A stretch of DNA of 64,000 nt from Rugalucina vietnamica (taxonomy: Eukaryota; Mollusca; Bivalvia; Lucinida; Lucinidae), in contig OZ024869.1 in NCBI GenBank assembly GCA_964017185.1, positions 72,976,008 through 73,040,007 of the forward strand. Reading direction: 5' to 3'. The translations under genes were made by a program, and so were the position numbers. The notes under the pieces are model-generated. The model was not told the origin of the DNA. It saw only the letters and a program-made list of their open reading frames with translations, and ran no database searches. Of the stretch, positions 1-64,000 are shown piece after piece (positions within the stretch are counted from its first letter, which is position 1; every line of letters begins with the position of its first letter).

Positions 1-1219
1 GATATCACTGCCCTACTTACCGTATCTTTAACTTTAACAAACCTAAGCGCAAATTTTGAACGAGGGGATTACGACACACTAAGAGAGAAAGCTTCACTCA
101 CTAACTGGGATTTCTTTTACGATACAGATATTAACATACATGCACAGTAGAACATATCTAATCACATAATCGCGATAGCCAAAGAATGTATACCAAACAG
201 AAAGACGCGTATTAAGCCAGACGAGCCGGCGTGGATAAACTCAGAAATAAGACGCCTTATACGAAAACGTAAACGGGCCTATAAATAGACAAAACGCACA
301 AATTTTCATTATCACTGGGTCAAATTCTAACATCTTAGAAACAGGGTTATTGATAAAATCAGGGATTCTAAGCAATCTCTAAAGAAACAAATATCAGATA
401 AACGTAAAACTGGCACTCTTTCACTTCTCGTGACTGGTGGCGAACCCTGAAAACAGTTATTTCTCCAAATTCTAAAAGTTCTGTTCCTCCTCTTGAAAAA
501 GATGGCATAATATATGACGATGATACTGACAAGGCGAATGATCTAAATGACTTTTTCCGAGACCAGACTTTAGTGGACGACCACGGTGTCGAACTTCCTC
601 CATTTGATAACTATAATGTCCTTTCTGAACTAAGCTCACTTCAAATCACACCCAACGAAGTTGAATCAGTTTTGAAGTCACTTCCTCTCGGAAAAGCCTC
701 TGGCCCGGACGGTATAAACAACCGTGTTCTTCGTGAGCTATCCAGAGAATTATCTGTTCCTTTCTGCTCTCTCTTTAACCGCTCTCTCCATACAGGCGAA
801 TTTCCTGACATCTGTAAAAGGTCTCATGTCACTCCTATTGCAAAAGGCGGTAATAGGGCATTTCCGTCCAACTATCGTCCAATCTCTCTTCTTTGCACTC
901 CTGAAAAATGTTTTGAACGGGTTGTGTTCAAGCATTTATATAAGCACTTCAATGAAAATCACATACTTACACCTTTGCAGTCTGGTTTTGTACCTGGCGA
1001 CTCTACTGTTAACCAGCTTACTTTCCTCTATAACACCTTTTCTCATGCTCTGGATTCTGAAAAGGAAGTGCGAGTAGTTTTCTGTGATATCAGCAAGGCC
1101 TTTGATCGTGTCTGGCATGAAGGTCTTCTTCTTAAGCTTGAGGCAGCTGGTATCAAATGTGGTTTCGATCATATCTATCTTACAGGAAGCAGAGAGTTGT
1201 CTTACCTTGATCAGAGTCA
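1..1219 (+). mobile_element. Outer non-LTR retrotransposon, 5' part (degenerate)
   Basis: 5' half of an old non-LTR retrotransposon cut by the window edge. Positions 1-572 translate in alternating frames with stops into the spacer between endonuclease and reverse transcriptase. From about 573 one frame stays open and shows RT motifs: LGKASGPDGINNRVLREL, NYRPISLLCTPEKCFERVV, SGFVPGDSTVNQL and the motif-A region DISKAFDRVWHEGLLLKL with its catalytic Asp. The frame is broken at 1213-1219 by insertion of the inner retrotransposon; the rest of the RT resumes at 5,967. The protein would nick genomic DNA and reverse-transcribe its own RNA. Stops and frameshifts make it dead. Clade not assigned. Confidence 0.85.
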
Positions 1220-1223
1220 GTAA
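573..1223 (+). pseudogene. RT fragment (fingers/palm up to motif A), outer retrotransposon
   Basis: Open stretch of about 216 codons with the N-terminal half of a non-LTR reverse transcriptase. The true RT frame near the end reads YRKQRVVLP then a stop then SES in another frame, and this continues after the inserted element as QWNDIRAGVPPGSILGP. The last few residues of the open frame are therefore out of the original frame. The YADD-type active site is on the far side of the insertion. Confidence 0.8.
1213..1219. repeat. Left target-site duplication AGAGTCA
   Basis: AGAGTCA here and at 5,960-5,966 bracket the inner retrotransposon. Removing everything between them, with one copy of the 7-mer, restores a continuous RT reading frame across the junction, so this is direct evidence of the insertion event. 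Confidence 0.9.
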
Positions 1224-1650
1224 AATAGTTCGAGGAGATATCGCCGTTTCAGCTTTCAACAGCTCGATTACCTACGTTGTAGACCACTGGGCAGCACATC
1301 GAGTGAAGTGTATTGATGGCTCCTATGACTTGTTCTTCGGGCATAATCAAAGGCCTTCGACCCGGTATTTCAACGAGGACGGGATCCATCTTTCTTACTC
1401 GGGTACAAAGGGATTATTAGACGCTTGGAACAGACACGTGACCGTCGTAGAAGATTTCAGTTTATGCGTGTTTAAGAAGAAATCTTCGAATTTGGGAGGC
1501 AATATCCACTCTAATAATCGGAAGAGATCACCTTCGTATAGACGCTCTCATCCATCCGGTTACCAGGGACAACGACGGGGCACCACTCGACGGTGCTATG
1601 GGTGTTCTATGACAGGACATATTTTAGAAGAATGCTGGCTTGCGAAATAG
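1220..1650 (+). pseudogene. ORF1 remnant: esterase-like tail plus CCHC zinc knuckle
   Basis: Within a frame ending at 1650 the translated protein contains FNEDGIHLSYSGTKGLLDAW, resembling the conserved C-terminal block of SGNH/GDSL-esterase ORF1 proteins (DG-H-L-S-x-G). A basic linker rich in Arg and Ser follows, then CYGCSMTGHILEEC, a C-x2-C-x4-H-x4-C zinc knuckle. In CR1/L2 elements ORF1 binds RNA and assists template handling. Only the C-terminal part is present because the insertion begins at 1220; the open frame upstream of 1220 belongs to the outer element by chance. Confidence 0.65.
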
Positions 1651-1692
1651 GACACTGGCACAATAGCCATTTGTGAACAGAATGGTATTAGT

Positions 1693-1986
1693 GTGTTTAA
1701 TGATATAAATCAGTTTGATTTTTTATATCATTTATGTAGTTTATGCAATTTAAATCAGTGTTTTTGTTCTGAAAGTAATTTAGAGGCTGACAAAGTAAAT
1801 CAAGACTGTGAATGTTCAAGCAATACTGAAATGCATAGCACTGTATGTGAATCTGTTACTATACAGAATATCATAGAAAATGAGCAGAGTTTACAGGCAA
1901 ACTCTTATGACCTAGTATTGAGTCCATGTACGGTACACACTGCTTCAATAGTTTCAACTCATAATGAACATTGTCAAATTGTGTGA
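1693..1986 (+). pseudogene. Spacer ORF before endonuclease (Cys-containing)
   Basis: Open frame of 97 codons between the zinc knuckle and the endonuclease, with cysteines clustered at the start (HLCSLCNLNQCFC) and no recognised domain. It ends with a stop 5 codons after the start of the overlapping endonuclease frame, so it is probably the N-terminal part of ORF2 separated by a one-base frameshift. Confidence 0.4.
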
Positions 1987-2637
1987 ACTTGCATTTAAGT
2001 AGTAAGGGGATAAACATGGGTCATCTTAATATTCAAGGTATTTGTGGCAAGAAACTTGGTAAATTTTCTGAATTACAAGCTTTGTTAACCTCGCCGGAAA
2101 ACTATAATTTACATGTTTTTGGATTAAGTGAGACGAAATTGAAGGCTCATAAACTTACCAATGTTTATCAAATTAATGGTTTTCAAACTCCGTTTCGTAA
2201 GGTTAATTGTAGTAATGGTGGCGGAGGTTTAATTGTTTATGTACGAAATGGTATAAACGCCAGACGAAGAGAAGACCTAGAAACTAATGATATTCCGTGT
2301 TTAATGTTAGAAATTTCATCAACAAACACTAGGTCATTTTTGGTCGGAAATATGTATAGGCCACCGAACGCAACTGTTGATTTTAATGATCGATTTGAAG
2401 ATTTCATTGATGTCATGAACAAAGAAGATAAAAAATTATTTCTGCTTGGCGATTTTAATAAAAATGTATTAAATGAAGACATTGATAGGAACTAGGGCAA
2501 TTTTACGACCTCTCTGGTGCTATCCCAGCTTGTTACTGAACCTACAAGAGTAGCAAAAGATTCAGCGACTTTTAATCGATCATATCTACACTAATTATGA
2601 GGAAAATGTCCAATGGGTTAATGTTTAAAAACTTTGC
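1971..2637 (+). pseudogene. APE-type endonuclease domain of inner retrotransposon
   Basis: The endonuclease/exonuclease/phosphatase fold is recognisable from GHLNIQGI (Asn motif), GLSETKL (catalytic Glu), GNMYRPPN, LLGDFN (Asp/Asn motif), a stop at about 2,493, and then LIDHIYTN close to 2,575. The domain ends after the MITE with SDYY at 3,463. The final motif in this family is normally SDH, so the catalytic His is replaced by Tyr. The enzyme would have nicked target DNA for target-primed reverse transcription. A premature stop, the MITE and the His loss make it inactive. Confidence 0.8.
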
Positions 2638-2641
2638 TTAA

Positions 2642-3458
2642 GGGTAAACATTACTATTGTTTATGAGCACACTGTTTGCGCAACTTCGGCGTTTAGTATG
2701 TGCATGTTACGCGTATCTTTAACGTCGTTTTGTGTTGATTTCTCAATGACGTTGCAAGCTGTAGAATCTTTTTCTGTTTGATTCTGCATAATTAAGTCCT
2801 AAAGCGGGTACACATATTGTTCATTTTTATTTTAAAAGAAGTTCTATGGCAATTGATATACCAAAATTCGTGTATAAGGTTAATTATGTGTGAAAATGAT
2901 TATTTCGTTGTTGATGACGTCGCATAAATATACGCGACGGCAGTGCAACGTTTGACGTTAAAACGAAAAAGGCGGGAATGTTGAACGTTTTTTCTCTATA
3001 TCTTCCAACGCAATCCGGTGACCCACACTTTTTATTTGAAGTTTTAAATGGTTACCACGTTTCCTGTCTGTTCGTGTAATTTAATCAAAATCATATGCGT
3101 AGTTTAGGAGATATTGCAAAATAACGTACTTTTTCCAGGTTTGAAAAGATGGCGGGAAAGTTAATTCTGCATGTAATCTCCTCAGTTTAAGAGCAAATAG
3201 TATCAAAATGTAAGAAAATAACACTCATCGTGTTGTTTAAGTTGTTTTTGCAGTAATAACATATATATTAAACATGTACGCTACGAGCGCGGTTTTCTGA
3301 AATGCACGAGAAACATCCAAAAAGTTCTGATACCATGGAAACGAGGCCGACGACTCCCTACTTTTATTTCGAATTTAGTCTAAGGATACAATTATTATCT
3401 TGGAGCATGTGAAGTTTCATGAAAATCATATGCGGGAATTAAATGGTAATGTTTCCCT
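2642..3458. mobile_element. TTAA-flanked MITE inside endonuclease
   Basis: About 817 bp of noncoding DNA with short terminal inverted repeats: left GGGTAAACATTACTA, right end the complement of AGGGAAACATTACCA. TTAA lies at 2638-2641 and 3459-3462. Deleting the insert plus one TTAA rejoins the endonuclease coding sequence (KLCL joined to SDYY). A TTAA duplication is characteristic of piggyBac and some other DNA transposons; the element has no transposase of its own. Confidence 0.75.
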
Positions 3459-3462
3459 TTAA

Positions 3463-4670
3463 GTGATTATTATGCTGTTTTTTGTAATAGAAAATGTAAT
3501 TCCGTCGTTGGAAAAAATGCGCATCAAGTCATAAATTACAGATCTTTCAAACATTTCGATGAAGCAAAATTTCTGATTGATTTAAGCCTTGTTGCTTGGG
3601 AAATAATTCAAAGTTTTGACATAGTAGATGATATGGTCTAGGTTTGGAATTCCCTGTTTTTAGAAACGCTCAATAAGCATGCCCCTTTGAAAAGTCGCAG
3701 AATAAAAAAGAAATACCAACCTGATTTGTTAACGCCTGAAATATTAGATGTCATGAAAGAACAAAATAGATACATGTATAAGTTAAATGGTAACATTGAG
3801 ATGTATAAAAGATTAAGAAACAAAGTTTCAGGTTTAATTGAAAAATCAAAAAAAAGAATCGTATCAATCCAAGATTGAAGACGGGCAAACAGACCCTAGA
3901 ACTATATGGAAGCTTTTTAAGGAACTAGGAGCCAATCGTAAGGGTGGTAATGAAGACACAAATTTAAACATAAGTGTAGGTGATCGTGTTATAACGGACG
4001 AAAATGCTTTAACAGACGTTTTTAACTCGTATTTCGTCAACGTTGCCTCAAATCTAAAGGAACCCATTGTCCCGTCAAATTTCGAACTTCTGACTGAATA
4101 CGTCAAATCAAAAATCCCCATTGTCACGGAATTCATAATTGGCCCGACAAATGAGGCTTTTGTAAGGAAGTCTCTTTCCCTGTTAAATACCAACAAATCC
4201 ACTGGAATTGACAATATTGGCCCAAAAATCCTCAAAATTTCAGCTAATGTTATAACACCAAGCCTTACCTGTATAGTAAATAAAAGTATAACATCTGGTG
4301 AATTTCCCAATTCCTGGAACGAAGCGAAAGTAAAGCCACTTTTCAAATCCGGCACTAAAAGTGATGTAAATAATTATCGACCCATCTCTATTCTACCAAC
4401 AATATTAAAACTTATTGAAAAGTGGGTAAACAATCAGTTTTTAGAGTACTTAAACACTTTTGATATTTTACATAAATCTCAGAGCGGTTTCTGACCAAAG
4501 TATCCAACTGAATCTGCCCTGGTCCAATTGGTTGATTCTTGGTTAGAGGCAATAAATTCTGGAAAGCTTACAGGTTGCGTTTTAGTGGATTTCAGAAATT
4601 AAAGCGTTTGATTTAGTCGATCATAAAATACTTTTGAAGAAACTACAATATTACAAATAAAACCCAGCGT
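3463..4670 (+). pseudogene. Inner retrotransposon ORF2: linker and RT N-terminal half
   Basis: Continues the endonuclease protein (SDYYAVFCNRK) through a linker to RT motifs: NKSTGIDNIGPKILK, NYRPISILPTILKLIEK, SQSGF and CVLVDFRN. A one-base shift occurs at about 3,850-3,880, a stop replaces a residue after SQSGF (4,492), and a further shift follows VDF. Between ILLKKLQYYK (about 4,660) and TQRVSLGSHLSNPAHVTLG a stretch of perhaps 20 codons is missing, taking part of the region after motif A. Confidence 0.8.
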
Positions 4671-5650
4671 GTTTCTTTAGGTAGTCATTTGTCCAATCCT
4701 GCACATGTCACATTGGGCGTTCCTCAGGGTTCAATACTTGGACCATTACTGTTTTTGTTTTTTATTAACGATTTGCCATTAGCGCTTAAAGAGTCAGCTG
4801 CTGTTGATCTTTATGCAGATGATACTATATTCTATGACTTTCAAACTAACATTGATCAACTTGAATCTAAACTTCAACTGATATTGAATTCACTTAAAGA
4901 CTGGTGTCGACAAAATGGGATGGTAATTAATACAGAAAAAAACTAAGGTTATGCTGATAACTACCAGGCAAAAGAGGCAACATTTACAAAAATCAGTTCT
5001 ATCTTTACGATACAGTGATATTGATATAAAAATGTCAACCTGTGATAAAATACTAGGCGTTTTTGTAGATGAAAATTTACTGTGGAATGATCAATTTCAC
5101 CATATATCAAAAAAGCTCTCTGCAAACTTATGGCTTTTAAGCAAGATACGGTCTTATTTGTCAACAAATCATCGACTTTTGTTCTATAATGCTTATATAA
5201 AACCGCACATTGAGTACTACAGCATTGTGTGGAGTAACGCATCAAATATTAGTATAAATAAGATAAACAAATTACAAAGACGAGCATGCAAGCTCATTTT
5301 GTCACAAGATTATAGTGGGCTTGAAGATTCTTTGAAACGACGACATTTTATCTTTTGATCAGTCTGTTTTTCTCAACAAGGCTAAGGTTATGTATAAAGT
5401 TCACAACAATATAGCACCTAGTTATTTACAGGAATTATTTCATATGAGAGATGTAAATCTAAATATCACCGCCTCAAATTTGAGATCAGTTGCGCAACAT
5501 AATTACATTGTGCCTCAAGCAAAATGTAACTGATTTAAGGGTAGTCTTACCTTCTCTGGCGTCATTGTTTGGAACAGTATTCCCACAGCTATAAAATTGT
5601 CACTGTCATTAGACATATTTGTAAGGAGCTGCATTAAATGGCTGAAAGAT
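4671..5650 (+). pseudogene. Inner retrotransposon RT C-terminal half (YADD)
   Basis: RT motif B GVPQGSILGPLLF, then the catalytic motif LYADDT near 4,815, then thumb and C-terminal region (LGVFVDENLLWNDQFHHI, LLFYNAYIKPHIEYYSIVW, KLQRRACKLIL). Frame is lost at about 4,945 and 5,350, and there is a stop in the last part (about 5,530). The family protein would synthesise cDNA at the nicked target. Dead copy. Confidence 0.85.
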
Positions 5651-5701
5651 TAAGCTACTCTGAAGAATTTAGCGAGTTACCTTCGCCGCCATTAATGGTA
5701 T

Positions 5702-5709
5702 CTCTCTCC

Positions 5710-5754
<45 letters not shown>

Positions 5755-5770
5755 ATTTGTCTGTCTGTAC
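5702..5770. repeat. (CT)n microsatellite in retrotransposon 3' UTR
   Basis: About 25 CT units followed by CTGT-rich sequence, between the ORF2 end and the 3' terminus of the inner element. Confidence 0.9.
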
Positions 5771-5857
5771 GTCTGTCTCTACATTAATATTTTGTTGATT
5801 ATTATATGCTTCATCACTATATAAACATGACATTTTGTATGTTTGTTGATTGTATGT

Positions 5858-5959
5858 ATTATGTTTTGAGGGCCCCAAGGAAGATTGGTGCAAAACCAAT
5901 TGGGTTACCCTCTTTAAATAAAGTATTTATTTACCTACTTACTTACTTACTTACTTACT
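5858..5959 (+). other. 3' end of inner retrotransposon with CTTA tail
   Basis: Ends with TTTAAATAAAGTATTTATTT and about six tandem CTTA units that abut the target duplication AGAGTCA. The AATAAA motif and a short-repeat tail mark the 3' terminus used for reverse-transcription priming in CR1/L2-type elements. Confidence 0.75.
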
Positions 5960-5966
5960 AGAGTCA

Positions 5967-7350
5967 CAATGGAACGATATTCGAGCAGGCGTACCACCAG
6001 GATCAATTCTAGGACCTTTACTTTTTCTACTCTTTATAAATGATATTGTTAAAGATATTGGCTGCAACATACGCCTCTTTGCAGACGATACTTGTCTTTT
6101 CTTAGTTGTTGAAAACCCTGACACTGCTGCTAATCTTCTTCATCTGGATCTTGACAAGATAATGGCATGGGCCAAAAAGAATGGTTAGTACTCTTTAATC
6201 CTGTAAAAAATGAATCCTTTCTAGCATCCCTTAAACAAATCAAACCTATTCACCCTCCACTATTTATGGAAGACACTCAAATCACAGAAGTAGACTCATA
6301 CAAACATTTAGGAATTTTCTTTCAAAACGACTGTTCATGGCACAAACACATTAAATACATCAAAGAAAAAGCCTGGACCAGAGTAAACGCTATGAAGAAA
6401 TTAAAGTATGAATTTGACAGAAAGTCTCTAGAAACAATATATTTCACATTCATTAGACCTATTCTTGAATACGCCGATACTGTCTGGGACAACTGCACTA
6501 AGTACGAGAGAGAAGAACTTGATAAAATCCAGAACAAGGCAGCTAGAATAGCTACCGGCACTACTAAACTTATCTCAGAGAAAGCTTTATATAAGGAAAC
6601 AAAATGGGAAACTCTAGCAGAAAGGCGTAGGAAGACAAACTAGTACTATTCTATAAAATGGTCAATGGCCTCCCTATCTATCTTCCCTCGTTCCACCCTC
6701 TGTTAATAGAACATCTTCTTACAACTTGCGCAATGCGAATGACATTCGGACAGTGCCTGCTCGAACTAAGCTTTATTACGACTCTTTTCTTCCATCTGTA
6801 ATTAGAGAATGGAACAACTTACCCTTAGCCACTCGACATTCTGATTCTTTAAACAGCTTTAAAAGAAGCCTCAACAACAGAGATAGATTTGTCCCTAAAC
6901 ACTATTACTCTGGAAACCGAAAACTTCAGACATTACACACACGCCTACAAACTGGATGTTGCTCACTAAATCACGATTTGTTTAACAAGGAAATCTCAGA
7001 AACGCCTCTTTGTCGATGTGGTGAAATCGAAACCACTGCTCATTATTTCTTATCTTGTCAACTGTATCAAAACCAACGCGTTGCTCTCAACACTGTAATT
7101 CTGACATTATACAAAACTACACAGCAGTATCCCATAACGAACCTGGATAACATATGTACATAAATTGCATCTATTATTTGCTATTCTTCAACTTTTTGTC
7201 AGCTATGTACAATTTATATTCGCCAGTATTACGTGTAACTTCCACTATAAGACTCCATAAGCTTAGAGCTTCCGTTCCAATGCTGTTGTATTGTATAAAA
7301 ACTTTGTAATGTATATGCAATTTAATATGTTGAAATAAATATGTTTAAAC
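5967..7350 (+). mobile_element. Outer non-LTR retrotransposon, 3' part
   Basis: Resumes the outer RT: ESQWNDIRAGVPPGSILGP, then LFADDT at about 6,080 (the F/YADD active site), thumb motifs, and a C-terminal knuckle-like PLCRCGEIETTAHYFLSC (C-x-C ... H-x4-C). There is a frameshift near 6,180 and stops at 6,641 and in the following 80 bases. After the stop at 7,163 come about 190 bp of AT-rich 3' UTR with AATAAA near 7,336; the exact 3' end is unclear. Confidence 0.8.
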
Positions 7351-8276
7351 TAGTTGAAACTATGAAAACGTACCTAAGGTTCAAACCGCACAAAAATTTG
7401 ACTCTAAAACATAAAACAAATAGAACCACAACAGAAGTATAGCCTTGGAACATAAATATAAAATTACTGGGGGGCTTGAATCGATTTTACAGAGCTCTTA
7501 CCTCGCTCTCATCTTCTGTAGCGGTTCACAACATTTAGTTAGTTATTCGGTCCTTGTGGTGAATCTCTGACTAGTCAATGAATCACTAAGGACAAACAAA
7601 CAAATCAGGAATCCACCATGATGAATCAAAAACGAGGACTCACAGATTCAGTATGCTGCCCGACGATGGAAATCCCTGGACGCCGAATACCTTGCTGAAA
7701 TCCGGAGCAAAAGAAAAACACCAGTTGAACCCCGGTGGGCCAAGCAGCAGACAATAAGCTCCGGCCCCAACCAACTAAAATGAACAGCTTTAAGTCAGAG
7801 CCATCATAGTGTCTGACGCCCGAGGCCATGCGTACACATTGAAATTATATAACAGCTCAACGCAAGATGCGGCGTCTAGTCAGAATCTTTACTGCTAATG
7901 TAATGTTACCCATAATAAATAACACCAAACGCCCATAAGATTTCATTTCTATGTTTTATAATCAGTGAAAATCTGACACTCCAGTGAGGGAAGGTCGAGT
8001 GACTGTTGTGCTTACCAAATCTGTACTCAACTCACACTCAAGTTAATCCCACTCAACTCACACTCCAACCATACTCTCTCGAGTTGAGTTCGAGTTTGAG
8101 TTTGAGACAGAGTTAAGGTTGAGAATAAAAGACGCATGTGTGTTTGATGACTAGTCAATATATGCCCTGGGGTGCCGTGAACAGCTCACTGCATTAATGC
8201 TCTGGGACTGTTTTGGCCGACGGCAATTACGCATTGAGCTGTCACACATCTCACATCTCACCAATAAACAAATATT
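7351..8276. other. No gene seen
   Basis: No recognisable coding exon, tRNA or transposon end. From 8,020 to 8,115 there is low-complexity sequence in which CTCAACTCACACTC is followed by its complement GAGTTGAGTTCGAG, so it could fold, but I cannot assign it. Confidence 0.5.
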
Positions 8277-8512
8277 TGAGCCGCCTCGTGGAAAAACCAA
8301 AAATGTGGTTTCCGAAAAGGTCCGACACAAACCGGTCTGTACAAGCACAGAAAAGAGCTAGAAGCTTGAAATTTCGGATTTAAGTAGAAGAGGAATTGTA
8401 CAATCCGAGTAGCGAAAACAAAGGCGCTGATCAGCTTCGCAATTACTGCGAAGCTGATCTGCGCCTTTGTTTTCGCCTATGCAGATTGTTGGTTTTCCCA
8501 CGAGGCGGCTCA
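8277..8512. mobile_element. Hairpin MITE family A, copy 1
   Basis: 236 bp. Ends are TGAGCCGCCTCGTGG and its complement; the middle is a near-perfect hairpin running from GCGAAAACAAAGGCGCTGAT to the complementary strand. The family occurs about 14 times in this window. Confidence 0.85.
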
Positions 8513-8598
8513 TTTATTGATGGTCGTGAAGCTAGTCAGAACATTTTCTCTACCCGATGTATAAAACATGTAGGATGTGGGTAAGAAACACTGTTTAA

Positions 8599-8819
8599 CC
8601 CATATTTGACGAATGGATTTTCCCATCATTATGAATTGGGTCAGTCCACTTTCATTTTTAGGGGCATCAGGAGTGATTTTCATTTTTTAAATAAATTTTT
8701 GATGAAAATCCTCTTAGCAAACAGAATAGCCCCAGATGGGACGCCGCTTTCTGCGGCGTCTCATCTGGGGCTATTCTGTTTGCCTATGTCCCATAAAAGG
8801 GACGCCAGGCTTAAATGAT
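8599..8819. mobile_element. TTAA hairpin MITE family B, copy 1
   Basis: 221 bp bounded by TTAA (8595-8598 and 8820-8823). Centre is a perfect hairpin starting GCAAACAGAATAGCCCCAGA with a GCCGC loop region. A second copy is at 13,805-14,033, where an empty site can be compared. Confidence 0.8.
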
Positions 8820-8853
8820 TTAACTCAATTACCTTAATTTCTGTTTTATTTAG

Positions 8854-8959
8854 ATATCCAGCAAAGAAAATGTTTGTGTGTCCGTGGAGATGACACGTAT
8901 TTTCCCAGCAGCGGCATGGAAAGAAGCCGATGTTGAAGTGTACTCGTACTATGAACCTG
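8854..8959 (+). CDS. C3-like exon: end of receptor-binding domain
   Basis: Acceptor TTTATTTAG before 8854, donor G/GTAGGT after 8959. Only one of the three frames is open throughout. It encodes 35 codons plus one base, including the VEVYSYYEP signature. Confidence 0.55.
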
Positions 8960-9756
8960 GTAGGTCAGAGGAATGATAAACATGACATCAGATACCCGCG
9001 TCAACAAAATATTCTAACGTATGTTCGCGATCATTTATGACAACATTAAGTAACAATATACATGAAAATTGTCTTCAGCGCTATTCAATGTAACAATTTT
9101 ATGCTGATCTCATACGGATACAGTCATATAAAAACGGCAACCATTTCGAAATTCAAACAGGAAATGACTAGAGCAGCAAATAGGTGGTATAATGATAGAA
9201 CATACAGTAAATCACAGGATTATCTGTGTTCAGTCCCAAACGGTCTTTCACACAACCACACAAAATAGGACACACATCAATGAAATCCATAAAACAACAT
9301 ATTAATTTACTGAAATTGACATCAATATGAGAGCAGTAGAAAGTGGCCTTTTAACGTCATGCCGGACTGAACGGTCCACCACAATAATAGAGGGCAGAGC
9401 CAGACAGATTTTCTTTTATACGGGTCGCATCATGAGAAAACCGACAATGTTTCCGGCCTGGTCCGACACATACCGGATTGTACAAGCACAGATGACATTT
9501 CGGACTTAGATAGTAGAGCAATTGTACTACTTTATCCGTGTAGCGAAAACAAATGCGCTGATCAGCTAGCTTCGTGGTTACCGCGAAGCTGAACTGCGTC
9601 TTTGTTTTCTCCTATGCAAAATGTTGGTTTCCTCATGAGGCTGCTCATATATTTTAAAAAAATCACGAACATATATGCTGATGATATTTTCATGTCGCTT
9701 AAGAAGGTCGTTTCTGTACTAAATTTGTCATCCTTTTTTAAGTAAAGACATTATTA

Positions 9757-9803
<47 letters not shown>

Positions 9804-10627
9804 GAAAATTTATACGGATATAACCTTTCAACTTAATCAGTCAATGTTGTGGGTTTTTCGTAGAACAAAATGCCATGATGAGTTACATACCGGAATATCT
9901 GAAGAATCTAAATATCTGTAAAGTGTGCGGTGAAGAGTGTGGATGTGGAAAAGATTCCAAGGTTCTGGCCATGGTAAGTGCCCATTGAAATCATGATAAG
10001 TATATAGCTGAATGGTTCAATGAAACTCGGATCGGGTCCAAAAATTCTGGATCCGGAGAATGAAATGGCCAGTGAGTGTCACATTTAAAACACGACCAAT
10101 TCGGCACAAGAACATGTACCCAAATGAAACCAACAACTAATCGAGTACTTATTGAAGAAAATCAGCTCTCTCTGTCTCGTTAGCTCAACATAAAATTGAG
10201 CCTTTGCGTGATTAAACAAACAATCGGGGTTTGCGACAAGGTCCAACCTCTAAAGTAGAGGAATTGTACTATCGGTGTATCGAAAACAAAGGCGCAGTTC
10301 CTGCACAGCTGATTTGCGTCTTTGTTTTCGCATATGTAAATTGTTGGTGTTCTAATGCGGTGGCTCAAATAGATCATCGAGACGGGTAATACATCTACAG
10401 TACACCACACTGATGTAGGATCTTTCAGAGAGAATTTTAATGTCGATAATACATATGAAGTATATAATTTCAGGACTTGCGGTGTACATGTGAAGAAAGT
10501 AAGTTAATACGGTATAAAGAGGTAAAAAGAAAAACATGTTCCAGATACATGTACATGTATTAATTTCCTTTTGTTCGCAGGCGAAATGCAACGCCTAGAA
10601 GAAGTAGGCAACGGTTCGTGCAGAAAG
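8854..10627 (+). CDS. Complement C3 / thioester protein-like, 3' exons (partial gene)
   Basis: Four exons join in one frame with GT-AG sites: 8854-8959, 9864-9973, 10474-10498 and 10581-10627 (phases 0, 1, 0 and 1 in). The protein reads ISSKENVCVSVEMTRIF ... ADVEVYSYYEP, the closing strand pattern of the alpha-2-macroglobulin/C3 receptor-binding domain (V-x-VYxYYxP), then NICKVCGEECGCGKDS and LRCTCEE, which matches the position and spacing of the cysteine-rich linker between that domain and the C345C/netrin domain in C3. Such proteins are secreted, covalently tag microbes through a thioester and promote opsonisation. The thioester, macroglobulin and C345C domains are not in the window: upstream DNA is transposon-filled and no downstream exon was found. 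It may be a 3' gene fragment or a gene continuing beyond large introns. Family assignment is by eye. Confidence 0.55.
9421..9647. mobile_element. Hairpin MITE family A, copy 2
   Basis: Diverged copy (CGGGTCGCATCATGAG start, GAGGCTGCTCA end) with the central hairpin intact, in the intron between the first two C3-like exons. Confidence 0.75.
9757..9802. repeat. (ATT)n microsatellite
   Basis: About 14 ATT units inside the same intron, just upstream of the next exon. Confidence 0.95.
9864..9973 (+). CDS. C3-like exon: cysteine-rich linker
   Basis: Acceptor TTTTTCGTAG, donor ATG/GTAAGT. Encodes EQNAMMSY then CKVCGEECGCGK; the five closely spaced cysteines correspond to the linker region following the receptor-binding domain. 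The first codon is completed by the last G of the previous exon. Confidence 0.55.
10196..10368. mobile_element. Hairpin MITE family A, copy 3 (shortened)
   Basis: 173 bp, with internal deletion of part of the left arm; ends TTGAGCC and GGTGGCTCAA. Intronic. Confidence 0.7.
10474..10498 (+). CDS. C3-like 25-nt micro-exon
   Basis: Bounded by TTTCAG and GTAAGT, it encodes DLRCTCEE plus one base. Without it the flanking exons are out of phase (the next would hit a stop), and with it they join cleanly, which supports it despite its size. Confidence 0.5.
10581..10627 (+). CDS. C3-like exon after micro-exon
   Basis: 47 nt, acceptor TTTTGTTCGCAG, donor AAG/GTAGGC. Joined to the micro-exon it reads SEMQRLEEVGNGSCRK, ending in phase 0. 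A cysteine eight positions further on in human C3-type linkers also precedes the C345C domain; no following exon could be identified. Confidence 0.5.
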
Positions 10628-10648
10628 GTAGGCTTATTTCCTGTTGCT

Positions 10649-10649
<1 letters not shown>

Positions 10650-10708
<59 letters not shown>
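10650..10708. repeat. Poly(T) tract, about 58 T
   Basis: Uninterrupted T run 22 bases downstream of the last C3-like splice donor. The equivalent place in the duplicated copy (17,170) has only about ten T, so the run expanded after duplication. Confidence 0.95.
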
Positions 10709-10709
<1 letters not shown>

Positions 10710-10869
10710 TTCATACTGATAATGTGCTACTTGCTAATAGGATGATAAGATTTATTTATATCAAACCCAAATAGCTAGTGGCCCGGTTTGGTTTCCTAAT
10801 TTTGTTATAATCTCTCTGCTGTGTATACACGTTTGGAAGGCTTTAATGATTGTGCAGACATCTTTTTCA

Positions 10870-11030
10870 CATTACGAAAAAGTTTCCCTTGTAATATACA
10901 GAGTTTGTTTTTTTCAGATGTAAAAACTAAACATTCCATTGGAAAAAAAAATGATATTTTAATATATTTGTTCAAACCTTTGAGTGTGTGTACATATACA
11001 CGTTAGATCCACAATCCAGGTTTTGGATCA
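10870..11030. mobile_element. MITE family C, 5' fragment
   Basis: Begins CATTACGAAAAAGTTTCCCTTG and runs to the first arm of the central hairpin; truncated against the next copy. Confidence 0.6.
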
Positions 11031-11038
11031 AAATTAAG

Positions 11039-11318
11039 CATTACGAACACAGGCCAGTGTAATTTACAGATTTTCCATAAGTTGTAAAAAGTGAAAATTT
11101 TCAGTACAAAAATTTTGATATTTTTCTTATTTTTGCTCAAAACATCGATTGTGGGTACACGTTAGAACCGCCTGGCCGAGGCGGTTCTAACGAGTACCCA
11201 CAATCTATGTTTTGGAGCAAAAATAAGAAAAATAGTATACCCCTGCATACCCCAGTTTTGCTATATAAAAGTGGGCTTCAAGGGGGTATACATTGCATGG
11301 ACATGTTTTCATGATGGA
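11039..11318. mobile_element. MITE family C, full copy
   Basis: Left end CATTACGAACAC, central palindrome around GGTTCTAACG (11,145-11,207), then ATAAGAAAAATAGTATACCC and a right end of the GGACATGTTTTCATGATG type. Family present about 13 times. Confidence 0.8.
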
Positions 11319-11542
11319 AAAACAGATATATCCCAGTAATTTCCCGTTTTACTATAAAATTGAAGTTCAACGGGGTATGCTTTTCATGGACATGAATGCT
11401 GATGAAATTTTAACATTCTTTGGTGTATCTTTGCAGATCAAATGAAGAAGAAAATTTGTCAAACACAATAAAAGAACTATATGAATATTATATATTCACA
11501 ATATACACACCAGAATAAAAACAATCAACTATGAAAATTGCT

Positions 11543-11544
<2 letters not shown>

Positions 11545-11584
<40 letters not shown>
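11545..11584. repeat. Poly(T) tract
   Basis: About 40 T, in the segment that is duplicated at 18,945 (where it is short). Confidence 0.95.
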
Positions 11585-11800
11585 CCCTGTTGATACATGT
11601 ATTTTTAGATACCTTATAATGCCGTTTTAAAAGACTGGGATAATATTCCAAACGTTATCAGTAGCTTATTTCTCATGCCAAGGATCCTACAATCACTTCG
11701 TTACGCGCATGCGTGTAAGAAACAAAATGGAATTCAAGAAACTTTTCAACACTTTGACACGGACGCTTCTGGAATTATTACAATAACCACACTCTATGGT

Positions 11801-11915
11801 TTGGCAAAAAATAAGAAAAAATAGGTATATCCCTGCATACCCCAGTTTTGCTATGTAAAAGTGGGGTACAAGGGGGTATATATTACACGGAAATGTTGTC
11901 CTGGTGACATCTTTT
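11801..11915. mobile_element. MITE family C, 3' fragment
   Basis: Only the part downstream of the hairpin (AATAGGTATATCCCTGCATA to the CCTGGTGAC end). Confidence 0.65.
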
Positions 11916-11940
11916 ACGTGTTTATTCAAACAATGTCTTA

Positions 11941-12665
11941 TTGGAAAAGGTCCCTCATTGGAAAAGGTCCCTCAGGACCTTTTCCACAGTGTTTACTTTG
12001 AATATGAAGAAAATTCTACCCATGATCGACTGCTCTCTCTCAATTACGCGTTTTGTCACATAAAGCGCTTAATAAAAACTAGTGAACCCGTCTATACTGA
12101 CTAGACAGTTAACCGCAATCAATTAAATTTATCCATTTTTGACACTCCCCGCTAACTAGCGGTAAAATCTAGTAAGCAGTCTCGGTCGTGGTGACTGCTT
12201 ATCATAGCGCATCTAGGTTTAGATCGTAGATACCCTGCCGAGGGGTACAGAAACTATAGGAACTCTATATGGCCGACTTTTAGTCCATCACATCGGTCCC
12301 ATGGGTCTGTTTCTGGTAGTGTGGCTGCAGGTCAAAATTCAGAACTCTATCACAAATTGACTGCACTGCAAAATGGTTTTATACACATCGATATATTGAT
12401 TGTAATCGTGTTCCCTTTAGTATTGGCTTTGGATCCATAACATCAGAAATTTTGGTCAGTGCCTTGAGTGACAGATACACACACTGGTCAATCGTTCATG
12501 ACAAGAAACGACATTCATGTATAGGAAACGAAACTGAAACGTATGAGAATCGAAATTAATTGCAAACCAGAGAATTAACGACACTGAAATCTAGAGCAAA
12601 AGGAATCTCTTATAACAAACGGCTGCTGACCTTTTCATTGGTTTCTTTTTAAAGAAGCCAACTTG
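11941..12665. repeat. 709-bp repeat, copy 1
   Basis: Starts TTGGAAAAGGTCC with a short hairpin (GGAAAAGGTCC/GGACCTTTTCC) and ends AAGAAGCCAACTTG. Noncoding. Copy 2 follows directly; an inverted copy lies at 22,732-23,440. Confidence 0.75.
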
Positions 12666-13349
12666 TTTCCACAGTGTTTACTTTGAATATGAAGAAAATT
12701 GTACCCATGATCGACTGCTCTCTCTCAATTACACGTTTTGTCACATAAAGCGCTTAATAAAAACTAGTAAACCCGTCTATATTGATTAGACAGTTCACCG
12801 CAATCAATTTAATTTATCCAGTGTTGACACTCCCCGTCAAATAGCGGTAAATCTCGATCGTGGAGACTGCTTATCATAGCGCATCTAGGTTTAGATCGTA
12901 GATACATGTACCCTGACGAGGGGTACAGAAACTATAGGAACTCTACAGTATATGAACTTGTAGTCCATCACATCGGACCCGTGGGTCTGTTTCTGGTAAT
13001 GAGGCTGCAGGTCAAAATTCAGAACTCTGTCACAAATTGATTGCACTGCAAAATAGTTTTCTACAAATCGACATGATATTGTTTGTAATCGTGTTCCTTT
13101 TAGTATTGGCTTTGATTCCATACCATCAGAAAATTTTGGTCAATGCCTTGAGTGACAGATACACACACTGGTCGAGCGTTCATAACAAGAAACGGCATTC
13201 ATGTATAGGAAACGAAACTGAAACGTATGAGAATCGAAATTAATGACGAACCAGAGAATCAACAACACCGAAATCTAGAGCAAAAGTAATCTCTTATAAC
13301 AAACGGCTGCTGACCTTTTCATTGGTTTCTTTTTAAAGAAGCCAACTTG
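12666..13349. repeat. 709-bp repeat, copy 2 (tandem)
   Basis: Same sequence as the previous entry from TTTCCACAGTG on, with small differences. It lacks the starting hairpin, so the pair arose by tandem duplication or unequal exchange. Confidence 0.75.
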
Positions 13350-13379
13350 TAATTTCTCATGGTTCTTTTAAACGCTGAA

Positions 13380-13706
13380 GTAAAATTTGTAATTATCAGA
13401 AACTGGGAAAAATCAACGTCCCCGAAACTGACTGAGAGATGAGTACAACCGAATTACACGGGTACTTGTCCATCTTGGTCATCTCTTGATCCGTTTCGGA
13501 AACGTTAATTTGGTCGTCGGCATTCTGAATCCTAAAGGGTGTCATCAAGCAAACTTGACCGAACCAACCTGAGAAAAAAAAAACAGCTCTTTCAGTGATT
13601 TAAACATAAGTCTCAGTTGTCTCACCGGACGCAATCAGGACATGGTCCCACGCTAAAAGTCTATGGTAAAATCGTTCGTTCTCCATACTCTATTTCCTCC
13701 TACCTG
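13380..13706 (-). pseudogene. Copy 1 of unidentified minus-strand exon pair
   Basis: Same arrangement as 14,287-14,632 but the first exon has an in-frame stop just after the acceptor, and the second lacks 12 bases including one codon block. Likely decayed. Confidence 0.3.
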
Positions 13707-13804
13707 CAAAAATGAAAAACAAAATGTCGAATAAAAGTTGCAATAGTTTGAAACTAATAATAACTTGGAGGGAACCTGTGATTACCATAGGAACTGTTGT
13801 TTAA

Positions 13805-14033
13805 CCCATTATGGCATATTTGACGAATGGATTCTCCCATCATTATCAATAGGGTGAGTCCACTTTCATTTTTAGGGGCGTCAGGAGTGATTTTTAAATT
13901 TTATCAAATTTTTCGATGAAAATTCTCAAAGCAAACAGAATAGCCCCAGATGTGACGCCGCGTTCTGCGGCGTCACATCTGGGGCTGTTCTGTTTGCCTA
14001 TGTCCCATAAAAGGGACGCCAGACTTAAATGAG
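13805..14033. mobile_element. TTAA hairpin MITE family B, copy 2
   Basis: 229 bp with TTAA at 13,801-13,804 and 14,034-14,037. The uninterrupted site (GTTTAAATATTATACACC) exists in the duplicated segments at 14,728 and 20,266, so insertion into TTAA is shown directly. The centre is a long perfect hairpin around GACGCCGC. Confidence 0.9.
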
Positions 14034-14039
14034 TTAAAT

Positions 14040-14950
14040 ATTATACACCTGATCTGAAAGCAGTGTGCACGAGCTTGTATGCTTGTAACATAGTATGCAT
14101 GGGCGTATGCATGCAACCAAGTGAGTATAATATCTTTAGAATTATTTAAAATATTATTGGATAATGTAAGGAAACAGCATTTCAATCTGGTTAACATGGT
14201 AAATCAATGAGCAGCAGAGCAGCACACTAGACGAAAATCATGGAAATTTATTCAAACAATGTCTCACAATTTTTGTCATGGTTCTTTTAAACGCTGTTCA
14301 AAGAAAATTTTGTAATTATCAGGAACTGGGAAAAATCAATGTCCCCGAAACTGACTGAGAGATGACCAAAATAGACCAGTAAAACCGAATTACACGGGTA
14401 CTTGTCCGTCTTGGTCATCTCTTGATCTGTTTCGGAAACGTTGATTTGGCCGTCGGCATTCTGAATTCTAAAGGGTGTCATTAAGCAAACTTGACCGAAC
14501 CAACCTGAGAAAAAAACAGCTCTTTCTAGTGATTTAAACATAAGTCTCAATTGTCCCACCTGACGCAATCAGGACATGGTCCCACGCTAAAAGTCTATGG
14601 TAAAATCGTTCGTTCTCCATACTCCAATTCACCTGCCGGCAAAAATGAAAAAAATGTCGGAAAAAAAGTTGCAATAGTTTGAAACTAATAATAACTTGGA
14701 GGGAGCCTGTGCTTACCATAGGAACTGTTGTTTAAATATTATACACCTGATCTGAAGGCAGTGTGCACGAGCTTGTATGCTTGCAACATAGTATGCATGG
14801 ACGTATGCATGCAACCAAGTGAGTATAATATCTTTAGAATTATTTAAAATATTATTGGATAATGTAAAGAAACAGCATTTTCAATCTGTGTAACATGGTA
14901 AATCAATGAGCAGTGCAGCACTCTAGACGAAAATCATGGAAGTTTGAGGT
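14040..14950. repeat. Local duplication block (about 690-bp period)
   Basis: ATTATACACCTGATCTGAA through GTAAGGAAACAGCATTT appears at 14,039-14,240 and again at 14,737-14,945, with the intervening minus-strand exon pair also repeated, and again at 20,274-20,395 continuing at 23,583. Confidence 0.75.
14287..14632 (-). CDS. Unidentified two-exon coding candidate
   Basis: On the minus strand an acceptor GCCGGCAG precedes a 73-nt exon (14,632-14,560) reading VNWSMENERFYHRLLAWDHV, with donor CAG/GTGGGA. A second exon starts at 14,504 after TTTTTTCTCAG, in matching phase, and contains GWFGQVCLMTPFRIQNADGQ and a downstream TDKYPCN stretch, open to a stop at 14,287. I do not recognise the family. 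Support: two good splice sites, matching phases and three copies in the window. Against: short, AT-rich surroundings, and no neighbouring exon found. It may be a decayed gene fragment carried by the segmental duplication. Confidence 0.3.
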
Positions 14951-15375
14951 TTTTATTAAAGTTTGTGTGTATTACATGGCTATATCTTTAGACAATATAA
15001 TATGCCTGTAGTCAAAATATAAGACAATCCATTATCCCATTTTATTAGCATAAAAGTATGATAGATTGGGCTGTATACATGAAAAACCTACGTTTTATGT
15101 CACAATACAGCAGGTCATATGCACATGTTCAACAGGGTCTTTGTTTTTCACCGCCAACATGTAGATAGTATTAAATCTCAGTATTAAATCTCACATTATT
15201 TTTTTATTCAGAATCCATGCAAACTCTTCTGCAGATGTGTTCGAGTCGTTAGAAACAATGAGTTCATACTGGTTATCAACGTAACTCATATTCACATCTG
15301 TCACAAGCCAAGATAGTACAGTGTGTAACATGTTGTGTATGAAACATGTATTTGATTTCCAAGCTATTGTCGATC

Positions 15376-16100
15376 TTTAAGGATTTATCAATATTGACAT
15401 GAGTGGGTGGGGTATGTAAAACAGAAATCTACTGTTTTCTTGAACCTGTCAATCAAATGATGATGTGCATTTATTGCTAATAGACGTCACAAATACTAGG
15501 AATGACTCAATATAGTTATTATTTTAAAATTTTAAATAACTTGGTGTAAAATTGGAAATGTAACTGGTTTTCGTGGGACCCATTTCCTGGAAAATGGAAT
15601 GCATTTGAATAAAAATTACACAAAGCCTAAATGTCTAGGATACATAAGCTGACAAATTAAGTATTATTTTGGGGTCATGGAAATGTATTTCTCTGGGAAA
15701 AGTTAGTGTAAACATGTTTTTCTGGAAAATTCTGGAAGTGGGTAATTTGGGGCGGCCCGTGTGCGCTTATTGTTTGCTGAAAGATGGCATGCCTTTTGTT
15801 TCAGATTCTTATATGATTGAGGTCAATGACTACATCGAAAAATCTGGCTTATTGTTTTCAAAAAGCTAAGAAAAATGGGTCCAACGATTTCAACCCGGAA
15901 GTAACTGAAAAATGACTCACTTGCTCTGAGCTGACCACTCATTTCACAATCATGTATACACAAATCCATGTATTTGCAACATATTCAACAGTCCCATGAT
16001 AAAGCATGCTAAAGAAAGTAGCATTGTTGACAAAATAAACAATTCTTTTTTATACAGGTAAATCTTCAATTATGTATGTACAGTGACCACCCATAAGTTC
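15376..16100. other. No gene seen; insert relative to sister copy
   Basis: The segment 14,997-15,375 matches 30,200-30,575, and the match resumes at 16,100. The 720 bp between has no counterpart there. It contains an ORF (15,669-15,869) without known domains and no clear transposon ends. Confidence 0.5.
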
Positions 16101-16291
16101 TTAACAAATGAGCATTGTCTTGTCATTGTACTGAACATCAATGTGTATTATAGATCAATTTACGGATGTTTCATATTCGATATGACACAAATCTGTGGCT
16201 ATATCCTATGCATGGTGGAATATGTGCGGTGAAGAGTGCGGCTGTGGAAAAGACTCCAAGGTTCTGGCCATGGTAAGAAGTGCTCCGAGCA

Positions 16292-16518
16292 ATGGGCCGC
16301 CTCATGAGATAGCCAACATTTTACAATTGCGAAAACAAAGGCGCAGATCAGTTTCGCAGTAGGTCAGATTCTTTGTTTTCGCTACACGGATTGTACAGTT
16401 CCTCTACTTTCCAAATCCAAAATATCCCGACTCTAGTCATCTCCTGTGCTTGTACAGCTTGGTTTGTGTCGGACCTGTTCAAAACCCACATTGTTGATTT
16501 TCTCATGAAGCGGCTCTC
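16292..16518. mobile_element. Hairpin MITE family A, copy 4 (reverse)
   Basis: Begins GGGCCGCCTCATGAGA, ends CTCATGAAGCGGCTC, with hairpin at the left. Inserted just after the truncated linker exon. Confidence 0.75.
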
Positions 16519-16671
16519 ATCATCGTTGTGGAATGTTACGAGGTTGACATTTACAACTCGACCAATTCGGCACAAGTACATCATGATGTATCCTAATGAA
16601 ACCCAAAACAGTCAAGTACTTAGTGACAGAAATTCAGCTCTGTCTTATTATATTATTAGCTTCACATAAAA

Positions 16672-16879
16672 TTGAGCCTTCGCGTGACAAAAAACAAACA
16701 ATCTGGATTTTCGATCAGGTCCGACACAAACCGGGTTGTACAAACACAAAAGATTGCTAGAAACTGGAAATTTTGGATAGTAGAAAAATTGTACTAACAA
16801 AGGCGCAGGTACTGCACAGCTGATCTACGTTTTTGTTTTCGCATATGCAAATGGTTGGTTTTCTAATGCGACAGCTTAA
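16672..16879. mobile_element. Hairpin MITE family A, copy 5
   Basis: Corresponds in position to copy 3 of the sister segment (both follow CATAAAATTGAGCC), so it was present before the duplication. Confidence 0.7.
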
Positions 16880-17335
16880 ATTGAGCACCGAGATAGGCAA
16901 TACATCCACAGATCCATTATTTGTGCTTTTTCAGAGAGAATTTTAATGTCGACACAAATGAAGTATATAATTTCAGGACTTGTGGCATATTTGTGAAGAA
17001 AGTAAGTTAATACATGTACATGCAAAAAAGGAAAAAAGAGTTTGATTTTGTATATTAAAAACAAACACGTTCCAGATACATGTACATGCATTATTTTCCT
17101 TTTGTTCACAGACGAAATGCAACGCCTAGAAGAACTATGCAACGGTTCGTGCAGAAAGGTAGGCTTATCTTTTTTTTTTTATCTCTGCCTACTTGTACCT
17201 TTTTATTTCCGGTGTTTTTACACTGATCATGTGCAACTTGCTCATGGGATAATAAATTTATTCATACCAAATAGCTAATGAATTGGTGGCCCGGTTTGGT
17301 TTCCTAATTTTGTTCATCTCTCAGCTGATGGCTTT

Positions 17336-17420
17336 ATTCATTACGAAAAATTTTCTCTTGTAATATACAGAGATTGTTTTTCAGTTGTTAAAAATTAAAA
17401 TTTCATTGGAAAAAAAAAAC
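17336..17420. mobile_element. MITE family C, left piece of a split copy
   Basis: Left end CATTACGAAAAATTTTCTC; interrupted after GGAAAAAAAAAAC by the element at 17,421-18,598 and continued at 18,599. Confidence 0.7.
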
Positions 17421-17782
17421 TAGAAAAAGTGCCTTGAGAGGCACGTATACCCCCGGCTGGTGGTCACCCAGTCCTCCTTCTCCCTCCCACAACCACCCAG
17501 CACATGTACACCCCTGACATTGAATCACAAATCCCGAACAAAAGACAGTACCCTTATCAAATACTTTATAGAAGTGTGCATTCTAAAGCACTTTGACCAC
17601 AGACATGAGGGAGTGTAGTTTTTAGAGTGACATATCTTCTTTAGAGCAGTACACAGAGCTGACTTGTGTACTCCATCTAGGACTTAATCACGGACATTGA
17701 GGGTCAGGTCCTCAGTCCTAGATGGAAAATGAAAATAGAATGTCAGTCTAAATTAAAAAAAGAAATAATAGTAATAATAAAA

Positions 17783-18490
17783 GTATTGATGTCCTAGATC
17801 TTGAACTCAAGCGCCCCCTCCCCCCCCCCCTCCGCGACATGGACCCAACCCTATACCCTATAGGGTACCTATAGTCCAAATATGAATGGCTTCTGATGAT
17901 TGGCTCATGAGATATACCCCACTAGAGAAACTTTAACCAAAACTTTAACGCAAATTAAAGGTTACCTAGATTTTGAACTCTAGCCCCACCCCCGGGCATG
18001 GACCCTGGGGTCCAAAATCATAGAAACAAAGCTAACCCTATAGGGTACCTATAGTCCAAATATGAATGGTTTCTGATATATAGTTCATGAGATATACACC
18101 AATAGAGAAACTTTAACCAAAACTTTGACGCAAATTAAAGGTGACCTAGATTTTGAACTCTAGCCCCACCCCCGGGCATGGACCCTGGGGTCCAAACTCA
18201 TAGTAACAAAGCCAACCCTATAGGGTACCTAAAGTCCAAATATGAATGGTTTCTGATATATAGTTCATGAGATATACACCAATAGAGAAACTTTAACCAA
18301 AACTTTGACGCAAATTAAAGGTGACCTAGATTTTGAACTCTAGCCCCACCCCCGGGCATGGACCCTGGGGTCCAAACTCATAGAAACAAAGTCAACCCTA
18401 TAGGGTACCTATAGTCCAAATATGAATGGTTTCTAATATTTAGTTCATGAGATATACACCAGCAGAGAAACTTTAACCAAAACTTTGACA
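17783..18490. repeat. 180-bp tandem repeat, about 3.9 units
   Basis: GAGATATACACCAATAGAGA recurs at 17,910, 18,090, 18,270 and 18,450, exactly 180 bp apart. The inner units differ by only a few bases, the first is more diverged and has a poly(C) expansion. Confidence 0.9.
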
Positions 18491-18504
18491 TTTTAACTGA
18501 ACTA

Positions 18505-18555
18505 ACGAACCAACGAACCAACGAACTAACGAACATACGAACGGACGAACGGAAA
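18505..18555. repeat. (CGAACCAA)n-like simple repeat
   Basis: Imperfect CGAAC units at the 3' end of the array element. Confidence 0.85.
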
Positions 18556-18598
18556 AGCGAAAACTATATACCCGTCGGCATAAATGCCGGGGGTATAA

Positions 18599-18785
18599 TG
18601 ATATTCTTAATATATTTTTTTCAAAACATTGATTGTGTGTACACGTTAGCATCGCCGGTATCCACAATCCATGTTTTGGATTGAAATTAAGATAAATAGA
18701 TATATCCCTGTAAACCCCAGTTTTGTTGTATAAAATTGAGGTTCAACGGGGTATGCTTTTCATGGACATGAATGCTTTTCATGGA
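18599..18785. mobile_element. MITE family C, right piece of a split copy
   Basis: Continues the copy begun at 17,336: TGATATTCTTAATATA, an imperfect hairpin arm, then TATATCCCTGTAAACCCCAG. Confidence 0.65.
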
Positions 18786-19077
18786 CATGAATGCTGATGA
18801 TATTTTAACATCCGTTGGTGTATCTTTGCAGATAACAAGAAGAAGAAAATTTGTCAAACACAATAAAAGAACTATATGAATATTATATATTCACAATATA
18901 CACACCAGAATAAAAACAATCAACTATATGTATGAAAATAGCATTTCTTTTTTTTATTATTTTATCCCTTTTGATACATGTATTTTAAATACCTTATAAT
19001 GCCGTTTTAAAACTCTGGGATAATATTCCAAACGTTATCAGTAGCTTATTTCTCATGCCAAGGATCCTACATCTACA

Positions 19078-19212
19078 GCAAAATGTCTGGCTTTCGCTGC
19101 CAGTTTTATAAAGGGTCACTGATGAAGGTTCATTACCCGAAATTGTACAATATGGCCCATCTTCTAGCTTTGTATTTTTACTGCTTCCAAAGAATCTAAC
19201 AATTATTTTTAT
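19078..19212. repeat. Direct repeat, first copy
   Basis: GCAAAATGTCTGGCTTTCGC through AAGAATCTAACAATTATT, repeated at 19,450-19,587. Its core CACTGATGAAGGTTCATTAC also occurs in the GGGCCC elements (46,326 and inverted at 47,925). Confidence 0.85.
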
Positions 19213-19449
19213 TTGCTATTACTGCAGCTGGTGTTGTGCCGTGTGGCGGCCCTAAAAAGTCTCCCCGTACATCATCCATAGTGCAGATTATATTTTTCTT
19301 TTGATCCTTTGGGATCAGTGAATATATATGAAGTATTTCAAATTTTTATATATTAAGAATCATCTTCTTAACAGTGTTTTGATTATTTGGCCCCTTTGGG
19401 AATTTGAGTCTTTGATTTAGACTACACAGATGTAAATTCTTGAAATTGC

Positions 19450-19587
19450 AGCAAAATGTCTGGCTTTCGCTGCCAGTTTTATAAAGGGTCACTGATGAAG
19501 GTTCATTACCCGAAATTGTACAATATGGCCGATCTTCTAGCTTTGTATTTTTACTGCTTCCAAAGGATCTAACAATTATTTTTATTC
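19450..19587. repeat. Direct repeat, second copy
   Basis: Nearly identical to the copy 372 bp upstream (one or two differences). Confidence 0.85.
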
Positions 19588-19675
19588 GTTCCTTACGCGC
19601 ATGCATGTAAGAAACAAGAAACTTTTCAACACTTTGATACGGACGCTTCTGGAGTCATTACGATTACCACAATCT

Positions 19676-19762
19676 ATGGTTTGGAGCAAAAATAAGAAAA
19701 ATAGGTATACCCCTGCATACCCAGTTTTGCTATGTAAAAGTGGGGTACAAGGGGGTATGTAT
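19676..19762. mobile_element. MITE family C, 3' fragment
   Basis: Equivalent to the fragment at 11,801 in the sister segment. Confidence 0.6.
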
Positions 19763-19785
19763 CCCTGGTGACATCTTTTACGTGT

Positions 19786-20172
19786 TTATTCAAACAGTGT
19801 CTCATAATTTCTCATGGTTCTTTTAAACGCTGAAGTAAAATTTGTTATTATCAGGAACTGGGAATAGTCAACGTCCCCGAAACTGACTGAGAGATGACCA
19901 AAATAGACCAGTACAACCGAATTACACGGGTACTTGTCCGTCTTGGTCATCTCTTGATCTGTTTCGGAAACGTTGATTTGGCCGTCGGTATTCTGAATCT
20001 TAAAGGGTGTCATCAAGCAAACTTGATCGAACCAACTTGAGAAAAAAAAACAGCTCTTTCTAGTGATTTAAAAACATAAGTCTCAATTGTATCACCTGAC
20101 GCAATCAGGACATGGTCCCACGCTAAATGTCTATGGTAAAATCGTTCGTTCTCCATACGCCATTTCCTCCTA
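19786..20172 (-). pseudogene. Copy 3 of unidentified minus-strand exon pair
   Basis: Acceptor TTTTTGCAG, exon containing RMENERFYHRHLAWDHVLIA, donor CAG/GTGATA, then after TTCTCAA the second exon with MTPFKIQNTDGQINVSETD. The acceptor of the second exon has mutated from CAG to CAA, which argues this copy is inactive. The open frame continues longer than in copy 2. Confidence 0.3.
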
Positions 20173-20494
20173 CCTGCAAAAATGAAAAAAAAAATGTCGA
20201 GAAAAAGTTGCAATAGTTTGAAACTAATGATAACTTGGAGGGAGCCTGTGATTACTATAGGAACTGTTGTTTAAATATTATACACCTGATCTGAAGGCAG
20301 TGTGCACGAGCTTGTATGCTTGCAACATAGTATGCATGGGCGTATACATGCAACCAAGTGAGTATAATATCTTTAGAATTAGTTTAAATATTATTAGCTC
20401 ACCTGAGCCGAAGGCTCATGGGAAGCTTATAGTATGGTACTCGAGTCGGCGTCCGTGCGTCTGTGCGTCCGTGCGTGCGTCCGTTCATATTTTC

Positions 20495-22730
20495 AAAGAT
20501 CTTCTTCTCTGAAACCGCTTGGCCAATCAAAGCCAAATTTTATATGAAGCATTTATTGGAAGCGGGAACCAGTGTGTATACAAATAATCCAGGTCACATG
20601 ACCAAGATGGCCACCCTTCAGAATCTTCTTCTCTGGAACCGGTAGATCGATTTCAACCAAACTTGGCATGAAGCATCTATGACTCAAGTACCACAATGTG
20701 AATATAAATCATGACCCTGCAATGACCTTGATCTATTTTACAGCAAGGTCAATTTTGGAAACATTGGCTTTTAAATAGGAAAAAGTGAAAACTATGTTTT
20801 TTTTAAACTTTTGCAGCCTGAGACCTGAAAAAGGTAGATGCAAAAAACTAATGGATTGGATGAGAGAATATGATTAATTTAGGTCAAGGTCATATCTTGA
20901 CCTTGGCCGGTCTGTCGTCCATACACACTTTTCAAAGATCTTCCTCTCTGAAACCGCTTGGCCAATCAAAGCCAAATTTTATATGAAGCATCTATAGGAA
21001 GTGGGAACCAATGTATATATAAATAATCCAGGTCACATGACCAAGATGGCCGCCATGCCCATATATGGTTAAAACCATTCAAAAATCTTCTTCTCTGGAT
21101 GGACGGATTTCAGCGAAACATGGCATGAAGCATCTATGACTCAAGTACTACAATGTATATATGAATCATGATCCTGCGGTGACCTTGACCTATTTTATGG
21201 CAAGGACAATTTTGGAAACATTGGCTTTCATATGGGAAAAAGTGAAAACTATAATTTTATTGAAATAATTTATTTTATTTATTCAGCCTGAGACCTGAAA
21301 AGTGGTAGATGCAAACAACTAATGGATTAGATGAAGGTATATGATTAATTTAGGTCATGGTCATCTCTTGACCTTGGCCGGTCTCTCATCCATACACACT
21401 TTTCAATGATCTTCTTCACTGAAACCGCTTGACCAATCAAAGCCAAATTTTATATGAAGCGTCTATAGGAAGTAGGAACCAATCCAATATAAATAATCCG
21501 GTCACATGATCAAGATGGCTGTCATGCTCATATATGGAAAAAAAAAACATTCAAAAATCTTCTTCTCTGGAACCGATGGACGGATTTCAACGAAACATGG
21601 CATGAAGCATCTATGACTCAAGTACTACAATGTATATATGAATCCTGATCCTGCAATGACCTTGACCTATTTTATGTCAAGGACATTTTTGGAAACATTG
21701 GCTTTCACATGGGAAAAAGTGAAAACTATAATTTGTTTGAAAAGTATTGCAGCCTGAGACCTGAAAAGTGGTAGATGCAAACAACTAATGGATTAGATGA
21801 AGGTATATGATTAATTTAGGTCAAGGTCATCTCTTGTCCTTGGCCGGTCTCTCGTCCATACACACTTTTCAATGATCTTCTTCACTGAAACTGCTTGGCC
21901 AATCAAAGCCAAATTTTATATGAAGCATCTATAGGAAGTGAGAACCAATGTATATATAAATAATCCAGGTCACATGACCAAGATGGCTGTCATGCCCATA
22001 TATGGTTAAAACTCTTCAAAAATCTTGTCCGCTGGAAACGGTGGACCGATTTCACAAAAACTTGGCATGAAGCATCTATGACTCAAGTACTACAATGTAT
22101 ATATAAATCATGACCCTGCAATGACCTTGACCTATTTTATGGTAAGGTCAAGTTTGGTAACATTGGCTTTTACATGGAGAAAAAGTGAAAACTATGGATT
22201 TTTTTTTAAAAACTATTGCAGCCTGAGACCTGAAAAGTGGTAGATGCAAACAAGTTATGGAGTAGATGAAGGTATTTGATTAATTTTGGCCATGGTCATC
22301 TCTTGACCTTGGTCGGTCTGTTGTCCTTACACACGTTTCAAAGATCTTCTTCTCTGAAACTATTTGGCCAATGAAAGCCAAATTTTATGTGGGGCCTCCA
22401 TGGGTAGTGGGAACAAAAGTGTGATTGCAAGATCCTCTTCACATGATCAAGATGGCCACCATGCCCATATATGGTAAAGACCACTCAAAAATCTTCTCCT
22501 CCAGAACCGGCAAGTGGATTTTCACGAAACTGGTGTGTAGCATTTAGGACTCTAGCCCATTGTAGTTTGATCAAATGATGACCCTTGGGTGACCTTGACT
22601 TGTTTTAAAGCAAGTTCAATTTTGAAAACATATGCTTTTACATGGGAAAAAGTGAAAACAATGGATTTTTTTGAAAACTGTAGCATCATGAGACCTGAAA
22701 AGAGGTAGTTGAAGAGAACTGATGGAGTGA
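20495..22730. repeat. 440-470-bp tandem repeats, five units
   Basis: GGCCAATCAAAGCCAAATTT recurs near 20,520, 20,960, 21,430, 21,895 and (diverged) 22,365. Each unit also has CATGACCAAGATGG and a GACCTTGACCTATTTT segment. Confidence 0.9.
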
Positions 22731-22731
22731 A

Positions 22732-23440
22732 CAAGTTGGCTTCTTTAAAAAGAAACCAATGAAAAGGTCAGCAGCAGTTTGATATAAGAGCTTCCTTTTG
22801 CTCCAGATTTCAGTGTTGTTGATTCTCTGGTTTGTCATTAATTTCGATTCCCATACGTTTCAGTTTCGTATAAATATCGTTTCATGTTATGAAAGCTTGA
22901 CCAGTGTGTGTATCTGTCACTCAAGGCATTGACTAAAACTTCTGATGTTACAGAATCAAAGCTAATTCTAAAGAGAACACGATTACAATCAAATATGTCG
23001 ATATGTCACAGTGTAGAAAACCATTTTGCAGTGCAGTCAATTTGTGACAGAGTTCTGAATTTTGACTTGCAGCCACACTACCGGAGAGAGACCCATGGGT
23101 CCGATGTGATGAACTAAAAGTCAGCCATCTAGAGTTCCTATAGTTTATGTACCCCTCATCAGGGTATCTACGATCCTAACTTAGATGCGCTATGATAAGA
23201 AGTCGCCACGATCGAGACTGCTTGCTAGATATTTAACGCTTTTTGACAGGGAGTGTCAACAATGGATAAATTAAATTGTTTGCGGTGAACTGTCTAGTCA
23301 ACATAGACGGGTTCACTAGTTTTTATTTAGCGCTTTATGTGACAAAACGCGTAATTGAGAGAAAGCAGTCGATCATGGGTACAATTTTCTTCATATTCAA
23401 AGTAAACACTGTGGAAAAGGTCCTGAGGGACCTTTTCCAA
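22732..23440. repeat. 709-bp repeat, inverted copy flanked by TGAA
   Basis: Inverse orientation to 11,941-13,349; CAAGTTGGCTTC at the left, GGACCTTTTCCAA at the right. TGAA stands at 22,728-22,731 and 23,441-23,444, and removing the insert restores the array sequence, so this repeat behaves as a mobile unit. Confidence 0.75.
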
Positions 23441-25971
23441 TGAAGGTATGTGATTAATTAAGCTCAAGGTCATCTCTTGACCTTGGCCCATCTGTCCTCC
23501 ATACAGCTTTTCAAAGATGTTATTCTCTGTAGTCACTTGTTTTGACTCTCAGGTGAGCGATCGTTGCCCTTGGGCTACTTGTTGGATAATGTAAGGAAAC
23601 AGCATTTCAATCTGGGTAGCATGGTAAATCAATGAGCAGTGCAGCACACTAGACGAAAATCATGGAAATTTGAGGTTTTTATTAAAGTTTGTGTGCATTA
23701 CATGGCTATATCTTTAGACAATATAAATGCACTTCTTTTCGGTCGGTCGTCTTTCAGCTAAATATGGTTGGTATTCGAGTTCATGTATTATCTCGAGGAT
23801 TTCGTAAAAATGGTGCAATTGTGAGTGAGCATTTCTCAGTAGCCTGTATATAAGGATTTTAGAAATTTGAAAAATCATCGACGCTCGTTGCTTCGCAAGT
23901 TTGGTACCGTTTCGTTTGTTCGTCAAATTTTCTTGTTTTGTGGAATAGAGGAGGAAAATCGGATATCTACGACGAGGATGAGTGTGATACACAGAGATAT
24001 GAGTGTCATAAGTATATTTACGATTTCTATAAATAATGAAAGATTTTTAGGTTTGGTTTTCATTACGTTTTGCTGTTTCATGAGAGATGATTTAAGAATT
24101 TAGATTAAAAGATTTTGTTGTGGCAAAAGAAACATGTCGGGCCCTTGTATAATCTAGTTTTATTAAGCCTGCATATACATGTATAAATTATTGCTCACAA
24201 TGGAATGTTCGTAAATTAACTGTTTTTTCCTTTTGAGTTTCAGTTGTTATCGAGTTTCGATGTATTCGAGCTGATGTGATGATTTGGGTACAGTGTACAA
24301 GTATATAGCTTTTCATAGATCCTTTACCAGCGTATCCGCGACTATTTTAAGATAAGTACATACTTATTTGTTCAGTTTTGACTTTGTATCAAAGGCCGAT
24401 ACTTGAAGAATTATCAGTCATGACCGTTTATATATAAAATAATGCATTATACACGGCTCATATTAAAGTACCGAATTGTTTGTAGGTTGGCCAGAAGGCT
24501 TATTATTAGGATTTATTCTTTCAAGTCAATGTGAAAAATTAGATATTCGATGTTTTGCTGTTAGATCAAGACGAATAAGGTTTCGGTATATTTCAAATAT
24601 TTGGGTAAACCGTTTTAATTCAAGATGAAATTGAGATTAGCATAATCTTTTAAAATAGTTATCTATTTGTCATCATATCTCTGAATTTCCAATGGTATTT
24701 TTGGTGGAAGCGGTCTGTGGGTACGTAAAGGTGGGGCCGGGGGCCGAGGGTGTAGTGAGGACGGGTTACTTGGTGGCTTGTGTGAAACAGTTTACGTATT
24801 TTTTAAACCATTCGGTTGGATGGTTTTGGCAAGCTGAGGTGCAGATGGTTTGTGGCCGTTGATGCGTTTTGTGTGTGCATTGGGGAAGCATCGTTTCAAT
24901 CGCTTGTTAAATTTTTATTCCTGAGGCCAAAGTGCGGCAGACAGCTTTGAAATTATATCGAGTTAAAATCATTGTTTATTTCTTGTCACTGTTTAAAATA
25001 AAATAAAGTTTCTGTTCATGTGGGTGGTTATTTGCTTTTAATGAAAGTTTGGATATCTGGAAATTATCTGTTTTCTTTAGTACACGTATCAGGCGTTTTC
25101 TGTGGGCTGTGGTCGATGGATCGAGCTTTGTGTATGCGGAAAGGAGATATTTTTAAAAAATTATTACTTGATAAATATATACGCTTAAATAAGGGAGGCT
25201 ACTTTAGAGATCAGTATATTAGTTTGTTAGGAAGCATTGATACTTGTTAGTCTTAAGGAATGCGTAGATTATGCAGAATTTGTTTGATTTTCACAAAAAT
25301 GTTGTTTCGCTATATTTTTTGTGAGTATATGTAGAAGTTTACTTGTATTTTATGAAAAATGACTTCGGTTATTTAGAAACACTTTAACTTATTGATATGC
25401 GTGCCTTATATATATACTCATATACTGTTTAGACTAAGCCGAACTTTAAACGAACGCGTTGTTTAATTTCGTGACCGGCATGGTCCCGTTATAATTGTTG
25501 TTCACTTACTTCCTTCCATTCGATTACCTTGATACGAATCTTCGTTAACCTATTTTAATGTCGTTTGTCCATTCGTATGCCATGTAAATGTGAGAAATAA
25601 CGTTTTGATTGTTAAATTACTTTTTTTTCATTCGATAACCTTGCTACGAATCTTCGTTTAAAACTAATTTTAATGTTGTTTGTCTATTCGTATGCCATGT
25701 AAATGTGAGAAATAGCGCAGTGTGAAATGCAAAAATGTTTTCCGGGTAACGAGCTTTACAATTGGTGATACACTTGTTGTAGCCATAGCGGATCTGTAGA
25801 TGATCCGGATCAAAATATTTTTCAAACGAATTTTACAAAAACATAAAACAAGAATTTTTTAAAATTAATTTGGCAACCTGACTCTTGGATCAAATCGCTC
25901 AATGATCGTGGATAATGACGTCAAAAGCTTGTTCACGTCAATGGTTCCCGGCTCATATACAAAAACACGAT

Positions 25972-25972
25972 G

Positions 25973-26004
<32 letters not shown>

Positions 26005-26020
26005 AAAAAGAAAAAGAAGG
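25972..26020. repeat. Poly(A) tract
   Basis: About 30 A followed by GAAAAAAG-type sequence, within E1. Confidence 0.95.
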
Positions 26021-28036
26021 CTGTTCGCCGAATTTCCCGAAAATGAATAGTACCATGTTAGTTAATCTTTCGATATTGGTTGCTAATATTTTTTCCAATT
26101 GTTTTCTGTCATTTTGACGAAGTATCCGTCCTAAAATCGAATATTACGACATACTTTAATTGAAACTTTGAAACAGTGCCATTGTAGTTACTCCGAATCA
26201 CGTTTATCCGCATACTCTCATTTTATGCTTTCAAAGGACTTGGATCGTTTGATGTTTGGAACTAAAGGTATATTTATACATTCTGGGTGTTTATGTTATA
26301 AAGTTTAGTGTTCAAAATGAAAAAATCTGCGTTTTTAACAAGCATCATATAATATTCCGACGTCATTCAGATCTTCCATGGAACATCGTGTGTTCGGTGG
26401 GAGTGGGGTTGAGCAAACATGGCTATGGGAAAATGCCGCCGAAAAAGGCATATGTTTTGGTCCTAGGAGTATTTCATAAGGTTCACTGTATGTCTACATG
26501 CACAAAATTTGAAGGAGAAACCCATCGCTGGTGATATATAGTCCATGATTCGGATTACCTCCAATTCATTCGCTTTGACTTCAATTATGCATAGATTTTC
26601 ATGCTCCAGTGGTCAGTCGTATGCTTGATAAAAAATGAAAACCATTGCATTTGATGAGGAACTAAATTGGCTTCAAGATAGTACTAAGTTTATAAATCTC
26701 AAATCATTCATGTGCGCATGCGCAGCAATTTTCATGAACTTTTAGTTTGTAGTTAATAGTCTACATTTTTAAAAGCAAACAAATAAATAAATAAGTAATA
26801 TATTTTCGATTTTTAGATGGTTTTAAGTTAATATGTCTGTGTAATTGTATGAATCTGACTTGTTTAGTTTTGTAGGGGTATTGATTTTGATAAGATTGGA
26901 TGGCATATTGTGCGGGTGTTTGGTATGGCAATCGTTTTGGCTATTTAAAGCCGATGACGCATTCATATAACTGAAAATTTGACTGGAAATTCTCGCTGGT
27001 TTAAATAGTATTCAAAAGTGCATAAGAGTGCTGCAGAATATGGAATCAAATTGATCTTTTAATATCATAATGTTTTATAAAACTTTGAATATGTGAGATT
27101 CGGACTGGGGCTGGAGATAGTTGCAATTTCTGCTCGGAAGACGAGTTGTATATAGTTATGCTTTAAGTCTGTGCAATGTGGTTTGTTTCGACACAAATAA
27201 AATAAGTTTATATATTTTTCATATTTATATGATGAACTTTGTTTAAAATCAAAATGAGATCCATGGGGGGAAAACGATTTTCGACTAGTGCGTCACAAGT
27301 TGATAGTTCTTTTAAATAATTCCATGAAAAAGTTGAAAATAATGAAAATCGAACCATCTCAGTTTTATGGTTTACTGGTATGATATTATAGAATAAATTG
27401 GTTCAGAGAATAGATTAGTTTTCCGATATTTACGTTTCCGTGAAAAAATTGTCGTCTTATTATCATGCATTTTTGCTTTGACTGTGTTAGAATTCACTTG
27501 ATTCAGGGGCTTTATTGTGGTTGTTTTGTTGGATATGGTTTGAATCTCGACATTTCATGTGTTAGAGTATATCTGTCATAGAAATCTCTGTTATTTGTCG
27601 TTATTTATCTGTAAGTGTGAAAGCACGATATATAGACTCAGTACCATTAGTTTGAAACTAAAATATCTAAATGGTTGAATAACGGATTTCGTTCCCGAGC
27701 ACATGTGGTGTTTGGCGATGTGGTCATTTCGGGGCGTGAATAATTAAAAATAGGTACAACGTTTTAATGAAGAATAATTGGTAATAGGCAGTTGTAGAAA
27801 TATTGGTACACAAGTTTATGTATCTGTGTGGTTGATGGTTTTGCTGGTTCTGTGGCTGTTGGTTGGGTTGAACAAACAGGTGCTGGAAATGGTTGTATTT
27901 AGAGTTGCTTAATACAAGGACAAATTGTAATGATTTTTAACAAAGCTTTAGATACGGTACTTGGGTACATAACGTCGATGGATTGAAGGTTGGAGTTAGC
28001 AAAAGTAAAGATGAGTAAAGTTCTGTCGTGTGCACA

Positions 28037-28064
28037 AAAAAAAAAAAAAAAAAAAAAAAAAGTG
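28037..28064. repeat. Poly(A) tract
   Basis: About 26 A, within E1. Confidence 0.95.
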
Positions 28065-28164
28065 GTTTTTAAAGGCTTAAGATAATATGTTAAAGAATTG
28101 GCAATGGGTGCCTCAGCAAGTTGAAGAGAATATTGTTCATTGTTGCGATTTGTTGTTTAGATAG

Positions 28165-28215
28165 ATCAAAAAAAAAAAAAAAGTTAAAGATATATGAATG
28201 AGATGTGGCTTGGGC

Positions 28216-28249
<34 letters not shown>

Positions 28250-28415
28250 AGAAAAAAAAAAAAAAAAAAAAAGTTGAAGATATATGAATGAGATGTGGCT
28301 TGGGCCTAAAAAAAAAAAAAGAAAGAAAAAGAAAAGAAAGAAAGAAAAGAGAGTAAAAAAGTAAAAAAAAAAAAAAAAACAAAAAAAAAAAAAACAAAAA
28401 AAAAAAAAAAAACAA
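28165..28415. repeat. A-rich 92-bp tandem duplication
   Basis: GATATATGAATGAGATGTGG followed by CTTGGGCCT and a long A tract occurs at 28,187 and 28,279. The rest of the stretch is A/G simple sequence. ORFs called here on either strand are low-complexity artefacts. Confidence 0.9.
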
Positions 28416-28940
28416 GGAATGAGACCGCCTGGGCGGCTAAAAATGCGAAAATGACAAATGAGATATGGAGAAAGCCTGGTAATGAGTTTTTCTATGTCTT
28501 TTGCTTACTCTATTCAAAATGTATTTTATTGGCATCAGTGTAAGATAATATTATGGATGCACATATGTATTCAGTCTACAATATTTATTATGAGGAATAG
28601 ACAAGGTGTGGATAAAAATGAAGAGATGGTAAACTAAAGGAAGGAATATAAGAGGGGGAGTATTTCAGAATCTTTTACATTTTAAGGAATTTTGTTTTTC
28701 GAAATAATTAAACATGAAAGAGCGGAGGGCATATAAATCATATACTGGTATGTTTCCACTTCTTTGTTTGATCGAAAAATGAAGCAACAGCGGCATTTCA
28801 AAATATTGTGTTATGTTCTTTATTACTCTGCAGAAGGGTTCTTAAATTGTGATTAGTTTTGCAAGGCAAGACCTTATATTAAGACCGATAGAGAAAAGAC
28901 TTTATTTATTTGCGGACGAACGAAGTGAGGGAGAAAATAA

Positions 28941-30196
28941 ATGCACTTCTTTTCGGTCGGTCGTCTTTCAGCTAAATATGGTTGGTATTCGAGTTCATGT
29001 ATTATCTCGAGGATTTCGTAAAAATGGTGCAATTGTGAGTGAGCATTTCTCAGTAGCCTGTATATAAGGATTTTAGAAATTTGAAAAATCATCGACGCTC
29101 GTTGCTTCGCAAGTTTGGTACCGTTTCGTTTGTTCGTCAAATTTTCCCATATAATTTAGAGTAAAAATGTTCAAATATGTTTGGTTATAATAGCTGGATT
29201 GACACAATTACACTTAATGTTAGATTACATTTGTAGATGTTTTGCAAACAAGATCGGATAAATGAACAAAACAATCACATGTTGCAAATAAGATCGGCTA
29301 AATGAACAAAATAATTACATGCACGCTTGCTTAAAGAAATTATAGTAAAATGGTATTTGGCGTTGTCTCCAGTAAAAATGGTAAGCGACGTCCCAGGGAA
29401 AGTGGTTTTATGTTCGTGATATGACTGTTTATTGTGCCTGTCATTTTTCGTGCCCGTTTTCCATACTTTTGGTTTAAACTTAGCCTACTTCTTACTTCAC
29501 GAGAGAGAACAAGTCATTCTGCTCCTCGAATTTGTCGCCTGGAAAAATGTTATGTATTATGTATTTTTCCCCGACCCGGTGTCTATGTTGGGACTTCAAA
29601 TTTAATCGCATTGATTTCTGGTTCCTATATTCTTACTCTATAACGCAAACCACGAAATTACGGGCTTTATGGGTATTTTAGAATTTTGTCGTACATTTAT
29701 TTGACAAATGTCGGTTCAAGTTTGAGATTTTACGGTAATTATAACTTCGTTTTAAGTAGAACTTTGTTTTTAAAACAAAAGTAAGTTTGATTTATATATG
29801 TATTCAGTTTTGCTGTTTTAAAATGCAATGTTCAATGTGTTGTTGCGCTGTGTTTAATAAAGTATTCTAAGTTTCAGACTGTTGAGAGATTAGAGATGTG
29901 TTACAGAGATGGCTGGCTATAATCCGAAACTGTAGCTGTGAAATGGGATGGAAACAAGATGCGTTTTTGTGGAATGATAAACATATATGTAGACAGTTTT
30001 AAACTGCTGAAATTGAGTGTGGTTGTTATTGAGTCGAAAAATGAAGCAACAGCGGCATTTCAAAATATTGTGTTATGTTCTTTATTACTCTGCAGAAGGG
30101 TTCTTGAATTGTGATTAGTTTTGCAAGGCAAGACCTTATATTAAGACCGATAGAGAAAAGACTTTATTTATTTGCGGACGAACGAAGTGAGGGAGA
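28941..30196. mobile_element. Noncoding element E2 (1.26 kb), head-to-tail with E1
   Basis: Same 5' 205 bp and 3' 163 bp as E1 with an unrelated or deleted middle of about 0.9 kb. ATAA lies at 28,937-28,940 and 30,197-30,200. The middle holds a short direct repeat (AACAAGATCGG near 29,246 and 29,287). The near identity of termini suggests recent insertion. Confidence 0.65.
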
Positions 30197-30200
30197 AAAT

Positions 30201-30715
30201 AATATGCCTGTAGTCAAAATATAAGACAATCCATTATCCCATCTTATTAGCATAAAAGTATGATAGACGACGCTATACATGAAAAACCTACGTTCTGTGT
30301 CACAAGAGAGCAGGTCATATGCACATGTTGAACAGGGTCTTTTTGTTTCAACGCCAAAATGTAGATAGTATTAAATCTGAGTATCAAATCTCGCCAAGTT
30401 TTTTTTTTTATTCAGAATCCGTGCAAACGGCTCTGCAGATGTATTCGAGTCGTTAGAAACAATGAGTTCATTCTGATTATCCACGTGACTCGTATTCACA
30501 TCTGTCACAAGCCAAGATAGTACAGTGTGTAGCATGTTGTGTTTGAAACATGTATTTGATTTCAGCTTTTTGTCGATATCAAACAAACGAGCATTGTCAT
30601 TGTACTGAACATCAATGGGTTTTATAGATCAATTTACGGATGTTTCGTATTCGATATGACACAAATCTGTGGTTATATTCTATGCATGGTGGAATATTTA
30701 TATTTCATTTATGAC
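30201..30715. repeat. Third copy of duplicated segment
   Basis: Matches 14,997-15,375 and 16,100-16,220, ending at GCATGGTGGAATAT, precisely where the truncated C3-like exon begins in the second copy. No coding sequence. Confidence 0.8.
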
Positions 30716-30905
30716 CATTAGATTTTCGAATGACGGGATCGACACTGAAAAGATAGAGTAAATCGTATAGGAGAAAACTCGAATTTTTCATCTCGACTCC
30801 GGGCAGCATTGCATTGTGCGTCACCGATCATTTATCGGTTTGTATGTATTCAAGAGACAATACCTCTATCTGTAGTGGATGCATAGGCCAGGGCCCAGTT
30901 GTTCA

Positions 30906-31143
30906 CATTACGAAAACACGCCCATGCAATTAACAGAGATTTTTAAAGTTGTAAAAAAAGAAAATTTTCAGCTGAATGTTTGATATTTTTTCTTATTTTT
31001 GCTCAAAACATAAATTGTGGGTACACGTTAGAACCGCCTGGAGCAAAAATAAGAAAAATTGGTATACCCCTGCATACCCCAGTTTTGCTATATAAAAGTG
31101 GGGTTCAGAGGGGTACACATTACACGGACATGTTTTCCTGATG
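30906..31143. mobile_element. MITE family C copy
   Basis: CATTACGAAAACACGCCCAT left end; the central hairpin is reduced to one arm; right end CACGGACATGTTTTCCTGAT. Confidence 0.75.
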
Positions 31144-31559
31144 AAACTTCGTTCTCCAGTACTGAATGGAGTACAAACACAGTAAAGTGTTTGTGGACAA
31201 GCGGCCAGTGATCTCTATGGGATTTTAGAGGTCACTTATAATAAAACCAAGCTGATTGCATGAGGCTCAAAAACTGCACATCAAACTTAGTGTAATCAAA
31301 GGTTTCACTGACCGCTTAATTTGTAGAAGTGGCCGATGTTGTGGAAACTAACAGTAGCCACAGTGAGCTGTTCTTGAAAAAAGGACCAGTGTCGACTCCG
31401 GGATTATATTCATAATCTACGTCATAAAGATTGTCGTGTTTCAGCTTGACTGTTTTTATCTTTCTCTATGATTTAGGACACCGGCCTAAAAAGAAAACTT
31501 TTATCATTAAGGTCACTTAAGAGTGCGTGACACTTTTCAGCATACCACGTGTTGCATAA
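31144..31559. other. No gene seen
   Basis: No motif or repeat end recognised between the two MITE copies. Confidence 0.5.
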
Positions 31560-31853
31560 ACACTTAATCATCAGGAAAACATGCCCGTGCAATATATACC
31601 CCCTTAAACCCCACCTTTATATAGTAAAACTGGGGTTTGCTGGGGTATACCTATTTTTCTTATTTTTGCTCCAAAACATAGATTGTGGTACTCGTTCGAA
31701 CCACCTCAGCGAGCGAGGCGGTTCTAACGAGTACCCACAATCTATGTTTTGAGCAAAAATAAGAAAAATATCAAAATTTTTCTCATGAAATTTTCAATTT
31801 TACAGGTGAAAAAAATCTCTGTATATTGCATGGGCAAGTTTTCGTAATGCCAG
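31560..31853. mobile_element. MITE family C, full copy (reverse)
   Basis: Left end CATCAGGAAAACATGCCCGT, strong hairpin GATTGTGGTACTCGTTCGAA ... CACAATC, right end GGGCAAGTTTTCGTAATG. Confidence 0.8.
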
Positions 31854-32027
31854 CCTGTGTTTGTGTGACTAACGCTCTTTGTCGAACCTTGACATAGATG
31901 CGCAGCATAAATGCTAAACAGGACTACATTGTGAATGATAAATAGCACACAGTTGTATTTCTTACTGTTTGTTCGTGTGGAATTGGATAGTTTAAGACAA
32001 CTGCTGTGCGCAGCATAAATTCATTAT

Positions 32028-32266
32028 TGAGCCGCGCACGAGAAAACTGATGTTTTGCCTATGCGAAAACAAAGACGCAGATCGGCTGTGCAGTAATTGC
32101 ACAGCTGATCAGCGCCTTTGTTTTCGCTACACGGATACTACAATCCGCCTCAGTCTTCTTGAAGCCGAAATTCCAAGCTTCTATCCGTCTTCTGTGACAG
32201 TACAGGACGGTTTATGTCGGACCTGGTCGGAAACCCCAAAGACCGGTTTTCAAGCGTCGCGGCTCA
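32028..32266. mobile_element. Hairpin MITE family A, copy 6 (reverse)
   Basis: TGAGCCGCGCACGAGAAAAC to GCGTCGCGGCTCA with central hairpin near 32,060-32,130. Belongs to a subfamily ending in CGCGAC/GTCGCGG. Lies 330 bp upstream of the AnmK start. Confidence 0.8.
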
Positions 32267-32384
32267 CTTCTTGTTCCTTCTACTATCAAGGATATGCTCG
32301 TTAGGTAACATGTAAATTGCACAGTTGCAAAGGTGCCATAAAACTACTGACATCGTGGATGCCAAATTTGATGAAACTTCATTT

Positions 32385-32485
32385 TGCACTAAAACAGAGA
32401 TTGTGCGTACTCTGTGGAATCGTTATTTGGAGATAAATTCATCGAATACCCACAATCTATGTTTTGGAGCTAAATACAATATTTT
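32385..32485. mobile_element. MITE family C fragment
   Basis: Degenerate hairpin (GATTGTGCGTACTC / ACCCACAATCTATG) only. Confidence 0.45.
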
Positions 32486-32600
32486 CCATATAAAATTACA
32501 ACTACAGGTTTGTTTAAAAAGAGCATTGGATTAGACGGTTGGTCAACATGTGAAACTATCGAAATAGGAAACAAACGTGTATCCAGATATAACAGTGACA

Positions 32601-32742
32601 ATGGCGACCTATACTGGACTCGGACTAATGTCTGGTTCATCGCTGGATGGACTAGACATATGTTGTGCTGAATTCACAGGCGATGTGGAAACGGACTTTT
32701 GGAGTTACAGAATTGTGAAAGCGGAAACAATCCCTTATTCAG
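32601..32742 (+). CDS. anmK: AnmK exon 1
   Basis: Starts at the first ATG before the nucleotide-binding loop; context ACAATGG is favourable. 47 codons plus one base, donor TTCAG/GTGTGT. The reading MATYTGLGLMSGSSLDGLD matches the extreme N-terminus of the family, so little or nothing is missing upstream in coding sequence. Confidence 0.85.
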
Positions 32743-35700
32743 GTGTGTATTGATGATATTTGAAGAATACTTTGCTAGGTTTTCCAGAAAAGGTTTTTGG
32801 CAAATGTGTGAATGATGGAAAACCCGGTGGGCTAATGTCTGAATGTCGGGCTACAGCTCGAGAAGTCAGGAGTTCAAAACCCACCTTCTCCGAGTAATGT
32901 TCAGCAAACTTCTTTCTTAAAACGCCGGAAATAATTTCCGCTCCGTCCCAATTTAACTTACAGCGGAGGAAGGAGTATATGTTTGGCCAGTTTAGTACTT
33001 GAGGTCTTTCTAATGTTGTTAGAAATGTACATTCTATTTCGATTCGTCGATAGACTATTAGACATTTTGCAAAGTCATGGTTATTGCCCATTCAACTTGC
33101 CATCCATGTGGTGATTGATTTATAAAGCAAGTTATATTGGTACACAATTGGATTTAGCAGGTTTGGCTCTCCTCAGGGCTGACCAGAGCAATTTGCAATT
33201 GATTTGAATTGTGGAAAAGTAGGAAGAATACGTTTGGCCACCCTAACCATTTTAAAGATGAAGAAGTACACAAAGAACCATTCCGTCACTTTGGCCATAG
33301 TTTGTCTTCTTTTGCTGTAAAAGTTCTGACACAGACCTGAAACAACTCAAAAATAACAGTTACACTCGATTAGAACGACAAACCTTCTCTATTATGTTTT
33401 TATAGAAATTCGACAAAATAATAACTTCAAATATCAGCAGATACACACCTGACACGTACCTTTTCTGACAGATGACTGGCTTGAACGCTTACGTAACGCA
33501 GCAACTCTTTCGGGCGCCGAACTAATAAAACTGCATGTGGATTATGGACATTTTCTTGGACGTGCAATCACGTCTTTTGTCGATAAGAACGAGATCAGAG
33601 ACATGGTTCAATTCGCCGCCTCTCACGGACATTCTGTCTTCCATGCACCCGAACAGGGATACACCTTCCAGCTTGGCGACGGGGAAACAGTCGCTTCCCA
33701 TCTTCCGTTTCCGGTTGTCAGTGACTTCCGGACAAAAGATGTCGCCCTGAGCGGACAAGGGGCGCCACTCGTTCCAGGAGGAGAGAAATATCTTTTCGGA
33801 ACTTATGACATTTGCATCAATTTAGGCGGAATAGCAAATATTGGCATTAAAGGACAAAGAGGATTTGACATTTGTCCATGTAATATCATTCTAAATAGCC
33901 TTGCTCAGTTCAAAGATGGCATGTTATACGATAAAGATGGCGCCCTTGCCAGATCTGGTCACGTGATCAAAAAGCTGCTGGAGGCCCTAGAAAATCTTTC
34001 TTTCTACAAAGAGCCACCTCCAAAGTCGCTTTGGAAAGAGTGGATAGAAGCAAATGTATTTCCACTTTTAGATGTAAGTATAAAAACAGCAAATAAATGC
34101 AAGTGAATGCCCTTGATACATGTATACTCGGGGCCTATGAGGAGTTTATAGGCTTCATATGTCTAAACTATCTTTGCGTGTCCAGATTCTATCTGATGTT
34201 GATCCCTATGTATCACATTCAGGATCAAAGTACTACTAAAACCTACACGCAGAAAAAAACGTCAAAAACATACATTCTTAGAATTTGAAAAAAAAAATAA
34301 TACCGACTTACAAAAAATTAAAATAAGAATATTTGGATTCTTATGTTTTTATGGGGGAGTATTCCAGTTTGCTAAATAATCCATGTAGCATGCGGCCGTT
34401 TTTAATTGACTGTCTGTATGTCTGAACAAACAAACAAACAAAAAAGTCATTACGAAGTTGATGTTTCATAACATTGTTTGTGTCAGTCGTTTTTTGCAAT
34501 TGCTAAGAGTTCACGTTTCATGTTTACTAGTTACCTTGAGACTTGGCAACATTAAGGCTTTCAACACATAAACTACAGGATGATAATTATAATTACTAAT
34601 CTTGAGAAAACCTGTTTAAGGGTTTTAGCCCTTAAATAAGTTTACAAATTGATCAAAACACAGGTTTAAAAAAGACATATTATCTAAATGGAAAGGTGGC
34701 TATTTCGTAGACAGTACGACTTTGCTATAATTCAGAATGATCGACACTTCATAAAAGTGGGGTTTTCTTTCGTCATTGTTTCTCGGAAGAAAAGATGATT
34801 ATCAAAGTAATAAGGAAAAGCTATAAAAATCATATTTGCTTCTTTCATATTTATGGCAAAAAACGTTAATGCGCCAGTCATTTATATCCACGGCCCCCTA
34901 GGGCCGGGGAATAGCGGGGCTATTAACTTTTCGAATTTTGAAGCCCGGATAAAAGCCCCGGATAAAAGCCCTGCGGGGCCAAATTTTTGGTAAAATCCCT
35001 GCTAAAAGCACCGGCCCTCTGTGGACTGACAATAATGAGGAGTTAACGACAAATAACTTTAGCTATTTGAATAATCTTTACTAGCATATTCCATGGTGCT
35101 GAGATTAAGCATAAATTAGCCCAGTGGTTTCAGAGAAGAATTTGAACACCTCCTACAGACACACACAAGAGAGCATTTTGGTATTAAATGAACTTAATTC
35201 GTGCTCTTGAAATTTTGCTTACTATACTGTATGACAGCAAATGTGGCTTGTTCTCTAAAAATTAAAGTATGTATTAAATGTGAAAATACAGCTAAATACT
35301 TAAATCAAATTAATGCGAAATATTCATGTTTGAAAGTGTGGTTGGTCTCTAAAATGCTATATTGGCGGGAAACTAAAACCCCGGCATCCCCAACACTGCC
35401 GGGACTCGCCGGAGGTTAAATCCCGGCACTTAAGATCCGCTATGTCCCTGCTATCCCCGGCCCTAGGGGAACCGGGGATTCAAATGACTGATGCATAATA
35501 AGCTGCCACCGAGGAATTGCAGCAATCTGCCCGTAAAAACATGGCAAATATTTGTACTTTTCATAATGTTTGTGGTCCCGTCCTAGGCTTTAAATAAAAT
35601 GCGTATTCATACTATCAATGCTCTTTTCACAGGACAAACTTTGCTTTTATAAGATCACTGAAAGAAAATTAAAGAGTTTTTATTTTTACACTATACCATG

Positions 35701-38700
35701 TCGGTGTTGGGTTGCTTTAAAATGTATTTAAGAATTTTGATATTACTCAACAAAGTTTTACGCATATTAATGTTTGATGCTGCTTTGTAAACCGTGTACA
35801 TGTACATGCAATTCAGCGGTAAAATATTTGAAAATGTCATCAGGAAAAATCGGATATTTTAATATTTTTGCTCAAAACATTGATTGTGGGTACAAGTTAA
35901 AAGCGCCTCGCTGAGGCGGTTCTAACAAGTACCAATAATCTATGTTTGTAGCACAAAAAATGGCATACCCCAGTTTTTCAATTGGGATTCAATGGGGCAT
36001 ACATTACACGGACGTGTTTTCCTGGTGGTAAAGCAGAAATACCTGAGTATCCTATGTGTAAACCAAACTACATGTAACGAGGGGTATCAAAAAGTTCAGA
36101 GACAATGGTAATGAAAGTACATGGCAACATTAATAATTTGACTCGTCTAATAAATTATGATAATGTTTCATAGTAGTACATGAGAATTAATTTTCAGATC
36201 AATGATATTCGCCCACGAACTTCTGGGAATCCCCTCGTTGACACGGTTATAAAATGAGCCGCCTCGTGGGAAAACAAACAATGTGGTTTCCGAACAGGTC
36301 CGACACAAACCGACCTGTACAAGCACAGAATATAGCCACAAGCTTGAAATTTCGGATTTAGTAGAAGAGAAATTGTACTATCCGAGTAGCGAAAACAAAG
36401 GCGCTGATCAGCTTCGCGGTTACCGCGAAGCTGAGTAACCGCGAAGCTGATCTGCGTCTTTGTTTTCGCCTATGCAGATTGTTGGTTTTCCCATGAGGCG
36501 GCTCAAATGTTATTGTCTGTGTTAATAACCTCGAACACCTTCACAACCTTGGCATTTCTCTAACTGTGCGAATGTTAGCAGGTTGCCTGACAACTTTAGT
36601 TATTATCGACGAGAACGCGTGGCATTTTCTTCTGTTTACTACTAGCTTGATATTCTGCTGCTGTTAATTCATGTGTATCATATGAGCCGCCCAATGAGCA
36701 AACCAACAATATGCATATACGGAAAGAAAGACGCAGATCAGCTTCGCGGTAACCGCGAAGCTGATCAGCGCCTTTGTTTTCGCTGCACGGATAGTACAAT
36801 TCCTCTACTTAGTTATTACAAAATTTCAAGCTTATAGCCATCTTTTGTGACTGCACAGACCGATATGTGTCGGACCTGTTAAAAAACCACATTGTTGGTT
36901 TACTCATGAGGCGGCTCATGTATACGATGAAAGAGATATTATGCACGCCTACCAAATTAACGCTCTGATGCTTCACCAATGACAACTGCTCCAGGAGAAG
37001 CCTCAAAATCGGAGACTGATTTCATGCAGTAGATTCCAACGTTTGTGGTAAAAATATCATGGCGAAAATATCTATCATTTTGTCAATTTTACTTTCTGCG
37101 TAATTGATGTGTTTCTGAGTCCGACAGGACTATGTTCCTTACGCGACTCGTAAGTAAATCTGACGAAACTATAGAAATTGTTGACCTGATTAACGAGCAT
37201 TCCGAACCAGTAGTAATCCATACGCTACTGCATGACATTCCCCGATTTTCGATTCTCCTCCTGAGGACAAATGTTTTCCATATTTGGCCGTCGGATGAGC
37301 ATCAGAGCATTTGGTATAATAGGCGTGTTATCAAATTGAGAACTTTAAAGTAGACCGCCCACGTCTAAAAATTGCTATTCCATTCTTATTTATACGGTTA
37401 ACTTCTGTGACAGCAGAACTACGCAAAATTCTGCATCACAAAGTTTATTCTAACACACCCTGCCTATAAAAGCCAATGGGAAAGGGCGGTGATATATTGA
37501 GTGATATATCACTGGGCGGATTAGCGTGACGTTACTTTGCGCCGTTTTGACGCCATTTTGATTAAATCATGACGTCTGCTATCCCACAAGTCACGTTACC
37601 TAGATAAGATATTTTATTTCCAATTATGGACCATAACATGGTATGAAATTTAAGTGCATATATGAACGATTACAATTAGTTTGATTGGTGAAAAAAATTA
37701 ATAGAAAAAAAGGAAAACATACACACCCACATTATACATATGTCAATGTAAAATGTCACATAATAGTCATAATAGTGCATGGGCCGCGTCGAGAGAAATG
37801 TGATCATTGGTTCTGACAAAACCCAAAGCAAAATGGGATTGCATAACCATAGAAGGTAGATAGGTGCTTTAAATTTTTTTTGAAAAAGAAAGAAAATGGA
37901 ATGTTTATTGTTTTAGCAAAAACATTCAAGGCACAAACTACGCGACACGACTCACACCATATTCCCCGATTAGCATATTCACCATATTCCTTGACGTTAG
38001 ACGGTGTAGCGTCATTTCAACGCGTTCAAAACGTAACAAACATATGTAAACATTTGCGGTGCAGTCAAAAGTTTGGCGGGATTACTTCAGTGCAATGGTG
38101 GAAAAGTTAAAGAAACTGAAGGTTTAAAATGATTTTATTCCGTTTATTGTGTGTAAGAATCGAAATAGATCAGCTCTAGTGCGTGAATTGTTGAGTTTGT
38201 CGGTCAGTTGTACGCAGATAAATCACTCGCGCTGCGCGCTCGTGATTTGCTCTGCTTTACAACTGACCTCCAAACAGTGATATATATTACTCAACAATTC
38301 ACTGCTAGAGCTGATCTATTTCTTAAGTAACTTTATACCAAAATGTTTAATTCGCTTTTTTCAGGTAGAGAAATATCGGGTAGAAGATCTTTTGCGAACA
38401 GCGACCGAGCATATAGCCAGTCGTATAGCGGGGGACTGTCTCCAAGCTAAAAGAATCATAAGGGAGGACGACGATTCACCAAGTGTCTTAACTGTCATGA
38501 TAACTGGCGGGGGTGCTTTCAACGAATTCCTGGCGTCATTAATTAAGGAGAAACTACAGACGGAAGACTTTGAATTCGAAACCGTCGGTTGTCAGACTGT
38601 CAAGTTCAAAGAAGCGCTGGTGTTCGCCTTTCTTGGTCTGCGGTGTTTGATTGGCGTAGATAATGTGTTTTCTGACGTCACAGGTGCGCGCGCCGACAGC

Positions 38701-38772
38701 ACATCCGGGAGTATCCACAGGCCAGCTAAAGAAGGCATCGCGAGCTATCGCAAACTGAGTATGATTCACTGA
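32601..38772 (+). CDS. anmK: Anhydro-N-acetylmuramic acid kinase, three exons
   Basis: Exons 32601-32742, 33472-34073 and 38365-38772 join to 1,152 nt, 383 codons plus stop, close to the usual 360-390. The enzyme converts 1,6-anhydro-MurNAc, a product of peptidoglycan lysis, with ATP and water to MurNAc-6-phosphate. Visible motifs: MSGSSLDGLD (residues 10-19, nucleotide loop of the ASKHA fold), HVDYGHFLG (69-77), ASHGHSVFH (97-105), VVSDFRTKDVALSGQGAPLV (129-148), NLGGIAN (164-170), GFDICPCN (178-185, where D180 is the expected catalytic base), YDKDGALARSG, PPPKSLWKEW, TGGGAFN (295-301) and KEALVFAFLG (330-339). Bacterial proteins often have FDTGPGN; FDICP and PPKSL resemble Bacteroidota-type members as I remember them, which suggests transfer from bacteria. 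No signal peptide, so cytosolic. Intron 2 is full of MITEs. No MurQ partner is present. Confidence 0.88.
32743..33471 (+). other. AnmK intron 1
   Basis: 729 bp, GT...AG (acceptor TTTTCTGACAG). No transposon end recognised inside. Confidence 0.8.
33472..34073 (+). CDS. anmK: AnmK exon 2
   Basis: 602 nt completing a split Asp codon at the start and ending in phase 0 at GAT/GTAAGT. Codes for residues 48-248, including the substrate-binding DFR and GQGAP motifs and the catalytic Asp. Codon use is balanced and GC is higher than in flanking DNA, as expected for a maintained gene. Confidence 0.9.
34875..35490. mobile_element. 616-bp inverted-repeat element in AnmK intron 2
   Basis: Left end CAGTCATTTATATCCACGGC, right end the complement of CAGTCATTTGAATCCCCGG, continuing into CCCCTAGGGCCGGGG-type sequence on both sides. 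Inner flanks are GC-rich with CCCGG/CCCGGATAAAAGCC repeats. Noncoding; no clear target duplication. Confidence 0.75.
35862..36028. mobile_element. MITE family C copy
   Basis: Hairpin GATTGTGGGTACAAGTT ... ACCAATAATC around GCCTCGCTGAGGC, right end CGGACGTGTTTTCCTGGTGG; left end eroded. Confidence 0.7.
36255..36505. mobile_element. Hairpin MITE family A, copy 7
   Basis: Well-preserved ends TGAGCCGCCTCGTGGG and CCCATGAGGCGGCTCA. The loop region carries an extra duplicated GCGAAGCTGA arm, so three hairpin arms are present. Confidence 0.85.
36683..36918. mobile_element. Hairpin MITE family A, copy 8 (reverse)
   Basis: 236 bp, hairpin near its left end, flanked by AT/TA-rich sequence (CATA left). 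Confidence 0.85.
36919..38162. other. Intronic, no gene seen
   Basis: ORF 37,132-37,353 (73 codons) has no recognised motif. A palindromic GATATATTGAGTGATATATC lies near 37,490 and related sequence near 38,280, perhaps belonging to one larger decayed element. Confidence 0.4.
38163..38322. mobile_element. Palindromic MITE before AnmK exon 3
   Basis: AAATAGATCAGCTCTAG pairs with CTAGAGCTGATCTATTT, TGAATTGTTGAGT with ACTCAACAATTCA, and AAATCACTCGCG with CGCTCGTGATTT at the centre. The whole 160 bp can fold, 42 bp upstream of the exon 3 acceptor. Confidence 0.75.
38365..38772 (+). CDS. anmK: AnmK exon 3 (terminal)
   Basis: Acceptor CGCTTTTTTCAG. 135 codons and TGA. Contains LLRTATEHIA (257-266), the ATP-binding TGGGAFN and KEALVFAFLG with the expected Glu (E331), and a closing DVTGARADSTSGSIHRP-type tail that is usual for the family. 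Confidence 0.88.
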   Translation, partial: VEKYRVEDLLRTATEHIASRIAGDCLQAKRIIREDDDSPSVLTVMITGGGAFNEFLASLIKEKLQTEDFEFETVGCQTVKFKEALVFAFLGLRCLIGVDNVFSDVTGARADSTSGSIHRPAKEGIASYRKLSMIH

Positions 38773-39206
38773 CGTCAGCATTGCTGACAAGCGTGACGTT
38801 CTATGCGTATTTACCGTTTCAGGTTTATAGACCTTGCATTTAGAAGCCTTTGGCTTTTGTCAAATAGCATCCTACTGATAAAACTGGTTCAGTCTCGCAC
38901 AGTGTGGGTGTCAAAATACCCGCACAAATGCAGTTAGAAGAGTGCAGTTGCTGATATGTTCAAAACTAGCACAAACAACTATGTGAATTAGCCCCAATGC
39001 GTGGATCTTTCATGGCATAAAGTGACTATTTTCCTTTATAGCAATTCTTGAAAATACGAGTATGTTTCTGAATTAAAATGTTAACGACAAGCAGTCTGAT
39101 CAAAACATGTACATCAACATCTAACATTTTGTAACAGCTTTCGGAAATGTTCAAAAATACAGTTGAATGTAATACCCACTGCAAATTGTGTTTTTCTGCG
39201 GTTGCT

Positions 39207-39218
39207 AATAAATTTATT
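39207..39218. promoter_or_regulatory. Palindromic AATAAATTTATT, possible two-way poly(A) signal
   Basis: AATAAA on the plus strand (435 bp past the AnmK stop) overlaps AATAAA on the minus strand (125 bp past the stop of the minus ORF at 39,343). A shared signal would fit two convergent genes. Confidence 0.4.
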
Positions 39219-39342
39219 GTTATTAGTTGCTGCATTTTGTACAACTATTTAATTTAAAAACAGTGGTCATTCATTCGTCAGCTACAAATATGGAGATATA
39301 TACGCCAATATCGTCTATGAAACACTTTAGAGGTGTTCACAT

Positions 39343-39522
39343 TCATTCTCTATGTGCATCCACCAGTTCTCTTATTTGATTTTCGTTTGCTCCGATCATA
39401 TGACGTCGTGTTGTGTCTGCTTCATCATATTGACGTTGTATAGCACATCCGATCCGGACAGTTTCTAGCTCTTGAATCACTCTGATCACAGAAGACTTAC
39501 GGCCTGAACTGGGTTCCGTATA
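39343..39522 (-). pseudogene. C-terminal part of unidentified minus-strand ORF, interrupted
   Basis: Open frame of 59 codons ending REELVDAHRE-like (IRELVDAHRE, stop at 39,343). It includes SSVIRVIQELETVRIGCAIQ and looks protein-like: mixed charge, balanced codons. The transposon at 39,523-41,890 interrupts it at a TAT codon; beyond the transposon (41,893-41,937, minus) the same frame continues upstream for 15 codons to an ATG. The undisturbed ORF would be 74 codons. The transposon end also supplies a TTTCTTTCAG acceptor just before the remaining part. Family unknown. Confidence 0.35.
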
Positions 39523-40026
39523 CACTGAAAGAAAGTTATAAGAGGTCGCCTCATATTTTCAGGAGGGAAGTGTTTAACCGTAGTATTGACCTCTCCATAT
39601 GTTGTCAGTATTCTGTCTATCATTTGACGTAATAAGGCTCCTTATGGGTTTATGAAGGTGCATTTTTCATAACTGTTTCAATGCACGATATTGAATTCCC
39701 TTTCTTGGGCCCCATGCACTTCGATGCTAGACTAGGCTAGAGTTTGTTTTGTCGGCCATTTTTGTCACTTTTCATCACTTCGATAAATAAATCTATTTTC
39801 TTCACGCTTACGCGATCAGTAAATACGATGCTTATGATAAAATTAAACTGGAGATGTATTGTGTTTAAAAATTTTTACTAAAAACATTGATTTTTGCACT
39901 TTTTCTCCAAAAACGCGTTTAGTGAAAGAAAATTATTTCTGAACACTTTGCAACTTTACTTACTTGAAAGAAGTAGCCCAAGGGCAACGATCGCTCACCT
40001 GAGAGTCAACCAGTACAGTCACTGGA

Positions 40027-40063
40027 CAAAGCGGGTTTTTTTTTTTTTTTTTTTTTTTTTTTT
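40027..40063. repeat. Poly(T) tract
   Basis: About 36 T near the left end of tandem-array element 2. Confidence 0.95.
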
Positions 40064-41600
40064 GGAAGATCTGATCAAAATTGAAGATGCTGGAGTGACC
40101 ACGACACTAAAGATTGATTTTTCAAACATTCAAGGGCAGCTAACTCCGCAGTCCAGGGTCGAATCTGGCTCAAATTCGAACTCATCCAAGATGTTATGGT
40201 TATCCTTGTTTCTTCTAAGATTGAGGAAGATCCGATAAAAATTGAAGGCGCTAGAGTGGCCACAAGATAAAATATTGATTTTTCAAACACTAAAGGGCAG
40301 CTAACTCCGCAGTCAGAGGTCAGATCTGGCCGAAATTATAACTCATCCGAGATATTGTAGTTATTCTTGTTACCTGCAAAAATGAAGAAGATCGACTAAA
40401 ACAAAGATGCTAGAGTGGCCAAAACACAAAATATTGTTTTTTCAAACACTCAAGGGCAGATACCTCCGCAGTCAGAGGTCGGATCTGGTCTAAATTCGAA
40501 CTCGTCCGAGATATTGTAGTTATCCTTGTTACCTGCAAGAATAAAGAAGATCCACTGAAAAACAAAGATGCTAGAGTGGCCACAACACAAAATATGGATT
40601 TTTCAAACACTCAAGGGCAGATAACTCTGCAGTCAGAGGTCGGATCTGGTCGAAATTAAACTCATCCGAGATGTTATGGATGTTCTTGTTGCTTCTAAGA
40701 ATAAAGAAGATCCGAATAAAAATGAAGGTGCTAGAGTGGCCACAACACTAAATATTGATTTTTCACACAGTCAAGGGCAGATAACTCTGCAGTCAAGGGT
40801 CGGATCTGGCTGAAATCCAAACTCATCCGAGATGTTGTGGCTATCCTTGTTACTCCCAAGTATGAAGAAGATCCGATCAAAATTGAAAGCGCTAGAATGG
40901 CCACAACACTAAACATTGATTTTTCAAACACTCAAGGGCAGATAACTCCGCGGTCAGAGGTCGGATCTGGTCCAAATTCGAACTCATCCGAGATGTTACG
41001 AATGTCCTTGTTACTTCCATGATTAAAGAAGATCCGAATAAAAATGAAGGCGCTAGAGTGGCCACAACACTAAATATTGATTTTTCACATAGTCAAGGGC
41101 AGATAACTCTGCAGATAACTCTGCAGTCAAGGGTTGAATCTGGCTGAAATTCGAACTCATCCGAGATGTTATGGCTATCCTTGTTACTTCCAAGTATGAA
41201 GAAGATCCGATCAAAATTGAAGGCGCTAGAACGGCCACAACACAAAATAATGATTTTTCAAACACTCAAGGGCATATAACTCCACAGTCAGAGGTCGGAT
41301 CTGGCTAAAATTCGAACCCATCCAAGATATTATGGTTGTTCTTGTTACCTGCAAGAATGAAGAAGATCCAATGAAAAATAAAGGCGCTAGAGTGGCCACA
41401 ACATTTTTCCCATTATAAGTCTATGGGGATTTTTACAGACGCTCAAGGGAAGCTAACTCTGCAATCTGAGGTCGAACCTGGCCGAAATTCGAACTCATCC
41501 GAGATGTTATGGTTGTCCTTGTTACCTGCAAGAATGAAGAAGATCCAATTAAAAATGAAGTTGCTAGAGTGGCCACAACATTTTCCCAATTACAACTGAA
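40064..41600. repeat. 160-bp tandem repeats, about nine units
   Basis: CTCAAGGGCAGATAACTC-type sequence recurs about every 160 bp from 40,128 to 41,447, and GAAGATCCGATCAAAATTGA alternates with variants, giving a 321-bp higher-order dimer. The four minus-strand ORFs starting MFEKS at 321-bp spacing are a by-product of this array. Confidence 0.9.
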
Positions 41601-42140
41601 TGGGAGCTATCTGTTGCCGTGGAAACCAGAGTTCTGATCCGATCTGGGCCAAAACCTAATGCAGTCTTTCCCCCTCCTCAATGATGCTTCAGATAAAATT
41701 TTATTGCGATCGGCCTTGTTGTCTCAGAGATATTCAAGTTTGAAAATGTGAACGGACGCCGGCTCGACTACTATACTATAAGCTCACCTTGTGAGCCTTC
41801 GGCTCAGGTGAGCTAAGAATGCAATTTTGAACATGGCTTAGAAAACAAAAATGAGTTTGAAAAGCGGCCTCTTATTACTTTCTTTCAGTGTATTTATTGA
41901 GTTCCACAGCTAACGCAACTTTATTTTTCCCTCTCATCTTTTAAATAGCTCAATAATCTGAAAACTTTTTTGCTCAATCAGCGAAAAAAATGACTCGATA
42001 ATCTTTGGGTGTTATCAAATCCGAGGTTTTAGCGCGCATGCCACAGGGTACAAAGATACACTTTCTGTGCCTCGCGCGCGCGAGCTCGAAATTTTTCAAA
42101 ACAATGCACAGGCATCGTCCAGGATAAGTGTATGATAGTT

Positions 42141-42260
42141 TCAATGTTGAAACCTACGGCTCAATGCCAGAAAGTACCATTGGTTTTCGGTATCCGTAGG
42201 AGTCCAACGTCCAACGATAAAATCCCTCTCTGTCATGGTACAATTCAAGCAGGCGTACAG
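42141..42260 (-). other. Short protein-like minus-strand frame
   Basis: 40-codon frame with NCTMTERDFIVGRWTPTDTE and NQWYFLALSRRF, rich in Trp/Tyr/Arg. It begins exactly where a family C MITE ends and has no clear splice site, so it may be an exon remnant cut by the MITE. No family recognised. Confidence 0.2.
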
Positions 42261-42538
42261 TCATCAGGAAAACATGTCCGTGCAATGAATAGCCCCTTAT
42301 ACCCCACTTTTATATAATAAAACTTGGGTATGCAGGGGTTTACCCACTTCTCTTACTTTTGATCCAAAAGATAGTGGGTACTCGTTAGAACCGCCTCGCC
42401 GAGGCGGTTCTGTCGTGTACCAACAATCAATGTTGTGAACAAAATATTAAAAATAGCATTTTATTTTCCATTGCAAGTTTCATTTTTTACAACTGAAAAA
42501 TTTATCTGAAAATTGCACGGGCAAGTGTTCGTAATGTT
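42261..42538. mobile_element. MITE family C, full copy (reverse)
   Basis: TCATCAGGAAAACATGTCCG left, hairpin around CCGCCTCGCCGAGGCGG, right CGGGCAAGTGTTCGTAATG. Confidence 0.8.
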
Positions 42539-42607
42539 TAGAGTGTTCCATACTGGCGATAAGCCTTAAAGCTGCTTTTCCATTAATCAAAACATAATGC
42601 TTACACA

Positions 42608-42790
42608 TGAGCCGCGACACGAGAAAACCGGTCTTCGGGTTTCCGATTAGGTCCGACACAAACCGGTCTGTACAGTCACAGAAAAGAGCTAAAATATTTT
42701 TAATTTTGGATATACATGTAAGTAGAGGAATTGTACTATTCGTATAGCGAAAACAAAGGCGCGCTGTTACTGCACAGCTGATTCAGTCTA
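42608..42790. mobile_element. Hairpin MITE family A, copy 9 (3' truncated)
   Basis: TGAGCCGCGACACGAGAAAA start; stops within the central hairpin after CACAGCTGATTCAG. Confidence 0.75.
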
Positions 42791-42829
42791 TAGCCAACAC
42801 ACTTTGACCATGTCGGATTAACTCATGCG

Positions 42830-43245
42830 ATAAAATTTTGTTAACTAGAAAAGGGGTACCTACCTTGATGTTATACATTTTCCAGTGCCATACATGTATG
42901 AAGCAAGTGGGCACGTCTTGTTAACCACCATAAAATCACAATTGTTTAATATTTCTCACCCATCAGACAAGCATATCCCTTTGTGTGCCTATCTTAGACT
43001 AAAAGAATCTATGATGGCGTTGAGGCCGAGACGAGGAGCTGAGGAAATCTCAGGCAAGTTTTCAGATTATTCAAGCCTCATCCGAGGCTCTGTCGAGTAT
43101 GAGATTTCCTTGTTGAGGCCTCAACACCATCATTGATTATCTTTCTTGCCCATTACTCCAACCGTTTTGACCGGCTCTCAATAGGCTTCAAATGCTGTTA
43201 TGGCAGCCATTTTGTTTTTACAAGAAACAATATGCAAATTAACCT
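42830..43245. repeat. Left part of a repeat family split by the GGGCCC cluster
   Basis: Includes GTTGAGGCCGAGACGAGGAG ... GAGGCCTCAACACCATC (43,020-43,133) and GCAAATTAACC at the edge. The same sequence continues at 49,048 (TGATACAAAT). The intact junction ATTAACCGGTGATACAAAT exists at 49,784, so the cluster entered this repeat. Confidence 0.7.
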
Positions 43246-44275
43246 GGGCCCAGAATTACAATGCTTCCTTAACTCTTAAGGTCTACCTTAACTTAAGATT
43301 TTCCTTAAAATCGACAAAAGTGCATTACAATCGATTTTCTTACTTTAAGGTAGACCTTAACTTGAGGAAAAACTTAAATATTTAAGGTTACTCGATAGCT
43401 ACCTTAACTTAAGATTTTACTTAGACTAGACAAATAATGCTCGGTTAATGCATTATTCAAGTGCGTTTTAATAATATGTGTATGCACACTGTGTAACCAT
43501 GCAATGCTACGTTACGTATATCACATTTTTAGCCATAATATTTTTTCACGTAACGGAGATGGTTGTGCAAGAGTGGGAGACTTTTTCAGTTCCTAATCCT
43601 CTTGTTTTAACTTTATTTTTGGTTAAACGAAACAACTCGAGTGTCCACATGTGCATATAGAATTATTATAAATTGGAAAATTAAGATGTTGCATGTCCGA
43701 TGTGGCTTAATAACTACTCAGTCAACAATTTTCAGTCATGTCGAGACATTGCTTCCATGAAAATTTACAAGTAATGTGTTGGGTAAGTTAGTCGTTTCTT
43801 TGATGCTTTACGTCATAATCAACAGATATAGGCATGTCGATACGTTGCTTCAGTTTTATAAAGATTTTTACCAACATTTGGATGTCATGACAGGCGAGAT
43901 GTGCTTTAAGATATAACCACCCAAGTATTTTACAACAAAAGGTTATATGTATGGCGCATGTTTGACCTTTTTTTTTCTGGACAGGCCCAGAGCTGGTCGG
44001 TCAGTCAATTATAAACTTTAACAGCATGTACGAACAGACCATCTATTTCTCACGGCCCCAATGGGTAATGTGTCGGGTTTGGGAACCAAAACAGTGGGAG
44101 AAGGTTAGTATTACATGAGCTCTCGCCATAGAATTCGGCAATCCATGCATTCGCGCTCCCCGGGAGCGCGTTCTGAAGATCATCTTTGTAAAATAAAAAT
44201 TTGTAAAAAAAAAATATCGTATCTTTTTGTCCTGCCTGCGCACATGTACATTTGAGTGATGGTTGGTGAATGTTT

Positions 44276-44381
<106 letters not shown>

Positions 44382-44740
44382 CAATTCTCGTACACTCACG
44401 CATCGGACATTTTTCTTTGTCAAAAGGATCTAACATTTATATTTTATTTGCAGTCGTCATTATATACTATTATGATAATGCTTCCTTGGATTATTTCCAT
44501 CACCACGTTTTTGTCTTCGACATGAGTCTTTGCACGCGTGTAATACTATGATGTGTAACAATGATGAATTGCAAGAAAAATAACTTTTGATAAAAAACTA
44601 ACAAAGCAAAAGATGAATAACGTTCATTGGATTCTAAAATAACAAAAATGATAAAAAAAAAAAAAAAGAAAAAAAAGAAGAAAGAAGAAAAAAGAAAAAA
44701 GAAAAACAAAGAAAAAGAAAAGAAGAAAAAAATGCCTTCA

Positions 44741-44820
44741 TTAGGTATCGAACTCAGAACCAAAGTTTCAAGTTGGAAGTGGTCAAACGGACGTCTTAAC
44801 CACTGCACCACAGAGTCTAA
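44741..44820 (-). ncRNA. tRNA-like segment in GGGCCC copy 1
   Basis: On the minus strand an A-box-like TGGTGCAGTGGTTAAG and a B-box-like GTTCGATACC, about 45 bases apart, as in a tRNA-derived Pol III promoter. The cloverleaf is not intact. Confidence 0.45.
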
Positions 44821-45402
44821 TACGGGTTAAACGAGAAACCAATGCTTTTAATTAAAATATTGCAACAATGCATTATGCCGCTTACGCGATATAAAACTTA
44901 TTAGTTTTCGTGTTGTTCCGGTAAGGTTTTCGACTGTTTCCGAAGCAGTTTCGTAAGGTTTTACGAAAACTTCACCTTAGTAAAGGTCTGTCATAAAGTG
45001 TATTACAAATGCGCTTTTTAAGGAAAATCCTAGCTAAGGTAAAAACTTAACTTAAACCGCTAAGGAGACCTTAACTTAAGGAATGATTGTAATTCTGGGC
45101 CCTGGGCCCAGGGCCCAGAATTACAATGCTTCCTTAACTCTTAAGGTAGACCTTAACTTAAGATTTTCCTTAAAATCGACAAAAGTGCATTACAATCGAT
45201 TTTTTTACTTTAAGGTAGACCTTAACTTGAGGAAATACTTAAATATTTAAGGTTACTCGATAGCTACCTTAACTTAAGATTTTACTTAGGCTAGACTAAT
45301 AGTGCTCAGTTTAAGCATTATTCACGGAGTTTTTATAATATGTTTATGCACATTATGTAGACTCGCAACGCAACGTAACACGTGATATCACATTTTTCGT
45401 CG

Positions 45403-45408
<6 letters not shown>

Positions 45409-45444
<36 letters not shown>
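45409..45444. repeat. Poly(T) tract
   Basis: About 36 T inside GGGCCC copy 2. Confidence 0.95.
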
Positions 45445-45446
<2 letters not shown>

Positions 45447-45799
45447 GTGAATCATGGTGAATGGAGACTGCTGTGTCTGCGTGTGAGAGTGAGGGTCTTT
45501 TTCACTTCGTGTTGTTTTAGTAAAACTTTATTTTAAAACGAAACAGCCGCTGACGAAGAATCAAGACTCATGCGGTACATGTACGATGTGGCTTGACACT
45601 CAGTCAACAATGTTCAGTCATGTCAGGTTCATGGAACTTTACTGGTAATGTGTTGAGTAAATAAGTCGTTTGTGTGATAACTTGATACGTTACTTTACGC
45701 CCCACTCAACAATTGGTAATGTCGGTACATTGCTTCAGTTTTATGGAATATGGAATTTCTACTCAGTCATGGTAGGTGAGATGCGCTATAAAATATAAG

Positions 45800-45880
45800 C
45801 CCCCCCCCCCCAAAAAAAAAAAAAAAATAAAAAAAAAAAATAAAAAAAAAATAAAAAAAAAAATAAATAAATAAATAACG
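45800..45880. repeat. C-run followed by A-rich (AAAT)n
   Basis: CCCCCCCCCC then A tracts with T interruptions. Confidence 0.9.
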
Positions 45881-46408
45881 TTCTAAAGCTTTACATGTGT
45901 GGATGGTTTGACTAAACCACTTCTTCTGGACAGGCAAAATAACCAATCATCTTTTAGTCAGTTCAATATAAGATTTACCTGGAGGTACGGGCCGTCCATC
46001 TATTTCTCAGAATTCCGTAATGAATGTGTCCGGCTTAGAACTAAAATGGCGGGAGAAGGTTCTTCAATATATGGCCTCTCGCCGCAAAGTATGTAATCAA
46101 TGCAATCGCGCTCCCCGTTCACCGTTGCAAAATAAAAATCTAACAAAATATTTTTACATTTTCTCGCTTCTTTGCACCAGCCTGTGTACATGCACACGCG
46201 AGTGATGATTCAGGGAAATATTTAAAAGAAGGAAAAAAAGAAGAAAAAAAAAAAGAAAAAAGAAATAATATCGCACATATCAAACTTTATAGCCTTGTCA
46301 GACATTCGTTGTTGGCTTATAAAGCATCACTGATGAGGGTTCATTACCCAAAATAGCACAATAAAGTCCATACTGACCCCCCCTGTAAATGTTTCAGTCA
46401 TTGCTCAT

Positions 46409-46567
46409 GGGCGGATCCAGAGGGTGGGACAGGGGTTCCGGACCCCCCCCCCCCTGGAATTCTGGAATTGCCAGATTATTAATTTTTGCCATGTTGAAAT
46501 TTTTCGCCAGACCCTTCTGGGAATTTGGACCCCCCCCCCCCTGCGAAAATTTTCTGAATCCGCGCAT
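46409..46567. mobile_element. 160-bp MITE with TTGCT target duplication
   Basis: Ends CATGGGCGGATCCAG and complement of CATGCGCGGATTCAG, flanked by TTGCT on each side. Contains two C12-13 runs in the same orientation. Absent from GGGCCC copies 1 and 3. Confidence 0.75.
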
Positions 46568-46853
46568 GTTGCTTCTCAAAGTACCTAACCACAATATTAT
46601 ATTTGTAGTCGCCATTCTATAGTCCCTATTATAATAAAATCATGTTTCCTTGGATTTTTCCATCACCGCGTTCGTTTTCGAAATAAGTCTACTATGACCT
46701 TCGTGGACGTGTGTATATGAATGCATGTGGCAATGATTAATTTTCACTGCAGGACACAAATTACTAAATTTCAAGAAGAAACACAAGTTTAACAAAAGAT
46801 AAAGCATGTAGAATAATAAAGTAACAAAAATTAAAAAAAAAAAAATGAATCCA

Positions 46854-46932
46854 GTAAGTATCGAACTCAGAACCCACGTAACAATTTACAGTTGCCAGGC
46901 GGGCGTGTTAACCACAGCACCACGGAGTCTAA
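46854..46932 (-). ncRNA. tRNA-like segment in GGGCCC copy 2
   Basis: Same arrangement as in copy 1; A-box-like TGGTGCTGTGGTTAACACG and B-box-like GTTCGATAC. Confidence 0.45.
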
Positions 46933-47469
46933 CGAGGTACATATAATAAACCAATGCTCATAATCAAACTATTGTAACTATTGTATTATGCCGCTTACGC
47001 GATATAAAATTTTTAAATTTCCGGTAAGATTTTCGACTGTTCCCGGAACGGTCCCGTAAGTTTTTACGGAAACTACACCTTAGCAAAGGACTATCAAAAA
47101 GTGTATTACAAATGCACTTTTTAAGGAAAATCCTAGCTAAGGTATAAACTTAACTTAAACCGCTAAGGAGGCCTTAACTTAAGGAATGATTGTAATTCTG
47201 GGCCCAGAATTACAATCATTCCTTAAGTTAAGGCCTCCTTAGCGGTTTAAGTTAAGTTTATACCTTAGCTAGGATTTTCCTTAAAGAGTGCATTTGTAAT
47301 ACACTTACTAAGGTGTAGTTTCCGTAAAAACTTACGGGACCGTTCCGGGAACAGTCGAAAACCTAACCGGAGCAACACGGAAATTTATAAATTTTATATC
47401 GCCTAAGCGGCATGAGACACAGTTACAATATTTTGATTATGAACATTGGTTTATTGTCCAACCCACGTT

Positions 47470-47550
47470 AGACTCTGTGGTGCAGTGGTTAACACGCCCA
47501 CCTGCCAATTGCAACTTGAAACGTGGGTTCTGAGTTCGATACCTACTGGT
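47470..47550 (+). ncRNA. tRNA-like segment in GGGCCC copy 3
   Basis: TGGTGCAGTGGTTAACACG (A box TRGYNNARNNG) and GTTCGATACC (B box). Preserved in all three copies, hence an integral part of the element. Confidence 0.5.
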
Positions 47551-48724
47551 TTCATTTTTTTTCTTGTCATTTCTTTTTTGTATTTTTGTTACTTTATTAT
47601 CCTTTTACTTCTTTTTCTTTTGTTTAACTTTTGTTTTCTTCTTTAAAATTTAGTAATAGTAATTTTTCGAGCCGTACTTATGTCCTGCAGTGAAAATTCA
47701 TCATTGCCACATGCATTCATATACACACGTCCAAGAAGATCATAGACTTATTTCGAAGACAAACGCGGTGATGGGAATAATCCAAAGAAACACTATTTTA
47801 TCACAATAGTAAGGTTTATATAATGACGACTGCAAATACAATATAATTAAGGTTATGTCCTTTGGGAAGCAGTGAAAACATTTAAACGGGGTAGTATGGG
47901 CTTTATTGCGCTATTTCGGATAATGAACCCTCGTCAGTGACGATTTATAAGCCAAAACCGAAAGCCAGACAAGGCTATAAAATTCGATATGTGCGATATT
48001 TTTTCTCTCTTTCTATTTTTCATTCCTTCCTTTAAATATCTCCCAACCATCACTCACGTGTGAATGCAGACAGGCTGGTGCAAAAAAGCTAGAAAATGAA
48101 TTTTCTCAGATTTTTATTTTGCAACGGTGATTTTCAGAACGAACGCCCGGGGAGCGCGATTGCATTGATTGCTGTACTTTGTGGCGAGAGAACCTTTTCC
48201 CGCCATTTTGGTTTCTCAGTCGGATATATTCATTACGGGACCCCGCCCACTGGGGCCGTGAGAAATAGATGGGCGGCTCGTACTTCCAGGTAAAGCTTAT
48301 AGCTGACTAACTGACCTCCCGATGACTTATTAATTGCTGAGTAGGTCTGTGCCTGTCCAGAAAAAAGTGGTTAAGTCAAACCATTCACACATGTAAAGCT
48401 TTAGTTGTTTGCTTGGGTGGTTTAATATAGTTTAAAGCACATCTCGCCTGACATGACATCCAAATGTCAGTGGGTAGAAATTGCATAAAACGGTAGCAAC
48501 GTACCGACATTACCATATCCGTTGAGAGGGACGTAAAGTTATATATCAAATAATCAAACAAACGACAATTACTCAACACATTACCGGTAAAGTTCCATGA
48601 AAGCATTGCTAATATCCCGACATGACTCAAAATTGTTGAATGAGTGGTCAAGTCACATTGTACATGTACCACAGGAGTCTTGATTCTTCGAGCTGTTTCT
48701 TTTAAGGATAAAGTGAAAAAGACT

Positions 48725-48756
<32 letters not shown>
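48725..48756. repeat. Poly(A) tract
   Basis: About 32 A, equivalent to the poly(T) of copy 2. Confidence 0.95.
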
Positions 48757-48757
<1 letters not shown>

Positions 48758-49047
48758 ACGGCGAAAAATGTGATATCATGTGTTACGTTGCGTTGCTATG
48801 CTATTCTGCATAAACATATTTATAAAAACTCCGTTTATGATGCGTAAACTAACCAATGTTTGTTTAGCCTAAGTAAAATCTTAAGTTAAGGTAGCTATCG
48901 AGTAACCTTAAATATTTAAGTATTTCCTCAAGTTAAGGTCTACCTTAAAGTAAGAAAATCGATTGTAATACACTTTTGTCGATTTTAAGGAAAATCTCAA
49001 GTTAAGGTCAACCTTAAGAGTTAAGGAAGCATTGTAATTCTGGGCCC

Positions 49048-51345
49048 AGTGATACAAATAAAAATAATTTTGCATATGCACTAACCTTATTTTTCTCACC
49101 CATCACTTGAACCATTTTTTCTCGCTCATCACTTGAAACATTTTTGTTCAGGCAGCCATTTGATTTTACATGAAACAATATGCAAATTAACCAATGGAAA
49201 AAAATAATTTTGTATATGCACTAACCTTACAAAGAAAATCAATCAGCATTTTGTTTTGTGCCTAAAATTCAGGCTCAGCAAAACTAAATTTTGAGATTTT
49301 TATCAAAGCAGCAGACTACAACTACTCCTGTAAACTTCCTGAAATTATTATCTCCAAGTTTAGTTTTGTCACTGACAGTTGACACCTGGCTTATCATTTC
49401 CTTATATGGAAGTACACGTGACGATGTCCATTTCTATTGGCTAAATACAGAAATGATTGACATTTTGGGACAGCAGAAATCTACTATTACTGAGACAAAA
49501 ATATCTCAGACAGGCACACATAAGGATATAAAAGGATCTATAATGGAGGTGAGGCTGAGACAAGGAAATCTCAGGCAAGTTTTCAGATTCTTCAAGTCTC
49601 ATCCGAGGCTCTGTCGAGGATGAAAATTGAATCATCTGAAAACGAACCTGAGATTTCCTTGCTGAGACCTCAACACCATCATAGATTATCTTTCTCGCAC
49701 ATCACTTAAAGCATTTTGACTCTGAATAGCCTTCAAGTGCTGTTCAGGCAGCCATTTTGTTTTTACATGAAACAATATGCAAATTAACCGGTGATACAAA
49801 TAACAATGATTTTGCATATGCACTTACCCTACAAAAATATTTAACCAGCATTTTGTTTTGTGCGTAAAACTCTCAGCAAAATTAAATTTTGAGATTTTTC
49901 AAAACAGCAGACTACAAACACTCTTGTAAACTTCGTGAAATTACATGTAACACCTACATGTTTATTTTTGTCACTGACAGTTGACACCTAGCTTATCACT
50001 TCTTTATACGGTGCACATACAGATGTGCATTTCTAGTTTTCTACTGGCTAAATACAGAAATGATTGGCATTTTGAGACAGCTAAAACTTACTAGTACACA
50101 ATGGGGCTCAAATAATCTATGATGGGGTTGAGGCCGAGACAAGGAAATCTCCGGCAAGTTTTCAGAGTATTCAAGTCTCATCTAAGCTCTGCCGAGAATG
50201 AGACTCGAATAATCTGAAAACGAGCCTGAGATTTCCGTGTTGAGGCCTCAACACCATCATTGATTATTTTTCTCACCCATCCCTTAAAGCATTTTGACTC
50301 TGAATAGGCTACAAGTGCTGTTCAGGCAACCATTTGTAATTTGGAAATTAACCGATGAAAAAAAAAAAATAATAATAATTTTGTATATGCACTTAGTAAA
50401 GATTCAGTCAGAATTTTGTTTTGTGCATAAGATTCTTAGCAAAATTGATTTTGAGATTTTCATCAATGTAGCAGTTACTCATGTAATCTTCCTTTTGTCT
50501 CTGACAGCTGACACCTGTCTTATCATTTCCTTATATGAAAGTGCACACGAAGATGTATTTATTGGCTAAATACAGAATGATTGGTATTTTGAGACAGCTG
50601 AAATCTACTAGTATTGAGCGGGCACACAAAGGGATATGCTTGTCTGATGGGTGAGAAATGCTTGTCTGATGGGTGAGGAATTTTTATCTCAGTACTAGTT
50701 CATTTCAGCTGTTAAAATGTCAATCATTTCTGCATTTAGCCAATAGAAATGTACATCTCTATGTTTACTTCTTTATAAGGAATTGATGAGATGAGTGTCA
50801 ACTGTCAGTGACAAAAGTAAATTAAAAGTGTATTAATTTCAGGAAGTTTACTAGAGTAATTGTAGTCTGCTGCTTTGTTAAAAATCTCATAATTCAATTT
50901 TGCTGAGAATTATATACACAGAACAAAATGTTGATTGGATGTTTTATAAGGTGAGTGATTTACATTTTTTTTCACTGGTTAATTTGCATATTGTTTCATG
51001 CAAAAACAAAATGGCTACCTGAACAGCACTTGAAACCTATTCAGAGTCGAAATGGTTTAAGTGATGGGTAAGAAAAATAATCAGTGATGGTGATGAGGCC
51101 TCAACAAGGAAATCTCAGGTTCGTTTTCAGATTATTCGATTCTCATTGTCGGCAGAGTCTCGGATCAGACTTGACTAATTTGAAACTTGCCTGAGATTTC
51201 CTTGTTGAGGCATCAACCCCATTATAGAGATTTTTAATACTCCAAAAAGCCTGATCCGAAAATGCAAATCTATGTCAAATGCAGATCGACACGGTCAAAG
51301 AAATTGCACTATACTTCACGAGATAAAGTTTTGTTAACACTATTA
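49048..51345. repeat. Long tandem/inverted repeat region, 600-700-bp units
   Basis: GCAGCCATTTTGTTTTTACA followed by TGAAACAATATGCAAATTAA appears at 49,150, 49,750 and (diverged) 50,325, and inverted near 50,990. Each unit has a TGACAGTTGACACC segment and a folding block from GGGGTTGAGGCCGAGACAAG to GAGGCCTCAACACC (49,547, 50,124, 51,086). The last unit is inverted, so the region is itself a large inverted repeat. No coding sequence. Confidence 0.75.
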
Positions 51346-51366
51346 ACCAGAGGACCAATGATCCTG

Positions 51367-51474
51367 TAAACGCTCACCTGAGACCAGCTGAGATACAAAC
51401 AAATAAACTTGTTTGACTAGAATGGTAATATACATGTATATATCCCCAGGGCAGGGCAAACCCTGGAGTCAATG

Positions 51475-51507
<33 letters not shown>

Positions 51508-52607
51508 CAAATCATAAAAATTCAGTCCATTTGCCAATTTACTACAAGTTTTGCCCTTTAAATGACATTTTACAATTTTCCCCCATTCAAATGCATGGGC
51601 AACCCAAGTTGACCTTGCCGTAAATAGGTCAAGGTCATCCCAGGGTCATGATTTATACAAACTTTGTAGAGCTACATCCCCAAAATATTTTCATAAACAT
51701 AGATCTTCTGTCCATTTGCTCATTCCTAGCAATTTTTTGCCATTAAATGACATTTTCCTATTTTTCCCCATTCAAATGCATGGACGGCCTAAGTTGACCT
51801 TGCTGCAAAAAAAGGTCAAGATCATCCCAGGGTCATGATTTATATAAATTTTGTAGAGCTCCATTGCCTAATGCTTCATGCCAAGTTTCAAAATTATAGG
51901 CCTTCTGGTTCTGGAGAAGAAGAGTTTAAAGGTTTTTGCTATTTATAGCCACGGCGGCCATCTTGGTCATGTGACCTTAACCATTATATAAACTTTCATT
52001 CACTCTTCCTAACAATGCTCCACATAAAGTTTGGCTTTGATTGTCCAAGCGGCTTCAGAGAAGAAGATGATTGAATATAATGGCCATACACATGTACATG
52101 TATATAGCCCAGGGGCAGGGGCAGGGGCAGACAACCCTCTGGACCCAAAATATTTTCATAAACATGAATATTCTGTCCATTTTCTCATTCCTAGCAAGTT
52201 TTTTGGCATTAACTGACATTTTCCTATTTTTTTCCCATTCAAATGCATGGGCGGCCTAAGTTGACTTGCCGTAAAAAAGGTCAAGGTCATCCCAGGCTCA
52301 TGATTAATACAAACTTTGTAGAGCTCTATTGCCTGATGCTTCATGCCAAGTTTCAACTCAATAGGCCTTCTGGTTCTGAAGAAGAAGATTTTAAAGGTTT
52401 TTGCTATTTATAGCCATGGCGGCCATATTGGTCATGTGACCTGGACCAGTTATACCAGCTTTCGTTCCCCCTTCCTAAAGATGCTCCACATGAAGTTTGG
52501 CTTTGATTGGCCAAGCGGTTTCAGAGGAGAAGGTGTTTGAAAAGTGTGGACAACAACGACGACAATACTATAGGCTCACCTGTGAGCCTTCGGCTCAGGT
52601 GAGCTAA
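51367..52607 (+). mobile_element. Tandem-array element 3
   Basis: Starts GCTCACCTGAGACCAGCTGA, ends GTGAGCCTTCGGCTCAGGTG then AGCTAA like elements 1 and 2. Interior has two 440-bp units related to those of element 1 (complementary orientation) with CATGTGACC and TTTGGCTTTGATTG motifs. Confidence 0.75.
51476..51507. repeat. Poly(T) tract
   Basis: About 30 T in tandem-array element 3. Confidence 0.95.
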
Positions 52608-53660
52608 AAAGGGTACCTGTAGTGTTATTGTTTTGGCCGTGCCGCTTTACCTCTAACATATAGTGTGTATGCTATATGAAGGTTAAATGCAAACCAGCAT
52701 CGCGCTTAGCTTCCTTTAGACATTTTTTCTAGTGCCACGTGGAGCAAGTCAGATCGCATTATTGAAAACATACCCCTCTGAAGCAGTCCGATCAACAAAT
52801 TTAAGTACATGTCAGACAAAAAAATACATACCAACTTTCATTAACTCTGTCCAACGAATCAGGAGAAAAACATGTTTTTACCACATATTGGCATGTCGGT
52901 CATATTGTGACATAGACCATTCATACAAACTTTTATTTCCCTTCATAATTATTAAGTTTGGCTTTCAGAGGAGAAGAAAGTCTTAGTTTTAATTGAAAAT
53001 GACCATTAACCAAGGTCAAGAACTTACTTTCAGGTTGTAGGCTACAAAACGTTCAGGAAAACCCAAATGTTTCCACCTTTTTTCCATTGAAAAGCCTATT
53101 TGACCAAAATTGACCTTATCGTAAAATAGGTCAAGGTCAACGCAAGGTCATGGTTTATATAAACTATGATGGACCAGAGTCCCTGATGGCTACATTCCAA
53201 GTTTTATTAAAATCGGTCGACCTGTTCCACGGAAGAAATTATAAATTATTTAACATATATGGGCATGGCGGCCACCTAGGTCATGTGACCTGAACCGGTT
53301 ATCACAACTTTATATAATATTTGGATCGCCTTTCCTATGGATACTACACATAAGATTTGGCTTTGATTGGCCGAGTGGTTTCTACGAAATTTAAGTTTTA
53401 AATCATAATGTAAATGATATTTGTTCAAGGTCAATAAATGACCTTGTCCTTGAATACTCACAAGACATCATTAACTCAATAAGTTGTCGACATCTGCCAA
53501 CTTTCAGGTCACAGGCTACAAATCTTAATGAAAAAATCAATGTGTTTACTTTTTCTTATTGAAAAGTTTAAACTTGCCGTAATATAGGGCAAGGTCAGCC
53601 CAAGGTCATGTTATGATCACGATGAAATCGGTCCAACGGAGAAGTTATTTTTTAGGGTTT
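52608..53660. repeat. Diverged array units
   Basis: From about 52,920 two more units of the type seen in elements 1 and 3 (GGTCATGTGACCTGAACCGG, TTTGGCTTTGATTGGCCGAG), more decayed. 52,608-52,900 holds nothing I can name. Confidence 0.6.
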
Positions 53661-53667
53661 TTTTATA

Positions 53668-53903
53668 TGAGCCACCTCATGAGAAGACAAACAACGTGGT
53701 TTCCGAACGAGTCCAACTCAAACCAGGCTCTGCAAGCACAGAAGATGGCTAGAAGCTTGAAATTTCGGAATTAGAAAGTTGAGCAATTGTACTATCCGTG
53801 TAGCGAAAAAAATGGCGCTGATCAGCTTCGCGGTTACCGCGAAGCTGATCTGCGTTTTTGCTTTTGCATATGCAGCTTATTGGTTTTCTCATGATGCGGC
53901 TCA
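53668..53903. mobile_element. Hairpin MITE family A, copy 10
   Basis: Inserted in an array unit: TTTTTTATA / TATTGGCATAGCGGCC join when it is removed with one TA, giving direct evidence for a TA target duplication. Confidence 0.85.
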
Positions 53904-53940
53904 TATATTGGCATAGCGGCCATCTGGTTCATGTGATCTA

Positions 53941-54091
53941 TGTTGCACGCTATGGACGGTTTGCCTTTATTACGTCAGGATGAACATTTGTCACCAACAT
54001 GACAGGCATATGTACCAGCCGGGTTTCGAACTCGCAACCTCTTGATTGCTAAGCGAATACGCTATCCATTACACGTACCACCGCGGCTGTT
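53941..54091 (-). mobile_element. tRNA-derived SINE
   Basis: Minus strand begins CAGCCGCGGTGGTACGTG and has a tRNA-like head: acceptor pairing CAGCCG/CGGCTG, GCTTAGCAATC anticodon-arm region and B box GAGTTCGAAACCC, then an unrelated 3' part. It is inserted in an array unit (GTGATCT / TTATACAAATTGG). Confidence 0.6.
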
Positions 54092-54101
54092 TATACAAAT
54101 T

Positions 54102-54174
54102 GGTTCCCCTTCCTTTTGATGATCCACATGAAGTTTGCCAAACTTCATGTGGATCATCAAAAGGAAGGGGAACC
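54102..54174. repeat. Perfect 73-bp palindrome
   Basis: GGTTCCCCTTCCTTTTGATG ... CAAAAGGAAGGGGAACC; about 35-bp arms around a CC centre. It replaces the GCTTTGATTGG segment that follows CATGAAGTTTG in sister units. Confidence 0.9.
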
Positions 54175-54237
54175 TCGGCCCAGCGGTTTGAGATGCTGTT
54201 TGAATATTGTGTCCGACGACAACGGCGGCGACGACTG

Positions 54238-54522
54238 TAGGGGACTGGAATGTCCGCGGACCGAAATGTTTGATCGCATTAATAAAGCATAATCGATAGA
54301 TATTATATCGGTTTTAAAGTGAAAAATCATTTATTTCGGTCCCTTTGGGGTGTCCCGGAATGTCCGCAAGGAATTTTTTCTAAGTTCTTTTTTCGATTTG
54401 TTGAAAATAATTCCCCTGAAATTTTGCATTTAATAGACTTATTAATGATTATTTATCTTTCTATATGTATTTAAAACAATATTTTGCGGACATTTCGGTC
54501 CGCGGACATTCCGGTCCCCTAC
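54238..54522. mobile_element. 285-bp MITE with about 33-bp inverted ends
   Basis: Ends TGTAGGGGACTGGAATGTCC and complement of TGTAGGGGACCGGAATGTCC, continuing GCGGACCGAAATGT. GACGAC flanks both sides as a likely target duplication. Confidence 0.8.
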
Positions 54523-54542
54523 AGACGACGACGGAGCACCTT

Positions 54543-54718
54543 GATGGTCGGTACACATTGGAACCGCCTCGCCGAGACGGTTTTAACGAGTATTCACTAA
54601 TGTCTCATGTGCATATGTTCTGGATAAAAAAATAAGAAAAATGTATAGTCAATCACAACCCAGTTTTACTATATAAGGGTTCAATTGGGGTGTACTTTTC
54701 CTGAGCATGTTTTCCTGG
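54543..54718. mobile_element. MITE family C copy (diverged)
   Basis: Hairpin with GGAACCGCCTCGCCGAGACGG and right end GAGCATGTTTTCCTGGATG; left end missing. Confidence 0.65.
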
Positions 54719-54825
54719 ATGTACTTTGAGGAAATTATTGCATGTTGGCTGAATAGTGTTAAAAAGAAACACATATTTGATCTATTTTATTTATATTTTT
54801 ATATTTCATTTTGTTAATAACACAC

Positions 54826-55115
54826 ATCAGGAAAACAAGTACGGGAAATGTGTACCCCCTCTAACCCCACTTTTCAAGTATATAGCAAAACTGGGGCATG
54901 CAGGGGTATACCTATTTTTCTTATTTTTGCTCCAAAACATAGATTGTGGGTACTCGTTAGAACCGCCTCGCACCGCCTCAGCGAGGCGATTCTAACGTGT
55001 ACCCACAATCTATGTTTTGAGCAAAAATAAGAAAAATATCAAGTTTTTCTGCTGAAAATTTGTATTTTTATAGCTAAAAACATCTCTGTATGTTCCATGG
55101 GCAAGTTTTCGTAAT
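54826..55115. mobile_element. MITE family C, full copy (reverse)
   Basis: CATCAGGAAAACAAGTACGG left, hairpin GATTGTGGGTACTCGTTAGA ... TCTAACGTGTACCCACAATC with a duplicated CACCGCCTC in the loop, right GGGCAAGTTTTCGTAATG. Confidence 0.85.
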
Positions 55116-55608
55116 GAATTGCCACATTTTAGTCGTATCCTGGAGAAGCGACCACATGTATAAACAAACAGCTTACTTGCAAAATGGGGCGGTTGTCATG
55201 AATTAAATATGATCATCGCTGTACACTTTAATTTTCTGTGGACTAGCTACTAGTCTGTAAAACATATTATTTAATGATTTTTTTAGTTTCGCATATCTTA
55301 AAAACCTTTAGAGTCTAGTCAATAAAATTAATGATGTTTTCTGCAGTTTTTACAGGCTTAGAAATCGAGCAACATCTATAGACTGGCCACAGAGGTTGAA
55401 AATAAAATTTTAGAAGTGAAAATCCCTTGGGCAAGGCTAGCCTTTCTGTTACAAACGAATCTTCATTATTGATGATGGGGAAAATTTCTTTGTACCAGCG
55501 AGCACATTTTGATTCTTTCAGAAATGCTATACTTCGTCAATTTAAAACCCTTTGCCATCTTCTGGTTCGTAGTACTGTATATTAATGGTCCTAAGACAGG
55601 TTTGCCCA
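55116..55608. other. No gene seen
   Basis: No coding or repeat signature recognised. Confidence 0.5.
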
Positions 55609-55878
55609 TCACGAAAACACGCCCAAGAGATTTTTTAAGTTGTAAAATTGAAAATGTTCTGTAGAAAGTTTTTGATAATTTTCTTTATTTTGTTCAAAAC
55701 ATAGATTGTGGGTACACGTTAGAACCGCCTCATCGAGGCGGTTCCAACTAGCATCCACAATCTATGTTTGGAGCAAAAAGAAGAAAAATAGGTATACCCC
55801 TGCAAACCCTAGTTGTTGTTTTTTATATAAAAGTGTGGTGCAGGGGGGTATACTTTTCATGGTCATTTTTTCCTGAGG
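55609..55878. mobile_element. MITE family C, full copy
   Basis: ATCACGAAAACACGCCCAAG left, hairpin around ACCGCCTCATCGAGGCGGT, right GGTCATTTTTTCCTGAGG. Confidence 0.8.
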
Positions 55879-56740
55879 CGGCCTGAGGTGGTTTTTCTCG
55901 GGGTTCTCCAGTTATCGCCCCACCTATTGATTGGCCCGTCTCACATGAGCTGAAATAATCTTGAAAGGGACGCTATACTGAATCCTAAAAAAAAAAATAA
56001 AAAAAAAGTTTGTTTTTTTTCTGATGCAGAAACAGAAACAAACAGACAAGAAGACATGGTGGACTGGTCTCGAAGCCTTGCGTGCAAATTAACTATGTCC
56101 CGAGGTTATAAAACATTTATCATGCTCAACTCAGCTGAGCATGACATTTAAATTCCTCATAAATGCCGAAATAGCCCAAATACGTAGATTGACATTTCAG
56201 CCTGTAATTCAGCCCGCTAATAAATGTTAAAATGCAACAATCAATTGTTGCCATTTTAACATTTATGAGCAGGATAAATGTTAGTCTCAACTGAGCTGAG
56301 CACGAAAAAGGTTTAATAACCCCCAGGGGTCAAGTTTCTATCGTGACGAGTCGGTTGAGTTACAAACAGATGCGCCTCGTCAAGTTTATTCTAGCATATG
56401 GTTATTATGGCTACTAGCATCCTGGTTCAAAACCATTTCGTGGATTTCGCTGCTGTGTGATTTTCCCCGAAAAAAATATATGCCAAGCCGAAACGAGAGA
56501 AAACAAATTCTTCGCGGTCATTGACATTACACCTCGAGCATTAAAATACACTGAAAGTTTCCTTACATATATACTGTTATAGTAAAACGTAACTAAATGT
56601 ATGCTATGTTCATTTTACTATGCAGATTCAGGTTGCTTCAGCTTAATAATATGTTTGATTATTCACGGTCATGCCTATACCGTAGCACCGTACATACCTT
56701 TTTTTTACTGAGTCTATTGACCCACTTAAAATAATCATTA
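55879..56740. other. No gene seen; short palindromes
   Basis: CATGCTCAACTCAGCTGAGCATG at 56,131-56,153 and a related CTCAACTGAGCTGAGCACG at 56,285 with an ATTTATNAGC inverted repeat between suggest a small MITE at 56,110-56,315. The rest is unassigned. Confidence 0.45.
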
Positions 56741-56976
56741 TGAGCCGCATCGTGAGAAAACCGGATATTTGCCTATGCGAAAACAAAGACGCAGATCAGC
56801 TTCGCAGTAACTGCGAAGCTGATCAGCGCCTTTGTTTTTGCTACACAGATAGTACAATCCCTCTTCTTCTTAAATCCGAAATTTCAAGCTCCTAGCCTGC
56901 TTCTGTGACTGTATAGCTTGGTTTGTGTTGGACCTGGTTGGAACCCAAATTGTTGGTTTTCTCACGCACAGGCTCA
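56741..56976. mobile_element. Hairpin MITE family A, copy 11 (reverse)
   Basis: TGAGCCGCATCGTGAGAAAA to TCTCACGCACAGGCTCA; hairpin at the left. ATTAT occurs on both flanks. Confidence 0.8.
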
Positions 56977-57436
56977 ATTATTATTATGATCATCATCTAT
57001 TACAAGAACAAAGTCCTGTCAGTTGTGGTAACGGTTTTGACAGTTGGAAGTGTGTTTTATGCTTGTTTTTAAACGGCGAGGTAAGCAAATTTAATTTGTT
57101 TAACACACTTTGCCAATATATTTTTTGTTTACTGTTTTAAACTATCCTCAGTCCCGGATGGGGCGGATCCCAGATTTCCACAATGGAGGTTTAACTTAAA
57201 TACCTCGAGATTCCCCTTTTCAAAAGTTCATTGATGTTTCTAAAGCCCGCTACAAATATTAAAGCCCCAGATTGAGGTCCTAGCGAATGGACATGTTTTA
57301 AGTTCCTTATCAATTATTCAATTGAAGAAAATCATTGTTGTTCGAACGTTCGAACGACAAACCCGGTTTACAGACATCAGGACCCAATTTCATCAAGTAA
57401 TTTTTGTTGTAGCACGTCGCCATCTGTGTTACTGTG
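56977..57436. other. No gene seen
   Basis: Nothing recognised apart from a short palindrome GTTCGAACGTTCGAAC at 57,340. Confidence 0.5.
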
Positions 57437-57637
57437 ACAGGAAAACATGTCCGTGTAATGTATACCCCCTTATACCCCACTTTTATATAGTAAAACTGGG
57501 GTATGCAGGGGTACATACCTCTTTTTCTTATTTTTGAGCAAAAATAAGAAAAATATCAATTTTTTTCTAACGAAAATTTTCTTTTTTCACAACTTTAAAA
57601 ATTTCTGTATATTGCATGGGCGTGTTTTCGTAATGGT
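57437..57637. mobile_element. MITE family C copy lacking its hairpin
   Basis: Left GACAGGAAAACATGTCCGTG, right GGGCGTGTTTTCGTAATG; TTCTTATTTTTGAGCAAAAATAAGAA joins directly where other copies have about 85 bp of hairpin, so the palindrome was excised. Confidence 0.8.
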
Positions 57638-57916
57638 GACACTTTGATATCCTAAACACCTTGATTAAACTGACCTTATCCCCTCCCCCTCCAAGACACG
57701 ATTTCAGTCTTAAATGAAAGCTGTGAAGCTGCGACCATTCAATTTTTAGGGGGGGGGGGAGGGGGGCTGGAAGATGTTTTTGGGCCTGGATATTTTTTCA
57801 CTCACGACGCGATCATTTCTTTTTATTTTTTATTAAGACTGAAGGGGAAATGATATAGGAAACTAAACAAGTGGTTTATACTTGTGTTTATTATTGTCAT
57901 TACATGTAATTCATTA

Positions 57917-58129
57917 ATTGGGCAGCGACCTAAGAAAAACGGAGTTTTGTCTATGCGAAAACAAAGGCGCAAATCAGCGCCTTCGTTTTCACTACGTGGA
58001 TAGTAAATTTCTTCTTCTTCCTAAATCCGAAATTTCAAGCTTTTAGCCATCTTCTGTAGGTGCACAAGTCGGTTTGTGTTAGGCCTGTTCTGAAATCCCG
58101 AAGACCGGTTTTCTCACGTCGCGGCGCAA
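57917..58129. mobile_element. Hairpin MITE family A, copy 12 (reverse)
   Basis: Subfamily with GCAGCGACCTAAG / TCACGTCGCGGCGC ends; hairpin reduced to GCGAAAACAAAGGCGCAAAT. Confidence 0.7.
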
Positions 58130-58284
58130 TAAATTACGCATTTGAGATTCCTGTTTGATTACTGAAATTATAAGCCAATTGTTTATGCAATTGTATGAAA
58201 TACAAAGTATTTTGCTCAAATAAAATAACTAGGAAAATTGAGGTATTGAAGGAAAAGCGGTACAGAAACCGTAGGTAGACCATT

Positions 58285-58515
58285 TGAGCCACCTCGTGGG
58301 AAAACCAACAATGTGGTTTCCGAACAGGTCTGACACAAACTGGCCTGTACAGCTACAGAAGCAGGTTAGAAGCTTGAAATTTCGGATTTAAGAAGAAGAG
58401 GAAGTGTACTATTCGTGTAGCGAAAACAAAGGCGCTGATCAGCTTCGCGGTAACAGCTGATCTGCGCCTTTGTTTTCGCCTTTGCAGATTGTTGGTTTTC
58501 TCATGAGGTGGCTCA
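58285..58515. mobile_element. Hairpin MITE family A, copy 13
   Basis: TGAGCCACCTCGTGGGAAAA to CTCATGAGGTGGCTCA, flanked by TT on both sides. Confidence 0.85.
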
Positions 58516-59001
58516 TTTATCATTGCATCCTGGAAATATGTAGGTCGATGGAAGCCATAAAAAATAAACTAAGAATTCGGTCGACTGAGTTATAACTGAG
58601 TCGTGTCATCCGAAACCATTTTTTTTTTTTTCGTACAGATAGAGATCAAGCATGCGATTATCGCTAATACCTATCTACTTTCTAAATCCAAATTTCCAGA
58701 CTCGTACTATTTTGCTGTACTACCTAGAGTCTTGATTTGTATTAAACAATGGCGATACACCGAAGATAGTTTTTCTCAGGCTACTACATATTTTGGAACA
58801 GATCATTGCGTGATCTCTCTGTTCCATTCAGCAAGAAAAACAAACATCTAATAATTACTGTCAAAATCATTTACAGGTCTCGGCAATAAACATGATAGTG
58901 ACGTCAGAGAATGTAACGGTAAATGGGCATTGCCGACTGTTGTAAATAGGTAATCCAGTTTTGCTACTGTTGTTAACTCAACTATTTTAACCTAAATTTT
59001 C
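58516..59001. other. No gene seen
   Basis: An 82-codon ORF (58,603-58,851) begins in a T run and has no recognised domain. Confidence 0.45.
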
Positions 59002-59103
59002 GTCGTTATCACATTAGCGCAGTGGTATAGTGCTAGACCCAATGCATGTATATAATGCTTCGCTGAAGTGTCGCTGTCGCAGGTTCGAATCCCGCTTAAC
59101 GAA
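59002..59103 (+). ncRNA. tRNA-like sequence (pseudo-tRNA or SINE head)
   Basis: A-box-like TAGCGCAGTGGTATAG and perfect B box GGTTCGAATCCC. TCGTTA and TAACGA at the ends could pair, but spacing to the D arm is wrong and the region between the boxes is about 20 bases too long without splice features. Not a functional tRNA on this evidence. Confidence 0.4.
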
Positions 59104-59415
59104 TATCTTTTTTATTTTATTTATTTATTTATTCATTATTATTATTATCATTATTTTGCGTTTTGATTTTTACATTTTGTTTGCCAATCAGTTATTTGAA
59201 TAAAAATACAGAAAACTGATAAATGAATTTTAAATGTGTACGAAAAATAAATAAAATATGAAGATGAAAAAAAAGAACATTGACATATTTGAAAAAAAAA
59301 AAAAACAAAAAACACGGTGTAAAACAACAACATCAAAAACAACCAAAACAAAAACAAACAGACAAACAATGAAATTACAAAAAATCAACAAAGATGATAA
59401 AAATTAAATGAAATA

Positions 59416-59507
59416 CAGGGATTCTAACCCTCATCATAACTTTCTTTAACGCCGAATAAACATTATGTATGTCGTATCCTCTACCATTTGAGCTATGACG
59501 GGTAGAC
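59416..59507 (-). ncRNA. tRNA-like sequence, minus strand
   Basis: Minus strand has TAGCTCAAATGGTAGAGG (A box) and GGTTAGAATCCCTG (B box), spaced about 45 bases. Long central part and no clear acceptor stem. Faces the tRNA-like sequence at 59,002 across AT-rich low-complexity DNA. Confidence 0.4.
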
Positions 59508-60665
59508 AACATCGCTTGCATTTTTATACTAGTAGTTAAATGCCACGTAGGTTGTCCCCGTTACTTCACCGTTAATAACGGTATATAACGGTGTAACCTG
59601 TCTACCCTCTCTATCATAGTCACAGTGTATATCCGAGCGTATGCAGAACAGACGGTTACGGAACGGACAGACGTTTACAGGAGCACGCGCTTTTTCGCGC
59701 CAAAATGTTTTTCCGTTCTTTTAAAGTGACTAATGCAAATATTGAGACCAAACTAGAGCAGATGTGTTGCATACATACCCGTCTAGTTGTCTGTGCTCAA
59801 GAGCACAATGATTTTTCAGGGGGTTCGCCATAACAGCCCAAGACGTGTGAAAAATGGCATATTTTGTTTTTTTGGCTGTGTGTCGAGATTGCTTGCAAAA
59901 TAAGCCATTGTCAACCTTTTGGATTTAGTCCGTATGTAGTTAAATATGTCCTGAACCACCAGACATTAAATATTTTATATGTTTTCCAGTAAAAATAGCC
60001 AAGATTTGTTTTTTTCTGAAGCGTATGGTAATTTCATGGTTACGGGGCGGAACAGTCGTTTGTTACGGAGCGGAACAGACGAAATGACGCATTTCCATAC
60101 GAAACGGAACAGACGTAGGCGATTAATATGCACAAGCATGGCTAAATAGTAATAAACTGCGAGTAAATCAAATAAGTAAGATGCATGACAGAATCATATA
60201 TGCTTACAAATCACGCCAAAGATTTTATCTCCCGCCGCAAGCTCCCTTTTGCGGCGTCTTGGCTGATTCTCACGCATCATTCATTTATGGAAAGACTTTG
60301 GAATATATGACCGATACTTTGGAGAGTACTCCCGCCGGTGTGTACGGAGGTGGGTGTTCGCTTGATGACTTTGCTTAAGGTCTGAGTATGCAAACAGGGA
60401 ACCTTTTCCTTTGACCGAAATTCTAGGGTCTCTATGTTACTAACGTATTCAGCACGAATGCCAGCCTTCCATATTGACCTCCGGTTAAAACAGACATGAG
60501 TCTTATTATCGGACCTTTTAAACTTTTTCAGTCTTTTATTTTAGAATTTATTGTTAGATATGCACTATTAGTGATACTATATTTAAAGGAGAAGAAAAGC
60601 CGTGATTGCCTCGTGATGCTGAGCACCAAGGAAGCCATTGGTACCATTTTAACGCATTTGATATG

Positions 60666-60735
60666 GCGCGGCCTGGGCGAACCCACGACATCTCGCCCCC
60701 GAAGCGGGCGCTTTTACCACTGAGCTATCGGGACC
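60666..60735 (-). ncRNA. tRNA-like sequence inside the 3.8-kb element
   Basis: Minus strand GGTCCCGATAGCTCAGTGGT followed by a possible CGCCC/GGGCG anticodon stem and a GGGTTCGCCC T-arm remnant. The acceptor ends do not pair, so a tRNA pseudogene or SINE head. Confidence 0.45.
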
Positions 60736-60739
60736 TCTC

Positions 60740-60768
60740 CCCCCCCCCCCCCTCTCTCTCTCTCTCTG
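60740..60768. repeat. (C)n(CT)n simple repeat
   Basis: C12 run followed by eight or so CT units next to the tRNA-like sequence. Confidence 0.95.
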
Positions 60769-60918
60769 ATCTGCTGTTTGCCCCCAAACAACTTTTTGTT
60801 TTCACAACATAGTCGATGCTATTCTGATACATGTACGATGCTGATCCAGGTCACCAGGTGTATTTCATCTGGTCACGTTCGAGTGCTACAATACAGAAGG
60901 TTGCCGCAAAGTGTTATA

Positions 60919-63031
60919 CAGTGAACTCGACAATAGAGAATCATCGACAATGGCGAACCACTCGTAAAGATATTGCAGAATTTCTTGAAACTTAGACAAA
61001 ATATTATTTATTTTATAACTCAGTCATTTACTTTCATCTAAGCCTTGGGGTTTGGTAAAATAATGGAGTCAAAATTCCACCGGACAATAAAATCAGGGTT
61101 GCTGAAACGCTTGACCCCTTAACTAAGATGCCTAGTTTATTGTTCCACAAAATGTAACATTCAGATAAAATGCGTTTCATACCTCGTTTCTTAGCATTTG
61201 ACGATGGCCACTTTTGCATTACTTTAATGCCTAATATCCCTAGTTGTGCAATATGCCTGTTTTTGATAAAAGTTTTGACATTGAAGGTAGATATAAGCGG
61301 AGAAAGATGTACATGTAGATTCGACAATAGCGAATCATACTTTGTGTGGTGAAAAGAATGTGCACAAAGTACTGATAATCTACCTTTTGAAGGCTTGCCC
61401 TGGAACCATTTGGTTTGGTCAATTGCGTAACTAATATTGGTGCAAGTCGTGGTTTAACCATCTTGCTTTTAGGCTTACATTGATTCGTTAAAGCGATAAG
61501 ACATGCTTAAATCGGTAAAATTGACCTTTCCGATATGGCATTTGCTGTTGACACTTAACGTAAAGCACAAAAGCAAATTAACACAATATTATCGAACACC
61601 ATTTAGTCTCACATGATGATGGCACCATTTGTGTGCAAAAATTCCCTTCTAAAATGGTTTCTTTTGGGCTATAGGCTAATTGATTCGCCATTGTCGAGTT
61701 TGGTTCGCCATTGTCTAATGCAGGAGGTATCATATCAACAGAGTTATCTCCCATTAAGAAATTGAATGAATTAAAATTATTATTTTCCTGTAAAGCTGAG
61801 ATATGTTAGATGTTCTTAGTATCAAATATACTCATGTCCAATGAAAACGTACCACTCCTCGGATGCTCTTAGTTGCGGGATATCAAAACCTTTGTGCGCA
61901 TATGATGTTTCCATATGTTATATAGGTTGAATACAATGTTTCTACGCCAAAAGTTTATCCCCCCGCGACGGTTTGTAAGCGACGTTACGTCAGACTACAA
62001 ATTACGTTTATTCAATTTTACGTAAGCTATGACTGATCAAAAAATCCCGGAAATGATTTTCCCGTATGCGAGTAGCTCTACGAACTATTCGCCGCCTACT
62101 CAACCACTACATCGCATCACAACACACGGTAAAAGCGCTCTACGCGTCACCATGCACGCCTAAAAACGCAAAGTCTTGCAAATTCGGTCAAAAAACGTTC
62201 ACAAACGGTTTCTTTCATACAGATATCCCAAAAACAGTTTATTTTGGGAATACGAATCTTAACATATGCAAAACGTCACCGAAATCATTTTCTAGAATGA
62301 CGTTCGATGACTGACGTCAATTTTAAGCTTCTCTCCAGCCGCTTCCGGAAACGCTATCGAGTCAGAATTTCTGAAAATCGTTCAAGTTTGTTTGTCGAGA
62401 TGAATATAAGCGTACAATAAAAGATGTACAGGTGTCTTTGCGATTTTAATGCTTTACGTTAGCCATTAAACGTCAAAATCCTAAGCCTTTATGATGTAAT
62501 GGGCAAGATTCCTGGACAAAACGGATCACATCTGTGATTTAATCGCAATTTTGCTGCAGACATTTGATTGCCTTTTTAATGTCTCTGTTATTGTGCAGTG
62601 GTCAAAATGTTTCTTATGACGTCAAGAATTCCACGTTGACGTTTTCGAAGCACACTGACTGTCGAATTCTTCATGTTTCGACGTTATGCATCTTCTAGGC
62701 GCGAGTCGATGCGTGATTGAAGATTTCTTCACATCTGGCGCATTCGAATACCGGTTTTGTGATTTTCTTTTTGACGGTTAACGTCTTGGTTGCTTTATCC
62801 TCGGAGCATCACTTATCAGACAGATTTGCGAACGTGCCATGATTTGGACAGCTTATCACAGTACCGAAATATCAAATAGACAAACTGAAATTTTCAGTCA
62901 AAAACATATTTTTTTACACTTTTGTAGGTGGTACGTTTTCATTGGACATTAGTATAGATTAACATTCCCATGGTCGTGTTTAAAATAATAGCGTTAGATC
63001 TCTTAGTGATTCGCCATTGTCTAGTAAACTG
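60919..63031. mobile_element. Tc1/mariner-like nonautonomous element nested in the 3.8-kb element
   Basis: Ends CAGTGAACTCGACAATAGAG and complement of CAGTTTACTAGACAATGGCG, both then reading GAATCA; TA at 60,917-60,918 and 63,032-63,033. Additional ATTCGCCATTGTC copies at 61,323 (inverted) and 61,684-61,720 suggest internal duplication of ends. No transposase ORF. Confidence 0.65.
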
Positions 63032-63617
63032 TATTTGACATCACAGTGTTGTTCATGTAGTATTCATGGCCGTCTGTGACCGCTCCGTATGCTGATTCGT
63101 CTGTTTTTTTCGTAGGCTACGTCTGTTCCGCCCCGTAACATAAACGAATCTGTAGACTGTTCCGCTCCGTAATGTTTTTGTTGCTAAGCAACAAAATTCT
63201 GCTTAAACTACAAGGCTTCCATGCCGGAAATTATGGTGTTTTGGAAGATAGTAGATGGACATGCAAGGCCGATATAACAATACATTCGAAGCGTACAGTT
63301 TTGGACGAAAAACTGTACAAAACATTTTTGGCGCGAAAAAGCGCGTGCTCCTGTAAACGTCTGTCCGTTCCGTAACCGTCTGTTCTGCATACGCTCGGAT
63401 ATACACTGTGTAGTATGTTCCAACGCGTCACTATCATGTTTGCAGAAAGACCTGTATTTTACTTGATGTGATGAGAAAGCGATGTAGACAGTGCTTTCGA
63501 ATCCATCGTCTGATGCCGTACCTCCTCCACACCCCAAGTTAGTATTCGATGTACATGTGTAATACATGTATCTATCCCAACTAATTACACAACTTATTGT
63601 TTTATTAAGACAGAATA

Positions 63618-63853
63618 TGAGCCGCCTCGTGGAAAAACCAACAAAGTGGTTTCCGAACAGGTCTGACACAAACCTGCCTGTACAGCAACAGAAGCAGGCT
63701 AGAAGCTTGAAATTTTGGAGTTAAGTAGAGGAGGACTTGTACTATCCGAGTAGCGGAAAACAAAGGCGCTGATCAGCTTCGCGGCTACCGCGAAGCTGAT
63801 CTGCGTTTTGTTTTCGCCTATGCAGATTGTTGGTTTTCCCATGAGGTGGTTCA
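63618..63853. mobile_element. Hairpin MITE family A, copy 14
   Basis: TGAGCCGCCTCGTGGAAAAA to CCCATGAGGTGGTTCA with TA on both sides; hairpin intact. Confidence 0.85.
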
Positions 63854-64000
63854 TATGTTATAATTATTGAATAATTTATTAAACTTTATAGTCAGTGACA
63901 AATTTTACTAGTGCATCTTCTTTTGTACTTGTCAGATTGTTGTTGCCAAAGAGAAAGATATTGCCATGGTAACCTGACGTCGCTTTTTGGGGATGTGTCA
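63854..64000. other. No gene seen
   Basis: AT-rich end of the window with no assignable feature. Confidence 0.5.

Follow-up and report, generated by a model that had tools for sequence, protein, structure and literature searches.

The closest described relatives of the gene reported here are the anhydro-MurNAc kinases (AnmK) of bacteria, for instance the structurally solved enzymes of Pseudomonas aeruginosa (3qbx) and Shewanella oneidensis (3cqy). In E. coli, AnmK yields MurNAc-6-phosphate, which MurQ converts to GlcNAc-6-phosphate and D-lactate, while in Pseudomonas the MurNAc-6-phosphate is dephosphorylated instead (PMC5371407, available in part). The same fold and family are represented by yeast levoglucosan kinase (4yh5, 4zlu), which acts on a different sugar. 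Among the papers listed by our searches of an open-access library, in which subscription journals are mostly not covered, none treats AnmK as an acquired animal gene by its title or abstract opening. A Naegleria pangenome study names AnmK (in the available part of PMC9928731), and the two mentions of 'anhydro' in the available part of PMC12403961 are not AnmK. NCBI and UniProt already label mollusc and annelid proteins as AnmK-like under automatic names. The enzyme family and its database names are not new; the gene adds a member to a known kind, with a notable evolutionary history as a probably acquired animal gene.

We analyzed a 64,000-nt stretch of DNA (the window; positions 72,976,008-73,040,007 of contig C1) from the 1.09 Gb, 47-contig assembly of the clam Rugalucina vietnamica. 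The window contains a three-exon AnmK gene whose introns carry repeats, with the following features given in window positions:

32601..32742, plus strand: AnmK exon 1 (142 nt; start codon, the ATG being the first in frame downstream of a stop; ATP-loop motif GLMSGSSLDG)
32743..33471, plus strand: AnmK intron 1 (729 nt, phase 1, GT-AG)
32956..33322, no strand given: dispersed repeat at about bases 214-580 of intron 1, from the whole-genome search
33472..34073, plus strand: AnmK exon 2 (602 nt; catalytic Asp180 in GFDICPCN)
34074..38364, plus strand: AnmK intron 2 (4291 nt, phase 0, GT-AG)
35819..36049, no strand given: dispersed repeat in intron 2, which recurs on contig C5 and at other window positions
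36254..36922, no strand given: MITE-like inverted-repeat element in intron 2 (a descriptive label), of which contig C5 and other parts of the window hold more copies
38365..38772, plus strand: AnmK exon 3 (408 nt including the stop TGA; TGGGAFN, KEAL)

The preliminary description had proposed three exons with matched phases and a 383-residue product, and we find its coordinates to be exact, with GT..AG at both introns and a joined 1152-nt CDS that encodes 383 aa with no internal stops. The AnmK motifs that it named are all visible in the translation, which contains GLMSGSSLDG, DFRTKD, GQGAPLVP, NLGGIAN, GFDICPCN and TGGGAFN. An alternative acceptor for exon 2 (exon from 33502) is also in frame and would give a 373-aa variant, which lacks 10 residues present in aligned relatives. 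When the assembly was searched for the AnmK family, only exons 2 and 3 of the window were matched, so no second genomic copy was detected. A near relative, database protein P0001, is a 384-aa open frame on a 1711-nt contig, compared with 6.2 kb for the gene here; such a length would fit a near relative's transcript, though it is not direct proof for Rugalucina vietnamica itself. Elsewhere in the window, LINE-like retroelement pieces lie at 408-7160, with RVT_1 at 408-1220 and 4638-4943 and an endonuclease/exonuclease domain at 1968-2492. The MITE-like family, which has nested inverted repeats, recurs near 8277, 53664, 56730, 58285 and 63614, and the Rfam search returned no hits within the 64,000-nt window.

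The clam protein matches Pfam PF03702 with 193.5 bits (cut-off 24; e-value = 7.5e-57), in an alignment that covers profile positions 4-365 of 367. Its best NCBIfam model is NF007144, the AnmK model (e-value = 1.4e-118), although its 396.1 bits fall below the curated cut-off of 436. Among ten relatives scored against this model, the cut-off was also missed by four mollusc or annelid proteins (361-406 bits) and four nearby bacterial rows (P0065, P0056, P0101 and P0103; 371-381 bits), and was reached by P0166 (Fulvivirga) and P0093. By these profile scores, the clam protein is a member of the wider AnmK family and is not filed under the equivalog NF007144. Its predicted fold is that of AnmK, with the Shewanella and Pseudomonas enzymes as the best solved relatives followed by yeast levoglucosan kinase. 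The two bacterial enzymes share with it a full-length match, the nucleotide loops and the position of the catalytic Asp, but they are 29-31% identical and the clam gene is nuclear and split by introns. The yeast enzyme differs more (23-24% identity) and is about 60 residues longer. Asp180 of the clam protein aligns with Asp182 of P. aeruginosa AnmK, which we take to be the catalytic base, and this residue is conserved in all 43 animal-type rows and all 89 rows labelled bacterial.

The protein searches scored the 8000 candidates that had the most words in common with the query and listed 120, most of them without a name. In these best-120 lists we found AnmK-like proteins of bivalves, gastropods and the annelids Lamellibrachia, Owenia and Capitella (genera are assigned to animal groups, and the mollusc species tree is taken, according to accepted usage). 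The closest named relatives of the clam protein are bivalve molluscs, in agreement with the earlier reading of the locus as animal DNA. The proteins of Mya, Mercenaria, Haliotis, Lymnaea, Owenia and Lamellibrachia are apparent orthologues, 50-61% identical, that group with it. Neither search listed, among its 120 matches, a named cephalopod or a named animal outside Mollusca and Annelida; since scoring covered only the 8000 best-word candidates and most proteins are unnamed, a missing taxon counts for little. Two of the database proteins, P0036 and P0297, are a Lamellibrachia satsuma AnmK-like protein and a glucokinase regulatory protein (GKRP) of Argonauta, a cephalopod. On the bacterial side, 78 of the best 80 of at least 581 confirmed prokaryote loci have Bacteroidota titles, the other two being a Chlorobiota MAG and a Thalassobius (Roseobacteraceae) MAG.

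For the phylogeny, rows were hand-chosen from a pool of 43 animal-type and 90 bacterial representatives (181 bacterial rows before clustering); P0040 comes from ENA, whereas JGI is the source of P0043 and P0045. A careful 62-row tree was rooted on two Bacteroidales rows, and a quick 87-row tree took one long-branched E. coli row as its outside root. In the 62-row tree all 23 animal rows fall into a single clade (97/99), recovered in 99% of 200 bootstrap trees. Support within it is 100/99 for molluscs, 99/88 for bivalves and 94/92 for gastropods; the annelid-type rows are not resolved as a single group. The clam protein pairs with P0001 (86%) and adjoins Mya, Mercenaria and Mactra, so that its position is most likely that of a heterodont bivalve. 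The 87-row tree also recovers one animal clade (98), and the only 'bacterial' row inside it, P0119, is an animal-like fragment. In both trees the animal rows are nested among the sampled bacteria. The fork at which the animal clade joins 14 bacterial rows in the 62-row tree has support of 94/80, and a taxon is known for three of these sister rows, the Bacteroidia MAGs P0065 and L009 and the Opitutales MAG P0101. P0065, P0056, P0101 and P0103 resemble the clam protein in having NF007144 as best model with the same shortfall, and the first three are 45-46% identical to it; bacterial genes have no introns, and the animal clade stands on its own branch.

Transposons had been reported in intron 2, where we confirm repeats, and intron 1 holds a dispersed repeat as well. 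A comparison of intron 1 with the window and 30 kb of C5 showed no repeat; the whole-genome search then revealed one, with 40 of 602 candidate matches scored, 39 of these elsewhere in the genome. To compare intron positions we used 31 partial relatives, that is, proteins shorter than 340 aa matching the window protein at 1e-10, from a search limited to proteins 0.55 to 1.75 times as long as the query, in which pieces of exon 3 alone could not appear. In all 31, homology ends at residue 249-260, the exon 2/3 junction, suggesting that the position of intron 2 is old and apparently common to the relatives. By contrast, 30 of the 31 cross residue 47, the exon 1/2 junction, with no break, including P0002 (90% identical), while P0033 (93% identical) starts at that residue. 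Intron 1, seemingly missing in those 30 relatives, would thus probably be a newer, lineage-specific gain common only to very close kin, and with its dispersed repeat it is possibly a recent intron gain. This reading of intron ages depends on taking the entries as predicted without splicing, as their intron-like tails suggest.

We consider it likely that the locus is a working animal AnmK gene of bacterial origin, with a donor most likely of Bacteroidota type, that was acquired before bivalves and gastropods split (probably before molluscs and annelids did) and has been inherited vertically since. The analysis establishes the gene model, homology, predicted fold, conservation and phylogeny; expression, substrate, pathway and benefit to the host are inferred. 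Because AnmK is a bacterial protein family, and because a paper naming AnmK records bacterial contamination of a mite assembly (in the available part of PMC12507336), contamination or an assembly artefact has to be weighed. The chance of this is negligible, as had already been argued from the introns, since the gene resides in a host chromosome with two introns carrying dispersed repeats, the locus lies 73 Mb from the start of its contig in an assembly of only 47, and orthologues occur in many named molluscs. Those same orthologues rule out a recent private transfer into Rugalucina vietnamica. The gene is not peculiar to a single animal but is conserved in molluscs and annelids, so the key point becomes that it was acquired long ago, once or perhaps twice, and inherited vertically from then on. 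What the preliminary description said of a real host gene, its bacterial ancestry, an old event and conserved active-site residues is borne out. The Bacteroidota-like source, first suggested by motif variants, gains from the agreement of the trees with the genome scan, but with a taxon attached to only three of the 14 sister rows Bacteroidota is the likely rather than the fixed donor phylum.

Vertical descent from an old eukaryotic gene lost in most animals would need no transfer at all, and members of the family do occur in some other eukaryotes, such as the yeast enzyme. This would seem very unlikely, as the clam protein is 43-50% identical to the aligned bacterial rows and matches the yeast enzyme at only 94 bits, the animal rows fall inside the sampled bacteria whether the tree is rooted on E. 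coli or on Bacteroidales, and the 120 matches listed per search, mostly unnamed, include no named animal beyond Mollusca and Annelida. Separate uptake by molluscs and by annelids from related bacteria is improbable to a lesser degree. AU tests of trees that set molluscs apart from annelids (p = 0.0505 and 0.073) permit it, as does the unresolved grouping of the annelid-type rows; the well-supported single animal clade speaks against it, and trees that split this clade are about 50 log units worse. On the tree evidence, then, one origin for molluscs and annelids is favored. A bacterial-derived kinase of this family could also have come to act on another sugar, whether levoglucosan or a different anhydrosugar, or to play a regulatory part. 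We regard this change of role as unlikely, and prefer an enzyme acting on anhydro-MurNAc.

The preliminary description had called for a genome search for a MurQ-like etherase and GlcNAc-6-phosphate enzymes, and this recovered a GKRP-type gene and a NagA-like exon but no bacterial-type MurQ above cut-off. With exons scored singly, so that a split MurQ could score low, the only weak stretch for the MurQ model (TIGR00274) covers 38 residues and lies within the GKRP gene:

C5:19351302-19360945, plus strand, with a further C-terminal piece near 19365300: GKRP gene (13 phase-matched exons, 405 residues)

N-terminal exons of this C5 gene were not found. GKRP is reportedly derived from MurQ, and in E. 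coli MurQ, Glu83 and Glu114 are functional residues. In SIS domain 2 of the clam protein, DASECPPTYG is identical to E. coli MurQ, within a 28-residue stretch that is 57% identical. MurQ catalyzes the next step in E. coli recycling, whereas GKRP, which occurs widely among animals, is chiefly known for regulating glucokinase, so an etherase role in the clam is that of a candidate. DASEC is present in all 30 named bivalve and gastropod GKRP rows, in 17 of 19 other named rows (the exceptions being one DATEC and one DAVEC) and in 68 of the 71 remaining rows, including hemichordates, echinoderms, lancelets and fish. A motif so common across animals is no evidence that GKRP was retained to work alongside AnmK, and co-retention gave no signal. 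The NagA-like deacetylase is a single exon-size match of 54.5 bits (e-value = 3.2e-12); the cut-off, set for the whole protein, is 225.65. Amidase_2 has four genome matches, two with an in-frame stop, and the soluble lytic transglycosylase domain PF01464 has none, in a search that an intron-split g-type lysozyme could escape. Bacterial gene neighborhoods were also considered as a clue to function. Across the 80 clustered loci, the two commonest neighbor families each lie beside anmK in 22, one MurF-like and one lipoprotein-like by eye, and none of the neighbors looked at suggests recycling.

To our knowledge, animals make no peptidoglycan. The best account of the gene would be that it salvages anhydro-MurNAc, or disposes of it, when bacteria are eaten, housed as symbionts or met as pathogens, with the substrate, the cytosolic route and the next step set out here as a proposal. 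Nutrition, detoxification and immunity, put forward in the preliminary description, are hypothetical uses. Bacterial wall debris with 1,6-anhydro-MurNAc ends would be cut by amidases and hexosaminidases in a gut cell or phagocyte, and free anhMurNAc would enter the cytosol. The clam AnmK starts at the nucleotide loop, with no signal peptide apparent by eye. Judging from its family, its fold and the conserved catalytic Asp, AnmK would open the anhydro ring at the expense of ATP and water, yielding MurNAc-6-phosphate. More speculatively, a MurQ-family protein, with animal GKRP as the candidate, might remove the lactyl ether to give GlcNAc-6-phosphate, which a NagA-like deacetylase would feed into hexosamine metabolism. 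In its fullest form, molluscs and annelids would run a host muramic-acid salvage in which the Bacteroidota-type kinase opens anhydro-MurNAc, the MurQ-related GKRP serves as MurNAc-6-phosphate etherase, the wall sugar is burned and a microbial signal is removed. We offer this complete pathway tentatively and think it doubtful as a whole.

Anhydro-muramic acid is a bacterial product that animals do not make, and the retention of active-site residues since before bivalves and gastropods split points to lasting selection to handle it. The tubeworm group of Lamellibrachia lives on symbionts. The gene suggests how filter feeders, grazers and a symbiont-bearing tubeworm could eat or detoxify bacterial wall fragments, a route open to testing, and it gives a reason to ask whether invertebrate GKRP retains etherase activity.
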